Assembly (NCBI GenBank): GCA_030529545.1
Contig: JAUMWR010000001.1
Span: forward strand, 1 to 47,276
Direction: 5' to 3'
From: Buchananella hordeovulneris
Lineage (GTDB): Bacteria > Actinomycetota > Actinomycetes > Actinomycetales > Actinomycetaceae
DNA length: 47,276 nucleotides
Made by a program: the position numbers and the translations under genes. Below the pieces are notes generated by a model that saw only the letters and a list, made by a program, of their open reading frames with translations, was not told the DNA's origin and made no database searches. This document shows, piece after piece, positions 1 through 47,276 of this stretch (position 1 is its first letter; each line of letters starts with the position of its first letter).

Positions 1-113
1 CCCCTCCGGGGGAGGCCGTGTTCGTTGTAGGCGGTACGCGCAACGGGCTCACGTCTTGGAAGAAGGAAGCCGGCGTCGCGCTCAAGGACATAGAGCGGCG
101 GGGCATGTCCTAA
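1..113 (+). CDS. 3' end of a DUF4357-like domain protein (partial)
   Basis: The reading frame starting at base 3 is open from the window edge to a TAA at 111-113 and encodes about 36 residues ending in RNGLTSWKKEAGVALKDIE. The pattern 'NG..sWk...G..L.eie' matches the C-terminal end of the DUF4357 domain, often found at the C-terminus of GIY-YIG nucleases and related accessory proteins. Only this tail lies in the window, so the full architecture cannot be judged. The next gene downstream is a degraded ATPase, so this may be the edge of an accessory region. The family call rests on a short motif. Confidence 0.45.
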   Translation, partial: PPGEAVFVVGGTRNGLTSWKKEAGVALKDIERRGMS

Positions 114-240
114 CCCGCCTTCGGCGGGGCGCCGGGCTGAACATGCTGGCCGTGAATAGGCTAGTTATCAACCCGTGGATGGACTAGTTTATCTACCGTG
201 AATGGGATAGTAGGGAAGGGTTGGATCTCCTGGAGTACCT

Positions 241-720
241 GTTTGGCTTCTTGATCCAATCCCGGGCTGGCTGCCTAGCAACAATCCGTTCAAGCGCCTA
301 CAGCAGGGGCCAAAGCATCAGCTTGCTGACCCCGCGTTGGCGGCGAGGCTGCTTGGTCTGACCGAGGCGACGCTGGTCTCTGCCGGTGGGGCACACATGG
401 TGGGGGCGCTCTATGAGTCGCTAGTTGCTTTGGGAGTGCGCGTAATGGCGCAGGCCGCAGAAGCGACAGTCGCGCACCTCCGCCTGTTTGGAGGAGACCG
501 GGAAGTCGACTTAATCGTCGAGGGAGCAGAGGGGCAGGTGATCGGGGTTGAGGTGAAGCTCTCCGGTTCAATTGTCGATGCTGACGTTCGTCACCTGCTG
601 TGGTTACGCGAGCAGATGCCTGGCCGCGTAGTTGATCTGATGGTTGTCAACACAGGGACAGTCGCCTACCGCCGTCCCGATGGGGTGGCTGTAGTGCCCT
701 TAGCGTTGCTCGGTCCGTGA
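241..720 (+). pseudogene. Remnant of a DUF4143-type AAA ATPase (C-terminal part only)
   Basis: The frame is open from a TAG at 211-213 to the TGA at 718-720. From about base 241 it carries the C-terminal DUF4143 region: a 'D-PIPGW-P' segment, then PKHQLADPALAARLLGL, and near the end VDLIVEGAEGQVIGVEVKLS, which resembles the nuclease-fold tail of these proteins. Complete family members have about 400 residues with an N-terminal Walker A ATPase. Here the whole ATPase half is missing, no ATG with a ribosome site precedes the conserved part, and the best formal start is a TTG at 337 in mid-domain. I read it as a 5'-truncated pseudogene. Intact relatives are mobile-looking accessory genes, which fits the decayed surroundings. 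Confidence 0.6.
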
Positions 721-805
721 GAGTCCGGCTGCGCGTGGAGCGCAGTGCGAAGGAGCGGCGTCGATGACCTTCTCGCGTCGCGGCGCGCTAACTAGACTCG
801 TCTCT

Positions 806-1177
806 ATGCACAGGCAGCTTTCCGCCGACGAGCGCGCCGTGATCGAAGCGCTCATTCTGCGTGCTCCCGTTATGGCTGACGTTCCCACCTCCCAGCGCGA
901 GCAGTGGGCCGCCACGCTCGATGACCTCTCCGTCTGCGGCGAGTGCGGGTGCGGGACGTGCCCTTCCGTTGAGCTGGCCTATCGCGGCAAGCCCGTAACT
1001 TTGGCGCAGAGCGAGGAGCCGGAGGACCGCGTGATCCTGGATGCGTACACCAAGGACGCGGTGGTGATGCTCTTTGTTGACGGCGGCATTCCGTCCTACC
1101 TGGAGGTAGCTCCCTACCAGGACCCCGACACCCGCCTACCAATCCCGCGCGTCGCTGACCTGGACCTGCCGCGCTGA
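806..1177 (+). CDS. Small cytosolic protein with a CxxCxCGxC motif, function unknown
   Basis: A 123-residue acidic protein. The ATG at 806 is preferred over the in-frame ATG at 764. It has no Shine-Dalgarno sequence, but a -10-like TAGACT at 793-798 would place transcription start on or next to the ATG, suggesting a leaderless message. Residues 38-47 contain CGECGCGTCPS, a compact cysteine cluster that could bind a metal or be redox active. No signal peptide or membrane segment is visible. The C-terminal half (VVMLFVDGGIPSYLEV) looks like a beta-strand-rich fold. I do not recognise the family with confidence. It stands alone between the ATPase remnant and the acyl-CoA ligase, both on the same strand. 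Confidence 0.65.
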   Translation: MHRQLSADERAVIEALILRAPVMADVPTSQREQWAATLDDLSVCGECGCGTCPSVELAYRGKPVTLAQSEEPEDRVILDAYTKDAVVMLFVDGGIPSYLEVAPYQDPDTRLPIPRVADLDLPR

Positions 1178-1298
1178 TCTCCCGGGCCCCCGATTCCGCC
1201 CCGCCTGCCGTTTCGCCAACTCTCCCCTTCGCAGGAGTAAGGTGCATAGCGGCCGCCTATAGGCCGGCCCCGTTATCTCTCCATTAAGGACTCAAACA

Positions 1299-3224
1299 AT
1301 GATCCCGGCCCCCTCTCGTCACTCCTCCACCTCCCAACGCGCGCAAGGGCCGCGCGGGAACGTCGGCGAACCAACTCGCGCCGCCGATGGCCGCGTCATC
1401 GAGTGGACTGCCCCGCGCCTGGTGGAGACCACCGAGCGCAACACGATCCCGGCACTGTTGGCGGCGCGCGTGGAGCGCAGCGCCTCCCGTCCGCTGTTGG
1501 CGGTGAAGGACGCGCTCGGCACCAACTGGCGCTACCTGAGCGCGGCGCAGTTCGCGGAGGAGGTCGAGCGCACTGCCGCCGGCCTGATCGGCATGGGCCT
1601 GGAGTTCGGGCAGCGCGTGGCGATCATGTCCCGCACCCGCTACGAGTGGACGTTGCTGGACTACTCCTGCTGGGCGGCGGGTCTGGTGCCCGTCCCGATC
1701 TACGAGAGCTCGTCGGCTGAACAGATCGAGTTCATCCTGAAGGATGCCGAGGTCGCCGTGCTGGTCACCGAGACCACCACCTTGCAGGAGCTGGGCCGCG
1801 CCGCCTGCGCCGCCGGCGGTTTGGACGACGTTCAGCTGCTTTCCCTCGACACCGACGCCATTGCAACCATCCAGGCATTGGGAGCCGACGTTCCCGCCGG
1901 CGCCGTCGCCCAGCGTGGCGCCCTCTTGAGCACGGAGAGCCTGGCGACGATCGTCTACACGTCCGGCACCACGGGGCGCCCCAAGGGCACGGTCATCACG
2001 CACGGCAACTTCACGGACCTGGCCGTGAACTCGCACGCGTGGATGCCGGAGGTGGCGATGGGCCGCGACTCGCGCCTGCTGCTGTTCCTGCCGTTGGCCC
2101 ACGTCTTTGCCCGCTTCCTGCAGGTGTTCCAGCTGTCCGGCGAGGGCATCCTGGGCCACACCCCGGACACGAAGAACCTGTTGGCTGACCTGGCCACGTT
2201 CAAGCCCTCATACCTGTTAGCCGTGCCGCGCGTGCTGGAGAAGATCTACAACTCGGCCGACGCCAAGACTGGGGGCGGCATCAAGCAGAAGCTGTTCAGG
2301 TGGTCGGCCAAGGTGGCGATCGCCTACTCGCGGGCGCTGGAGAAGGGCGTGGTCCCGGCGGGGCTGAAGTTCCAGCGTCGCATCGCCGACCGCCTGGTGT
2401 ACTCCAAGATCAAGGAGCTAGTGGGCGGCAACGCGGGCTTCATCATCTCCGGTGGCGCGCCGCTGTCCACGCGGCTGGCGCACTTCTACACCGGGCTGGG
2501 CTTGCCGGTGCTGGAGGGATACGGCCTGACGGAGACCGTGGGGCCGCTGTCGGTGAATACGCCCACGCTGAGCAAGATCGGCACGGTAGGCCCGGCGCTG
2601 CCCACGCTGCGCGTGCGGATCAGCGAGGAGGGGGAGATCCTCATCAAGGGCCCCTCCGTGTTCCAGGGGTACCACAACGCCCCGGAGGCCACCGCTGCGG
2701 CGTTCACACCAGATGGCTGGTTCCGCACCGGCGACCTGGGCGCGCTGGACGACGACGGCTACGTCCGCATCACCGGCCGCGCCAAGGAAATCATCGTCAC
2801 GGCGGGCGGCAAGAACGTCGCCCCGGCGGCGCTGGAGGACCCGCTGCGCGGCCACCCGCTCATCAGCCAGGTCATCGCTGTCGGTGAGAAGCGTCCGTTC
2901 GTGGCGGCGCTGATCACCCTGGATGAGGAGATGCTGCCCGGGTGGCTGAAGAGCAAGGGCCTGCCGCCGATGACGGTGGTGGAGGCCGCCACCCACCCGG
3001 CGGTGTTGGCCGCGCTGGACCGCGCTGTGGAACGAGCCAACAAGCACGTCTCGCGCGCCGAGGCCATCCGCAAGATCAAGGTGCTCACCACGGACTTTAC
3101 CGAGGCGAACGGCCTGCTCACCCCGTCGTTGAAGGTCAAGCGCTCGCTGGTGGTGCAGCGCTTTGAAGAGGAGATCAACGAGATCTACGGCGGCCCGGTG
3201 CGCGAGGCTGGCGAGGAGAGCTGA
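1299..3224 (+). CDS. Long-chain fatty acid-CoA ligase (AMP-forming, FadD15-like)
   Basis: A 641-residue member of the ANL adenylating family, which activates fatty acids through an acyl-adenylate and transfers them to CoA. Visible motifs are the P-loop TSGTTGRPKG (about residues 221-230), YGLTET (about 408) and GWFRTGDLG (about 473-481), followed by the hinge GRAKEIIVTAGGKNVAP and a C-terminal lid domain. Length is typical of the long-chain (FadD15/FACL) branch. The ATG at 1299 follows AAGGA at a 9-base spacing. The first 35 residues are low complexity and lie upstream of the conserved domain, so an internal start is possible but none has a better ribosome site. It appears monocistronic, with an unusual repeat array in its 3' flank. 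Confidence 0.9.
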   Translation: MIPAPSRHSSTSQRAQGPRGNVGEPTRAADGRVIEWTAPRLVETTERNTIPALLAARVERSASRPLLAVKDALGTNWRYLSAAQFAEEVERTAAGLIGMGLEFGQRVAIMSRTRYEWTLLDYSCWAAGLVPVPIYESSSAEQIEFILKDAEVAVLVTETTTLQELGRAACAAGGLDDVQLLSLDTDAIATIQALGADVPAGAVAQRGALLSTESLATIVYTSGTTGRPKGTVITHGNFTDLAVNSHAWMPEVAMGRDSRLLLFLPLAHVFARFLQVFQLSGEGILGHTPDTKNLLADLATFKPSYLLAVPRVLEKIYNSADAKTGGGIKQKLFRWSAKVAIAYSRALEKGVVPAGLKFQRRIADRLVYSKIKELVGGNAGFIISGGAPLSTRLAHFYTGLGLPVLEGYGLTETVGPLSVNTPTLSKIGTVGPALPTLRVRISEEGEILIKGPSVFQGYHNAPEATAAAFTPDGWFRTGDLGALDDDGYVRITGRAKEIIVTAGGKNVAPAALEDPLRGHPLISQVIAVGEKRPFVAALITLDEEMLPGWLKSKGLPPMTVVEAATHPAVLAALDRAVERANKHVSRAEAIRKIKVLTTDFTEANGLLTPSLKVKRSLVVQRFEEEINEIYGGPVREAGEES

Positions 3225-3635
3225 GGTCGAAGACGGCTCCCCGGGCGGCTGGCTAGGGAACCGCTGCACGCAGTTGGGCGACGAGGCCACAACCTGGGCG
3301 ACAAGAACGCCACCTGGGCGACAGGAATGCGGGCGTTCTTGTCGCCAAACATAGGGACTCGTCGCCCAACATGTGTCCTTGTCGCCCAACTCGTCTCATG
3401 TCGAGCCTGCCAGGGGGACAAATGGAGGGGGCGCCAGTGCGTACAAGCCTCGTCTCAGTACAGACCCAACTCCTCGGTTAGCACCGTGAGGTCATCTGCC
3501 GCCACGCGTCGCGCGTGAAAAGAGGTATTTCACACGGCGGGCTTGCGGCAGTCAGGGGTGGTCGCCAAGGCGCTAACAAGGGGTGGGACGGCGCGTAGCC
3601 TGGGCGCTGACACCGCATCGCAGTGAAGATAAGCG
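3225..3635. other. Gene-free stretch between fadD-like gene and PH pseudogene
   Basis: No frame here looks coding. The main content is the dyad-symmetric array at 3273-3390, described separately. The remainder (3391-3635) contains a degenerate 'cctgccagggggacaaatgg' stretch and no clear promoter, tRNA or terminator that I can support. Confidence 0.5.
3273..3390. repeat. Six-unit 20-bp-period repeat arranged as an exact dyad (TGGGCGAC array)
   Basis: The 8-mer TGGGCGAC starts at 3275, 3295 and 3315. Its reverse complement GTCGCCCA starts at 3361 and 3381, with a one-mismatch copy (GTCGCCAA) at 3341. Each half therefore has an exact 20-bp period, and all three pairs share one centre at 3331.5. 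Unit consensus is rTTGGGCGACrAG; the outermost-left unit (3273-3285) and the middle-right unit (3358-3370) are identical over 13 bp once inverted. A 20-bp period is not a multiple of three, so this is not a coding repeat. It equals about two helical turns, so all sites would face one side of the DNA. As RNA it would fold into one long imperfect hairpin. Function unknown. Confidence 0.85.
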
Positions 3636-4004
3636 ATGGAACCGGCAGCTGTAGTCGAGTGGACCCCGATCTAGGAATCCCTCTTCCCGAGGGACCTGCC
3701 TCTGATCCTCGTCGAGGGCGAGGTGCCGGTGCGGGCGTTCAAGACGCTGCGGGACACGGCTGTGTTCCCCAACCTGCGCCTGAGCGTGCGCGACTCGCAG
3801 GGGATCACGGGCAAGAAGGTGGAGGGGTACCCGCTGCCCTACCGGTCGATTAACATGTGGTCGGCGAAGACGGCAGGCTTCATGGGGGTGAACACGGAGA
3901 TGGAGCCGTGGACGCGCGCGGGCCGCATAAAGCGCAAGCTGGGCGGCCGCGTCAACGTGCGCGAGCTAGTCCTCATGAGCAGCCAGGTCGGGCTCATCCC
4001 GTAG
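3636..4004 (+). pseudogene. PH-domain (YvbH/bPH-type) protein gene broken by an in-frame stop
   Basis: From the ATG at 3636 the frame reads MEPAAVVEWTPI, then a TAG at 3672-3674, then continues to a TAG at 4002-4004. The downstream part carries bacterial PH-domain hallmarks: LILVEGEVPVRAFKTLRDT, then DSQGITGKKVEGYPLPYRSI, then WTRAGRIKRKLG. Intact relatives begin a little further upstream and have a glutamine-like codon where the TAG lies, so the stop looks like a nonsense mutation (CAG to TAG). The internal GTG at 3723 could give a 93-residue fragment lacking the first strand. Family members are small cytosolic proteins of about 125 residues and unclear role. Substitutions at usually conserved positions agree with decay. 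Confidence 0.65.
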
Positions 4005-4725
4005 CGGCGGCGCGCAGGCGGCGAGCCAGCGTCGGCAGCGAGGCCCGCGTCAACGCCAAGCCCAGTTCCTTTTGGCTCCACCCGCGCGCCTCGGCCAGGC
4101 CGCGAGCCAGAGAGGCGATCGATTCCGCCGTTTTGGACGACGTTCCCGCCGGCCCTCCCACCCCAGCGCCGCCCGGCGGGGCGGTCAGGGAGGTGAGGAA
4201 ATCGTCTGGAGTTTGGGCGAGGAGGCCGCGCCGGGCAAGCACGTGCGCCGGGAAGTCCCTGGTGTTGGCGGTCACGATCACCTGGGCGCCGCAGCGCATG
4301 GCAGCGGCGACCACGTGGCGGTCGGCGGGGTCGCTCAGTCCGATCCCGGCCTCCAGGGACTCATAGCCACGCACCAGGACTTGCGCGCCCCACCCGGCCA
4401 GCTCAGCGCGCACCTGCTGCGGGTCGCCCAGGCGGGCTCGCCGCACGGTGGCGCTCACCTCGCCGGTGATTCGCAGGGTCCAGCGCGGGGCGAATAGGCC
4501 GGCCCGCCCGCATCCCAGCAGCAGGTGGCGCAGTAATTCGGGGGCCAGTACGCAGGAGTCCAGCACTGCCACCGGAGCTGCGTGTGAAGTTGGTGGCGCG
4601 GGCGCCCGCTCTGGGCTTAGAGTACCGGGCCCACTGGCCAGGCCGGAAAAGCCGGGGCCGACGGCGAGGCGCGGAGCGTCGCCTGGGCCGCTCTGCTGGC
4701 AGGCGGCCTGACGGGCGGGGCTCAC
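3994..4725 (-). CDS. PIN-domain protein (PIN_3/VapC-like putative ribonuclease)
   Basis: The core runs from VAVLDSCVLAPELLRHLLL through an internal acidic helix (RITGEVSATVRRA) and DPADRHVVAAAMRCGAQVIV to TANTRDFP. This is the PIN-fold pattern with the expected acidic residues for metal-dependent RNA cleavage. I place the start at the GTG of 4725, because it overlaps the TGA of the upstream gene (GTGA), implying translational coupling. That gives 243 residues with a disordered 50-residue N-terminus. A GTG at 4572, immediately before the domain, is the alternative. No antitoxin-like gene is adjacent, so a toxin role is not supported by context. It shares the 3' end with the PH pseudogene on the other strand, overlapping by about 10 bases. 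Confidence 0.7.
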   Translation of the reverse strand: MSPARQAACQQSGPGDAPRLAVGPGFSGLASGPGTLSPERAPAPPTSHAAPVAVLDSCVLAPELLRHLLLGCGRAGLFAPRWTLRITGEVSATVRRARLGDPQQVRAELAGWGAQVLVRGYESLEAGIGLSDPADRHVVAAAMRCGAQVIVTANTRDFPAHVLARRGLLAQTPDDFLTSLTAPPGGAGVGGPAGTSSKTAESIASLARGLAEARGWSQKELGLALTRASLPTLARRLRAAATG

Positions 4726-5213
4726 AGTTTCTGGATGATTCCGTAGTAGAGGGACAGCGCGATGACTGTGGTCATAAGAAGGTAGAAGGACCACTTCCAT
4801 GCGGTCGGCAGCCACTTCAAGCCCTCGGGGATGGGGATCTCCCTAGAGACCGTCATGTGCCACTCCCTCTGGAGACGACTGGAGCTTTTGCCCTTTGTGA
4901 CCACCCAACCGGTGTCAACTATTTGCCCGCTGGACAGAGGCGCCTGGTAGTAGGCGTAGTCCTCACCAGCCGGGGCAGGCACGTTTGCGGCAGCGGTCGG
5001 CGTGGCCTGCCCAGCAAAAGTCGGCGTGGCCTGCCCCGCCTGCGCCGGGATGAGGTGGGGAATCTGCGGTGCGGCGGATGCGGCAGGAGGGTGGGGGCCG
5101 GGCGGTACCTGCGCTACGGGCGGTACCTGCGGGTCAGCCGCCGTGTCTAGCATGGGGCCTTGCCCGGGGTGGGAAGAAGGTACGGGCGGGAACGAGTGCT
5201 GGCTGTGTGGCAT
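4722..5213 (-). CDS. Pro/Ala-rich protein with one C-terminal membrane helix, unknown function
   Basis: A 163-residue protein. Residues 1-85 are a proline, alanine and glutamine-rich disordered segment containing two copies of AGQATPT. Residues 86-135 form a short folded-looking part (DYAYYQAPLSSGQIVDTGW, then EWHMTVSREIPIPEGLKW). Residues about 140-160 are a single hydrophobic helix (SFYLLMTTVIALSLYYGII) close to the C-terminus, suggesting a tail-anchored membrane protein with a cytoplasmic N-terminus. It begins 9 bases after the stop of the antiterminator gene and its stop overlaps the next gene's GTG, so it sits in the same minus-strand unit. I recognise no family. Confidence 0.65.
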   Translation of the reverse strand: MPHSQHSFPPVPSSHPGQGPMLDTAADPQVPPVAQVPPGPHPPAASAAPQIPHLIPAQAGQATPTFAGQATPTAAANVPAPAGEDYAYYQAPLSSGQIVDTGWVVTKGKSSSRLQREWHMTVSREIPIPEGLKWLPTAWKWSFYLLMTTVIALSLYYGIIQKL

Positions 5214-5222
5214 AGTCGGGGC

Positions 5223-6152
5223 CTAAGAGTTGGCGGGATTGGTCTGGCTGTAGCCTCGGTCGTCGGCCAGGCGTGCTACGTGGAGGGTCAGGTAGGCGAC
5301 CTCGTCATTGGTGAGGCGGGCCCCCAGCCGCAGTTCGATGAGGCTGGCTAGTTTCAGCGCGCACTGGTGGGCGCGCGGGTAGGCCTCGCGGATGGCGTTG
5401 CCAATGGTGCTGGCCTTCTCCACCAGCTGTTTGCCCTGGCCAATGCGCACAAACAGGTATCGCACGTGGGTGATGAACCGGCCCTCGGAGACCGAGATCG
5501 CGGCAACCTTGCTGCTCTCCTCCGCACCCGCTGGTGTGCCTGGATTGGCAGCGACTTCCTCGCGGCGCGGCCCGAAGGTCTGCTCTACCACCGTTAGCAT
5601 TTGCTGGATCAACCCGGTCATCTTGTAGGTGTAGCTCAGGTCCCCGGTGGAGAAACCAGCGTTGACCAGGTGGAGAGCGAAAGCGGTGGCCTCACCCGAG
5701 GGCAGAATGCCGCCCAACTGCCGGTTGAGCGCCGCCAGCAAGGAGAGAGCCTGCGAATACTCGTGGGCGTAGAGAGACTGCACCTCCGCGCCTATCGGAT
5801 AGGTAATCGCAATGCCAGCTTCAATGCGTTTGACGGCAAAGGAAACGTGGTCGGCCAACGCCATCACCAACGTCACCGAACTCGTCAGGGCCTCGGGCAG
5901 TCCAGCGTGCTGCATCGCCTCGCTTACCAGGGCGACCTGTTCCGGGGAAATGTCAGCCAAAAGCTGCCCCATGTGGTCAGGGTCGCGGCCGTTCTCCGGC
6001 ACAAACTTGCGGGCCACCTTGGACGGGTCTACCAGCTGCCCAGGGCGCGCCTGGAAACCAATGCCTCGGCCGGTGAGGATCACCTCCATCCCGCCAGGGC
6101 CGGGCTCCCGGGCCAGCACCACGTTGTTATTGAACACACGCAGAAGCTCCAT
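5223..6152 (-). CDS. PRD-containing transcriptional antiterminator, BglG/LicT family
   Basis: A 309-residue RNA-binding regulator. Residues 1-55 are the CAT RNA-binding domain (MELLRVFNNNVVLAR, then GRGIGFQARPGQ). Two PTS-regulation domains follow, at about 65-170 and 175-309. All four expected regulatory histidines seem present: ALADHVSFAVKR and YAHEYSQA in PRD1, FITHVRYLFVR and PRAHQCALK in PRD2. In family members these are phosphorylated by HPr or the cognate EII to set activity. The ATG at 6152 is chosen because the CAT domain starts there and GGGGGAC lies upstream; ATGs at 6176 and 6194 would add a non-conserved leader. The gene lies just downstream of the PTS gene whose leader carries the matching RAT site, so it very likely controls that gene. 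Confidence 0.9.
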   Translation of the reverse strand: MELLRVFNNNVVLAREPGPGGMEVILTGRGIGFQARPGQLVDPSKVARKFVPENGRDPDHMGQLLADISPEQVALVSEAMQHAGLPEALTSSVTLVMALADHVSFAVKRIEAGIAITYPIGAEVQSLYAHEYSQALSLLAALNRQLGGILPSGEATAFALHLVNAGFSTGDLSYTYKMTGLIQQMLTVVEQTFGPRREEVAANPGTPAGAEESSKVAAISVSEGRFITHVRYLFVRIGQGKQLVEKASTIGNAIREAYPRAHQCALKLASLIELRLGARLTNDEVAYLTLHVARLADDRGYSQTNPANS

Positions 6153-6202
6153 TGCTGCCTGCGTCCCCCGTTCCATGAAAGCCAATCTACGCAAAGGAGT
6201 GA

Positions 6203-6231
6203 GGGTGGCGCACCCGGACGGTGCGCCACCC
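6203..6231 (-). terminator. Hairpin between the PTS gene and the antiterminator gene
   Basis: A 12-bp perfect stem (GGGTGGCGCACC with its complement) and a 5-base loop, lying 15 bases after the PTS stop codon. No U-run follows, so it may only attenuate transcription into the regulator gene or protect the message end. Confidence 0.55.
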
Positions 6232-6246
6232 CCCAGAGGAAGTTAG

Positions 6247-8277
6247 CTACCTGGCCACCTTGATGACCGGGTCTCCGGCTGCTACCTCGCCGCCAGCCAG
6301 CGGCGTCACCTCTCCCAGCGCAGCGGTGTTCGTGACGGTCATGATCGTCGTGGCGGGGAAGCCGGCCCGCTCAATGGACTCGAAATCGACCTCCACCAGC
6401 AGGTCGCCAGCCTCCACGCGCTGGCCCTTGCCAACAGCAACTCGGAAGCCCTCGCCCTGCAGCTTGACCGTGTCGATACCAACGTGAACCAGTACCTCCA
6501 CGCCATCGTCGCTCTTAATGCCGAAAGCGTGACCGGACTTGGCGGCGGTAGCCACCGTACCGGCGATCGGGGAAACGATTCGGGTCTCCACCGGCTCGAT
6601 CGCCACGCCCTCGCCCAGTGCCTTGGACGCGAACACCTTGTCCGCACACTCGGCCACCGGCAGCACACGACCAGCAACCGGGGCGCCCACGGTCGTGGTG
6701 GCCACCAGCGTTGCCGTAGCGGTGCCCGCGCCACCGGCAGCGGCGGCAACAGGGGCGGCGGCGGGGGCGGCCGGGGCGGCGGCAGCGTCGTCCACCTTGC
6801 CCAACGCGGCGGCCTTCTCCTCCGGGGTGCGGTAATCCAGCGCAATGATGAGCGCCATTGAGGTGAAGAACGCGACGGCGATGGCGATGCCGTAAACCCA
6901 CATCGGGTCGAACACCGGGATGGTCAGCACGGAGGTGAAGGCAAAGGCGTTGGTCTTCACGCCCTGGAACGGCAGGCCCAGGACGGCAATCGTCAGACCA
7001 CCGGCGAAACAACCGATCAGCATGCGGGAGTAGACCTTCTTGAACCGCAGGTGGATACCGTAAAGGGAAGGCTCGGAGATGCCACCAAACAGACCAGCAG
7101 CCAGCGCACCGGTAGCGGTCTGGCGCATCTGGGTGTCCTTCTCACGCAGCGACAGGTAGAGCACACCAGCGGTGGCGCCAAAGCAAGCGAAGTTCCACGC
7201 ACCCATCGGGCCCTGAATAAAGTCGTAACCGAGGGTGTCCAGGTTGACCAGCATGAGAGCGTTGAGCGGCCAGTGCAGACCCAGCGGCACCAGGAACGGG
7301 TAGAGCATCGGGATCAGGATGGCAAACACGAACGGGGCGTTGGCGTTCATCCACGCCAGGCCGGCGCCCAGACCATTACCCAGCCACACGCCGGAGGGGC
7401 CAATGATGAAAGCGGTCAGCGGGATCATCACGGCCATGGAGATGAAGGGCAGGAACACCATTTGGATGTTGTTCGGGATGACCTTCTTCAGGCCCTTGTA
7501 GAGCAGGCCCAGCACGGCCGCCATGATCAGGGGCACGAACACGTTACCGCCGTAACCGTTGAGCTGCATCGGCAGGCCCCAAATGGCGGTGGAGCACTGC
7601 ATCTCGCCGTGCAGGGTTTCGTTAGCTACGCAGGTGGTGCCGGGGAAGCGCTCCGGGTTGGCCAGGCTCATGAACTCCGGGGTCATCAGCGCACCCATGA
7701 TCGCGGCGCCCACCCACGGGTCAACGTTGAGCTTCTTGGAGGCGTTGTAGGCCACCATGATTGGCAGGAAGTAGAACACCGCTCGCCACATCGCGTCGAT
7801 GAACACCCAGGTGGCGCCCTTGTCGGGAGCGCGGAAGTCAACGATGTGCAGGGCGTCTAGCACCGCAGCGGAGGCGATGATTAGGGAGGCGCCCAGCAGC
7901 ACGCCCAGGATCGGGCGGAAGGAGTCAGAGAGGTACTCGAAGAAAGCGTCGAGGATTGCGGACTTGCCGCGCGCCTTGGCGCGGGCGGCCTCCTTGACGT
8001 CGGCGTCGCTTTGTGCGCCGCCCTTGCCCACGCCCGGCAGGGCAGTGAGCTGGTTGTAGACGCTCTGCACGGCGCCTCCGATTACCACCTGATAGCGGTC
8101 CCCAGACTGCGGTACGGCGGCCAACACGCCCGGGGTGGAATCTAGCTTCGCCTGGTCAACAAGGGAAGCGTCCCTGAGCTCAAACCTCAGGCGCGTGGCG
8201 CAGTGCGACAGGCTCGCAATGTTCTCAGCGCCGCCAATGTGGGCCAGGATGGCCTTGGCGGTCTCCAGATCAGACAC
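6247..8277 (-). CDS. PTS permease, beta-glucoside family, fused EIIBCA
   Basis: A 676-residue membrane protein that imports and phosphorylates a sugar at the expense of phospho-HPr. EIIB comes first (about 1-80), with the phosphocysteine at residue 26 in SHCATRLRF. EIIC (about 100-460) has repeated long hydrophobic helices. An Ala/Pro-rich linker (about 475-515) leads to EIIA (about 530-676), whose phospho-histidine is in VLVHVGIDTVKL. Domain order and length fit the BglF/ScrA-like glucoside family; the exact substrate (aryl-beta-glucoside, sucrose or trehalose) cannot be told from sequence alone. No phospho-glycosidase gene is adjacent, which is unusual. The ATG at 8277 follows AAGGAGG. Expression is controlled by the leader at 8290-8513. 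Confidence 0.9.
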   Translation of the reverse strand: MSDLETAKAILAHIGGAENIASLSHCATRLRFELRDASLVDQAKLDSTPGVLAAVPQSGDRYQVVIGGAVQSVYNQLTALPGVGKGGAQSDADVKEAARAKARGKSAILDAFFEYLSDSFRPILGVLLGASLIIASAAVLDALHIVDFRAPDKGATWVFIDAMWRAVFYFLPIMVAYNASKKLNVDPWVGAAIMGALMTPEFMSLANPERFPGTTCVANETLHGEMQCSTAIWGLPMQLNGYGGNVFVPLIMAAVLGLLYKGLKKVIPNNIQMVFLPFISMAVMIPLTAFIIGPSGVWLGNGLGAGLAWMNANAPFVFAILIPMLYPFLVPLGLHWPLNALMLVNLDTLGYDFIQGPMGAWNFACFGATAGVLYLSLREKDTQMRQTATGALAAGLFGGISEPSLYGIHLRFKKVYSRMLIGCFAGGLTIAVLGLPFQGVKTNAFAFTSVLTIPVFDPMWVYGIAIAVAFFTSMALIIALDYRTPEEKAAALGKVDDAAAAPAAPAAAPVAAAAGGAGTATATLVATTTVGAPVAGRVLPVAECADKVFASKALGEGVAIEPVETRIVSPIAGTVATAAKSGHAFGIKSDDGVEVLVHVGIDTVKLQGEGFRVAVGKGQRVEAGDLLVEVDFESIERAGFPATTIMTVTNTAALGEVTPLAGGEVAAGDPVIKVAR

Positions 8278-8392
8278 CTTCGTCCTCCTTAGTAGGTTTG
8301 CAGGATTGTTACTCCGGGGACGTTCCCGGGGGCGGGCGGCGGCGCCTTGCCGCCGCCCTTACTTTGGGACTGAGCAATCTGGCCCTGAAAAC

Positions 8393-8431
8393 AAAAAAGA
8401 CCCGAGACGGCACGTGAGTGCGTCTCAGGTC
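8393..8431 (-). terminator. Leader terminator of the PTS gene, overlapping the RAT
   Basis: On the minus strand GACCTGAGACG and CGTCTCGGGTC form an 11-bp stem (one G-U pair) with an 11-base loop, followed by six T residues. Its 5' arm begins inside the last bases of the RAT (GGCAAGACC), the standard mutually exclusive arrangement for LicT/BglG antitermination. Confidence 0.9.
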
Positions 8432-8468
8432 TTGCCTCAGATCTGATTTCTCAGCGGAGTAACAATCC
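8428..8468 (-). promoter_or_regulatory. RAT (ribonucleic antiterminator) for the PRD regulator
   Basis: On the minus strand this reads GGATTGTTACT at its 5' end and GGCAAGACC at its 3' end, both matching known bgl and sac RATs. The middle is longer than the usual 29-30 bases (41 in all), with small internal palindromes (CTGAG...). Binding of the CAT domain would stabilise it and prevent the overlapping terminator. Confidence 0.88.
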
Positions 8469-8484
8469 TGCATTGAATGACACG

Positions 8485-8513
8485 AGCCTAACAGCGGGGA
8501 GCGGGCTGGGCAA
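8485..8513 (-). promoter_or_regulatory. Promoter of the PTS leader
   Basis: On the minus strand, TTGCCC (8508-8513), a 17-bp spacer and TAGGCT (8485-8490). Transcription would start about 8478, a few bases before the RAT, as expected for an antitermination leader. Confidence 0.65.
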
Positions 8514-8538
8514 GAGCTTTGAAGATCCTGAAAGTGTT

Positions 8539-8570
8539 TGTGGGGGTAGCGCCGCAGCGCTACCCCCACA
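8539..8570 (-). terminator. Terminator-like hairpin after the Gly/Pro-rich protein gene
   Basis: A perfect 14-bp stem (TGTGGGGGTAGCGC and complement) with loop CGCA, about 30 bases past the stop codon of the 8601 gene. There is no T-run; on the minus strand it is followed by AACACTTTC. Confidence 0.7.
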
Positions 8571-8600
8571 ACCGGCCCGTTTGGCCGCAAGTTGCACGGC

Positions 8601-10001
8601 TTACTTGAAGTGAGCCGAGCCGTAGATGAAGTTCTCAGCCAGGAACTCGAAAGGCTTGTCCTTGTAGGTCCAGAATGCCAGCTTGTAGGTGACGCTCTGC
8701 CCCGGGGCGAGGTCGTCGGCCGGCAAAATGGCCAGGTCGGAGGTCAGGTCGAAGACCTCGTCGGCCTCCACGCCGTCGCTGATGCCCGTGTGGAGCGTCA
8801 TGACGGTGTTGAAGGATTCGGTGCCGTTGTTGGTGTAGGTCACCTCGATGTAGACCGGGGTCTCTTGGCCAGGGTAGTCAGAGTCGAGGGCGTTTTTGGA
8901 AACCTCGTAGGGCTTGGGTGCGGTGACGGTGACGGTGACGTTCTCTCCCACGTCAACGGTGTCGCCGAACTTGGCTGCCTTCGCATCGGACGGGATGGAG
9001 ACCTTCTTTGGCTCCATGGAGTTAGTCCCGGAGCCGTTGTCTCCGCTGGTCTCCTCGGTCTCCCTCGGGGCGGGGGCCTCTGACTCCTCGGTCTGCTCCG
9101 GCTCCGGCGCAGCCTGTGTGGCCTCCGCAGTTGCGGTGGGCCGGGTGCTGGGCTCAGCGCTGGGCTTGTCGCCCTTACCGCCCACCAGGAACCAGATCAG
9201 GACGGCGATGAGCGCAAGCGCGACGGCGCCGCCGATCCCCAGGATGAGGGCGGTGTTGTTCTTCCCGCCGCCACCGGTGGGGCCCTGCGGGGCGCCGTAG
9301 CCCTGCGGGCCACCGTACGGGGCACCGGGACCGCCCGGACCAGCCGGAGCGCCGGGGCCGCCAAAGCCCTGCGGGGCGCCGAACGCGCCGGGAGCCTGCG
9401 GGCCGCCGTATCCCTGCGGTCCGCCGTACGGGGCGCCCGGTGCGCCCGGGCCAGCGGGACCGCCCGGACCAGCCGGAGCGCCGGGGCCACCAAAACCTTG
9501 CGGAGCGCCGAACGCGCCTGCGGCAGGGGCACCAAAACCCTGCGGAGCCTTGCCGGGCTCTTGCGCAGCAATCGCCCCGGGCACGCCGGAGGGAGCGGCG
9601 GCGTAGGGGTTGACGTTGGTGCCCTGGCCGTCAGTGGTGGCGTAGGGGTTGGTGGTAACGCCTGCGGACTTGGGAGCGCCGAAACCGGCTGCGCCCGGAC
9701 CGCCCGGAGCGCCGGGACCGCCGGGGGGAGCGAAGCCGCCCATCACCTGGGTCGGGGAATCCGCCGGAGCTGCGGGATGGGCAGGCTGCAGCGGAGAGGG
9801 GAACTGCTGAGTTGGAGGGACCTCAGTGCTGGGCGCCCCGAAGGGAGCGCCAGGTGCAGAAAACGGCTGGGCGGCGGCGCCAGCGGGGACGCCAGCTCCT
9901 TCGCTGGACGTAGGGGCACCGAACGGGGTGTTGCCTGCGGCGCCTGCGGGGAACCCACCCGGAACCATCGGTTCGCCGGGCTGCTGAGGTGCATTGCTCA
10001 T
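8601..10001 (-). CDS. Gly/Pro/Ala-rich membrane protein with extracellular DUF4352-like domain
   Basis: A 466-residue protein. Residues 1-245 are low complexity (G, P, A, Q), with repeated blocks such as GAPQGFGGPGAPAGPGG and PYGGPQGYG that are also repeated at DNA level. A membrane helix lies at about 253-275 (ALILGIGGAVALALIAVLIWFLVGG), followed by an acidic Ser/Thr/Glu linker. The C-terminal ~140 residues form a beta-rich domain (VDVGENVTVTVTAPKPYEV, then PVYIEVTYTNNGTESFNTVMT), resembling DUF4352/Telokin-like extracellular domains. The orientation is probably cytoplasmic N-terminus and external C-terminus. The ATG at 10001 follows GGAGG. It may be co-transcribed with the hydrolase gene upstream (25-base gap). 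Ligand unknown. Confidence 0.75.
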   Translation of the reverse strand: MSNAPQQPGEPMVPGGFPAGAAGNTPFGAPTSSEGAGVPAGAAAQPFSAPGAPFGAPSTEVPPTQQFPSPLQPAHPAAPADSPTQVMGGFAPPGGPGAPGGPGAAGFGAPKSAGVTTNPYATTDGQGTNVNPYAAAPSGVPGAIAAQEPGKAPQGFGAPAAGAFGAPQGFGGPGAPAGPGGPAGPGAPGAPYGGPQGYGGPQAPGAFGAPQGFGGPGAPAGPGGPGAPYGGPQGYGAPQGPTGGGGKNNTALILGIGGAVALALIAVLIWFLVGGKGDKPSAEPSTRPTATAEATQAAPEPEQTEESEAPAPRETEETSGDNGSGTNSMEPKKVSIPSDAKAAKFGDTVDVGENVTVTVTAPKPYEVSKNALDSDYPGQETPVYIEVTYTNNGTESFNTVMTLHTGISDGVEADEVFDLTSDLAILPADDLAPGQSVTYKLAFWTYKDKPFEFLAENFIYGSAHFK

Positions 10002-10026
10002 GAAAACCTCCGAGCTAACTTGTGGA

Positions 10027-11370
10027 CTAACTCAGCCTATCGCGTTGTTTGTGAGCGCTGCCACGACCCGAAGGTGGAAATTGTTCTAGGGCTTTATCAG
10101 TCCACAGGCTAATGGTGCGGAAATACTCTTCCCGTGCCGCAGGCTTAGAAAGCGCCAAATCGTGTTTTCCGTCAACGATGACGGCCCGCTCCGCGTAGGG
10201 CCCCAGGCTGGGGGTGCGGGCGGCGATTCGTTTGACGTCTAGCACGACGTCGGAGTCGGATTTGGCGGCCCGCAGCATGGCGTCGTGTCCCCACCCGAGC
10301 GCCAACTGAGACCGGCTGGAGTGGCAGACGAGCGCGGGGACGGGCAGGTTTAGTCCGCGCGCCACGGCCGCTTGGGCGGCAATAACACTGGAGAGAAAAC
10401 CGGCGCGCACGGCGGCCCCGGTGATGATTTTGCGGGCCAGGGAGAAGTGGAATTCTCCTCCGGTGGAGTAGTGCAGGCCGGCGGCGAAGTATCCGGGCAA
10501 GGTAGCCAGCAGAGCGGAGCGGTTGATTGCGGCGGCGGCCTTGGCGACCGCGCGGGCGGGCAACCGGGCAGCCAATGGCCCGGCCAGGTCCAGCCAGGGG
10601 GAGTTGAGGACTAGGGCATCCACGGCTTCGGGGAAGGCGTGGGTCCAGACGGCGGCCAGCAGCCCGCCGGTGGAGTGACCGTTGATGACCACTCGTTTGG
10701 CGCCGGCGCTGCGGATGAGGTGGATGGAGCGCATGAGGTCGTCGCCGTAGGCGCGCAGGTGGTCAACCTGTCCGATTTCCCCGGTGCCGTCCCAGGCACG
10801 CCCGTTGCCGCGCAGGTCTAGGGCGAAGAAGGTGTAGCCGGCTTTCTCCCAGGCGCGCGCTAGATGCGGGTGAAAGAAATAATCCTGAAAGCCGTGAATG
10901 TAGAGGACGGCCCTTTCCCCGCAGACGGTGGGGAAGTGGTGGCCGACGTCGCCCGCGGTCGCATCGAATACCCCGCCGCCGTGCGCGCCGGCCGGCTCTC
11001 CGGCTTGGTCGGGTTGGCCGACGTTCCCTGCGGCTTGCCCCGCCCCGGGGCCGCCCGGACCCGCGGCCAAAGTGCCTTCCGCAACACGCGCCGTAGCGCC
11101 CTCGGTGGCGCCTTTCGAAGTGCTTTCCTCCGCACCGGCCGCCGCGCGGCTGGCCAAAATGTGGGGGCCGGCGGCGGCAACGTCGGCCACGGCAGCCCCG
11201 GCGTGGCTGGGGGCGGGCACGGGGGAGGGAACGGCCTTGGGGCCGAGCGTGCCGGGGCGGTGGATCAGGACGGCCACGTTCTGCCCGGGGGCGGCCGGAT
11301 GGGGACGGACGGGGACGGTGGTGGCGTGCCAGTTACTGCCCAGTTCGGTGTCAACGACGGTGTGAAGCAT
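10027..11370 (-). CDS. Alpha/beta hydrolase (serine aminopeptidase S33/lysophospholipase-like)
   Basis: A 447-residue protein. The hydrolase core contains the oxyanion-side motif YIHGFQDYF, the nucleophile elbow GHSTGG, then a late Asp (ERAVIVDGKHDLALS) in a region that would also supply the catalytic His. It acts on an ester or amide substrate that cannot be named. An unusual Ala/Gly/Pro-rich insert of about 95 residues separates the first beta-strands (residues 1-50) from the core. The ATG at 11370 is preferred over 11448, since AGAGGGAAAA precedes it. No signal peptide is seen, so it is probably cytosolic. It is divergent from the methionine transporter operon. Confidence 0.75.
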   Translation of the reverse strand: MLHTVVDTELGSNWHATTVPVRPHPAAPGQNVAVLIHRPGTLGPKAVPSPVPAPSHAGAAVADVAAAGPHILASRAAAGAEESTSKGATEGATARVAEGTLAAGPGGPGAGQAAGNVGQPDQAGEPAGAHGGGVFDATAGDVGHHFPTVCGERAVLYIHGFQDYFFHPHLARAWEKAGYTFFALDLRGNGRAWDGTGEIGQVDHLRAYGDDLMRSIHLIRSAGAKRVVINGHSTGGLLAAVWTHAFPEAVDALVLNSPWLDLAGPLAARLPARAVAKAAAAINRSALLATLPGYFAAGLHYSTGGEFHFSLARKIITGAAVRAGFLSSVIAAQAAVARGLNLPVPALVCHSSRSQLALGWGHDAMLRAAKSDSDVVLDVKRIAARTPSLGPYAERAVIVDGKHDLALSKPAAREEYFRTISLWTDKALEQFPPSGRGSAHKQRDRLS

Positions 11371-11476
11371 GACTTTTCCCTCTGCCGACAAGGCTTTTGC
11401 TGCCTCAATTCTGCGCGCTGCGGTGGGGGCGCGCAGGTCGTACTCCACTACGTGAGCAGTGACACCCCTGGATGCA

Positions 11477-11506
11477 TTGACCGTGTGAGCGCGTCGCGTT
11501 TATCTT
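11477..11506 (+). promoter_or_regulatory. Promoter of the metNIQ leader
   Basis: TTGACC (11477-11482), an 18-bp spacer and TATCTT (11501-11506). The predicted start, about 11513, coincides with the first base pair of the riboswitch. Confidence 0.65.
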
Positions 11507-11512
11507 TTTCCC

Positions 11513-11604
11513 AACCATCCAGAGCAGTACCAGAGACCTGGCTCTATGACGCTGCAGCAACCCCCTACTTGTGGGTGAGGGTGCTTCCGCCAGGACCGAT
11601 GGAG
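11513..11604 (+). ncRNA. SAM riboswitch (SAM-I/SAM-IV superfamily) upstream of metN
   Basis: The leader contains the conserved core elements in order: CCAGAG, GAGACCTGGCTCTATGA, then GCAGCAACC and a GGGTGCTTCCGCCAGG-type P3/P4 region. The closing stem P1 is CCATC (11515-11519) paired with GATGG (11598-11602). The two Gs that end P1 are the first bases of the GGAGG ribosome site for the GTG start at 11610. Ligand binding would therefore hide the ribosome site. The gene is a methionine importer, which fits S-adenosylmethionine as ligand. The exact subclass is uncertain without a covariance search. Confidence 0.85.
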
Positions 11605-11609
11605 GAAAA

Positions 11610-12614
11610 GTGACTATCCCCAGTGCACACGCGGACGTAGCGATCGAGTTGCGGGACGTCGTCAAGACGTACGTGACCGGTGGCAAGTCCATCAACGCCT
11701 TGGACGGCGTCTCTTTCAGCGTGCCGCGCGGGGCGATTCACGGGATCGTGGGGCAGTCGGGCGCGGGTAAGTCCACGCTGGTGCGCTGCCTGACGGCACT
11801 GGAGAAGCCCACCAGCGGCGAGGTCCTGGTGGATGGGCGCAACCTTTCCCGCCTGGGCTCGGGCGAGCTGCGGGCAGCCCGCCGCAACATCGGCATGGTT
11901 TTCCAGCACGCCAACCTGTTGGACGCGCGCACGGCGGAGGCAAACGTGGCCTACCCGCTGAAGCTGGCGGGCGTGAAGGGCCCGGGCGCCACCCAGCGGG
12001 TGTACGAACTGCTGTCACTGGTGGGCTTGGAGGGCCGCGGGCACCACTACCCCTCGGAGCTCTCCGGCGGGCAGAAGCAGCGCGTGGGTATTGCTCGGGC
12101 GCTGGCGGACGAGCCGGCGGTGTTGCTGTGTGACGAGCCCACCTCCGCGCTGGACTCTGAGACCACGCGCCAGGTTTTGTCTTTGATCCGGGACGTGCGC
12201 GACCGCCTGGGCGTCACGGTCGTCATCATCACCCACGAAATGAGCGTGGTGCGCTCGGTGTGTGACTCGGTGACGTTGCTGGAGGCCGGTAAGGTCAGCG
12301 AGCACGGCCCCCTGGAGCAGGTGTTGGCGAACCCTGGTTCGCGGTTGTCGCGCGAGCTGGTGCCGCCGCCCGCCGTGGGGGAGGGCATCGGCCCGGTGGT
12401 GGACATCAGTTTCACCTCGCACCCCGGCGAGCCGACCGGTTCTCGCATGATGGCTTTGATTGCCTCCTTGGGGGCCGACGTTGCCGCCGGCGTGTTTGAG
12501 ACCGTGGGCCAGGCGCAGATTGGCCGCCTGGCGCTGACGTGCTCCACGCGCACCCCGCAGGAGCTGGTTGCCGAGCTCTCCCAGCACGGTGTGAGCGCGG
12601 AGGTGCGTGCCTGA
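11610..12614 (+). CDS. metN: Methionine ABC transporter, ATP-binding protein MetN
   Basis: A 334-residue ATPase of the methionine importer. Walker A is GQSGAGKST (about 48-56), the Q-loop is GMVFQH, the signature is LSGGQKQR (about 150), Walker B is VLLCDEP (about 170), and the switch histidine is in ITHEMS. The C-terminal ~75 residues form a NIL domain, the methionine-sensing regulatory domain that makes E. coli MetN subject to trans-inhibition. The GTG at 11610, four bases after GGAGG and behind the SAM riboswitch, is preferred to the in-frame ATG at 11571, which lies inside the riboswitch. The stop overlaps the metI ATG by one base (TGATG). Confidence 0.95.
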   Translation: MTIPSAHADVAIELRDVVKTYVTGGKSINALDGVSFSVPRGAIHGIVGQSGAGKSTLVRCLTALEKPTSGEVLVDGRNLSRLGSGELRAARRNIGMVFQHANLLDARTAEANVAYPLKLAGVKGPGATQRVYELLSLVGLEGRGHHYPSELSGGQKQRVGIARALADEPAVLLCDEPTSALDSETTRQVLSLIRDVRDRLGVTVVIITHEMSVVRSVCDSVTLLEAGKVSEHGPLEQVLANPGSRLSRELVPPPAVGEGIGPVVDISFTSHPGEPTGSRMMALIASLGADVAAGVFETVGQAQIGRLALTCSTRTPQELVAELSQHGVSAEVRA

Positions 12615-13390
12615 TGACTGCTCTGCTTGCTTCCGCTGCCGCCCTGCTGGACAAGGGCGTGGCTTTCGCTGCCGCGCAGGCTGCCCCGGCTGCCGAGCCG
12701 ACCGGCGGCCTGGTGGGTTGGTTCACGGACCTGCTGGAAAACCCGGTGATCAGGAAGAAGCTACTGCCGGCGGTGGTGGAGACCCTGCAGATGACTGGGT
12801 TGTCCACGCTGGTGGCGGTGGCGCTGGGCCTGCCGCTGGGCATCGCCCTGGTGGCCACCGCCGCCAAGGGCCTGCGCCCCAACCGGGCGGTCAACTCGGT
12901 GCTGTCCGCGATCGTGAACGTGGGCCGTTCTATTCCGTTCATCATCTTGCTGATCGCGTTGATCCCGTTCACCAAGCTGTTGGTGGGCTCCTCCATCGGC
13001 TGGCTGGCCGCCTCGGTCCCGCTGTCCGTGGGCGCCATCCCGTTCTTCGCCCGGCTGGCGGAGAGCGCCATCCAGGCGGTGGAGCACGGCAAGATCGAGG
13101 CCGCGCAGATGATGGGCGCCACCCGCCTGCAGATCATGTGGGGTGTGCAGGTTCGCGAAGCCCTGCCCACCTTGATCCAGCAGGTGACGGTAACGGCCGT
13201 GACCCTGGTCAGCTACTCGGCTATGGCCGGTGCCGTGGGCGCCGGCGGCCTGGGTAACCTGGCGATCCTGTACGGCTACAACCGTTACGAGATGGACATC
13301 ATGATCGTGGCTATCGTGGTGATCGTGGTGATTGTGCAGCTCATCCAGTGGGTGGGAGACATGCTCAGCCGGTGGGTGGACCACCGGTAA
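12614..13390 (+). CDS. metI: Methionine ABC transporter permease MetI
   Basis: A 258-residue integral membrane protein. After an unusual Ala-rich N-terminal stretch of about 45 residues come five or so transmembrane helices typical of the family (ETLQMTGLSTLVAVALGLPLGIALV is the first in the core). The EAA coupling loop is HGKIEAAQMMGATRLQIM, where MetN docks. The final helix is a run of I and V (MIVAIVVIVVIVQLI). Translation is coupled to metN by a one-base overlap. It transports D- and L-methionine with MetN and MetQ. Confidence 0.95.
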   Translation: MTALLASAAALLDKGVAFAAAQAAPAAEPTGGLVGWFTDLLENPVIRKKLLPAVVETLQMTGLSTLVAVALGLPLGIALVATAAKGLRPNRAVNSVLSAIVNVGRSIPFIILLIALIPFTKLLVGSSIGWLAASVPLSVGAIPFFARLAESAIQAVEHGKIEAAQMMGATRLQIMWGVQVREALPTLIQQVTVTAVTLVSYSAMAGAVGAGGLGNLAILYGYNRYEMDIMIVAIVVIVVIVQLIQWVGDMLSRWVDHR

Positions 13391-13618
13391 GAACCCACCC
13401 GCCGGAGCTAAGCACCGCTTACCGCTTCCAATCCCTGCTCCCCGCTCCCCGCGGGGGCACCGGCTTCAGGCAGGCCACCGCATCCCCTCTCCGGGCTGTG
13501 GCCGCCAAGCCGCCCATTAAGTGTTCACAGACTTCGGGTGGCGGGGATACATCCCCTCCCCCTGCCGGGCGCCACGCCCGCCGGCTCAGCCGGAAATCCA
13601 GAAAGGAAAACCCAACCA

Positions 13619-14518
13619 ATGCGTACTTCTCGCGTTATCACCGCCGTCGTTGCCTCCGCCGTGCTGGCCCTGGCCGGTTGCTCCGGCACCTCCACCCCGG
13701 ACTCCGGTGCTTCTGCGGTGCCTGCCGCCCCGGTTGCCGAGGGCGCTTTCGGTGATGAGGTGGCCACCGACGGCATTACCGTGGCCGACGGCGTTGCCAC
13801 CATCAAGGTGGGCGCCTCCCCGGTGCCGCACGCCCAGATCCTGCAGTTCGTACAGGACAACCTGGCCGCCGACGCCAACCTGAAGCTGGAGATCGTCGAG
13901 TTCACCGACTACCAGCTGCCCAACTCCACCCTGGAGGGTGGCGACCTGGCCGCAAACTACTTCCAGACCCCCAACTTCCTGAAGCAGCAGGAGGATGAGA
14001 AGGGCTACGACTTCACCGAGTACCTGCCGGGCGTTCACATCGAGCCGCTGGGCCTCTACTCTGACAAGCACAAGAAGGTCGAGGACCTGCCGGCCGGCGC
14101 CAAGATTGCCCTCAACAATGACCCGGCCAACACCGCCCGCGCCCTGAAGCTGCTGGCCTCCAAGCAGCTCATCGAGCTGAACGACGTGGAGCTGCCCACC
14201 GACCTGGACATCAAGAGCAACCCGAAGAACTTCGAGTTCGTGCTGGTTGACGGTGCCCAGACCGCTCGCTCCCTGGCGGATGTGGACGCTGCCGTCATCA
14301 ACGGCAACTACGCGATCGAGGCCGGCAAGGTTCCCTCCAAGGACGCCCTGCTCCTGGAGGACGGCGCCGGCTCCCCCTACGCCAACCTGCTGGTGGTTCG
14401 CACCGCTGACAAGGACAACGCTGCCCTGGCCAAGCTGCAGGAGCTGTTGACCTCCCCCGAGGTCAAGCAGTACATCGAGTCCACCTGGACGGATGGTTCC
14501 GTGATCCCGGCCTTCTGA
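13619..14518 (+). CDS. metQ: Methionine-binding lipoprotein MetQ
   Basis: A 299-residue NlpA-family substrate-binding lipoprotein. The signal peptide ends in the lipobox LALAGC, so Cys21 would be acylated and anchor it outside the membrane. Mature-part landmarks include VKVGASPVPHAQILQFV-like strands (here IKVGASPVPHAQILQF), LEGGDLAANYFQTPNFL, ALNNDPANTARALKLL and NGNYAIEAG, all standard for MetQ. The ATG at 13619 has GAAAGGAA upstream; longer in-frame starts would destroy the signal peptide. It lies 228 bases after metI, a larger gap than metN-metI, containing small GC palindromes that could adjust relative expression. A strong terminator follows. Confidence 0.95.
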   Translation: MRTSRVITAVVASAVLALAGCSGTSTPDSGASAVPAAPVAEGAFGDEVATDGITVADGVATIKVGASPVPHAQILQFVQDNLAADANLKLEIVEFTDYQLPNSTLEGGDLAANYFQTPNFLKQQEDEKGYDFTEYLPGVHIEPLGLYSDKHKKVEDLPAGAKIALNNDPANTARALKLLASKQLIELNDVELPTDLDIKSNPKNFEFVLVDGAQTARSLADVDAAVINGNYAIEAGKVPSKDALLLEDGAGSPYANLLVVRTADKDNAALAKLQELLTSPEVKQYIESTWTDGSVIPAF

Positions 14519-14530
14519 GGCTAATACGCA

Positions 14531-14569
14531 ATTTGGGGCGGGCAGCTGGCTAGGCTGCCCGCCCCAAAT
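14531..14569 (+). terminator. Terminator after metQ
   Basis: A perfect 15-bp stem (ATTTGGGGCGGGCAG and complement) with a 9-base loop, 12 bases past the metQ stop. The arms begin with A-rich and end with T-rich bases, so it could also work for the convergent upp gene. Confidence 0.85.
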
Positions 14570-14680
14570 CGTTACCCACCCACCGGCGCGGCGACCGAGG
14601 TCTGCCGGGGACTTAGCCGGTATTCGGGCGGGAAAGGGGAGGGAGGCGTGCCCTAAGGCAACGTCGTCCTCTGGAGGGAT

Positions 14681-15322
14681 TTAGAGATCGACAACGCCGT
14701 AGAGGCGGTCGCCGGCGTCGCCCAGGCCGGGCACGATGTAGGCGTGCTCGTTCAGGCGCTCGTCCAGCGAGGCGGTGACGATCGTGACGTTGGCGCGCTC
14801 ACCAACCGCCTGCTCCAGGGCCGCAACGCCCTCCGGAGCAGCGATCAGGCAGATTGCCGTGACGTCAGTGGCGCCGCGCTCAAGCAAGTAGTCGATCGCG
14901 GCAATAAGCGTGTGACCGGTGGCCAGCATCGGGTCCAGCAAGAAGCACTGGCGGCCCGAGAGGTCCTGCGGTAGTCGGTTGGCATAGGTTTCGATTTCGA
15001 GCGAGTCCTCGTCGCGCTTCATGCCCAGGAAGCCCACCTCTGCGGTGGGCATGATCCGGGTCATGCCATCCAACATGCCCAAGCCAGCGCGCAGGATCGG
15101 CACCACCATCGGGCGGGGGTCTGCCAACGCGGTGCCCTTGGTCTGGGCGACTGGGGTGGTCACGTCCACTTCCTTGGTCCGAATATCCCGCGTGGCCTCG
15201 TAGGCCAGGAGCGTGACCAGTTCGTCGGTGAGCTGGCGGAATATCGGGGACGGGGTAGCGGCGTCACGCAGAACGGTGACCTTGTGGGCGATGAGCGGAT
15301 GGTCCGCGACGTGCAAACGCAT
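14681..15322 (-). CDS. upp: Uracil phosphoribosyltransferase
   Basis: A 213-residue pyrimidine-salvage enzyme converting uracil and PRPP to UMP. The length and motifs are standard: [13 protein letters not shown] for the substrate loop, the PRPP-binding [11 protein letters not shown] (about 128-138) and the uracil-binding C-terminus [14 protein letters not shown]. It starts at the ATG of 15322, which reads [14 protein letters not shown]. It is divergent from tadA, with only about 77 bases between the start codons, and convergent with metQ. The uracil permease that would feed it lies separately at 21.3 kb. Confidence 0.97.
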
Positions 15323-15399
15323 ATATAGAACCTACCTTGCGGAGCGGAGCTTTTGCACCTCCGTTCGTCCTAGGTGACGCCGCAGTTTATGGTGGTGGC

Positions 15400-15864
15400 G
15401 TGCTTCCTACCCCCGCCGAACGCTCCGCCATGCGCCGCGCCTTAGCGCTAGCCGCCCGCGCGGGCGCGGCGGGAGACGTTCCGATCGGGGCCGTGGTTAT
15501 TGGCCCCGCCGGGCAGATCCTGGGCGAGGGGTATAACCGTCGGGAAGTGGACGGTGACCCCACGGCCCACGCGGAGATTGAGGCGTTGAGAGCGGCCGGC
15601 CGGGCCAGCGGCAACTGGCGGCTAGAGGACGCCACTCTGGTGGTGACAGTGGAGCCGTGCACCATGTGCGCGGGGGCAGCGGTGCTGGCGCGGGTCAAAC
15701 GGATCGTTTTTGGGGCCTGGGAGGCCAAGACCGGCGCGTGCGGGTCGGTGCGGGACGTCGTGCGTGATTCTCGCCTCAATCACAGGTGCCAGGTGCTAGG
15801 GGGAGTGCTGGAAGTGGAGGCTAGCGCGCTCCTGGAGGGCTTCTTCGCCTCTCACCGCAACTAA
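15400..15864 (+). CDS. tadA: tRNA(Arg) wobble adenosine deaminase TadA
   Basis: A 154-residue zinc deaminase that converts A34 to inosine in tRNA-Arg(ACG). The zinc and catalytic motif HAEIEA is near residue 57 and PCTMCAGA near 86, with the family-typical tail HRCQVLGGVLEVEASALLEGFF. GTG at 15400 gives the usual length. A TTG at 15337 would add 21 non-conserved residues. The start lacks a clear Shine-Dalgarno sequence. It is divergent from upp, an arrangement common in actinobacteria. Confidence 0.93.
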   Translation: MLPTPAERSAMRRALALAARAGAAGDVPIGAVVIGPAGQILGEGYNRREVDGDPTAHAEIEALRAAGRASGNWRLEDATLVVTVEPCTMCAGAAVLARVKRIVFGAWEAKTGACGSVRDVVRDSRLNHRCQVLGGVLEVEASALLEGFFASHRN

Positions 15865-16019
15865 GTGGGTTGATTAACGTGCGTCGGCGGGCAGTTGCCC
15901 GTTGCGATCCCCAAGGCGTGGACTAGCTCCCGGCGGAGTTGGGATAATCCCGGTGCTGCAAGTAGAGCGTCCCTCCCGCCTGGCGAGCAGTTTCAACTAT
16001 CCCCTACCTGAGGTACACC

Positions 16020-18581
16020 GTGAAGAGAAAAACTGCAGGGACGCTAGCGTTCACCCTTGCCCTGGCATTGGCTCCGGCTGCCGCTTACGCAAACACGACC
16101 AGTGACACAGCAGCCTCTATTTCAGATGTGGTGCCGCCGCTCACCGCCGCGACCATCGCCTCCGGGCAGTGGGTGGCGGCGAGTGACCTCAAGGGCGATG
16201 CCGACGAGCAGCCGCAGGATTCCGTGGAGCCCGCGCCCAGCGAGGACGTAGCGGTTTCTCCCACTGAGGCGCCCGCGCAGGGGGAGAGCACTGCTCCCGA
16301 GTCCCCCGCGCCGCCGCAGCCGGAGGAGAGCGACCCGTCGCAGGACGCCACCCCGGTGGAGGAGAGCACCGCCCCGGAGGCTTCCGAGGGAGAGCCGAGC
16401 GCGGAGCCCAGCGACCAGGTCAGCCCCGCGGCCAGCCAGTCACCGAGCGTGGAGGTAACCCCGTCCGTGTCTCCCTCGGCTGAGCCGACCGTGGAACCGG
16501 GACAGGGGGTCCCGCTCAACGCAGTGCCCATGCTGCTGGACGACGGTATGATCGACCACGACTTCAACCGCCCGGTGGGCCTCATCCGCGCCTACAAGTA
16601 CCAAAACGCGTCGAGCTACTACATGTGCACCGGCACGCTGATCGGCAGCCCAGGCTCCACCAGCAGCCGTTGGGTCCTCACCGCCCGCCACTGCCTGGTG
16701 GACGGCCACAAGGCAGGAATCGCCAACCCCACTCCTGATTTCCAGCCCCGCAACGTCTACTTCACTACTTCCCTAGTCGGTGAGGGGCCTAACTACCGGG
16801 CCAAGCGCTTCATTCTGGACCCGCTTAGTGATCTGGCGCTGATTGAGGTCGAGCAGAATGTATCTAAGCGCCCGCTGCAGGTGGCGCCGGTGGACCCGCC
16901 GCGCAACACCGGCTTTAGGTCCTACGGCTACGGCCCCGACGACTCCAAGCCGAACGCCGCCATCCGCCGCAACTACACGGCCAAACGGGTGGAGGGCTAC
17001 TCCTCCGAGCCCGGCACGTTCTGTGGCGAGAACGTGATGACCGGCTACGGCCAGGGCACCAACATCCAGGGTGACTCCGGCGGCCCGGCCATCGACGATA
17101 GCAACCGGATCGTGGGCGTCCTCAGCGCCGGCGTGCTGAACGGATTCGTCGGCCCCAACGGCCAAAAGATAGTCGTCAAGCCCGGCCGCGCCGGTGGCTC
17201 CAACTGGGTGGCGGCCTCCGCGATCCGCAACTTCGTCTGGAACAACCGCGCCACCCTGGGCTTCAACTTTGGCCAGGGCCGCGCCAACCGCTCGTGCAAG
17301 GGAAAATCGACCGTGATCTCCGCGTCGATCCTGACCTCCACGGAGAACGACACCCAGTGGAGCATCGCGGTCAAGGACGGAGACATCTACTACTTCCACC
17401 CGGAGGGCGCTACCGAGCGCATCAAGAAAATGACCAGGCCGGTCGTCTTCAACGTCCGCATGTGTTTCCAGAACCACGCTGGCTGCTACACGGTCCAGGA
17501 CTACATTCTGCCCAAGACGGGTTGGCGCTGGCTGGACGCCTCCCTGCCGCGCCCGGGCGAGCAGCACGCGTTCCACGCGCAGGTGCCGAAGAGCCAGTGG
17601 GTCGAGGTCACCCGGAACACTGCCTGGGGAATCAACACCAACCACTTCGCCGGCCGCCCCACCACCTCCACGTACACCGGGTTCAGGCAGCGCTTTGCAG
17701 GCCCCTCCCGGGAACAGACTGCGGCTGATGTCTTCACCAAGGCATCGTTCCCTGGCGGCGGTAGCCTCAACTACGCCGTGATCACCTCCTCCGCCAACTT
17801 TGCCGACGCCGTGGTGGCCTCCCCGCTGGCGGCCAAGTTCAAGACCGGCGTGCTGCTGACCGGCCGCGGCGCCAAGCTGGAGGGGTCGGTGGTCAACGCG
17901 CTCAAGGCCCGCAAGGTCCGCGAGGTCTTCATCGTGGGCTCCGAGGGCTCAGTGAGCCGGGCCAAGGCGCAGGAGCTGCAGCGCATGAACATCAAGGTCA
18001 CCCGCCTGGGTGGGACCGACCGCTTTGGCACCTCCCTGGTAGTGGGTAACTACCTGCGCAGCAAGGGCGCGTCCAGTGTGGCCCTGATGGCGGACAACGC
18101 CTCTTTCCCCGACGCGCTGTCCGCCGGGGCGGCTGCCGGCCAGAGCAACGGTTTCGTGTTGCTCACCAAGCGGGTGGTGCGCAACGGGCGCTGGGTGGAT
18201 GCCACTCCGGTGTCCATCCGCACGCTGGCTGGGAAACAGACCAAGAGCTACGCCGTGGGCTTTGCGGCCATGGATGCCACCGCAAAGTGGCCGCGCGTGA
18301 AGCCGATCGTCGGTCACGACCGCTACGAGACGGCCGCCGCCGTGGCCCGCGCCTTTGCGCGCACCAACCGCGTGGTCATGGCCACGGGGGACAACTTCCC
18401 CGACGCTCTGGCCGGTGGTGCCCTGGCGGCCTCCGAGAACGCCGTGCTGGTGCTGGTCCCCTCCCGCACGCGCTCCCCGCACGCGCGCGTCCTGGCACGG
18501 GAAACCAACACCTCCCGGGTGCTGATCGTGGGCGGACCGAATTCCATCAGCGACGCCCAGGTCAATAAGCATCTGCGGTAA
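16020..18581 (+). CDS. Secreted trypsin-like serine protease with three CWB2 cell-wall-binding repeats
   Basis: An 853-residue exoprotein. The signal peptide is residues 1-24 (ALALAPAAAYA). A Pro/Glu/Ser-rich linker spans 60-165. The chymotrypsin-fold domain (about 175-420) has the full triad: His224 in LTARHC, Asp271 in LSDLALIEV and Ser353 in GDSGGPA. A 130-residue region of unknown fold (about 420-560) follows. The rest consists of three cell-wall-binding repeat 2 units, marked by RLGGTDRFGTSLVV, SFPDALSAG, VGHDRYETAAAV, NFPDALAGG and VLIVGGPNSIS. CWB2 binds non-covalently to wall teichoic or anionic polymers. The GTG at 16020 is the only start giving the signal peptide. There is no sortase motif. 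Substrate unknown. Confidence 0.9.
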   Translation: MKRKTAGTLAFTLALALAPAAAYANTTSDTAASISDVVPPLTAATIASGQWVAASDLKGDADEQPQDSVEPAPSEDVAVSPTEAPAQGESTAPESPAPPQPEESDPSQDATPVEESTAPEASEGEPSAEPSDQVSPAASQSPSVEVTPSVSPSAEPTVEPGQGVPLNAVPMLLDDGMIDHDFNRPVGLIRAYKYQNASSYYMCTGTLIGSPGSTSSRWVLTARHCLVDGHKAGIANPTPDFQPRNVYFTTSLVGEGPNYRAKRFILDPLSDLALIEVEQNVSKRPLQVAPVDPPRNTGFRSYGYGPDDSKPNAAIRRNYTAKRVEGYSSEPGTFCGENVMTGYGQGTNIQGDSGGPAIDDSNRIVGVLSAGVLNGFVGPNGQKIVVKPGRAGGSNWVAASAIRNFVWNNRATLGFNFGQGRANRSCKGKSTVISASILTSTENDTQWSIAVKDGDIYYFHPEGATERIKKMTRPVVFNVRMCFQNHAGCYTVQDYILPKTGWRWLDASLPRPGEQHAFHAQVPKSQWVEVTRNTAWGINTNHFAGRPTTSTYTGFRQRFAGPSREQTAADVFTKASFPGGGSLNYAVITSSANFADAVVASPLAAKFKTGVLLTGRGAKLEGSVVNALKARKVREVFIVGSEGSVSRAKAQELQRMNIKVTRLGGTDRFGTSLVVGNYLRSKGASSVALMADNASFPDALSAGAAAGQSNGFVLLTKRVVRNGRWVDATPVSIRTLAGKQTKSYAVGFAAMDATAKWPRVKPIVGHDRYETAAAVARAFARTNRVVMATGDNFPDALAGGALAASENAVLVLVPSRTRSPHARVLARETNTSRVLIVGGPNSISDAQVNKHLR

Positions 18582-18596
18582 GCGCTGAGGTATCAC

Positions 18597-18636
18597 AAGT
18601 GGCTTCCCGCCTGCTGCGGCAGGCGGGAAGCCACTT
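18597..18636 (+). terminator. Terminator after the protease gene
   Basis: A perfect 18-bp stem (AAGTGGCTTCCCGCCTGC and complement) with a 4-base loop TGCG, 15 bases past the stop, and a short T-run (TTTGCT). Confidence 0.9.
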
Positions 18637-18750
18637 TGCTGACGACCGGCTCGTTAGGGCCGCCCGGGTGTGGGCGTGGCCAGGCGCACAGCCGCCGGGC
18701 TGCGCCGGGCGCGGCACAGCCGATTTGATCGGGTAACATGATTGGGCCAA

Positions 18751-18840
18751 GGTAGCGTGTCCGAGCGGCCGAAGGTGCAGCACTCGAAATGCTGTGTGGT
18801 GTAACAGCCACCGTGGGTTCAAATCCCACCGCTACCGCCA
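18751..18840 (+). tRNA. tRNA-Ser(CGA)
   Basis: A class II tRNA with a long variable arm. The acceptor stem is GGTAGCG/CGCTACC, the anticodon stem-loop GCA-CTCGAAA-TGC reads anticodon CGA, the T-loop is GGTTCAAATCC, and a discriminator G precedes encoded CCA. A -10-like TAACAT is at 18734-18739. Confidence 0.95.
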
Positions 18841-19072
18841 CATGGTTTGGCCCGGTCTTCTCAGACCGGGCCAAACGCGTATCCGTGCACCTCCGGCAGC
18901 AAAATGCTGGTGCCGCAGGTGCCATAACTGCCCCGCCCTGACCTGCTGCGGACAGCGCAGCTACCCCCAGCCCATAGGGGCTTGGGCCACGTTTGTTGGT
19001 GCTGGGTAAAACAATTGGCCTCGGGGAGCTCCCCCAGGCCAACAAATTCCCCCAACACCAACAGACTCACCG
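18841..19072 (+). repeat. tRNA-Ser-linked hairpin element, copy A
   Basis: Starts with the tRNA terminator (14-bp stem GTTTGGCCCGGTCT, 18845-18876), then CGTATCCGTGCAC, GCCATAACTG and CCCGCCCTGACCTGCTGC blocks. It ends in a nested hairpin with an outer stem of TGTTGGTGCTGGG (18994-19006) against CCCAACACCAACA (19051-19063), and an inner near-perfect palindrome at 19015-19042 centred on GAGCTC. A homologous element lies in opposite orientation at 32504-32834, also directly behind a tRNA-Ser gene. No plausible protein is encoded. Confidence 0.85.
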
Positions 19073-19104
19073 ATTAAGCTGCAGCAGCCGCGCAGCAGCG
19101 TGGC

Positions 19105-19899
19105 CTAGCGGGCGTAGCGCTCCACGAAGCGGCGCAACAGGATGGAGGTCTCTTTGGCGTCGTCTGCCAGCACCTGCTCAATCAACTGGTCCAGCTCGTC
19201 GTCGGTGAAGTAACCGTGGCCACGGTAGCGGCCCAGGCGGAAGGCCAAGGCCGGCCCGTCGGTCTCCGGATGGAACTGGGTGGCGTATAGGTTGCGGCCC
19301 ACCCGCATCATCTGCACCGGGCAGCCCGGCTGCCCCTCGATCAACAGCGTGGCGCCCGCAGGGAGGGAGTCGCAGCCCTCCTTGTGGGCCACGAAGGCAC
19401 GCACCTCGTCGGCCAGGTCCGCCAGCAGGGGGTCCTGCCTGCCCTCCGGCGTCACCCGCATCAGCGGGGCAGAAACACTCTCGCCCCGCTCCTTGGTCAT
19501 GGTGGCCCCGGCAAAGACCCCCAAGGTTCCCACGCCATAGCAGGCCCCAAAGAACGGGAAGTCGACCGCCACCAGGCGCTCCATGAGAGCGGCAAACTCG
19601 GCCTCCACACGCAATTGCACCGGGCTCTTGGACTCGAGCGGGTCGGAGGCGGTGAACGGAGAGCCGCCCACAAAAATCCCGGAGATTTGGTCCAAATCCA
19701 GCGCCGGCATGGGGGCAGCCTCCAGGCGCACCCGCCGCAACTGTGCCTCGGTCAGGCCGGTCAGGCGCAAGAAGCTCTCATACTCCGCGTCGGCGGCGGC
19801 GTCGTCCGTCCGCGTCGCGAGCAGAACAAAAGGCTTCGTTACCGGCAGCTCGCCGTGGGGCGGCGTGGGGAAATTAGCGGCGCCTGGGACGTCGGCCAT
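19105..19899 (-). CDS. Class I glutamine amidotransferase-like protein (catalytic residues intact)
   Basis: A 264-residue GATase1-fold protein. The expected triad is present: Cys120 in FFGACYGVG, His210 in TQFHPE and Glu212. The strand-loop GIFVGGSPFTASD is typical of the GuaA-like free-standing amidotransferases. It probably hydrolyses glutamine or a gamma-glutamyl compound, but the acceptor is unknown. The ATG at 19899 directly abuts the TAG of the upstream gene, and GGAG lies within that gene's end, so the two are translated together. A GTG twenty codons in is an alternative start. Its paralogue just upstream is degenerate at the catalytic positions. Confidence 0.85.
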   Translation of the reverse strand: MADVPGAANFPTPPHGELPVTKPFVLLATRTDDAAADAEYESFLRLTGLTEAQLRRVRLEAAPMPALDLDQISGIFVGGSPFTASDPLESKSPVQLRVEAEFAALMERLVAVDFPFFGACYGVGTLGVFAGATMTKERGESVSAPLMRVTPEGRQDPLLADLADEVRAFVAHKEGCDSLPAGATLLIEGQPGCPVQMMRVGRNLYATQFHPETDGPALAFRLGRYRGHGYFTDDELDQLIEQVLADDAKETSILLRRFVERYAR

Positions 19900-20652
19900 C
19901 TAGTGCTCCAAGGAAGTGAGGCGGGCGTTGTGCTCCACGAAGTTGCGGATGATTCGCCCGGCCGGGTGGGAATCAGAGGTCTGGCTGAAGGCTACCCGGT
20001 AGAGGAAGGAATCGTCGTCGGGATAGAAACCGGCCTCCTCGTAGGCCGCCAGCCGCGCCTGCAGCGCCTCCCCGTTCACCTCCGGGTTGAACTGCACGCC
20101 GTAGACCTCCGAGCGCACGCGCATCACCTGCACCGGGCAGCGGTGAGAGGTGGCGAGCACGGTCGCGCCCTCTGGCAGCGTGGTGCAGCCGTCGTGGTGG
20201 GCAACGAAAGTGGTGAACTGGACCGGCAGGTCCGCCAACAGAGGGTCGCGGCGGCCCTCCTCAGTCAGGCGGATCTCCTCACCGCCCACGGGCTGCTCGC
20301 GCAGCGCAGAGACTGCTCCGCCCAGGAGGCGCACCAGCGCCTGCAGGCCGTATCCGGTAGCCAGGCAGGGCACCTCGCGCTCTAGCACCTGGGAGAGAAC
20401 CCCGTTCAGGTCCCGGTCCAGGCGCTCCTGTGTGGGGGTGCGCCGGCCCTCCGGGGTGGTGTGGCGGTAGGGGGAGCCGCCAATGATCACGCCGGCGTAG
20501 GCAGCCAGCTCCAACTCCGGGAGAGGGGCCTCTTCCAGGCTGATCAGCTCCAGCTCGTCATCGCGCAGACCGCCCAGGGTCTTGAAGAGCTCGTATTCGC
20601 GCTGCACCAGGGATTCCTCGGGGCGCAGGGACAAAAGCAGAAACGGAGTCAT
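19900..20652 (-). CDS. Degenerate class I glutamine amidotransferase paralogue (catalytic Cys and His replaced)
   Basis: A 250-residue GATase1-fold protein, colinear with its downstream neighbour: GVIIGGSPYRHTTPEGRRTPTQ, GRRDPLLADLPV, CPVQVMRVRSEVYGVQFNPE. At the nucleophile elbow the neighbour has GACYG while this protein has LATGYG (Gly100 in place of Cys). At the catalytic histidine it has QFNPE (Asn189). Only the Glu (191) is kept. It should be inactive as an amidotransferase, yet the frame is intact and well conserved elsewhere, which points to a structural or regulatory role, perhaps a heterodimer with the active partner. The zero-base junction with the next gene supports equal production. 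Confidence 0.85.
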   Translation of the reverse strand: MTPFLLLSLRPEESLVQREYELFKTLGGLRDDELELISLEEAPLPELELAAYAGVIIGGSPYRHTTPEGRRTPTQERLDRDLNGVLSQVLEREVPCLATGYGLQALVRLLGGAVSALREQPVGGEEIRLTEEGRRDPLLADLPVQFTTFVAHHDGCTTLPEGATVLATSHRCPVQVMRVRSEVYGVQFNPEVNGEALQARLAAYEEAGFYPDDDSFLYRVAFSQTSDSHPAGRIIRNFVEHNARLTSLEH

Positions 20653-20739
20653 GGCTAAACCTTATGTTGTTCAAGAGTTGGTAAAGTGGGCCGGTGGGCC
20701 CAGACGGTCTCTGCCCGCTGCAGCGCCAAGAGGTGGCGC

Positions 20740-21090
20740 TCAACTGATCACATTTAGGTAAACAATGCTGGCCATGAGCGCCAGCGTGGTCATCGTCAGG
20801 CTGATCACCAGCGTGAACTGGGACATCGCCGCCCCGCCGTTGCCAGGTTTGCGCGCCTGCTCCCGGGCGATCCACGCCAGCCCCGTGGCCAGGAGCGGGG
20901 CGACCATGGTCGCGATAGGGGTTGAGGTCAGCGCAACGGCCAGCAGCGCGGAAAGCGGCGAGGCCAGTGCTACCACAAGGGCCAGGATCGCCACCGGCGG
21001 GACGTTGCGGCGAGGGGCGTTGTAACCGGGACCGCTGAACACAGTGGCCGGATTCACCTGCTCCGTGCCGGGAAATGGTTGCGTGTTCAT
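20740..21090 (-). CDS. Small DUF4190-like membrane protein
   Basis: A 116-residue protein with a short Pro/Asn-rich cytosolic N-terminus and two hydrophobic hairpin segments (VAILALVVALASPLSALLAV and LVISLTMTTLALMASIVYL), separated by a basic loop (AREQARKPGNGG). This is the usual layout of the DUF4190-type family, whose function is unknown. The ATG at 21090 is chosen since the upstream extension (to 21249) is non-conserved in character. A small 7-bp hairpin (AGCGCCA/TGGCGCT) follows the stop. Confidence 0.6.
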   Translation of the reverse strand: MNTQPFPGTEQVNPATVFSGPGYNAPRRNVPPVAILALVVALASPLSALLAVALTSTPIATMVAPLLATGLAWIAREQARKPGNGGAAMSQFTLVISLTMTTLALMASIVYLNVIS

Positions 21091-21267
21091 CCCGCAAGCA
21101 TGGCACATTTGCTCCGCCGACGTTCCCGCCGCCCGCCCGGCAAAGGGGCGTGATTTTGGCGTCACTTCGGGAGTTTTCTTGCCGCCGGCCTCTGTTTCCA
21201 GGTTGCTTCCAGGTACGCTCGAACCCCGGCGCGAGTGCGCAAATTGCATCGAAACCGGGAGGCCAAG

Positions 21268-22617
21268 TTGAGCTCTAAGTTCCTGCCTAATCTGTGGAAA
21301 CTACACGGTGACGGAATGTCCGTTGCTCCAGGAGCGGTTGTTCGTCCGGGCGAGCGGCTGTCCTGGCCCATCACCATCGGGGTGGGCGCCCAGCACGTCG
21401 TGGCCATGTTCGGCGCCACCTTCCTGGTGCCCCTCATCACCGGCTTCGACCCGGCCACCACCCTGTTCTTCAGCGCGCTGGGCACGCTCGGGTTCCTCCT
21501 CATCACCGGCGGCCGCCTTCCCTCCTACCTGGGTTCCTCCTTCGCCCTGATCGCCCCGATCGGCGCGGCGGTGGCCTCCCACGGCCCGGCTGCCGCGCAA
21601 GGCGGCATCGTGGTGGTCGGTCTGCTGTTGGCGGCGGTGGGCACGATTGTCCACTTCGCCGGTACCAGGTGGATCGACGTGGTCATGCCCCCGATCGTCA
21701 CCGGTGCCATCGTGGCCCTGATCGGTCTGAACTTGGCCCCCGTCGCGTGGGCCAATGTGCAGCAAGGCCCTGTCACCGCAATCGTGACGATCGCGGCGAT
21801 CGTTCTTTCCACCGTCCTGTTCAAGGGCATCCTGGGTCGCCTGTCCATCCTACTGGGAGTGCTGGTGGGTTACGGGGTGGCGGTGCTGCGTCAGGAGGTC
21901 GACTTCTCCAAGGTGGAGGCCGCCAACTGGGTTGGCCTGCCGCACTTCACCGCCCCGGAGTTCGTGCCCGCCACCTGGGCACTGTTCATCCCCGTGGTAC
22001 TGGTACTGGTAGCTGAGAACATTGGTCACGTGAAGTCCGTTGCCGCCATGACCGGTGACAACCTGGATCCGGTGACCGGCCGCGCCCTGCTGGCCGACGG
22101 TCTGGCCACCGCCCTGGCCGGTGCCGGGGGTGGTTCCGGTACCACCACCTACGCGGAGAACATCGGCGTCATGGCCGCCACCCGCGTCTACTCCACCGCC
22201 GCCTACGTCGTGGCCGGCCTCACCGGTTTGCTGCTGTCCATGTCCCCCAAGTTTGGCGAGTTAATCAACACGATCCCCGCCGGTGTCCTAGGTGGTGCCT
22301 CCACGGTGCTCTACGGCATGATCGGCTTGCTGGGTGCCCGCATCTGGGTGCAGAACAAGGTGGACTTCGCCAACCCGGTCAACTTAAACACGGCCGCTGT
22401 GGCCCTGATCGTGGGCATTGCCGACTTCACCTGGGCCCCGGGTGGATTGGAGTTCCGCGGCATCGCGCTCGGCACCGCCGCCGCCTTGGCCGTCTACCAC
22501 GTCATGAACCAGATCTCCCGCCTGCGCGGCACCAACCTGGAGGCCGCTTCACCCGCCTCGGCCCCTGCCGGCACGGAACTCGAATCCGAGGCCTACAAGG
22601 AACGGCATGCCAAGTAA
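21268..22617 (+). CDS. uraA: Uracil permease / NCS2 nucleobase transporter
   Basis: A 449-residue membrane transporter of the nucleobase:cation symporter-2 family. Conserved landmarks are WKLHGDG, ERLSWPITIGVGAQHVVAMFGATFLVP, the substrate-site region VLVAENIGHVKSVAAMTG, and the hallmark GGSGTTTYAENIGVMAATRVYS. About 12-14 hydrophobic segments can be seen. The TTG at 21268 has a strong GGGAGG six bases upstream and retains the conserved WKLHGDG leader, so it is preferred over an ATG at 21316. It probably imports uracil for the upp product 6 kb away. The gene is divergent from the small membrane protein gene. Confidence 0.92.
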   Translation: MSSKFLPNLWKLHGDGMSVAPGAVVRPGERLSWPITIGVGAQHVVAMFGATFLVPLITGFDPATTLFFSALGTLGFLLITGGRLPSYLGSSFALIAPIGAAVASHGPAAAQGGIVVVGLLLAAVGTIVHFAGTRWIDVVMPPIVTGAIVALIGLNLAPVAWANVQQGPVTAIVTIAAIVLSTVLFKGILGRLSILLGVLVGYGVAVLRQEVDFSKVEAANWVGLPHFTAPEFVPATWALFIPVVLVLVAENIGHVKSVAAMTGDNLDPVTGRALLADGLATALAGAGGGSGTTTYAENIGVMAATRVYSTAAYVVAGLTGLLLSMSPKFGELINTIPAGVLGGASTVLYGMIGLLGARIWVQNKVDFANPVNLNTAAVALIVGIADFTWAPGGLEFRGIALGTAAALAVYHVMNQISRLRGTNLEAASPASAPAGTELESEAYKERHAK

Positions 22618-22695
22618 GCACGACGGCCCCGCCGCCCTCTAGCTACCATCCTGGAGTTGGTTGGGGCGCGATAGGCGGGCACGCTGCTTAACTGC

Positions 22696-22739
22696 CTGCC
22701 TGGGCACTACCCATGTTTTGTTGGGCGGTGCCCAGGCAG
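22696..22739 (+). terminator. Terminator after uraA
   Basis: A 12-bp stem CTGCCTGGGCAC/GTGCCCAGGCAG with an extended inner CCCA/TGGG pairing and a T-containing loop, 78 bases past the stop. Confidence 0.7.
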
Positions 22740-22921
22740 AGTTGCCGGTTGTGGTGTCCTGCGTGGGGCGGTGGGAGGAACGTCGGCCACCCAAGTCCAG
22801 AGCGCTCCACGCATCCCGGCAAAGTGGCGGCTAATGGGCGGCAAGGAAGCGCATTCTTGGTTGAAAGCAGAACTGGTTTGGGCTCCTAAAGAGAAGGTAA
22901 ATCCAAAGTTGTAGGCTGACA

Positions 22922-22951
22922 TTGCCACGCGCAAACCTCCTCCCTTAGAGT
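22922..22951 (+). promoter_or_regulatory. Promoter of the beta-helix protein gene (leaderless)
   Basis: TTGCCA (22922-22927), an 18-bp spacer and TAGAGT (22946-22951). The predicted start falls on the A of the ATG at 22959, and no Shine-Dalgarno sequence precedes that ATG. Confidence 0.65.
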
Positions 22952-22958
22952 GGCGCGC

Positions 22959-25900
22959 ATGGATGCAAAGACGCGTACCGGTTTCTCAGCTGTTGCCTTT
23001 GTAGCGGCAGCGTCAGTTTCGTTAGGAGCGCTCACGCCTGCGGTGGCGTTTGCGGGCTCCGCTACCAACTACCACGTTGACTGTTCTGCTACTGCGGCAG
23101 GCACCGGCACCGCCGAGGCCCCGCTGAACAGTGTGGCTGCGGTGAACGCCCTTACTCTGCAGCCCGGTGACAAGCTGGCCTTTAGGCGTGGCGTCACCTG
23201 CACCGGCGCAGTTGACGTGCGGGCCCAAGGCACCGCCGCAGCGCCGATTCTCATCACGGACTACGGCACTGGTCCCGGCCGGGCCGTAGTCAACGCCGGG
23301 GGGCAGCCGAAGGCCTTCCAGCTGACCAACTCCAAGCACGTCACCATAGAGAACCTGGAACTGCAGGCCCCAGGTGATAACCGGAGCATGCGACGGGGCC
23401 TGTCGATCGTTGGCACCGACGCCGGCGAACTGCCTGGCATTACCGCCCGCAACCTCTACATCACCAACGTGGGTGGTTACATGCCATCCGCCACGAACGA
23501 TGCTCCCCACGCCTTCGTCGGCAAGGGCCCCAACGCAGCCGGTGGCATCATCGTGGAGACGCTGGGCAGCACCACCCCCACCTTCTTCACCGACCTCGTG
23601 CTGGCGGGTAACCGCATTCATAACGTGCAACGGCAGGGCATCTACTTCTGGTCCAACTGGTGCCGTCGTCCCGAGCTACGCCGCTGGGGCAACCTGTGTC
23701 ACGCGGCCTTCACCCCCAACCGCAACGTCCTGGTCACCGGTAACCACCTGACCGAGATCGGCGGCGACGGCATCGTGCTCCACAACATCGTTGGTGGCGT
23801 GGCGGAGCACAACCGCCTCGACGGCTTCAACAAGGGCGTGCGCGCCTACAACGCCGGTATCTGGATGGCCAACGCGGAGAACATTGTGCTGCAGTACAAC
23901 CACGTTTCCGGTGGTGTGGGCAACACGTTGGACTCCAACGCCTTCGATGTAGACCACGCCTCTAACAACGTGGTGGTGCGCTACAACTTGTCGCACGACA
24001 ACGAGGGTGGCTTCCTGCTGGTCTGCCCCGACCCCCGCCAGAACGGGTACGGCGGTCTGAACAACTTTGCTGTTCACGACAACGTCTCCATCAACGACCA
24101 GGCACGTACTTTCATGCACGGCTGTGGCGGTTCCGTTGAGGGCGGCATCATCGCCAACAATACCTTCTACTACGGTCGGAACATCCCTGCGACCACAGTC
24201 TGGTCCGACGCGAACGGCGTTCGCCCCAACGTGACCATCAAGAACAACATCTTCTTCGCTGAGCAGGGCGCCAACGTCACCTTCAACAAGCCGGGCGACG
24301 GACTGGTCATCGACAACAACCACTTCACCAACATCACCGCCCCGAACGGCGCTACTAACAACGTGAATGGCACCGTGGCATTCTCGGGCAACGCTGGTTC
24401 GCTGGACCCCTACGCCTACCAGCTCGCCACCGCCCCCACCGGCAAATCTCTTGCCTGGGACTACATGGCCTGGGCGGGCAAGCTGCGCGACTACGCTGGC
24501 CGCCCCTACATCCCGGCCGGTGCCGAGCTCGGGGCGTTCCAGCTGCCGGCCGCTTCCGCGCTGATTCCGGCGGTAGACCCGGGCAACGCCCCGACTTGCA
24601 ACGTCACGCTGACCCCTAAGGGTGAGCCGCTCAACCTGACCACGGGCGACACCATCAACGCGGTCTTCGACGCCGCGACCACCTGCCACCGTCAGGTAGA
24701 CGCCGCTGTTGGAGTGGTTGGTGCCATTGGTGTGTCCCAGGGTGAGGCAGCGGCCCAGATTCCGGCCGGGGGCACCGTTGAAGTCACCGTCCCGCTGACC
24801 GTGGACGCCCTAGTACACGACGGCACCTACGCGCTCAAGGCCGTCGTCATCGCGGGGCAGACCCCAGCGGCGGTTGCCGACGTCAACCTGACAGTGGCGC
24901 GGAACAACCCGGCTGGTGGCTGGGAGCAGCCCTTCACCGACGTGGCTGCGGACGCGATCCCGGAGAACTGGACCCGCACCGGTGCTCCCGCGCCGGGTGT
25001 GGTGGACGGGGAGAACAAGTTCCTGAAGCTGGCTCGCCCCGCAAATGCTAACCCCACCCTGACCAGCGTCGTATTGCCGCTCCAGGCAACCCCGAAGATC
25101 GTCAGCTTCACCATCGTTGCCAAACAGCGCACCGCCTCCTTCGGCATCCACCTGCTCAAGGAGAACAACGAGCAGGCTGTCTTTCTCTCCCTCAACGGCT
25201 CTGGCAACTTGTCCTACACCAACAACGGAAACTGGGTTAACAGCAACGAGCCTTACGCCGCTGACCAGCCCACTCGCATCAGCATCGTGATGCCGGGCGA
25301 TGGCACCTACAAGTGGTACGTCAATGGCGTGGAGAAGTTCAGCCAGGTCATGAAGGACCGCGCCGCCGCCAAGCTGCGCCTGCAGATTCCAACTAACGTC
25401 ACTGCAGCGAGCGAGTTCCTTATTGACGACCTGTCCGTGGACAAGCCGAGCGCGTGGGCACTGCCATACGACATCACCCCGCAGCCTCTGGCCGACGAGG
25501 TTGCGCAGTTCGCCGTGACCCACCTGGCTCCACATAAGGCAGAGACCGGTCATAGCGCCGTCGTGGTCGCCACCGGTGGCATGCCGGGCGAGGACCTCGA
25601 CGTCACCCTGACCAACGGTGAGACCGTGCTGCGCGCCAAGGGCCGGGTGGACGCTGACGGCAACGTGCGCGTCCCCGTCCTGATCCCGGCCAGCTCTCCG
25701 TCCGGTGCTTACATCGCCAAGGTGAAGCCGGGCACCGGCGCTGAGCAGACCCTGCCCAAGCCGGTCATGGTGGAGACCGTCGAAGTGCCGCCGACCGCAG
25801 TTACCCCGCAGGCCCCGCGCTTCGAGGACCCGTCCGACCTCACCGCTGAGGGCGACAAGATCGTCATCCCGACCGTCCCGGGCGTGATCTACAAGATCGG

Positions 25901-27230
25901 CGACCAGGTGGTCTCCGGCGAGGTCACCGACATCACCCGTGGTGCCCCCACCGTGGTGAAGGCGGAGGCCGCCGAGGGCTACGTCCTTGCAGTCGGTGCC
26001 ACCAAGGAGTGGAGCCACCTCTACCAGACGCTGCCCGTCGCAGTGACCCCCACCGCTCCGACCTTTGTGGACCCGGACGGCACTGCTACTGGGGACAAGA
26101 TTGTCATCCCGACCGTCACCGGCGTGGTCTACAAGATCGACGGCAAGGTCGTTGCCGGCGAGGTCACTGCAGTAAAACGTGGCGTGGCGACCGTCGTCAC
26201 CGCTGAGGCGGCTGACGGCTACGTTCTGGCCACTGGAGCCGTGAACTCTTGGCAGCACACCTTCGCTGCGCTGCCAACCCCGCAGCCGACGCTGGAGCCG
26301 ACGCAGCAACCGACCGAGCCCAAGGCCACTCGCCTGGCTGGTAGCGACCGCATCGATACCGCTTTGGAGATCTGGAAGGCCAGCCCCTCCGAGTCCCGCA
26401 CCGTGGTTATCGCCACCTCCGGTAGCTACGCCGACAGCCTGGCCGCTGTGCCGCTGGCTGCCGAGCTGGACGCCCCGATGCTGCTGACCGCTCCGCTGCG
26501 CCTGGATAGCAAGGTCGTCGACGCAATCCGCGAGGGTGGCGTGAAGAAGGCCTACCTGGTGGGTGGCACCCGCTCCGTCGGCAAGAAGATCGACCGCCAG
26601 CTCAAGGACCTGGGCGTGGAGATCGTGCGCGTGGCCGGCAAGAACCGCTTCGCCACCGCCGAGCTCGTCGCCGACGAGACCGACAAGGTCCGTAAGGCCA
26701 AGGGCGAGAACACCGCCTCGGTGTTCCTGGTCGACGGCACCAACTTCAGCGACGCCCTCTCCGCTGCTCCCATCGCGGCGCAGCGTAACGGAGTCATCCT
26801 ACTCACCAACGGCTCCAAGGCGCCGATGGAGACCCTGAAGTACCTGAACCGTGCTGGCAACGCTCCGGTCGTAGCTGTGGGTGGCAAGGCCAAGACCGCT
26901 GCTGAGGCCGTAGTCGGCCACGGTCGCGAGTTGGTCTCCGTCGCCGGTGCCGACCGCTACGACACCTCCGCCAAGGTGGTCAACAAGTACGCCAGCGAGG
27001 CCACCGTGGTTGGCGTGGCCTCCGGTGAAGGCTTCGCCGATGCCCTAACCGGTGCCACTATGCTGGCCCGCAACAACGGCGCCCTGCTGCTCAGCACCTC
27101 CAAGGCTATCCCGGCCAGCGTGCTCAACCAGCTCAAGGGCATGGACAAGGTCGCCAACGTCTACGTCTTTGGTGGGCAGGTAGTGCTCTCCGATGCCGTC
27201 CTCAACGGCGCCCTGCACGCTGTGAAGTAA
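22959..27230 (+). CDS. Large secreted right-handed beta-helix protein with CWB2 anchor repeats
   Basis: A 1423-residue exoprotein. The signal peptide ends near ALTPAVAFA (about residue 30). Residues about 30-530 are a parallel beta-helix (pectate-lyase-like, repeated NNVVVRYN/NIVLQYNHV turns). Then come an Ig-like segment (about 545-650), a concanavalin-like/LamG-like domain (about 655-830) and another beta-sandwich (about 845-945). Two copies follow (about 948-1024 and 1026-1104) of a 76-residue module marked by GDKIVIPTV.GV.YKI and TVV.AEAA.GYVLA. Three CWB2 units end the protein, from RLAGSDRIDTALEI onward. The start is the leaderless ATG at 22959. The beta-helix suggests binding or cleavage of a polysaccharide, but no catalytic residues can be assigned. 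Confidence 0.85.
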   Translation: MDAKTRTGFSAVAFVAAASVSLGALTPAVAFAGSATNYHVDCSATAAGTGTAEAPLNSVAAVNALTLQPGDKLAFRRGVTCTGAVDVRAQGTAAAPILITDYGTGPGRAVVNAGGQPKAFQLTNSKHVTIENLELQAPGDNRSMRRGLSIVGTDAGELPGITARNLYITNVGGYMPSATNDAPHAFVGKGPNAAGGIIVETLGSTTPTFFTDLVLAGNRIHNVQRQGIYFWSNWCRRPELRRWGNLCHAAFTPNRNVLVTGNHLTEIGGDGIVLHNIVGGVAEHNRLDGFNKGVRAYNAGIWMANAENIVLQYNHVSGGVGNTLDSNAFDVDHASNNVVVRYNLSHDNEGGFLLVCPDPRQNGYGGLNNFAVHDNVSINDQARTFMHGCGGSVEGGIIANNTFYYGRNIPATTVWSDANGVRPNVTIKNNIFFAEQGANVTFNKPGDGLVIDNNHFTNITAPNGATNNVNGTVAFSGNAGSLDPYAYQLATAPTGKSLAWDYMAWAGKLRDYAGRPYIPAGAELGAFQLPAASALIPAVDPGNAPTCNVTLTPKGEPLNLTTGDTINAVFDAATTCHRQVDAAVGVVGAIGVSQGEAAAQIPAGGTVEVTVPLTVDALVHDGTYALKAVVIAGQTPAAVADVNLTVARNNPAGGWEQPFTDVAADAIPENWTRTGAPAPGVVDGENKFLKLARPANANPTLTSVVLPLQATPKIVSFTIVAKQRTASFGIHLLKENNEQAVFLSLNGSGNLSYTNNGNWVNSNEPYAADQPTRISIVMPGDGTYKWYVNGVEKFSQVMKDRAAAKLRLQIPTNVTAASEFLIDDLSVDKPSAWALPYDITPQPLADEVAQFAVTHLAPHKAETGHSAVVVATGGMPGEDLDVTLTNGETVLRAKGRVDADGNVRVPVLIPASSPSGAYIAKVKPGTGAEQTLPKPVMVETVEVPPTAVTPQAPRFEDPSDLTAEGDKIVIPTVPGVIYKIGDQVVSGEVTDITRGAPTVVKAEAAEGYVLAVGATKEWSHLYQTLPVAVTPTAPTFVDPDGTATGDKIVIPTVTGVVYKIDGKVVAGEVTAVKRGVATVVTAEAADGYVLATGAVNSWQHTFAALPTPQPTLEPTQQPTEPKATRLAGSDRIDTALEIWKASPSESRTVVIATSGSYADSLAAVPLAAELDAPMLLTAPLRLDSKVVDAIREGGVKKAYLVGGTRSVGKKIDRQLKDLGVEIVRVAGKNRFATAELVADETDKVRKAKGENTASVFLVDGTNFSDALSAAPIAAQRNGVILLTNGSKAPMETLKYLNRAGNAPVVAVGGKAKTAAEAVVGHGRELVSVAGADRYDTSAKVVNKYASEATVVGVASGEGFADALTGATMLARNNGALLLSTSKAIPASVLNQLKGMDKVANVYVFGGQVVLSDAVLNGALHAVK

Positions 27231-27249
27231 GCAGCTGACCGGAGCCCAA

Positions 27250-27287
27250 AACTGGGGGCCCACCGCGTTCGCGGTGGGCCCCCAGTT
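27250..27287 (+). terminator. Terminator after the beta-helix gene
   Basis: Two perfectly complementary 18-base arms (AACTGGGGGCCCACCGCG and complement) separated by two bases; the top opens as a GTTCG-type loop. It lies 19 bases past the stop and can also serve the convergent LytR_C gene. Confidence 0.9.
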
Positions 27288-27382
27288 GCTCAGCTACAAA
27301 GCGAAACGAGCTAAAAGGCGGCCGTGAGCGAATCGGTCCGGCGGGAACGTCGTCCACCCAAACGACCTAAAGAAGACGCGCG

Positions 27383-28093
27383 CTACTGGCCGCCCTGCTC
27401 CACCGGGGGCTGCTGCTCGTTCTCGGGCATACTCCCCTCCTCAGACGGGGCAGCGGACGGCACAATATCCGTCAAAACGCGGATGGGCGGCAAAGAAGTC
27501 GCGCTCAACTGCTCAAAGGGCACGCAGCCGCGGACGCCCTGCAGCGGGGCCGGAGAGGCGTCGGGCGCCGGAGGAGTAACCTCCTTCATCGATGTGATCT
27601 TGGAACCAAGCACTATCTCCACAGTCGCGCCCGGGCGGGAATCCACGTTGATGATCGGATCGTTGAAGAGCTGCGCCACCGTGTAAGCAGCGGCCACTCC
27701 CTCCAAGCCAGACTGAACCAGCACCGTCGAGTCGTACGAGTCCTCGATGTAGTTGCCGTACTGGCCAATCTTGAAACCCCGTTCCTGCAGATTCGCAGAG
27801 ACCAGCGTCGCCAAACCCGTTAGCGGAGAGCCGTTATAAACGTTGACCGTGATGCTCTCAAAGGCAAGCGGAACCGCGTCTTTGGGCGGGCACGGTACCA
27901 CCGCACCCTCATAAGAGTCTGCTTCACCGGAGAAACCGGACTCGAACGGGCCCTGCAAAGCGCCAGTAGCCACCAGATAGCCGCCAATCCCAATCAGCGA
28001 CATCGCAGAAAGCAACCCGCCGTAAATCAGGGTCTGGCGACGTTGCAAGGCGCGCTTGCGCTGCTGGCGCGGCGTCAATGGGATGTCGGTCAT
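27383..28093 (-). CDS. Membrane-anchored LytR_C-domain protein
   Basis: A 236-residue protein with a basic cytosolic N-terminus (PRQQRKRALQRRQ), a membrane helix at about 22-44 (LIYGGLLSAMSLIGIGGYLVATG), and an external LytR_C-type domain whose core reads ITVNVYNGSPLTGLATLVSANLQERGFKIG, then VDSRPGATVEIVLG. It ends in a Pro/Glu-rich tail. In full-length LytR-CpsA-Psr proteins this domain follows the phosphotransferase; here it stands alone, as is common in actinobacteria. The ATG at 28093 is chosen; a longer frame to 28141 lacks support. It lies between two wall-bound exoproteins, suggesting a cell-envelope role. Confidence 0.8.
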   Translation of the reverse strand: MTDIPLTPRQQRKRALQRRQTLIYGGLLSAMSLIGIGGYLVATGALQGPFESGFSGEADSYEGAVVPCPPKDAVPLAFESITVNVYNGSPLTGLATLVSANLQERGFKIGQYGNYIEDSYDSTVLVQSGLEGVAAAYTVAQLFNDPIINVDSRPGATVEIVLGSKITSMKEVTPPAPDASPAPLQGVRGCVPFEQLSATSLPPIRVLTDIVPSAAPSEEGSMPENEQQPPVEQGGQ

Positions 28094-28213
28094 AAGCCAA
28101 ACCTTAACCCTTCTGCGGCGTACGTGGACGGCGAGTGCCAATTGCTTGAAGGAGGGGAAACCCGTAGGCTCGCATCTATTCGTGGCAAAGACGCCTAGAA
28201 GTAAAGGATTCCG

Positions 28214-31200
28214 ATGAGCTTCAGCAATTTCCCCGGCTGGCGATCGTTGGCGCTGAGTGCGGCCGCAGCAGTTTTAGTGGCGCCGCTCCTGGCCCCGGTA
28301 GCCATCGCCGCCCCCGACGAGGACGCCAACACCCCATCACTCCCAGCTACGGTCCCAGGGGTTACTCCCATCCCTGCCGGGCAGCTAAAGGCTTTCGACG
28401 CCAAGGAGCGTGGCTCTGGCGCCCCGGTGGACCCCAAAGCAGCCTCTAACAAGCAGGTCCTGGCCCGCGGTGGCCAGGGGGGGTTCCGGTGTTACCGCAT
28501 TCCCGCGCTGGCCACCAACAATGACGGTGAGATCGTTGCCCAGTGGGACGGCCGCCCGAACAACTGCGGTGACTCCCCTGAACCCAACTCCATCGTTCAG
28601 AAGATCTCCGCTGACAATGGTGTCACCTTCGGTGAGCAGACCGTTGCCGCAGCCGGCCAGCCACGTGCACCCAAACACGGCTACTCTGACCCGTCCTTGA
28701 TCGTGGACCGGCGCAACGGACACATGTACTCCTTCTTCGTGAAGTCTTACGACCAGGGCATTTGGGGTTCCCAGCTGGGGACGGACCCCGCCAACCGCAA
28801 CGTGCTGCACGCCGTCTACATCAAGTCCGTGGACGGCGGACTTACCTGGCAGGACCCTGTGTTCGTCACCCCGCAGATCACCGAGGGGCACGAGACCGAA
28901 TGGAAGGGACGCTTCGCCACCTCAGGTAACGGTATCCAGCTCCTGCACGGCCCCCACGCTGGCCGGTTGCTGCAGCCCTATTCTGTGTGGAACAAGAACG
29001 GCCAGAAGCACGCCGTTACGCTCTACTCCGACGACCAGGGTGCCACGTGGAAGCGCGGTGAGCCGCTGGGCGAGAACTTCGATGAGAACAAGCTGGTGGA
29101 GCTATCCGACGGCTCGGTGATGATCAACTCTCGCCAGACGACCCGCCATGGCGACCGGTACGTGGCTATCTCTCGCGATGGTGGACACACCTGGGGCGAG
29201 TACTACCGCGACCCGCAGCTTGTGGACCCGGGCAACAATGCCTCGATTATCCGTGCCTACCCGAACGCCGAACCGACCGACCCCAAGGCTAAGGTGTTGC
29301 TGTTCTCCAACAGCGCCAACGCCTCCGGCCGCACCAACGGCACCATCAAGATGTCCTGCGACGACGGTGAAACATGGACCACCGCCAAGCAGTTCAAGGA
29401 CGGCGCCATGTCCTACTCTGTCATGAGTGTGCTGGGTGACGGCAACATCGGCATCCTCTACGAGGCGGAGAACAACGACATCACCTTCGCCCGCTTCAAC
29501 ATGGACTGGCTGGGCGGCACCTGCGCTAAGGCCACCACCGCCGCTGAGGCCATCACCGTGCACCGTGGCGAAACCGTTCAGGTTCCCGTCACCATCACCA
29601 ACCCCGGCCCCACCGCAGTGACCAGCGGAGTCGTAACCATCACCGGCCCGGGCGGCTGGACCTTCGGCACCGTCAACATCGCCAACCTGGCCGTTGGCGA
29701 GTCCACCAACGTGAACGTGCCAGCCACCCCTTACCGCTTCGCTAACGCTGGCGCAGTGACAGCGCAGCTCCAATTCACTGTGGAGGGCTCGACCGCCACC
29801 AAGCCGGTCAACTTCAACGTCGTGCTGCGCGAGGGCGAGTTCCCGGTGCAGCCCGTGGGGCCCGGCACTGCGCGCATCGTTTCCAGCTCCACTGCACAGA
29901 ACGCTGCTAACGGCGCAGACAAGGCGATCGATGGGCGGCCAGACACCACCTGGCACACTAAGTGGTCCGCTCCGGTACCGCCGATGCCCCACCAGATCAC
30001 CATCGACTTCGGTGAGGTACGCGAGGCCGCTCACCTGAGCGTGCTGCCGCGCCAGGACGACTCCGCCAACGGACAGATCAAGGACTACGAGGTCTGGGCC
30101 GGCGAGACCCAGGATGGCATGACCAAGGTGGAGGAGGGCACCTGGGACACCTCGAAGGGCGCCCGCATTGTGCCCCTGAACGGAGCCAACGTGCGCTTCG
30201 TGAAGATCGTCTCCAAGCAGAGCTACGGGGACCAGGCGAACAAGTGGACCTCGATCGCGGAGGTCAGCCTGTACACGCCCAGCGACACGCCCGTGGCGCA
30301 CTTGAGCGTGGTGGACAACGGCCTGCACTCGGTGGTCAAGGCCGCCAACGACGACCAAAACACCTTCTCCGTGGGTGACAAGCTGCGCTGGTCCTTCACC
30401 GTGACCAACACGTCCGGACGGGCCGTTACCGCCTTCCCGCGTTCCGGTAACTTCGCCAACTTCGCCCCGCCCACGGCCCCCAACTGCCGTTACGCGGGCT
30501 TGGCCGCGAATGGGTCGTTCACCTGCTCCACCACCGCCGCGAACATGCCGTTCCACACGTTGACCGAAGAGGACATGCTGCGCGGCTACTTCGAGTCCGC
30601 GACGTCCTGGGACGCCACTGCGGAGCGAGAGGGGACCACGGTGCTGTCCACCACGGTCCCGACCGGCAAGCGCGTGCTACTACGTCCGTTCAACGCGACT
30701 CTGGACACCACCAAGTTCGCGCCCAAGACGAGTTACACGGTGGGAGAAGAGGTTGTGGTTCCGATCCGAGTCAAGGGGCAGGAACTGCGCGCAAACCGCT
30801 ACAACATCCAGGCCGTTAACGGCGGCGGCCTGACCACCTTCACCGGCACCTACGCCGCCGGTAGCGGCACCGACCGCTGCGGCTGGAATAACGTGCACGG
30901 CGAGGACGGCTACACCTGCTACCCCAAGTACACGGTCACCGCAGAGGACTTGGCTGCCGGTTTCGTCACCTTCGACACCCAGTGGAAGGTGCGCCGCACT
31001 GGGCAGGCCGGTATCAACGCCGAGTTCACCGTGCCGGTCCGGATCGAGCTGCCGGGTGCCCCGGCTCCGACTCCGACCCCGACGGTGACTGCCCCGGCTC
31101 CGACTCCGACCCCGACGGTGACTGCCCCGGCCGAGCCGGTCGTGGTAACGCCGCAGGCTCCGGTCTTCTCCGACCCGGATGGCACGGGCACGGGTGACTC

Positions 31201-32284
31201 CATCACCATCCCGACCGTGACCGGCGTCGTTTACAAGATCGACGGGGCCCCTGTGACGGGTGTTATCACCAACGTTAAGCGTGGCTCTGCCACTGTGGTC
31301 ACCGCTGAGGCCGCCGCTGGCTACAAGTTCGCCGAGGGGGCTACGGCAAGTTGGAGCCACACCTTTGCTGCATTGCCCTCCGATGGCGATACCCCGACTG
31401 TTAACCGCATCTTCGGCGCGGACCGCGTCAAGACTTCGGTGCAGGTTCTGGCAGAGGGCGACTTCGGTTCGGTGGCAGTACTCGCTTCTGGCAAGGGCTA
31501 TGCGGACGCTCTCGCCGCCGGGGCGCTTGCGAGCGCGGTGGACGGCCCGGTGGTTCTCACCATGGGCGGTTCGCTGGAACCGGAGGTGCTCAACGGCCTT
31601 ACCGCTGCCCAGATCCGCAAGGTCTACATCGCCGGTGGTACGTCCTCCGTGTCTCGGGAGATTGAGAGGGACTTGCAGAAGGCTGGCTTTGAGGTGGAAC
31701 GCCTGGGTGGCGCTAACCGCTTCGAGACCGCTCTGTTCCTGTCCCAGGAAGCCGGCGAGCACGCTGAGCTCTCCCGCGTCTTCGTGGTCGATGGCCTGAA
31801 CTTCCCCGATGGTCTGGCCGCTGGCTCCGTGGCCCGGTACGCCGAAGCCGGGATCGTTCTCTCTAACGGATCCTCCCTAGAGGCGAGCACGAAGGTGTTC
31901 CTGGACCGTTCCGGTTTGAAGGTGGTAGCCGTTGGTCACAACGCGGCGGCTGCCGTTCGCAAGGCAGGTGTCTCCACCAGTGCTGACTTCGAGTTTGTGG
32001 CTGGTGAAGACCGCTACGCAACCGCAGCCAGCCTGGCGGCTCGCTATGCAGCGCAGGCGGACTACGTGGTGCTGGTCTCCGGTGCTGGCTACGCCGACGC
32101 TCTGCCCGGTGCGGCCCTGGCGGCCAACGGTGCGGGCGTATTGCTGCTGACCGCTCCGGGCAGCCTGCCCGCAGCCGCAGCGCAGTTCCTCACCACGGCT
32201 AAGCCCTCTGCTGTAACGATCCTGGGTGGCACCGGGGTTGTTGGCGGTGGCGTGGAGGCCGAGGTCAAGCGACTGCTCGGCTAA
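28214..32284 (+). CDS. nanH: Secreted multidomain sialidase (GH33) with CWB2 anchor repeats
   Basis: A 1356-residue exo-alpha-sialidase. The signal peptide is residues 1-33. The GH33 propeller (about 80-435) has FRCYRIP with the triad arginine (Arg95) and several Asp boxes: SADNGVTF, SVDGGLTW, SDDQGATW, SRDGGHTW and SCDDGETW. Then come a NEW3-like Ig domain (about 450-540), an F5/8C-type carbohydrate-binding module (about 555-690), two beta-sandwiches, a PTPTPTVTAPA linker, one 76-residue module shared with the beta-helix protein, and three CWB2 units. It releases terminal sialic acid from host glycans. Related Actinomyces sialidases are usually sortase-anchored, whereas this one seems bound through CWB2. 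The ATG at 28214 follows AAAGGA. Confidence 0.92.
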   Translation: MSFSNFPGWRSLALSAAAAVLVAPLLAPVAIAAPDEDANTPSLPATVPGVTPIPAGQLKAFDAKERGSGAPVDPKAASNKQVLARGGQGGFRCYRIPALATNNDGEIVAQWDGRPNNCGDSPEPNSIVQKISADNGVTFGEQTVAAAGQPRAPKHGYSDPSLIVDRRNGHMYSFFVKSYDQGIWGSQLGTDPANRNVLHAVYIKSVDGGLTWQDPVFVTPQITEGHETEWKGRFATSGNGIQLLHGPHAGRLLQPYSVWNKNGQKHAVTLYSDDQGATWKRGEPLGENFDENKLVELSDGSVMINSRQTTRHGDRYVAISRDGGHTWGEYYRDPQLVDPGNNASIIRAYPNAEPTDPKAKVLLFSNSANASGRTNGTIKMSCDDGETWTTAKQFKDGAMSYSVMSVLGDGNIGILYEAENNDITFARFNMDWLGGTCAKATTAAEAITVHRGETVQVPVTITNPGPTAVTSGVVTITGPGGWTFGTVNIANLAVGESTNVNVPATPYRFANAGAVTAQLQFTVEGSTATKPVNFNVVLREGEFPVQPVGPGTARIVSSSTAQNAANGADKAIDGRPDTTWHTKWSAPVPPMPHQITIDFGEVREAAHLSVLPRQDDSANGQIKDYEVWAGETQDGMTKVEEGTWDTSKGARIVPLNGANVRFVKIVSKQSYGDQANKWTSIAEVSLYTPSDTPVAHLSVVDNGLHSVVKAANDDQNTFSVGDKLRWSFTVTNTSGRAVTAFPRSGNFANFAPPTAPNCRYAGLAANGSFTCSTTAANMPFHTLTEEDMLRGYFESATSWDATAEREGTTVLSTTVPTGKRVLLRPFNATLDTTKFAPKTSYTVGEEVVVPIRVKGQELRANRYNIQAVNGGGLTTFTGTYAAGSGTDRCGWNNVHGEDGYTCYPKYTVTAEDLAAGFVTFDTQWKVRRTGQAGINAEFTVPVRIELPGAPAPTPTPTVTAPAPTPTPTVTAPAEPVVVTPQAPVFSDPDGTGTGDSITIPTVTGVVYKIDGAPVTGVITNVKRGSATVVTAEAAAGYKFAEGATASWSHTFAALPSDGDTPTVNRIFGADRVKTSVQVLAEGDFGSVAVLASGKGYADALAAGALASAVDGPVVLTMGGSLEPEVLNGLTAAQIRKVYIAGGTSSVSREIERDLQKAGFEVERLGGANRFETALFLSQEAGEHAELSRVFVVDGLNFPDGLAAGSVARYAEAGIVLSNGSSLEASTKVFLDRSGLKVVAVGHNAAAAVRKAGVSTSADFEFVAGEDRYATAASLAARYAAQADYVVLVSGAGYADALPGAALAANGAGVLLLTAPGSLPAAAAQFLTTAKPSAVTILGGTGVVGGGVEAEVKRLLG
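31061..31126 (+). repeat. 33-bp tandem duplication in the sialidase linker
   Basis: Two identical 33-base units (beginning CCGGCTCCGACTCCGA) encode the repeated linker peptide PAPTPTPTVTA. Because it is in frame and perfect, unit number may vary between strains. Confidence 0.85.
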
Positions 32285-32299
32285 CCCGAATCCCCGCGC

Positions 32300-32335
32300 G
32301 GTGCCCCGCTACCTGCCCGCAGGTAGCGGGGCACC
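32300..32335 (+). terminator. Terminator after the sialidase gene
   Basis: A perfect 15-bp stem (GGTGCCCCGCTACCT and complement) with loop GCCCGC, 15 bases past the stop. Confidence 0.85.
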
Positions 32336-32503
32336 GCCGTCTGTGCGGCGAGTGGGAGCGCTGGGGGAGGAGAACGCAGGGCGGCGCGGCGCCAGGGAAG
32401 CGCAGTGCCAGGTAGGAGTGCTGACGGTGGGTGGGGGCTGTGCGGGCCCGGGCGCTTCCGGCGGGTCGGCGTGTCCTCGCTACAGCACCCGGGTTTGTTG
32501 GCC

Positions 32504-32834
32504 TGGGGTGAATCTGTTGGCGTTGGGTGAGTTTGTTGGTCTGGGGGAGTCCCCCGAGGCCAATTGTTTTACCCAACGCCAACAAACGTGGCCCTGGCCC
32601 CTAGGAGGTGAGGGCAGTTGTCGGGAATTCGGGGGCGTGCCGAACGTCGCCCCCTGGTCCTTAGGAGGCGAGTTTGTTGCGGGGAAGGCGGGACAGGCGT
32701 GGCGGGGGAGTGGGTCGCTGCCCGGCAGCAGGTCAGGGCGGGACAGTTATGGCGCCTGCGGCAGCGGGCTTCCTGATGCCGGACGTGCACGGATACGAGT
32801 TTGGCCCGGTCTTTTCAGACCGGGCCAAACCATG
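32504..32834 (-). repeat. tRNA-Ser-linked hairpin element, copy B
   Basis: Read on the minus strand, it starts with the tRNA terminator (14-bp stem at 32799-32830, same sequence as copy A), then CGTATCCGTGCAC, GCCATAACTG and CCCGCCCTGACCTGCTGC. It then carries about 110 extra bases absent from copy A, and finally the nested hairpin. The outer arms are TGTTGGCGTTGGGT (32515-32528) and its perfect complement (32571-32584). Relative to copy A the stem has changed on both sides (TGGTG/CACCA to TGGCG/CGCCA). It fills most of the 550-base gap after the sialidase gene; no gene is supported there. Confidence 0.85.
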
Positions 32835-32837
32835 CGG

Positions 32838-32922
32838 CGGAGGATGGGGGATTCGAACCCCCGAGGGCTTGCACCCAACACGCTTTCCAAGCGTGCGCCA
32901 TAGGCCACTAGGCGAATCCTCC
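32838..32922 (-). tRNA. tRNA-Ser(GGA)
   Basis: An 85-base class II tRNA. The acceptor is GGAGGAT/ATCCTCC, the anticodon stem-loop CACGCTTGGAAAGCGTG reads anticodon GGA, the T-loop GGTTCGAATCC is canonical, and there is a long variable arm. The discriminator G is followed by CCG, so CCA is not encoded. A TATGAT -10 box lies at 32937-32942 on the minus strand. Confidence 0.95.
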
Positions 32923-33096
32923 AGGCAACGTCCGTAATCATACGCAAAGGCGGCGGCGTTCGCCAATCCGAGCGGCATGGGGCGCATCACGCTTTTGTGT
33001 CCGCCTCTTTGGTGAACGGGAGGGCGTAGCTGGCAGGGCGCCAAGCTCCGCATTCTCTCCGTGTTGCGGCTGGCAGGCCGGGTGCATGTAGAATCG

Positions 33097-33192
33097 AGGC
33101 GATCCTCCGCGTGGCGGCATCATTCGAACCTCCCCAGGGCCGGAAGGCAGCAAGGATAAGGATGCTCTGCTGGGTGCGCGGAGGATCCTCTT
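33097..33192 (+). ncRNA. ffs: Signal recognition particle RNA (4.5S type)
   Basis: The strongly conserved apical part CCAGGGCCGGAAGGCAGCAA is present at about 33134-33153, with the symmetric internal loops. The base stem pairs GATCCTCCGCG (33101-33111) with CGCGGAGGATC (33177-33187). A TAGAAT -10 box is at 33089-33094 with a TTGCGG upstream. Its place before dnaX is typical of actinobacteria. Ends are approximate. Confidence 0.93.
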
Positions 33193-33459
33193 ATGTCCAG
33201 CGCCACCGGAATGCCCGTCGGTGTATGCGTGCTCTCCGTTGTCACCTGGTTGTCGGCCGGTATTCGTCGAGCCGCGCTGCGCGGTTGCCCGCGCGTTCAC
33301 CTGTCCAGCCCCCGGACTGGCTGGAGTTAGCGCCGCACCGAGCCGCCGCACCTTTTCCGTCCTGCTCGCGCCGTGCCTCCGCACCAGCCCGTGCGATTAC
33401 CGCCGTCCAAAATTCCCTCTGGTTCTCCAAGTGTTGGTGGGAGCAACTAGCCTTGGAGG

Positions 33460-36400
33460 GTGACCACAGCTCTGTATCGCCGTTACCGCCCGGAGTCCTT
33501 TGCGGACGTGATTGGGCAGTCGCACGTGACTGAGCCGCTGATGGCGGCGCTGCGTGCCGACCGCATTACGCATGCCTATCTGTTCTCCGGCCCCAGGGGA
33601 TGTGGCAAGACCACCTCGGCACGCATTTTGGCGCGGTGCTTGAACTGTGCACAGGGCCCCACTGACACTCCCTGTGGTCAGTGCGATTCTTGCCGGGAGC
33701 TGTCCCGCAGCGGCGGTGGTTCGCTGGACGTGGTGGAGATCGACGCGGCTAGTCACAACGGTGTGGACGACGCTCGCGAGCTGCGTGAGCGCGCCGCGTT
33801 TGCCCCGGTGCGGGACCGGTACAAGATCTTCATCCTGGACGAGGCCCACATGGTCACCCCGCAGGGCTTCAACGCGCTTTTGAAGCTGGTGGAGGAGCCG
33901 CCGCCGCATGTGAAGTTCATCTTCGCCACGACTGAGCCGGAGCGTGTGATCGGCACTATCCGTTCGCGCACCCACCACTATCCGTTCCGTTTGGTGCCGC
34001 CGGAGGAGTTGACGCGGTTCTTGGAGGAGCTGTGCGTCCGTGAGGGCGTGCAGGTGGAGTCGGGTGTGCTGCCGTTGGTGATTCGTGCTGGTGGCGGCTC
34101 GGTGCGTGACTCTCTCTCGGTGCTGGATCAGCTGATCGCGGGCACCATCGGGGGCCAGTTGGATTACCGCCAGGCGGTGGCGCTGCTGGGTTACACAGAT
34201 GAGACGCTGCTGGACCAGATTGTCTCTGCGTTCGCTGCGGACGACGGCGCTGGTGTATTCCGGGTGGTGGAGCGCGTGATCGGGGCGGGCCAGGAGCCGC
34301 GCCGTTTCGTGGAGGATCTGCTGCAGCGCCTGCGCGACCTGCTGGTCATCGCCGTTACGGCTGAGAACGCGCGCGACGCCCTGGCTGCCCTGCCTACCGA
34401 CGTGTTCGCGCGCATGCGCGAGCAGGCCAAGTCGATGGGGGCCCCAGCCCTGTCCAGGGCCGCAGATTTGGCCAATGAGGCGCTGACTTCGATGGTGGGT
34501 GCCACGAGCCCGCGCCTGCACGTGGAGCTGTTGTGCGCGCGGGTCCTGCTGGCTTTGGGGCAGATGCAGGGCATTGCGGCGCCCGGCGCTGGCCGCCAGC
34601 CCGCTGCAGCGCAGGAGGCGGCCCGTCCGCGCGCGGTGCAGCCTGCGGCGGCCGGCCGCCCTCGCGAGCAGGCGGGTGGTGAGCGTTCTCCGCAGCCGGG
34701 CGGATTTGAGCGGCCTGCCGCGCCGCGCCGCCCGGAGCCGCAGCCTGAGTTCGTTGACGTGGTGGCCTCCGCCGCCGCCGACTGGGGAGATGACTGGAGT
34801 CAGGAGAGCGTTCCCGCCATCCCTACTCCCGCCCCGCAGGTGGACGACGCCCCGCTGGCCCGCCCGCAGGGTGCCCGCCCGGAGACCATTCGCCCGGACA
34901 TGAACCGCCCGGCCGCCCCTTCGCAGGGGAGCGATTGGGGGGACGACGTTCAGCCTGCCCACTCGATTCCGGGCCGGTTCGAGGCAGACCACTTCGAGGC
35001 TGGGCGTCCCGGCGACGCCCGTGCCGAAAACGTCCACGCCGAGAGTGCCCACGCCGGGAATGCTCACGCCAAGGATGTCCGCGTTGGGGATCCGCGTGCT
35101 GGGGACGGTCGTTTCAGGGCTGCGGGCCCCGAGTTTGGGCGCACTGAGGCTGGTCGTCCGGTAGAGGGTCGGCCCGCAGAGGGCCGCCCGATGGACGAGC
35201 GTCAGCGCCTCGGCGTGCAGCACGGTCATCCGGAGGAGTGGGGTTCCGCAGAGGGCCGTTCCCAGGGTGGGCGTCCCGGGCAGGAGTCTGCGGCCGACAG
35301 GTTCGCCGGGGGCCGCGAGGAAGGCATGGACCGTCCGTACGCTGGTGGGGCCGAGGCCGCCCAGGGTGCGCCGCAGGGCGAAGAGCAGTGGGGTACGCGC
35401 GAGTTCCTGCCCGGTGGCGGCAGGCAGGGCGCCCCCGGCCAGGGTCAGCGTCAGGAGTTCCCGGCGGAGGCCCGCAGGCCCGCGCCCGCTGCTGCGTCCG
35501 CCCCCGCCCGTGAACCCGAACTCGAGTACGGCACCACCCTCTCCCCGGCAGGCAGCGCCGGCCAGGGGGAGATGATCCGCGACCGCTGGTCGGAGGTGCT
35601 CAACTCCCTGCGGGGAATCAGCCAGGTGGTGTGGGCGCTGGTGAGCCCCAACGCCCACCCGGGTCCGGTCACCGACGGCGTGTTTGCGCTGCACATCCCG
35701 CTGCCCGGCCTGCTCAACGCTTTCCAGAGCCGCAACATGGGCCTGGCCGTGCAGCAGGCGCTGCGTGAGTCCCTGGGCTTGGAGCTGAGCGTGGAGGCCG
35801 TCCCGGGCGGGCCGGCGTCGCAGGCAAGCCCTGCCCCCCAAGGCGGTGATGCCGACCCTTTCGCCGGCAGCCGCGAGGCGGCACCCGAGAACCACGGCAC
35901 TAACCATCACTCGGGCTACCAGGACCAGCCGGTACGCAGGGCGGAGCCCCAGACGGATCGTGCTGGCCGGGGCCAGGTTCAGCCTGAACCGACTGTCTGG
36001 GCGGAGCCCAACCCTGAGCCAGTTGGCTGGGAGAGCCGGTCGGTGGCCCCTCGGCGTGAGGGTGCAGGTGTTGGTGTGGAGTCGGCGTCGGTTGCGGCGC
36101 CCGGGTCGGCCGATTGGCAGTCTGCGCAGGCCGAGCCTGCCGGATGGGCGGAGCCCCAGGCGGATCGTGCTGGCCGGGGCCAGGTTCAGCCTGAACCGGC
36201 TGGCTGGGCAGAACCGCACGCTGAGATCGCTGACCGTCGCCCGCCCCAGCCCGAGCCCGCAGGTTGGGATCCGCCCCAGCCCCAGCCCGCCCGGACGCAG
36301 CTTGGAGGCGGATACGGCGCGCGGCGGGAGACCGCTCCCGCCGCGCCCGCCCCCGCTCCGCAGCAGGACTGGGACGACGCGGGAGAGGCGTGGCCGGAGG

Positions 36401-36762
36401 TGCCCTCCTCGCTGGTCACGCGGCTCGACCGCGAGCCGGAGCCCGAGCCCTGGGCGCCGGTCCACGACATTCGCTCCGGCAAGCGGATCGACCAACGGCC
36501 CGCCCCTGCCCTGTCCTTAGCTCAGCCACCCGCCCCAGAGCCGGGCCCCGCTGTGAACGGCGGAGAGGCGCCAGGTAGCCCGGCCCCGGACGCCCACCCC
36601 GTCGTGCCCAAGCCGGAACTCCACGTGCCTGGCATGGACGAGCACGACATCAGCTTTGACGATCCCGAGGTGGAGGTAAACACCGAGGCCGGCGTGCACG
36701 TGATGCTGCGCGTCCTGGGTGGTCAGATACTTGAGGAGCGCGAGGTTACTAGCCCCCTCTAG
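33460..36762 (+). CDS. dnaX: DNA polymerase III subunit gamma/tau
   Basis: An 1100-residue clamp-loader ATPase. The N-terminal AAA+ part is complete: LYRRYRPESFADVIGQ, Walker A GPRGCGKTT (about 45-53), a four-cysteine zinc site (LNCAQGPTDTPCGQCDSC, about 62-79), DEAH (about 127) and the Arg-finger region. Domain III ends near 370. The rest is a very long Pro/Ala/Glu/Arg-rich region interrupted by a conserved tau-type segment (about 700-790: RDRWSEVLNSLRGISQVVWAL). At 1100 residues it is longer than most homologues. GTG at 33460 has GGAGG directly against it and a -10-like TAGCCT at 33448-33453, so translation may be leaderless. recR follows after 32 bases. Confidence 0.94.
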   Translation: MTTALYRRYRPESFADVIGQSHVTEPLMAALRADRITHAYLFSGPRGCGKTTSARILARCLNCAQGPTDTPCGQCDSCRELSRSGGGSLDVVEIDAASHNGVDDARELRERAAFAPVRDRYKIFILDEAHMVTPQGFNALLKLVEEPPPHVKFIFATTEPERVIGTIRSRTHHYPFRLVPPEELTRFLEELCVREGVQVESGVLPLVIRAGGGSVRDSLSVLDQLIAGTIGGQLDYRQAVALLGYTDETLLDQIVSAFAADDGAGVFRVVERVIGAGQEPRRFVEDLLQRLRDLLVIAVTAENARDALAALPTDVFARMREQAKSMGAPALSRAADLANEALTSMVGATSPRLHVELLCARVLLALGQMQGIAAPGAGRQPAAAQEAARPRAVQPAAAGRPREQAGGERSPQPGGFERPAAPRRPEPQPEFVDVVASAAADWGDDWSQESVPAIPTPAPQVDDAPLARPQGARPETIRPDMNRPAAPSQGSDWGDDVQPAHSIPGRFEADHFEAGRPGDARAENVHAESAHAGNAHAKDVRVGDPRAGDGRFRAAGPEFGRTEAGRPVEGRPAEGRPMDERQRLGVQHGHPEEWGSAEGRSQGGRPGQESAADRFAGGREEGMDRPYAGGAEAAQGAPQGEEQWGTREFLPGGGRQGAPGQGQRQEFPAEARRPAPAAASAPAREPELEYGTTLSPAGSAGQGEMIRDRWSEVLNSLRGISQVVWALVSPNAHPGPVTDGVFALHIPLPGLLNAFQSRNMGLAVQQALRESLGLELSVEAVPGGPASQASPAPQGGDADPFAGSREAAPENHGTNHHSGYQDQPVRRAEPQTDRAGRGQVQPEPTVWAEPNPEPVGWESRSVAPRREGAGVGVESASVAAPGSADWQSAQAEPAGWAEPQADRAGRGQVQPEPAGWAEPHAEIADRRPPQPEPAGWDPPQPQPARTQLGGGYGARRETAPAAPAPAPQQDWDDAGEAWPEVPSSLVTRLDREPEPEPWAPVHDIRSGKRIDQRPAPALSLAQPPAPEPGPAVNGGEAPGSPAPDAHPVVPKPELHVPGMDEHDISFDDPEVEVNTEAGVHVMLRVLGGQILEEREVTSPL
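35941..36216 (+). repeat. Direct repeat inside dnaX (about 68 bp, two copies)
   Basis: 35941-36009 and 36148-36216 are nearly identical (GCGGAGCCCCAGRCGGATCG at the start), encoding AEPQxDRAGRGQVQPEP. They are separated by about 139 bases of related W-A/E-P codons, suggesting expansion of the tail by slippage or unequal recombination. Confidence 0.85.
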
Positions 36763-36794
36763 CCAGCGCCCCACCAGAGAAATAAGGAGAACCG

Positions 36795-37415
36795 GTGTAC
36801 GACGGTGCCGTACAGGACCTGATCGACGAGCTGGGCCGTCTGCCTGGCATCGGCCCCAAGAGCGCCCAGCGCATCGCCTTCCATATCCTCGGCAGCGAGG
36901 CCACGGACGTCGAGCGCCTGGCCCAGGCCCTAGTGCAGGTGAAGGCCAAGGTGCGCTTCTGCACCGTCTGCGGCAACATCGCCGAGTCCGAGCTGTGCAC
37001 CATCTGCCGGGACCCGCGTCGCAGCGAAGAGGTCCTGTGCGTGGTAGAAGAACCCAAGGACGTCATCGCAATCGAACGCACCCGCGAGTTCCGGGGCAAA
37101 TACCACGTGCTGGGTGGCGCGATCGATCCCCTCAACGGGGTCGGCCCCGCCCAGCTCCGTGTACGCGAACTACTGCAGCGCGTGGGCGAGGGCAACGTCA
37201 CCGAGGTCATCATCGCCACCGACCCCAACATCGAAGGCGAAGCCACCGCCGCGTTCCTGGTGCGCACCCTGCGCACCCTCGAAGTGCCCGTCTCCCGCCT
37301 CGCCTCCGGTCTGCCCGTGGGCGGCGACCTCGAGTACGCGGACGAGGTCACCTTGGGCCGCGCCTTCGAGGGACGCCGCCTGGTGGGCGCCCCCACCCCC
37401 AGTATGTCCGAATAG
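36795..37415 (+). CDS. recR: Recombination mediator RecR
   Basis: A 206-residue RecFOR-pathway protein. Features are an N-terminal HhH ([18 protein letters not shown]), a four-cysteine zinc finger ([16 protein letters not shown], about 56-71), a Toprim domain ([31 protein letters not shown]) and the Walker-like C-terminus. Length is normal. The GTG at 36795 follows AAGGAGA at a 6-base spacing. It is in one operon with dnaX, as in most bacteria. Confidence 0.96.
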
Positions 37416-37647
37416 TGAGCGTGCTGGCCACGAATTGAACACAGTGTGGGGAGCAACGTCGGCCACTAAAGAGATCAAGCTGGCCAAAGTAAGGCCAAAC
37501 TGCGATCAAGGTGACAAAAGCTGCGTCCTGTATCCATGAAAGAATCTTCGCAGTGCTAACTGGTTCAACGCGTAACCAACCCGGCACAGCCAAGCCCCTT
37601 CCACGCCTGCCCCTGACGGCAGGCGCGAGCAAGCCCTAAGGAACGAC

Positions 37648-40013
<2,366 letters not shown>

Positions 40014-40031
40014 TGCCCAGCAGGCCCGGTG

Positions 40032-40061
40032 GGGGGCGCGGCGGTTTACCGCCGCGCCCCC
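40032..40061 (+). terminator. Terminator after asd
   Basis: Complementary 14-base arms beginning GGGGGCGCGGCGG at 40032-40045 and 40048-40061, 18 bases past the stop. Confidence 0.8.
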
Positions 40062-40247
40062 AACTGCTTTGCGCCCGGACCGAGTTGCGAAACCGGTTTT
40101 GGTGGCCGGTCGATTCCAACCCCCAAAGTTGGGCTCATTGACCATACTTATGAGTATCAGACGAGACACAGCTCACCCGGATTGCTTGGCAGGCTGTTCC
40201 TGTCGATAGCTTGGTTGGCTGCGCAGCAAAGAGGAAGGAGCGCCGCC

Positions 40248-40952
40248 ATGAACGCCACTGGAAAGAACGCGTTTGCCTTGATGCTGGCCCTTGCAGTCGC
40301 CTTGATAGGGATTGTGCTGGTCATTGTCTCCGCGATCGGCCTGTTTTCTAGCAAAGAGAACAATGCCGGCCAAAGCTCTGCTCCCTCCAGTGGGAGCTCG
40401 AGGAGCGTCGAAGCCACCCCAGACATTGCCACCACGCAGCCTGAGGACATGGCCTCCCCGGCCGCCCCGGCGCAGCCGGTCGAACCAGTCGAGTCCAGCA
40501 GCGCGGATCCCGCCGCCCCGGCCGACGGCGAAGCCACCCCGGCGCCGCCCGCGCCGCTCCCAGGGATTCCCGCCCAGGAGCCCAACGGCACGCGGCCCGC
40601 ACCAGCTGGCGTGGATTTCAGGGACCGCTACGCCTTCTTCTCTCCCTCCCGCAACATCTACTGCGAGATGGACGGCAACGCGGCCAATTGCGGCATCTTG
40701 CAGCGCAACTACACCCCGCCCATGCCGTGCGAGAACGGCTACCACATGGTCAAGATCACCGCAGTGGGCGGAGAGATGACTGAGGACTGCATCATCGGTA
40801 ACCCCGGCGCCGAAGTCGCGGTGATGGACTACGGCAGGTCAGTCAACACGGGCAATCTGACGTGCCTCTCCCAGGAAGCGGGCGTTGTTTGCTGGAACAA
40901 CCTCACGGGAGCCGGGTTCCTGATGAACCGGGATGGGATCACCAAGTTCTAG
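40248..40952 (+). CDS. Membrane-anchored exoprotein with DUF6636-like cysteine domain, paralogue 1
   Basis: A 234-residue protein with a membrane helix or uncleaved signal at about 8-33, a Pro/Ala/Ser linker (40-120) and a C-terminal domain of about 110 residues. The domain pattern is FFSPSRNIYCEMDG, NCGILQR, PPMPCENGYHMVKI, EDCIIGN, DYGRSVNTGNLTCLSQEAG, VCWNNLTGAGFLMNRDGI. Six cysteines suggest disulfides outside the cell. This matches the DUF6636-type 'SPSGNI-C...C' domain of actinobacterial exported proteins, whose function is unknown. The ATG at 40248 has GAGGAAGGAG seven bases upstream. Two paralogues lie nearby on the opposite strand. Confidence 0.75.
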   Translation: MNATGKNAFALMLALAVALIGIVLVIVSAIGLFSSKENNAGQSSAPSSGSSRSVEATPDIATTQPEDMASPAAPAQPVEPVESSSADPAAPADGEATPAPPAPLPGIPAQEPNGTRPAPAGVDFRDRYAFFSPSRNIYCEMDGNAANCGILQRNYTPPMPCENGYHMVKITAVGGEMTEDCIIGNPGAEVAVMDYGRSVNTGNLTCLSQEAGVVCWNNLTGAGFLMNRDGITKF

Positions 40953-40959
40953 AACGAAC

Positions 40960-41003
40960 AGTGGGGCGGGGCGAGGAAAATACTTTCCTCGCCCCGCCCC
41001 ACT
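40960..41003. terminator. Bidirectional terminator between paralogue 1 and trxA
   Basis: Perfect 20-bp stem (AGTGGGGCGGGGCGAGGAAA and its complement) with loop ATAC. The A/T-rich inner end and its place between two convergent genes suit termination in both directions. Confidence 0.9.
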
Positions 41004-41017
41004 AGCGTCTGGCCAAA

Positions 41018-41392
41018 TCAGGCCTGCTCGGCGGCCTCGGCCTCCGCGATCTCCTTGTGGACCTGAGCCATGTCCAGCTCCTTGATCTTCTGCACCAGCT
41101 CGCGCAGCTGCGGCTCGCGCAGGGCACCTGGCTGGGCGAAGACCAGGACCTTCTCCCGGAAGGCCATGATGGTGGGGATGGAGGTGATACCGAACTCGCC
41201 GGCGAGCTGCGGCTGCGCCTCAGTGTCCACCTTGGCAAAGACTACGTCCGGGAACTCCTCAGAAACCTTGGAGAAGATCGGGCCAAACTGGCGGCACGGA
41301 CCGCACCACTCTGCCCAGAAGTCGAGCAAAACGATGTCGTTGTTCTCGATGGCCTCGGTAAAGCTCTCCGCAGTCAGGTCAACAGTGGCCAC
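41018..41392 (-). CDS. trxA: Thioredoxin
   Basis: A 124-residue disulfide reductase. The active site is WAEWCGPCRQF, followed by the conserved cis-Pro segment GITSIPTIMAF. The C-terminus has an extra Glu/Ala-rich helix of about 20 residues. The GTG at 41392 follows GGAG at five bases and aligns with the start of the fold; the ATG at 41419 would add nine basic, non-conserved residues. It lies between genes for cysteine-containing exported domains but is a cytosolic enzyme, so a functional link is unproven. Confidence 0.93.
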   Translation of the reverse strand: MATVDLTAESFTEAIENNDIVLLDFWAEWCGPCRQFGPIFSKVSEEFPDVVFAKVDTEAQPQLAGEFGITSIPTIMAFREKVLVFAQPGALREPQLRELVQKIKELDMAQVHKEIAEAEAAEQA

Positions 41393-41506
41393 GTTTACTC
41401 CATTTCGGTTGCGATTCAATGCTTTCCACCCAACCTAACGGATGGCACCACGCTTTTATTCCCGCCTGGCCCAAAGATGGCCCAACTCGCTTCCGGGGGC
41501 GGGAAT

Positions 41507-42727
41507 CTAGTAGGTGTATTGGAGATCCGCGCTCAGGTAGAAGCCGTTGCCAGTAGTCATGTGCCAGCAATTGGCCCCGTCGTAGTCGAGGACGCACGCG
41601 TACACCCCGGTGGTGAACGCGGAGCCAGCGGGAGCCGTATCCACCAAACCACCGTCGCTGTAGTTACACGTGGACTGGATTGGGCCAGTCCCGTCCATGC
41701 TCAGGATGAAAACCGCCCCGGGGTCGCACTGGATGGGCGGCACAAAGTTCCAAACTGCGGTGGCGCATTCCACCGAATGGACCGAGCCGCGGCAAAGCAC
41801 CGAGCCGGAGGGGGTGACGAAGGAAAAGTACTCGCCAAAGACCGCGTCCTCTGGGGGTGGGAAGGCGGGCCCTGCGGGTGCAGGGGGAGCCGGCGGGGGC
41901 TCCGGCGCGGGTGGCGGGGCTGGCGCTGGCGGCGGTGGTGGCGCTGCCTGCGTAGAGGGTTGTTGTGCCGCCGCCGTGCCCTGGGTGGCAGAGGGGCTAG
42001 GGCTCGGCGGAGCTGAGGGGGTGGCAGAGGCCAGTTCGCTGGGTGCCTCATTTGCGGCGCTGGAGGCGGAGGGGGAGGGGCGAGGGCTGGGGGTAGCCGA
42101 GTCGTCCTTCCCGCCAGCGAATATGAAGACAAGCAGACCGACAACAGAGATGGTCAGCACGACGACGGCCATTACCAGTGCCCACGTCATCCAGGGCTTA
42201 GGCGCGCCGGCATCCTTGCCGCCGCTCGGCGGGCCTCCCCCGGGCGGAATGCTGGCCGGGGGAGCAGGCCACGTGGTGGCCGGCGTCGCGCTCGCTTGCC
42301 AGCTGGCCGCGCCCGCCACTCCCTGCCACGCCCCGGTAGCGCCGGAGCCTCCCACCGCTTCTGCGGTTCCGGGCACGGGCGCGGGTGGGGCAACTGGTAC
42401 TCCTTGCCAAGGGGTGGGGTGGGGCGCACTCCCTGCCGGGGTGGCGGGTACTGACTGCCACGGCGTGCCAGGAGCCGGCCCTGCCGAGGCGGGATCGGGT
42501 TGCCCGAGCACGGCTGTGGCGTCCGGCAGGGCCTGCCAAGCGCCGCCCGCGCCCGGACCCTGCGTGGCAGTGTCCGGGCGCGCGTGCCATGTTGTGGCGT
42601 CCGGCTGGGGCTGCCAGCCCGGGGAGTTGGTCTGCGGCTGCCAGCCCTGGGGCGGCGGGGCTCCCTGCCCGCCACCGCTTGTAGCTTGGGGCTGCCAGCC
42701 GCATGGTCCCTGTGTGTTAGTGCTCAC
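41507..42727 (-). CDS. Membrane protein with Trp-Gln-Pro repeats and DUF6636-like domain, paralogue 2
   Basis: A 406-residue protein. Residues 1-170 are disordered with recurring WQ/WQP/WH words (GWQPQ, AWQALPD, PWQSVP, PWQGVP, AWQGV, SWQAS). A membrane helix lies at about 180-205 (WALVMAVVVLTISVVGLLVFIFAGG). A Ser/Pro/Ala linker follows, then the C-terminal domain: FSFVTPSGSVLCRGS, ECATAVWNF, PPIQCDPG, STCNYSD, YACVLDYDGANCWHMTTGNGFYLS. The second GTG (42727) is chosen; GGGAGG lies eight bases before it and overlaps the first GTG at 42736. Paralogous to the genes at 40248 and 42955. Confidence 0.75.
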   Translation of the reverse strand: MSTNTQGPCGWQPQATSGGGQGAPPPQGWQPQTNSPGWQPQPDATTWHARPDTATQGPGAGGAWQALPDATAVLGQPDPASAGPAPGTPWQSVPATPAGSAPHPTPWQGVPVAPPAPVPGTAEAVGGSGATGAWQGVAGAASWQASATPATTWPAPPASIPPGGGPPSGGKDAGAPKPWMTWALVMAVVVLTISVVGLLVFIFAGGKDDSATPSPRPSPSASSAANEAPSELASATPSAPPSPSPSATQGTAAAQQPSTQAAPPPPPAPAPPPAPEPPPAPPAPAGPAFPPPEDAVFGEYFSFVTPSGSVLCRGSVHSVECATAVWNFVPPIQCDPGAVFILSMDGTGPIQSTCNYSDGGLVDTAPAGSAFTTGVYACVLDYDGANCWHMTTGNGFYLSADLQYTY

Positions 42728-42924
42728 GGCTCTCACCTCCCTGGGGGTGCGCCGCCGGGCCCTAGAGGGCGCGACCCGCCGCTCGTTTGCTGTGCCGAGC
42801 GCGCGCTACCTTGCCCGCACTCATGGGGCCAGACACTGCCATCGTAAAAGCCTGTGTCACCGGCGTGCAGGAAAACGGGAGCGAATTCTAACGAGAATCA
42901 TGCTCTCGTCTCCGCAAACGGGGG

Positions 42925-42950
42925 GCGGGCGGGAAAAACGTCCCGCCCGC
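42925..42950 (-). terminator. Terminator after paralogue 3
   Basis: A 10-bp stem (GCGGGCGGGA and complement) with loop AAAACG or its complement, immediately past the stop at 42955. Confidence 0.65.
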
Positions 42951-42954
42951 AGGG

Positions 42955-43911
42955 CTACTTCTTAAAGATTCCCTCGCGAGAGATGACGAATCCGCGCCCG
43001 GTGGCCAGATGCCAGCAGTCCACGCCGCTTTCCTTGCTGACGCACGCGAACTTCTCGTTCGCGGTGCTCTCGCCGTAATTCAGGGTGGGCAGATCCCCCT
43101 CTGCGCTGGCGCATTCCTCAGAGATATTGCCCTGCGCGTCGATAGTGACGATCACGGGCTCGTCGGGTCCGCACCCGGCAGAGGTAGTCTCGTAGTGTTC
43201 GTACATGACGCACCACGCGGCCTCGCCCTCCAGGGAGCAGCCGATGTTCTGGGAGGGGGTGTAGAAGGCGGAAAAATCCAGGGCATCGGCAGGAGCCGGG
43301 CGCAGCTGGGTGGAGGTGCTGGGGGTGGGCGTCGGGGACGCGGAATCGGCGGCCTGCGTGGGCGCGGCTGTCTCCTGCGGGAGCTGGCTGCTGGTCCGCA
43401 TGGCGTCAGCGACCTCGGGACGGGCGGGCTTGGCGGGACCAAACAGCGTGAAGACCACGTACAGGATCACCAACACCAGCACCACGGCCAAGCCGCCGAT
43501 CACCCAGGGTAGGGCGCCGCCCCCACTAGGCTCCTCGTCGTCTTCGAAGTCCAAGATTCCCCCGCCGCCTGCAGCTGTGACAGGCAAGGACTGGGTGGGG
43601 GGAAACAGCGGGTTGCCCCCCAACTCGCGGGCCCCACTTCCGCGGGCCCCGCCGTCGCTGGCCCCGCCGGTTGAGGGAGTGACGCCGGGGGGCGGGGGTG
43701 CCGGGGGCCCGCCGGCTGCGCGCTGCGCTAGGGCGGCATCAACTGCCGGGTCATGCAGATTCGCTAGCCAGCCCAGCAACGCCGGGTACGTGGAGGGATT
43801 GAGCGCGATTGCTGGCCTTAACCCGGGATATTCCTGGGCAAGCTGCTGCAGGGTGAGCAGCGGCGTAGCCGGATCCTGGGCGAGCTGCAGGAGCAGCGAG
43901 TTCTGCGCCAA
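42955..43911 (-). CDS. Variant-leucine-rich-repeat membrane protein with DUF6636-like domain, paralogue 3
   Basis: A 318-residue protein. Residues 1-65 form a variant LRR (LRV-like) helical segment: ATPLLTLQQLAQEYPGLRP, ALNPSTYPALLGWLANLHDPAVDAAL. A Gly/Pro linker, a membrane helix at about 135-157 (LPWVIGGLAVVLVLVILYVVF) and a Ser/Thr linker follow. The C-terminal domain reads FYTPSQNIGCSLEG, WCVMYEHY, GCGPDEPVIVTI, EECASAE, NYGESTANEKFACVSKESGVDCWHLATGRGFVIS. The TTG at 43911 has AGGAGGGGG just upstream. The intracellular part may sense or bind something, with the same external domain as the two neighbours. Confidence 0.78.
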   Translation of the reverse strand: MAQNSLLLQLAQDPATPLLTLQQLAQEYPGLRPAIALNPSTYPALLGWLANLHDPAVDAALAQRAAGGPPAPPPPGVTPSTGGASDGGARGSGARELGGNPLFPPTQSLPVTAAGGGGILDFEDDEEPSGGGALPWVIGGLAVVLVLVILYVVFTLFGPAKPARPEVADAMRTSSQLPQETAAPTQAADSASPTPTPSTSTQLRPAPADALDFSAFYTPSQNIGCSLEGEAAWCVMYEHYETTSAGCGPDEPVIVTIDAQGNISEECASAEGDLPTLNYGESTANEKFACVSKESGVDCWHLATGRGFVISREGIFKK

Positions 43912-43987
43912 TTCCCCCTCCTAAATGGATATTCTCCGCAAGTTTAGCTATGGGCGGGAATTTCTTTAACCCCCTTAAACTGTGTGC

Positions 43988-44713
43988 GTGTTTGCTCTCT
44001 CTGCACTTCGGGACCCCGCCGCGCGCCCGCTCGTGATCGTCCCTGTGCAGGGCGGCCACGCCGACTGCTTGCGCCAGGCGCGCGCACTGCGGCACAGTGG
44101 CGCCGACCTTTTGGAGTGGCGCCTGGATACCGACCCTGAATGGAGCAGCCAGAGCGAGCAGTGGGAGCGGCGCGCCGCCGAGTACCGGCAGGCGAGCGAT
44201 CTACCCGTCCTCGCCACGATCCGCACCACCGTAGAGGGCGGGCTGGCCGAGGTGGACGACGCTACCTACCTGGCCGCGCTCAAGCGTCTGGTCGAGTGCT
44301 GTGAGGCCGTGGATGTGGAGGGAACGCGCGGGCAGGAGGTCGCCCGCGAGCTGACGCAAGCCAAGTGGCAGGCAATCGTGGTTGCCTCCAGCCACGACTT
44401 TGCGGCTGTGCCGCCTGCAGAGGAACTGCGCGCCACCCTGGAGCACCTGCACCGCTGCGGGGACGTGGTCAAGGTAGCGGTCATGCCCGCCTGCGCCGAG
44501 GACGTGGAGCGCCTGCGCGCCGCTGCAATCGAGTACGCCGCGCGCGCAGACGCTAAGCCCCTCATCGCCATTGCGATGGGAGAGCTGGGGATAGACACCC
44601 GGTTGCGGCCCCGTGAGCTGAGTTCTTGTGCCACTTTTGCCTGCCTGGAACGCGCCAGCGCCCCGGGGCAGGTCCCCGTGGCCGACGTTCTAGCCGCCCT
44701 GCGCTCCAACTAG
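43988..44713 (+). CDS. aroD: Type I 3-dehydroquinate dehydratase
   Basis: A 241-residue Schiff-base shikimate-pathway enzyme. Visible residues are LLEWRLD with the substrate Glu (about 44), VASSHDF with the catalytic His (about 136), and VVKVAVMP with the Schiff-base Lys (about 162). The typical end MGELGIDTRLRP, rather than the canonical GxxGxxSR, is slightly divergent. Two GTG starts are possible (43982 and 43988). A -10-like TAAACT at 43976-43981 would begin transcription at 43988, so I choose the leaderless one. It stands alone, away from other aro genes. Confidence 0.85.
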   Translation: MFALSALRDPAARPLVIVPVQGGHADCLRQARALRHSGADLLEWRLDTDPEWSSQSEQWERRAAEYRQASDLPVLATIRTTVEGGLAEVDDATYLAALKRLVECCEAVDVEGTRGQEVARELTQAKWQAIVVASSHDFAAVPPAEELRATLEHLHRCGDVVKVAVMPACAEDVERLRAAAIEYAARADAKPLIAIAMGELGIDTRLRPRELSSCATFACLERASAPGQVPVADVLAALRSN

Positions 44714-44817
44714 GCCGATTCGCGGTCGGTGCAACACCAAACGTGCGCAGTCCTGGCCGCACTTGGCTAGGCGGCGGGCAGAGCGTCGGCCAATCGCGCC
44801 CACGCGGGCGTAGGCAA

Positions 44818-45522
44818 TCAGGCGGTGTGGTGCACCGGGCAGCGGTTGGCGGGAGCGTCGGCCAAAGGGCCCCCCTGGGCGGCCACGGCAGCGATCTCCT
44901 GCAAGTGCGCGCGCACCACGGCCTCCGCGCGGCTGGTCTCCACGCCCACGGCACGCATGACGAACAGCAGGCAACCCACCACAAAGCGGGTGCGGTTTGC
45001 GCCCGGAGTGGCCGGCCGCGCCGCCAGGGTCGAGTTGATCAGGGGAACCAGGGTATCCAGGTCCGGCGGCGGAATCAGACCAGCCCGGGCAGAGCGCACC
45101 AGAATGTCCCGCAAGATGGACTCGACCTCGTGGCCGTGCTCGGCCAGACGGCGGTAGGTCCCCGGGTCCACCACGTGGCGCAGATCCGGTCCCGGCGCCA
45201 GGTGGTAGGCCGAGCGCAGGGACAACTGCTGCTGCACGTAGATACGCAACTGGTTAATCGGATCTTCCACCCCGGTCAAGGCATGACGCAGGCGCACCAC
45301 GTACGTGGTGGTCTCGTGGGCAATAAAGCCCAGCAGCAGCGAATCCTTATCCTTGAAGTGGTTGTAGACCGCTGTACGGCCCACGCCAGCCTCGGTAGCG
45401 ATCTCGGCGAGAGTAATCGAGTCAAATCCGCGCTGTTCAAGCAGGGATGCCAGGGCAGCAAATAGCTTGTCGCGAGTGCGGGCGCGGTGTTCGGCCAGAG
45501 TGGAGCCGATAATCTTGGGCAT
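44818..45522 (-). CDS. TetR-family transcriptional regulator
   Basis: A 234-residue protein. The N-terminal HTH (about 15-60) is clear: FAALASLLEQRGFDSITLAEIATEAGVGRTAVYNHFKDKDSLL, with the YNHF signature. The remainder is an alpha-helical ligand domain of unknown specificity; the C-terminus ends in CPVHHTA. The ATG at 45522 is used. Immediately upstream lies a 29-bp imperfect palindrome (45540-45568), a good candidate for its own operator. No obvious target gene such as an efflux pump is adjacent; the upstream Nudix and RluA genes run in the same direction. Confidence 0.9.
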   Translation of the reverse strand: MPKIIGSTLAEHRARTRDKLFAALASLLEQRGFDSITLAEIATEAGVGRTAVYNHFKDKDSLLLGFIAHETTTYVVRLRHALTGVEDPINQLRIYVQQQLSLRSAYHLAPGPDLRHVVDPGTYRRLAEHGHEVESILRDILVRSARAGLIPPPDLDTLVPLINSTLAARPATPGANRTRFVVGCLLFVMRAVGVETSRAEAVVRAHLQEIAAVAAQGGPLADAPANRCPVHHTA

Positions 45523-45539
45523 GGCCGCAGTCTGGCAGA

Positions 45540-45568
45540 ATATGACGCATTCCGCAAAAGTGTCGTAT
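45540..45568 (-). promoter_or_regulatory. Candidate autoregulatory operator of the TetR gene
   Basis: A 29-bp imperfect inverted repeat with arms ATAYGACRC.TT and AA.GYGTCRTAT (9 of 11 positions symmetric), 18 bases upstream of the TetR ATG. It covers the -10-like TATTCT region and touches the stop codon of the Nudix gene. Confidence 0.5.
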
Positions 45569-46020
45569 CAAATTTGGGGCGATGGTAAGGCGGCCCCCGC
45601 CTGCGCAAAAGCCGCCTCGGCAATCGGCAGGTTCGTTGGCAGCCAAGGCAACACCGCGCTCGCCGCAGGATTGAGCCAGCGCACCGCAGTATGAGAGTCA
45701 CCTGGCTGAGGCAAAGCCCTGCCAGTCAAAGTGGCCAACCACACGCGCATCCGCAGGCCCTCCAGGATGGGCCACCCCAACTCGGGGGCATCCCCAAAGA
45801 GCACCTCGCTGCCGAGCTCCACCGTCACGCCCAGTTCCTCTAACAACTCGCGGCGCAGAGCCTGCTCCGGCTCCTCGCCCGGCTCAACCTTCCCGCCCGG
45901 CAGCTCCCACTGCCCGGCCAAGTGGGCGGGGTAGGAGCGCTGCGCGGCCAGGATGCGAATATCTGCGGCGCGGCGCACCTGGTCAGGGGCCACTATCGCG
46001 GCGGCAACAACAAGAGGCAT
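45568..46020 (-). CDS. Nudix hydrolase, MutT family
   Basis: A 150-residue protein with a complete Nudix box at residues 42-64 (GGKVEPGEEPEQALRRELLEELG), preceded by WELPGGK as in MutT/8-oxo-dGTPase proteins, and a later MRVWLATLTG strand. It probably sanitises oxidised nucleotides or hydrolyses another nucleoside diphosphate derivative. It starts at ATG 46020, 34 bases after the stop of the pseudouridine synthase gene, and may be co-transcribed with it. Confidence 0.88.
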   Translation of the reverse strand: MPLVVAAAIVAPDQVRRAADIRILAAQRSYPAHLAGQWELPGGKVEPGEEPEQALRRELLEELGVTVELGSEVLFGDAPELGWPILEGLRMRVWLATLTGRALPQPGDSHTAVRWLNPAASAVLPWLPTNLPIAEAAFAQAGAALPSPQI

Positions 46021-46053
46021 GAGGCACAGGGTAACGCGCCCGCCGCAGCGGCC

Positions 46054-47172
46054 TCACAGGTGGAGGGAAACTGCCCGGCCCGTCTGTGGGTCCAAGAACT
46101 CCAGACCCACGGCCTCGAGTTGCAGGGCAGTGGCTCCCGGCGGCACCTGGTCCAGCCCGTAGGGGGCGGCGTTAAAGCCGCCGTAGAGCGGGTCGCCCAC
46201 CAAAGGAGCCCCCAGGGCCGCAAAATGCGCCCGGATCTGGTGAGTCTTACCCGTGGCCGGACGCACCTCGTAGAGCGGAAAGACCTGGCCGCACACGGTC
46301 AAATGCTCCCCGGAGGGGCGCGCGAACGTCACGGCGTTCGCCGCCCGATCCGTGGTAGAAGAGGCGCGCAGGTTCGCCTTCTCCAGGTAGCTCTCCAAGC
46401 GCAGCCAGCCGCCCTCCCAGCCTGCGGCGCGCACAGCCAGCCCGTCAGCCGCCGCGAAGCGGGCCGGCAGCGGGTGGGTTGCGGCGGCCGTATTGGTGGG
46501 CGGAACGTCGGGCCCATGGGCGTGCGGCGAACCGGGCGGGGCGGCACACGGGCCGGGCAGGGTGAGGGCCGCCGCCATGTAGGTCTTGCGCACCCGCTGG
46601 GCCGCAAAGAGCTCCTGGTAGGCCCGGCGCAACTCCGGGCGCTCGGTGAACAACAACAAGCCCGACGTGGCCCGGTCCAGGCGGTGCGCCGGCACCAAGT
46701 CCGCGTTGCCCTCCTGGCGGCGCAATGCCACCGTCACCGACCGCGCCACGTAAGAACCGCGCGGAATGGTGGCCAGCCCCTTGGGTTTGTTGACTACCAG
46801 CCAGCCATCCCCGCGCGCCACCACCGGGATGTACGGCAGCTCGGTCTCATCCGGCAAGGGCCGGTAAAGGTAGACCGGCCACTCCAGTACCGTCGCCGGC
46901 TCCTGGCCACTCAGTGCCGTGCCCCAGGCGTCCACCACGTCGCCCGCCGCGAACGCCCGCGCCACCTGGGCGGGGGCCAACTGCGGAATGTGGGCGGTAA
47001 ACCACTGTGCCAGAGTCCCCGGCAAGGCCCGCGCCTCCCGCACAGTCAGGCGCTTGCCGACCCGCGAGGGGCGCACCCCATCCCGCGCCGGCAACGGCCC
47101 CGGGCGGCGGGGACGCCGGAGCGACCCGGCGGGTACGGCAGCCCCGGGCGCGGCAGCGGGTGAATCACTCAT
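46054..47172 (-). CDS. RluA-family pseudouridine synthase
   Basis: A 372-residue RNA-modifying enzyme. The catalytic aspartate is in AHRLDRATSGLLLF (about 165), after VVNKPKGL. The C-terminal motif YEVRPATGKTHQIRAHFAALGAPLVGDPLYGG is typical. An N-terminal Pro/Arg-rich part of about 45 residues precedes an S4-like or degenerate binding region. A 50-residue Ala/Pro/His insert (GPCAAPPGSPHAHGPDVPPT) interrupts the catalytic domain. The ATG at 47172 is preferred to 47226, which would add a Cys-rich non-conserved leader. The exact target uridine (23S or tRNA) is not determinable here. Confidence 0.87.
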   Translation of the reverse strand: MSDSPAAAPGAAVPAGSLRRPRRPGPLPARDGVRPSRVGKRLTVREARALPGTLAQWFTAHIPQLAPAQVARAFAAGDVVDAWGTALSGQEPATVLEWPVYLYRPLPDETELPYIPVVARGDGWLVVNKPKGLATIPRGSYVARSVTVALRRQEGNADLVPAHRLDRATSGLLLFTERPELRRAYQELFAAQRVRKTYMAAALTLPGPCAAPPGSPHAHGPDVPPTNTAAATHPLPARFAAADGLAVRAAGWEGGWLRLESYLEKANLRASSTTDRAANAVTFARPSGEHLTVCGQVFPLYEVRPATGKTHQIRAHFAALGAPLVGDPLYGGFNAAPYGLDQVPPGATALQLEAVGLEFLDPQTGRAVSLHL

Positions 47173-47229
47173 GCAGAAAGAGACGGGCAAAAGCAGCCCA
47201 CAGAGACGGCAAAGCGGGCAAAACAATAC

Positions 47230-47252
47230 CCCGGCAGTGTTCCTGCCGGGGA
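47230..47252. terminator. Hairpin terminator at the window edge
   Basis: A 9-bp stem CCCCGGCAG/CTGCCGGGG with loop TGTTC. T-rich sequence follows in both directions (ATTTTCCC on plus; TATTGTTTTG on minus), so it probably ends a minus-strand gene beyond the window. Confidence 0.75.
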
Positions 47253-47276
47253 TTTTCCCTAGAGCGGGCGACGGGA

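Follow-up and report, generated by a model that had tools for sequence, protein, structure and literature searches.

The array at positions 3272 to 3391 of the 47,276-nucleotide stretch of Buchananella hordeovulneris DNA analyzed here (the window) raises the question of what kind of element is built from six short words set two helical turns apart about one centre, and whether it is peculiar to this place or one of a family. The first-pass annotation placed TGGGCGAC at 3275, 3295 and 3315 and inverted GTCGCC words at 3341, 3361 and 3381, and both these positions and the exact 20-bp period around a shared centre at 3331.5 were confirmed from the sequence. The spaced pair TGGGCGAC-N12-TGGGCGAC occurs 3 times in the window versus 0 in 100 shuffles. 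On the forward strand the left arm carries GGCGAC at 3277-3282 (outer), 3297-3302 and 3317-3322 (inner); an 18-bp centre (3323-3340) separates it from the right arm, in which GTCGCC, the same word on the reverse strand, occupies 3341-3346 (inner), 3361-3366 and 3381-3386 (outer). The inverted word at 3341 reads GTCGCCAA, thus only the hexamer GTCGCC is common to all three words of that arm.

The bounds of the element were set with 22 aligned, oriented copies from the same genome, in which conservation runs from -5 to +114 of the first word and the flanks beyond these 120 bp have nothing in common; the edges are therefore sharp, at 3272 and 3391, and the window copy is a complete array of 3+3 words on the forward strand, with ACCT-type linkers in its left arm. 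Fourteen copies align over the 120 columns without gaps; the ends of the element read A[CG]NNG...CAACT. Words 2, 3 and 4, the inner words among them, are intact in 22/22 copies and the length of the centre is constant in 21 of the 25 scored copies of the GGCGAC family, while many linker positions vary around a consensus (GGCGAC RAG NNC NCA NSYTS). The perfect dyad symmetry originally described holds for the words but not for the 14-bp linkers, which are imperfectly symmetric and mismatched between the arms at position 11; the exclusion of a CRISPR stands, as the arms are inverted and the linkers share a consensus. No T run after 3391 or A run before 3272, as expected of an intrinsic terminator, was found.

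The array starts 47 bp past the stop codon of a gene for an AMP-binding enzyme of the acyl-CoA ligase type (1299-3224, forward strand; PF00501, E=1.9e-66), which shows 85% DNA identity to its ortholog in a congener (G001); there is no array at that place in G001. A strong hairpin at the orthologous G001 site was considered and set aside as an unrelated structure without phased words. Downstream lies a bacterial PH-domain gene (3636-4004, forward strand; PF08000, E=5.8e-18 on 3723-4004) with an early in-frame TAG at 3672, where the matching G001 frame has no stop; it is a pseudogene or remnant, in agreement with the annotation.

The element is not alone. In the 2.09-Mb draft of the source genome, TGGGCGAC-N12-TGGGCGAC has 33 exact matches; with as many as 2 mismatches allowed there are 99, compared with 6 for the reversed control, which refutes within this genome the possibility of there being no second copy. 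Clustering of the spaced-pair matches gave about 37 dispersed places, copies or fragments, and the 2+2 core with its 18-bp centre has 22 matches on each strand; this number of copies with fixed spacing and symmetry supports the dedicated element that the first reading had envisaged. Complete copies are 3+3 and others 2+2, 2+3 or 3+2. Around 18 of the places lie at contig ends and several more have gaps of 10 Ns inside the array, hence the true copy number may differ; the arrays break the assembly, many of its contig ends and gaps falling inside them. Words are conserved above linkers and in fixed helical phase, and the copies are short, dispersed and non-coding, with inverted ends. By crude gene calls based on a simple composition rule, all copies are intergenic, except the one at L050, which is at a contig end and overlaps a called ORF; where both neighbors are known, 5 copies lie between convergent genes, 7 between tandem genes and 0 between divergent genes. 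Two observations concern the surroundings of other copies: two adjacent AAA_14/DUF4143 genes with lower third-position G+C (L031:5716-7032 and 7264-8541) sit beside two local copies, and at L048:3541-3604 an apparent transposase gene tail, 95% identical to G001, directly adjoins a phased array.

A search of related Actinomycetaceae for the same word was also proposed, and the expectation was not borne out: allowing up to 2 mismatches, the GGCGAC core was found in 0 of the 212 other genomes of the family. The exact core was likewise absent from viral contigs, plasmids and phages, and from 84,980 GTDB species, the latter being a weak negative because even the G001 word, which G001 does contain, scored 0 in that collection. 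What the relatives have is the layout, with other words. A sequence model (R1) matched 53 of 213 genomes at E<=0.01, most matches reading as chance in G+C-rich coding DNA; only those at L128, L132 and L140 resembled arrays. L140 and L132 proved to be phased, with other words, while for L128 a period scan did not confirm a 20-bp array (best period 19). Because the arrays reached by the model had other words, we wrote a detector that ignores the word and looks for any 6-mer repeated at period P together with its reverse complement repeated at P within 160 bp; some of its matches at other periods are chance in coding DNA.

In 400-kb samples at period 20 this detector returned 12 arrays in G001 and, in two more distant genomes, 9 (G031) and 3 (G016). 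Extended to 1.2 Mb of G001 (about half of the genome), it gave 31 arrays at period 20, while no other period between 13 and 31 gave more than 2. The word families of this congener are CTCGAC, the main one, with 35 core matches per strand genome-wide and 0 in 58 other genomes, CTTGTC, CTAGAC, with near-identical copies, GGTGCACC and GCCTTTGTTG. G031 again has a word of its own: 165 pair matches of ATCTCGTT (ATCTCGTTC at the 20-bp phase), and 0 in the rest of the 213 genomes. The 400-kb sample of G016 also held 5 arrays at period 19, and a 19-bp-phased family with the word CGACCGGTCATGT (L190 451, L193 602, L199 4072, L203 2137, L204 17868) suggests that the period is 19 or 20 depending on the family. 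A distance of 18 bp separates the inner words in the GGCGAC family of the source genome and in the CTTGTC and CTAGAC families of G001, whose CTCGAC arrays have a centre of mostly 18+20n; G031 has a centre of 9 and G016 one of 11. Other dispersed repeats were seen along the way: a palindromic one of GTGTCCACGSGGCGGACAT type in G031 (L180 11731-11819, L181 4573-4661, L171 16135-16219) and, in G001, a G+C-rich repeat, GGCCGACGYTSCCGCCCGCC, beside gene ends (C1 near 444818, 731350, 850781 and 1101222), possibly another dispersed hairpin family.

Arrays with different words also share places. Fifteen element sites of the source genome could be mapped to orthologous spots in the G001 sample, and 5 of them (L043, L045, L047, L052 and L054) have a CTCGAC array there, compared with a mean of 0.6-0.8 for random intergenic points (P of 5 or more, 1.5e-4 to 6.5e-4); the window copy is not among the five. 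The CTTGTC and CTAGAC families were found at 0 of the 15 spots. As co-located arrays do not clearly resemble each other in their linkers more than random pairs do, co-location could mean common insertion hot spots instead of descent; it reflects either replacement of the word in place or a shared insertion preference. Dispersal, layout, word turnover and this co-location between congeners, together with the lack of pairing covariation described below, are direct observations.

We consider it about an even bet (a probability near 0.5) that the element belongs, as one copy among many, to a non-coding family of repeats in which the words are phased sites of a predicted sequence-specific DNA-binding protein, the word turning over genome-wide and the copies being dispersed in the manner of small mobile repeats. 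Six hexamer sites, spaced by two helical turns on either side of a fixed 18-bp centre, would form a rigid, dyad-symmetric array; the putative protein would occupy the words on double-stranded DNA and may assemble, along one helix face, into a filament or a bridged complex. Protein and words would diverge together, and a word peculiar to each species would result, with the layout preserved. The protein, its mode of binding and the function of the arrays are what we infer here, and the intergenic placement suggests for the latter a boundary, roadblock or nucleoid role, or else selective tolerance of a mobile repeat; the arrays may also be a mobile repeat in their own right that makes use of the putative protein. 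Among the four options initially offered for the array, namely a multi-dimer operator, a recombination or integration site, an iteron remnant and a long hairpin RNA, a multi-site protein-binding cluster fits best. Period 20 and the 18-bp centre persist between congeners although the linkers have changed completely and the word has changed too, so that the layout outlasts the sequence, and different-word arrays share intergenic gaps above chance; such a pattern would be expected of a protein that co-evolves with its sites across the genome.

A possible but doubtful alternative is that the word families are miniature mobile elements, non-autonomous repeats copied in trans in which the words are transposase-binding sites. 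Copies that are dispersed, sharply bounded and private to a species would agree with it, and the several word families within one genome, G001, with near-identical copies in one of them, also fit mobile repeats. However, no offset shows a consistent target-site duplication among 13 complete copies, the Y1/RAYT transposase (PF01797) has 0 matches in the source genome while control genomes match, and no split pair of CTCGAC half-arrays, as an autonomous copy would have, was found in 1.2 Mb of G001. Moreover, the copies of the source genome are diverged, unlike a fresh burst, and a miniature element does not need a fixed centre. One array family of G031, with the word GGACCAC, does lie within a repeat of 1.04 kb whose terminal inverted repeats measure 56 bp (L170:1903-2940, L170:8990-10040 and L177:5975-7014), a point in favor of mobility; its ends, GGCTCWTCCC, resemble ISL3-type ends, but this repeat looks like a carrier of the array rather than its mobiliser.

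Transcribed hairpins at the 3' ends of genes, acting as terminators, mRNA stabilisers or long double-stranded RNA, are improbable. The predicted fold is strong on either strand (z of -8.2 and -7.1), the orientation of the neighboring genes in the source genome would suit such a role, and so would the many contig ends and assembly gaps inside arrays; nevertheless, in G001 arrays are also found between divergent genes (2/14), and the arms do not behave as a stem. In oriented rows of the source genome, Watson-Crick agreement between linkers is 0.505 within copies versus 0.532 between copies, and the G/C-variable position that precedes each word shows no covariation. In G001, the third position of the word is C or A irrespective of the base in the opposite word, and the linkers have no excess pairing. 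As opposite arms lack compensatory pairing, selection for a stem, be it of RNA or DNA, is unlikely; this weakens, in the two species tested, the long hairpin RNA that had been offered on the strength of the fold. Rfam gave no meaningful match to the element (best E=0.21, far below the gathering score).

Each array has a polarity. At linker position 11, 0 of 20 outer pairs and 2 of 23 inner pairs match between the arms, an apparent anti-covariation that is explained by copies lying either way round, every one of them with a single polar strand: in both arms the C of position 11 sits on one and the same strand. A same-strand motif, AAC in the GGCGAC family, breaks the dyad; the arms are not equivalent, and to speak of six equal sites simplifies matters, a point against the protein-binding reading, as is the number of units, which varies from 2+2 up to 7+3. 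Functionless palindromic satellite DNA, neutral, enlarged by slippage and scattered by recombination, would account for this variable number of units and for the local duplicates at L031, L042 and L052, yet it is very improbable, as words and centre length are kept while the linkers diverge and the layout is common to word families and species.

Returning to the protein-binding reading, we tentatively extend it to an undescribed class of element, in which rigid dyad arrays phased at 19-20 bp may occupy some conserved intergenic positions and have all their words exchanged together from one sister species to another, the driver being a putative fast-evolving DNA-binding protein; this would be the bacterial equivalent of the fast-changing recognition of hot spots or satellites. 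In the open-access literature we found no account of phased dyad arrays whose words can be exchanged, and the remark of the first-pass annotation that no named family has this layout holds as far as the tests reached. Such arrays may be common and unrecorded, because searches for conserved sequence miss them.

Several known systems share part of this design. BOX-type repeats are modular and intergenic with a variable number of internal units, as are the arrays; unlike them, the arrays are dyad-symmetric, with a strict 20-bp phase and an interchangeable word. Iteron arrays and multi-site operators also set direct repeats of about 20 bp on one face of the helix, but here there are dozens of chromosomal copies with inverted arms, which makes the iteron remnant first suggested unlikely, and no linked initiator or regulator was seen. 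The ends of Mu, Tn7 and IS21 each hold several transposase sites phased at about 20 bp and inverted between ends, whereas the "ends" of the arrays are 18 bp apart with nothing between them, no duplication is found and the copies keep a fixed layout. MITEs and other miniature elements derived from insertion sequences are, like the arrays, short, non-coding and dispersed with inverted ends, although no consistent target-site duplication was found for the arrays and no parent element was recognised in the G001 sample. REP and REPIN sequences with their RAYT transposases, palindromes or doublets of 20-40 bp with GTAG or CGTC tags, resemble the arrays in being small intergenic palindromic repeats, species-specific, with several families per genome and mostly downstream of genes (PMC3116915, PMC3733652). 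The arrays differ from these in being 120 bp long, with six phased hexamers and a fixed centre, and in having no GTAG/CGTC tag, no pairing signal and, in the source genome, no RAYT. REP/REPIN and MITE are the nearest known kinds, each failing at least one defining test here; the element is best described as a variant of dispersed palindromic repeat, and there is a real possibility that it forms a new class.
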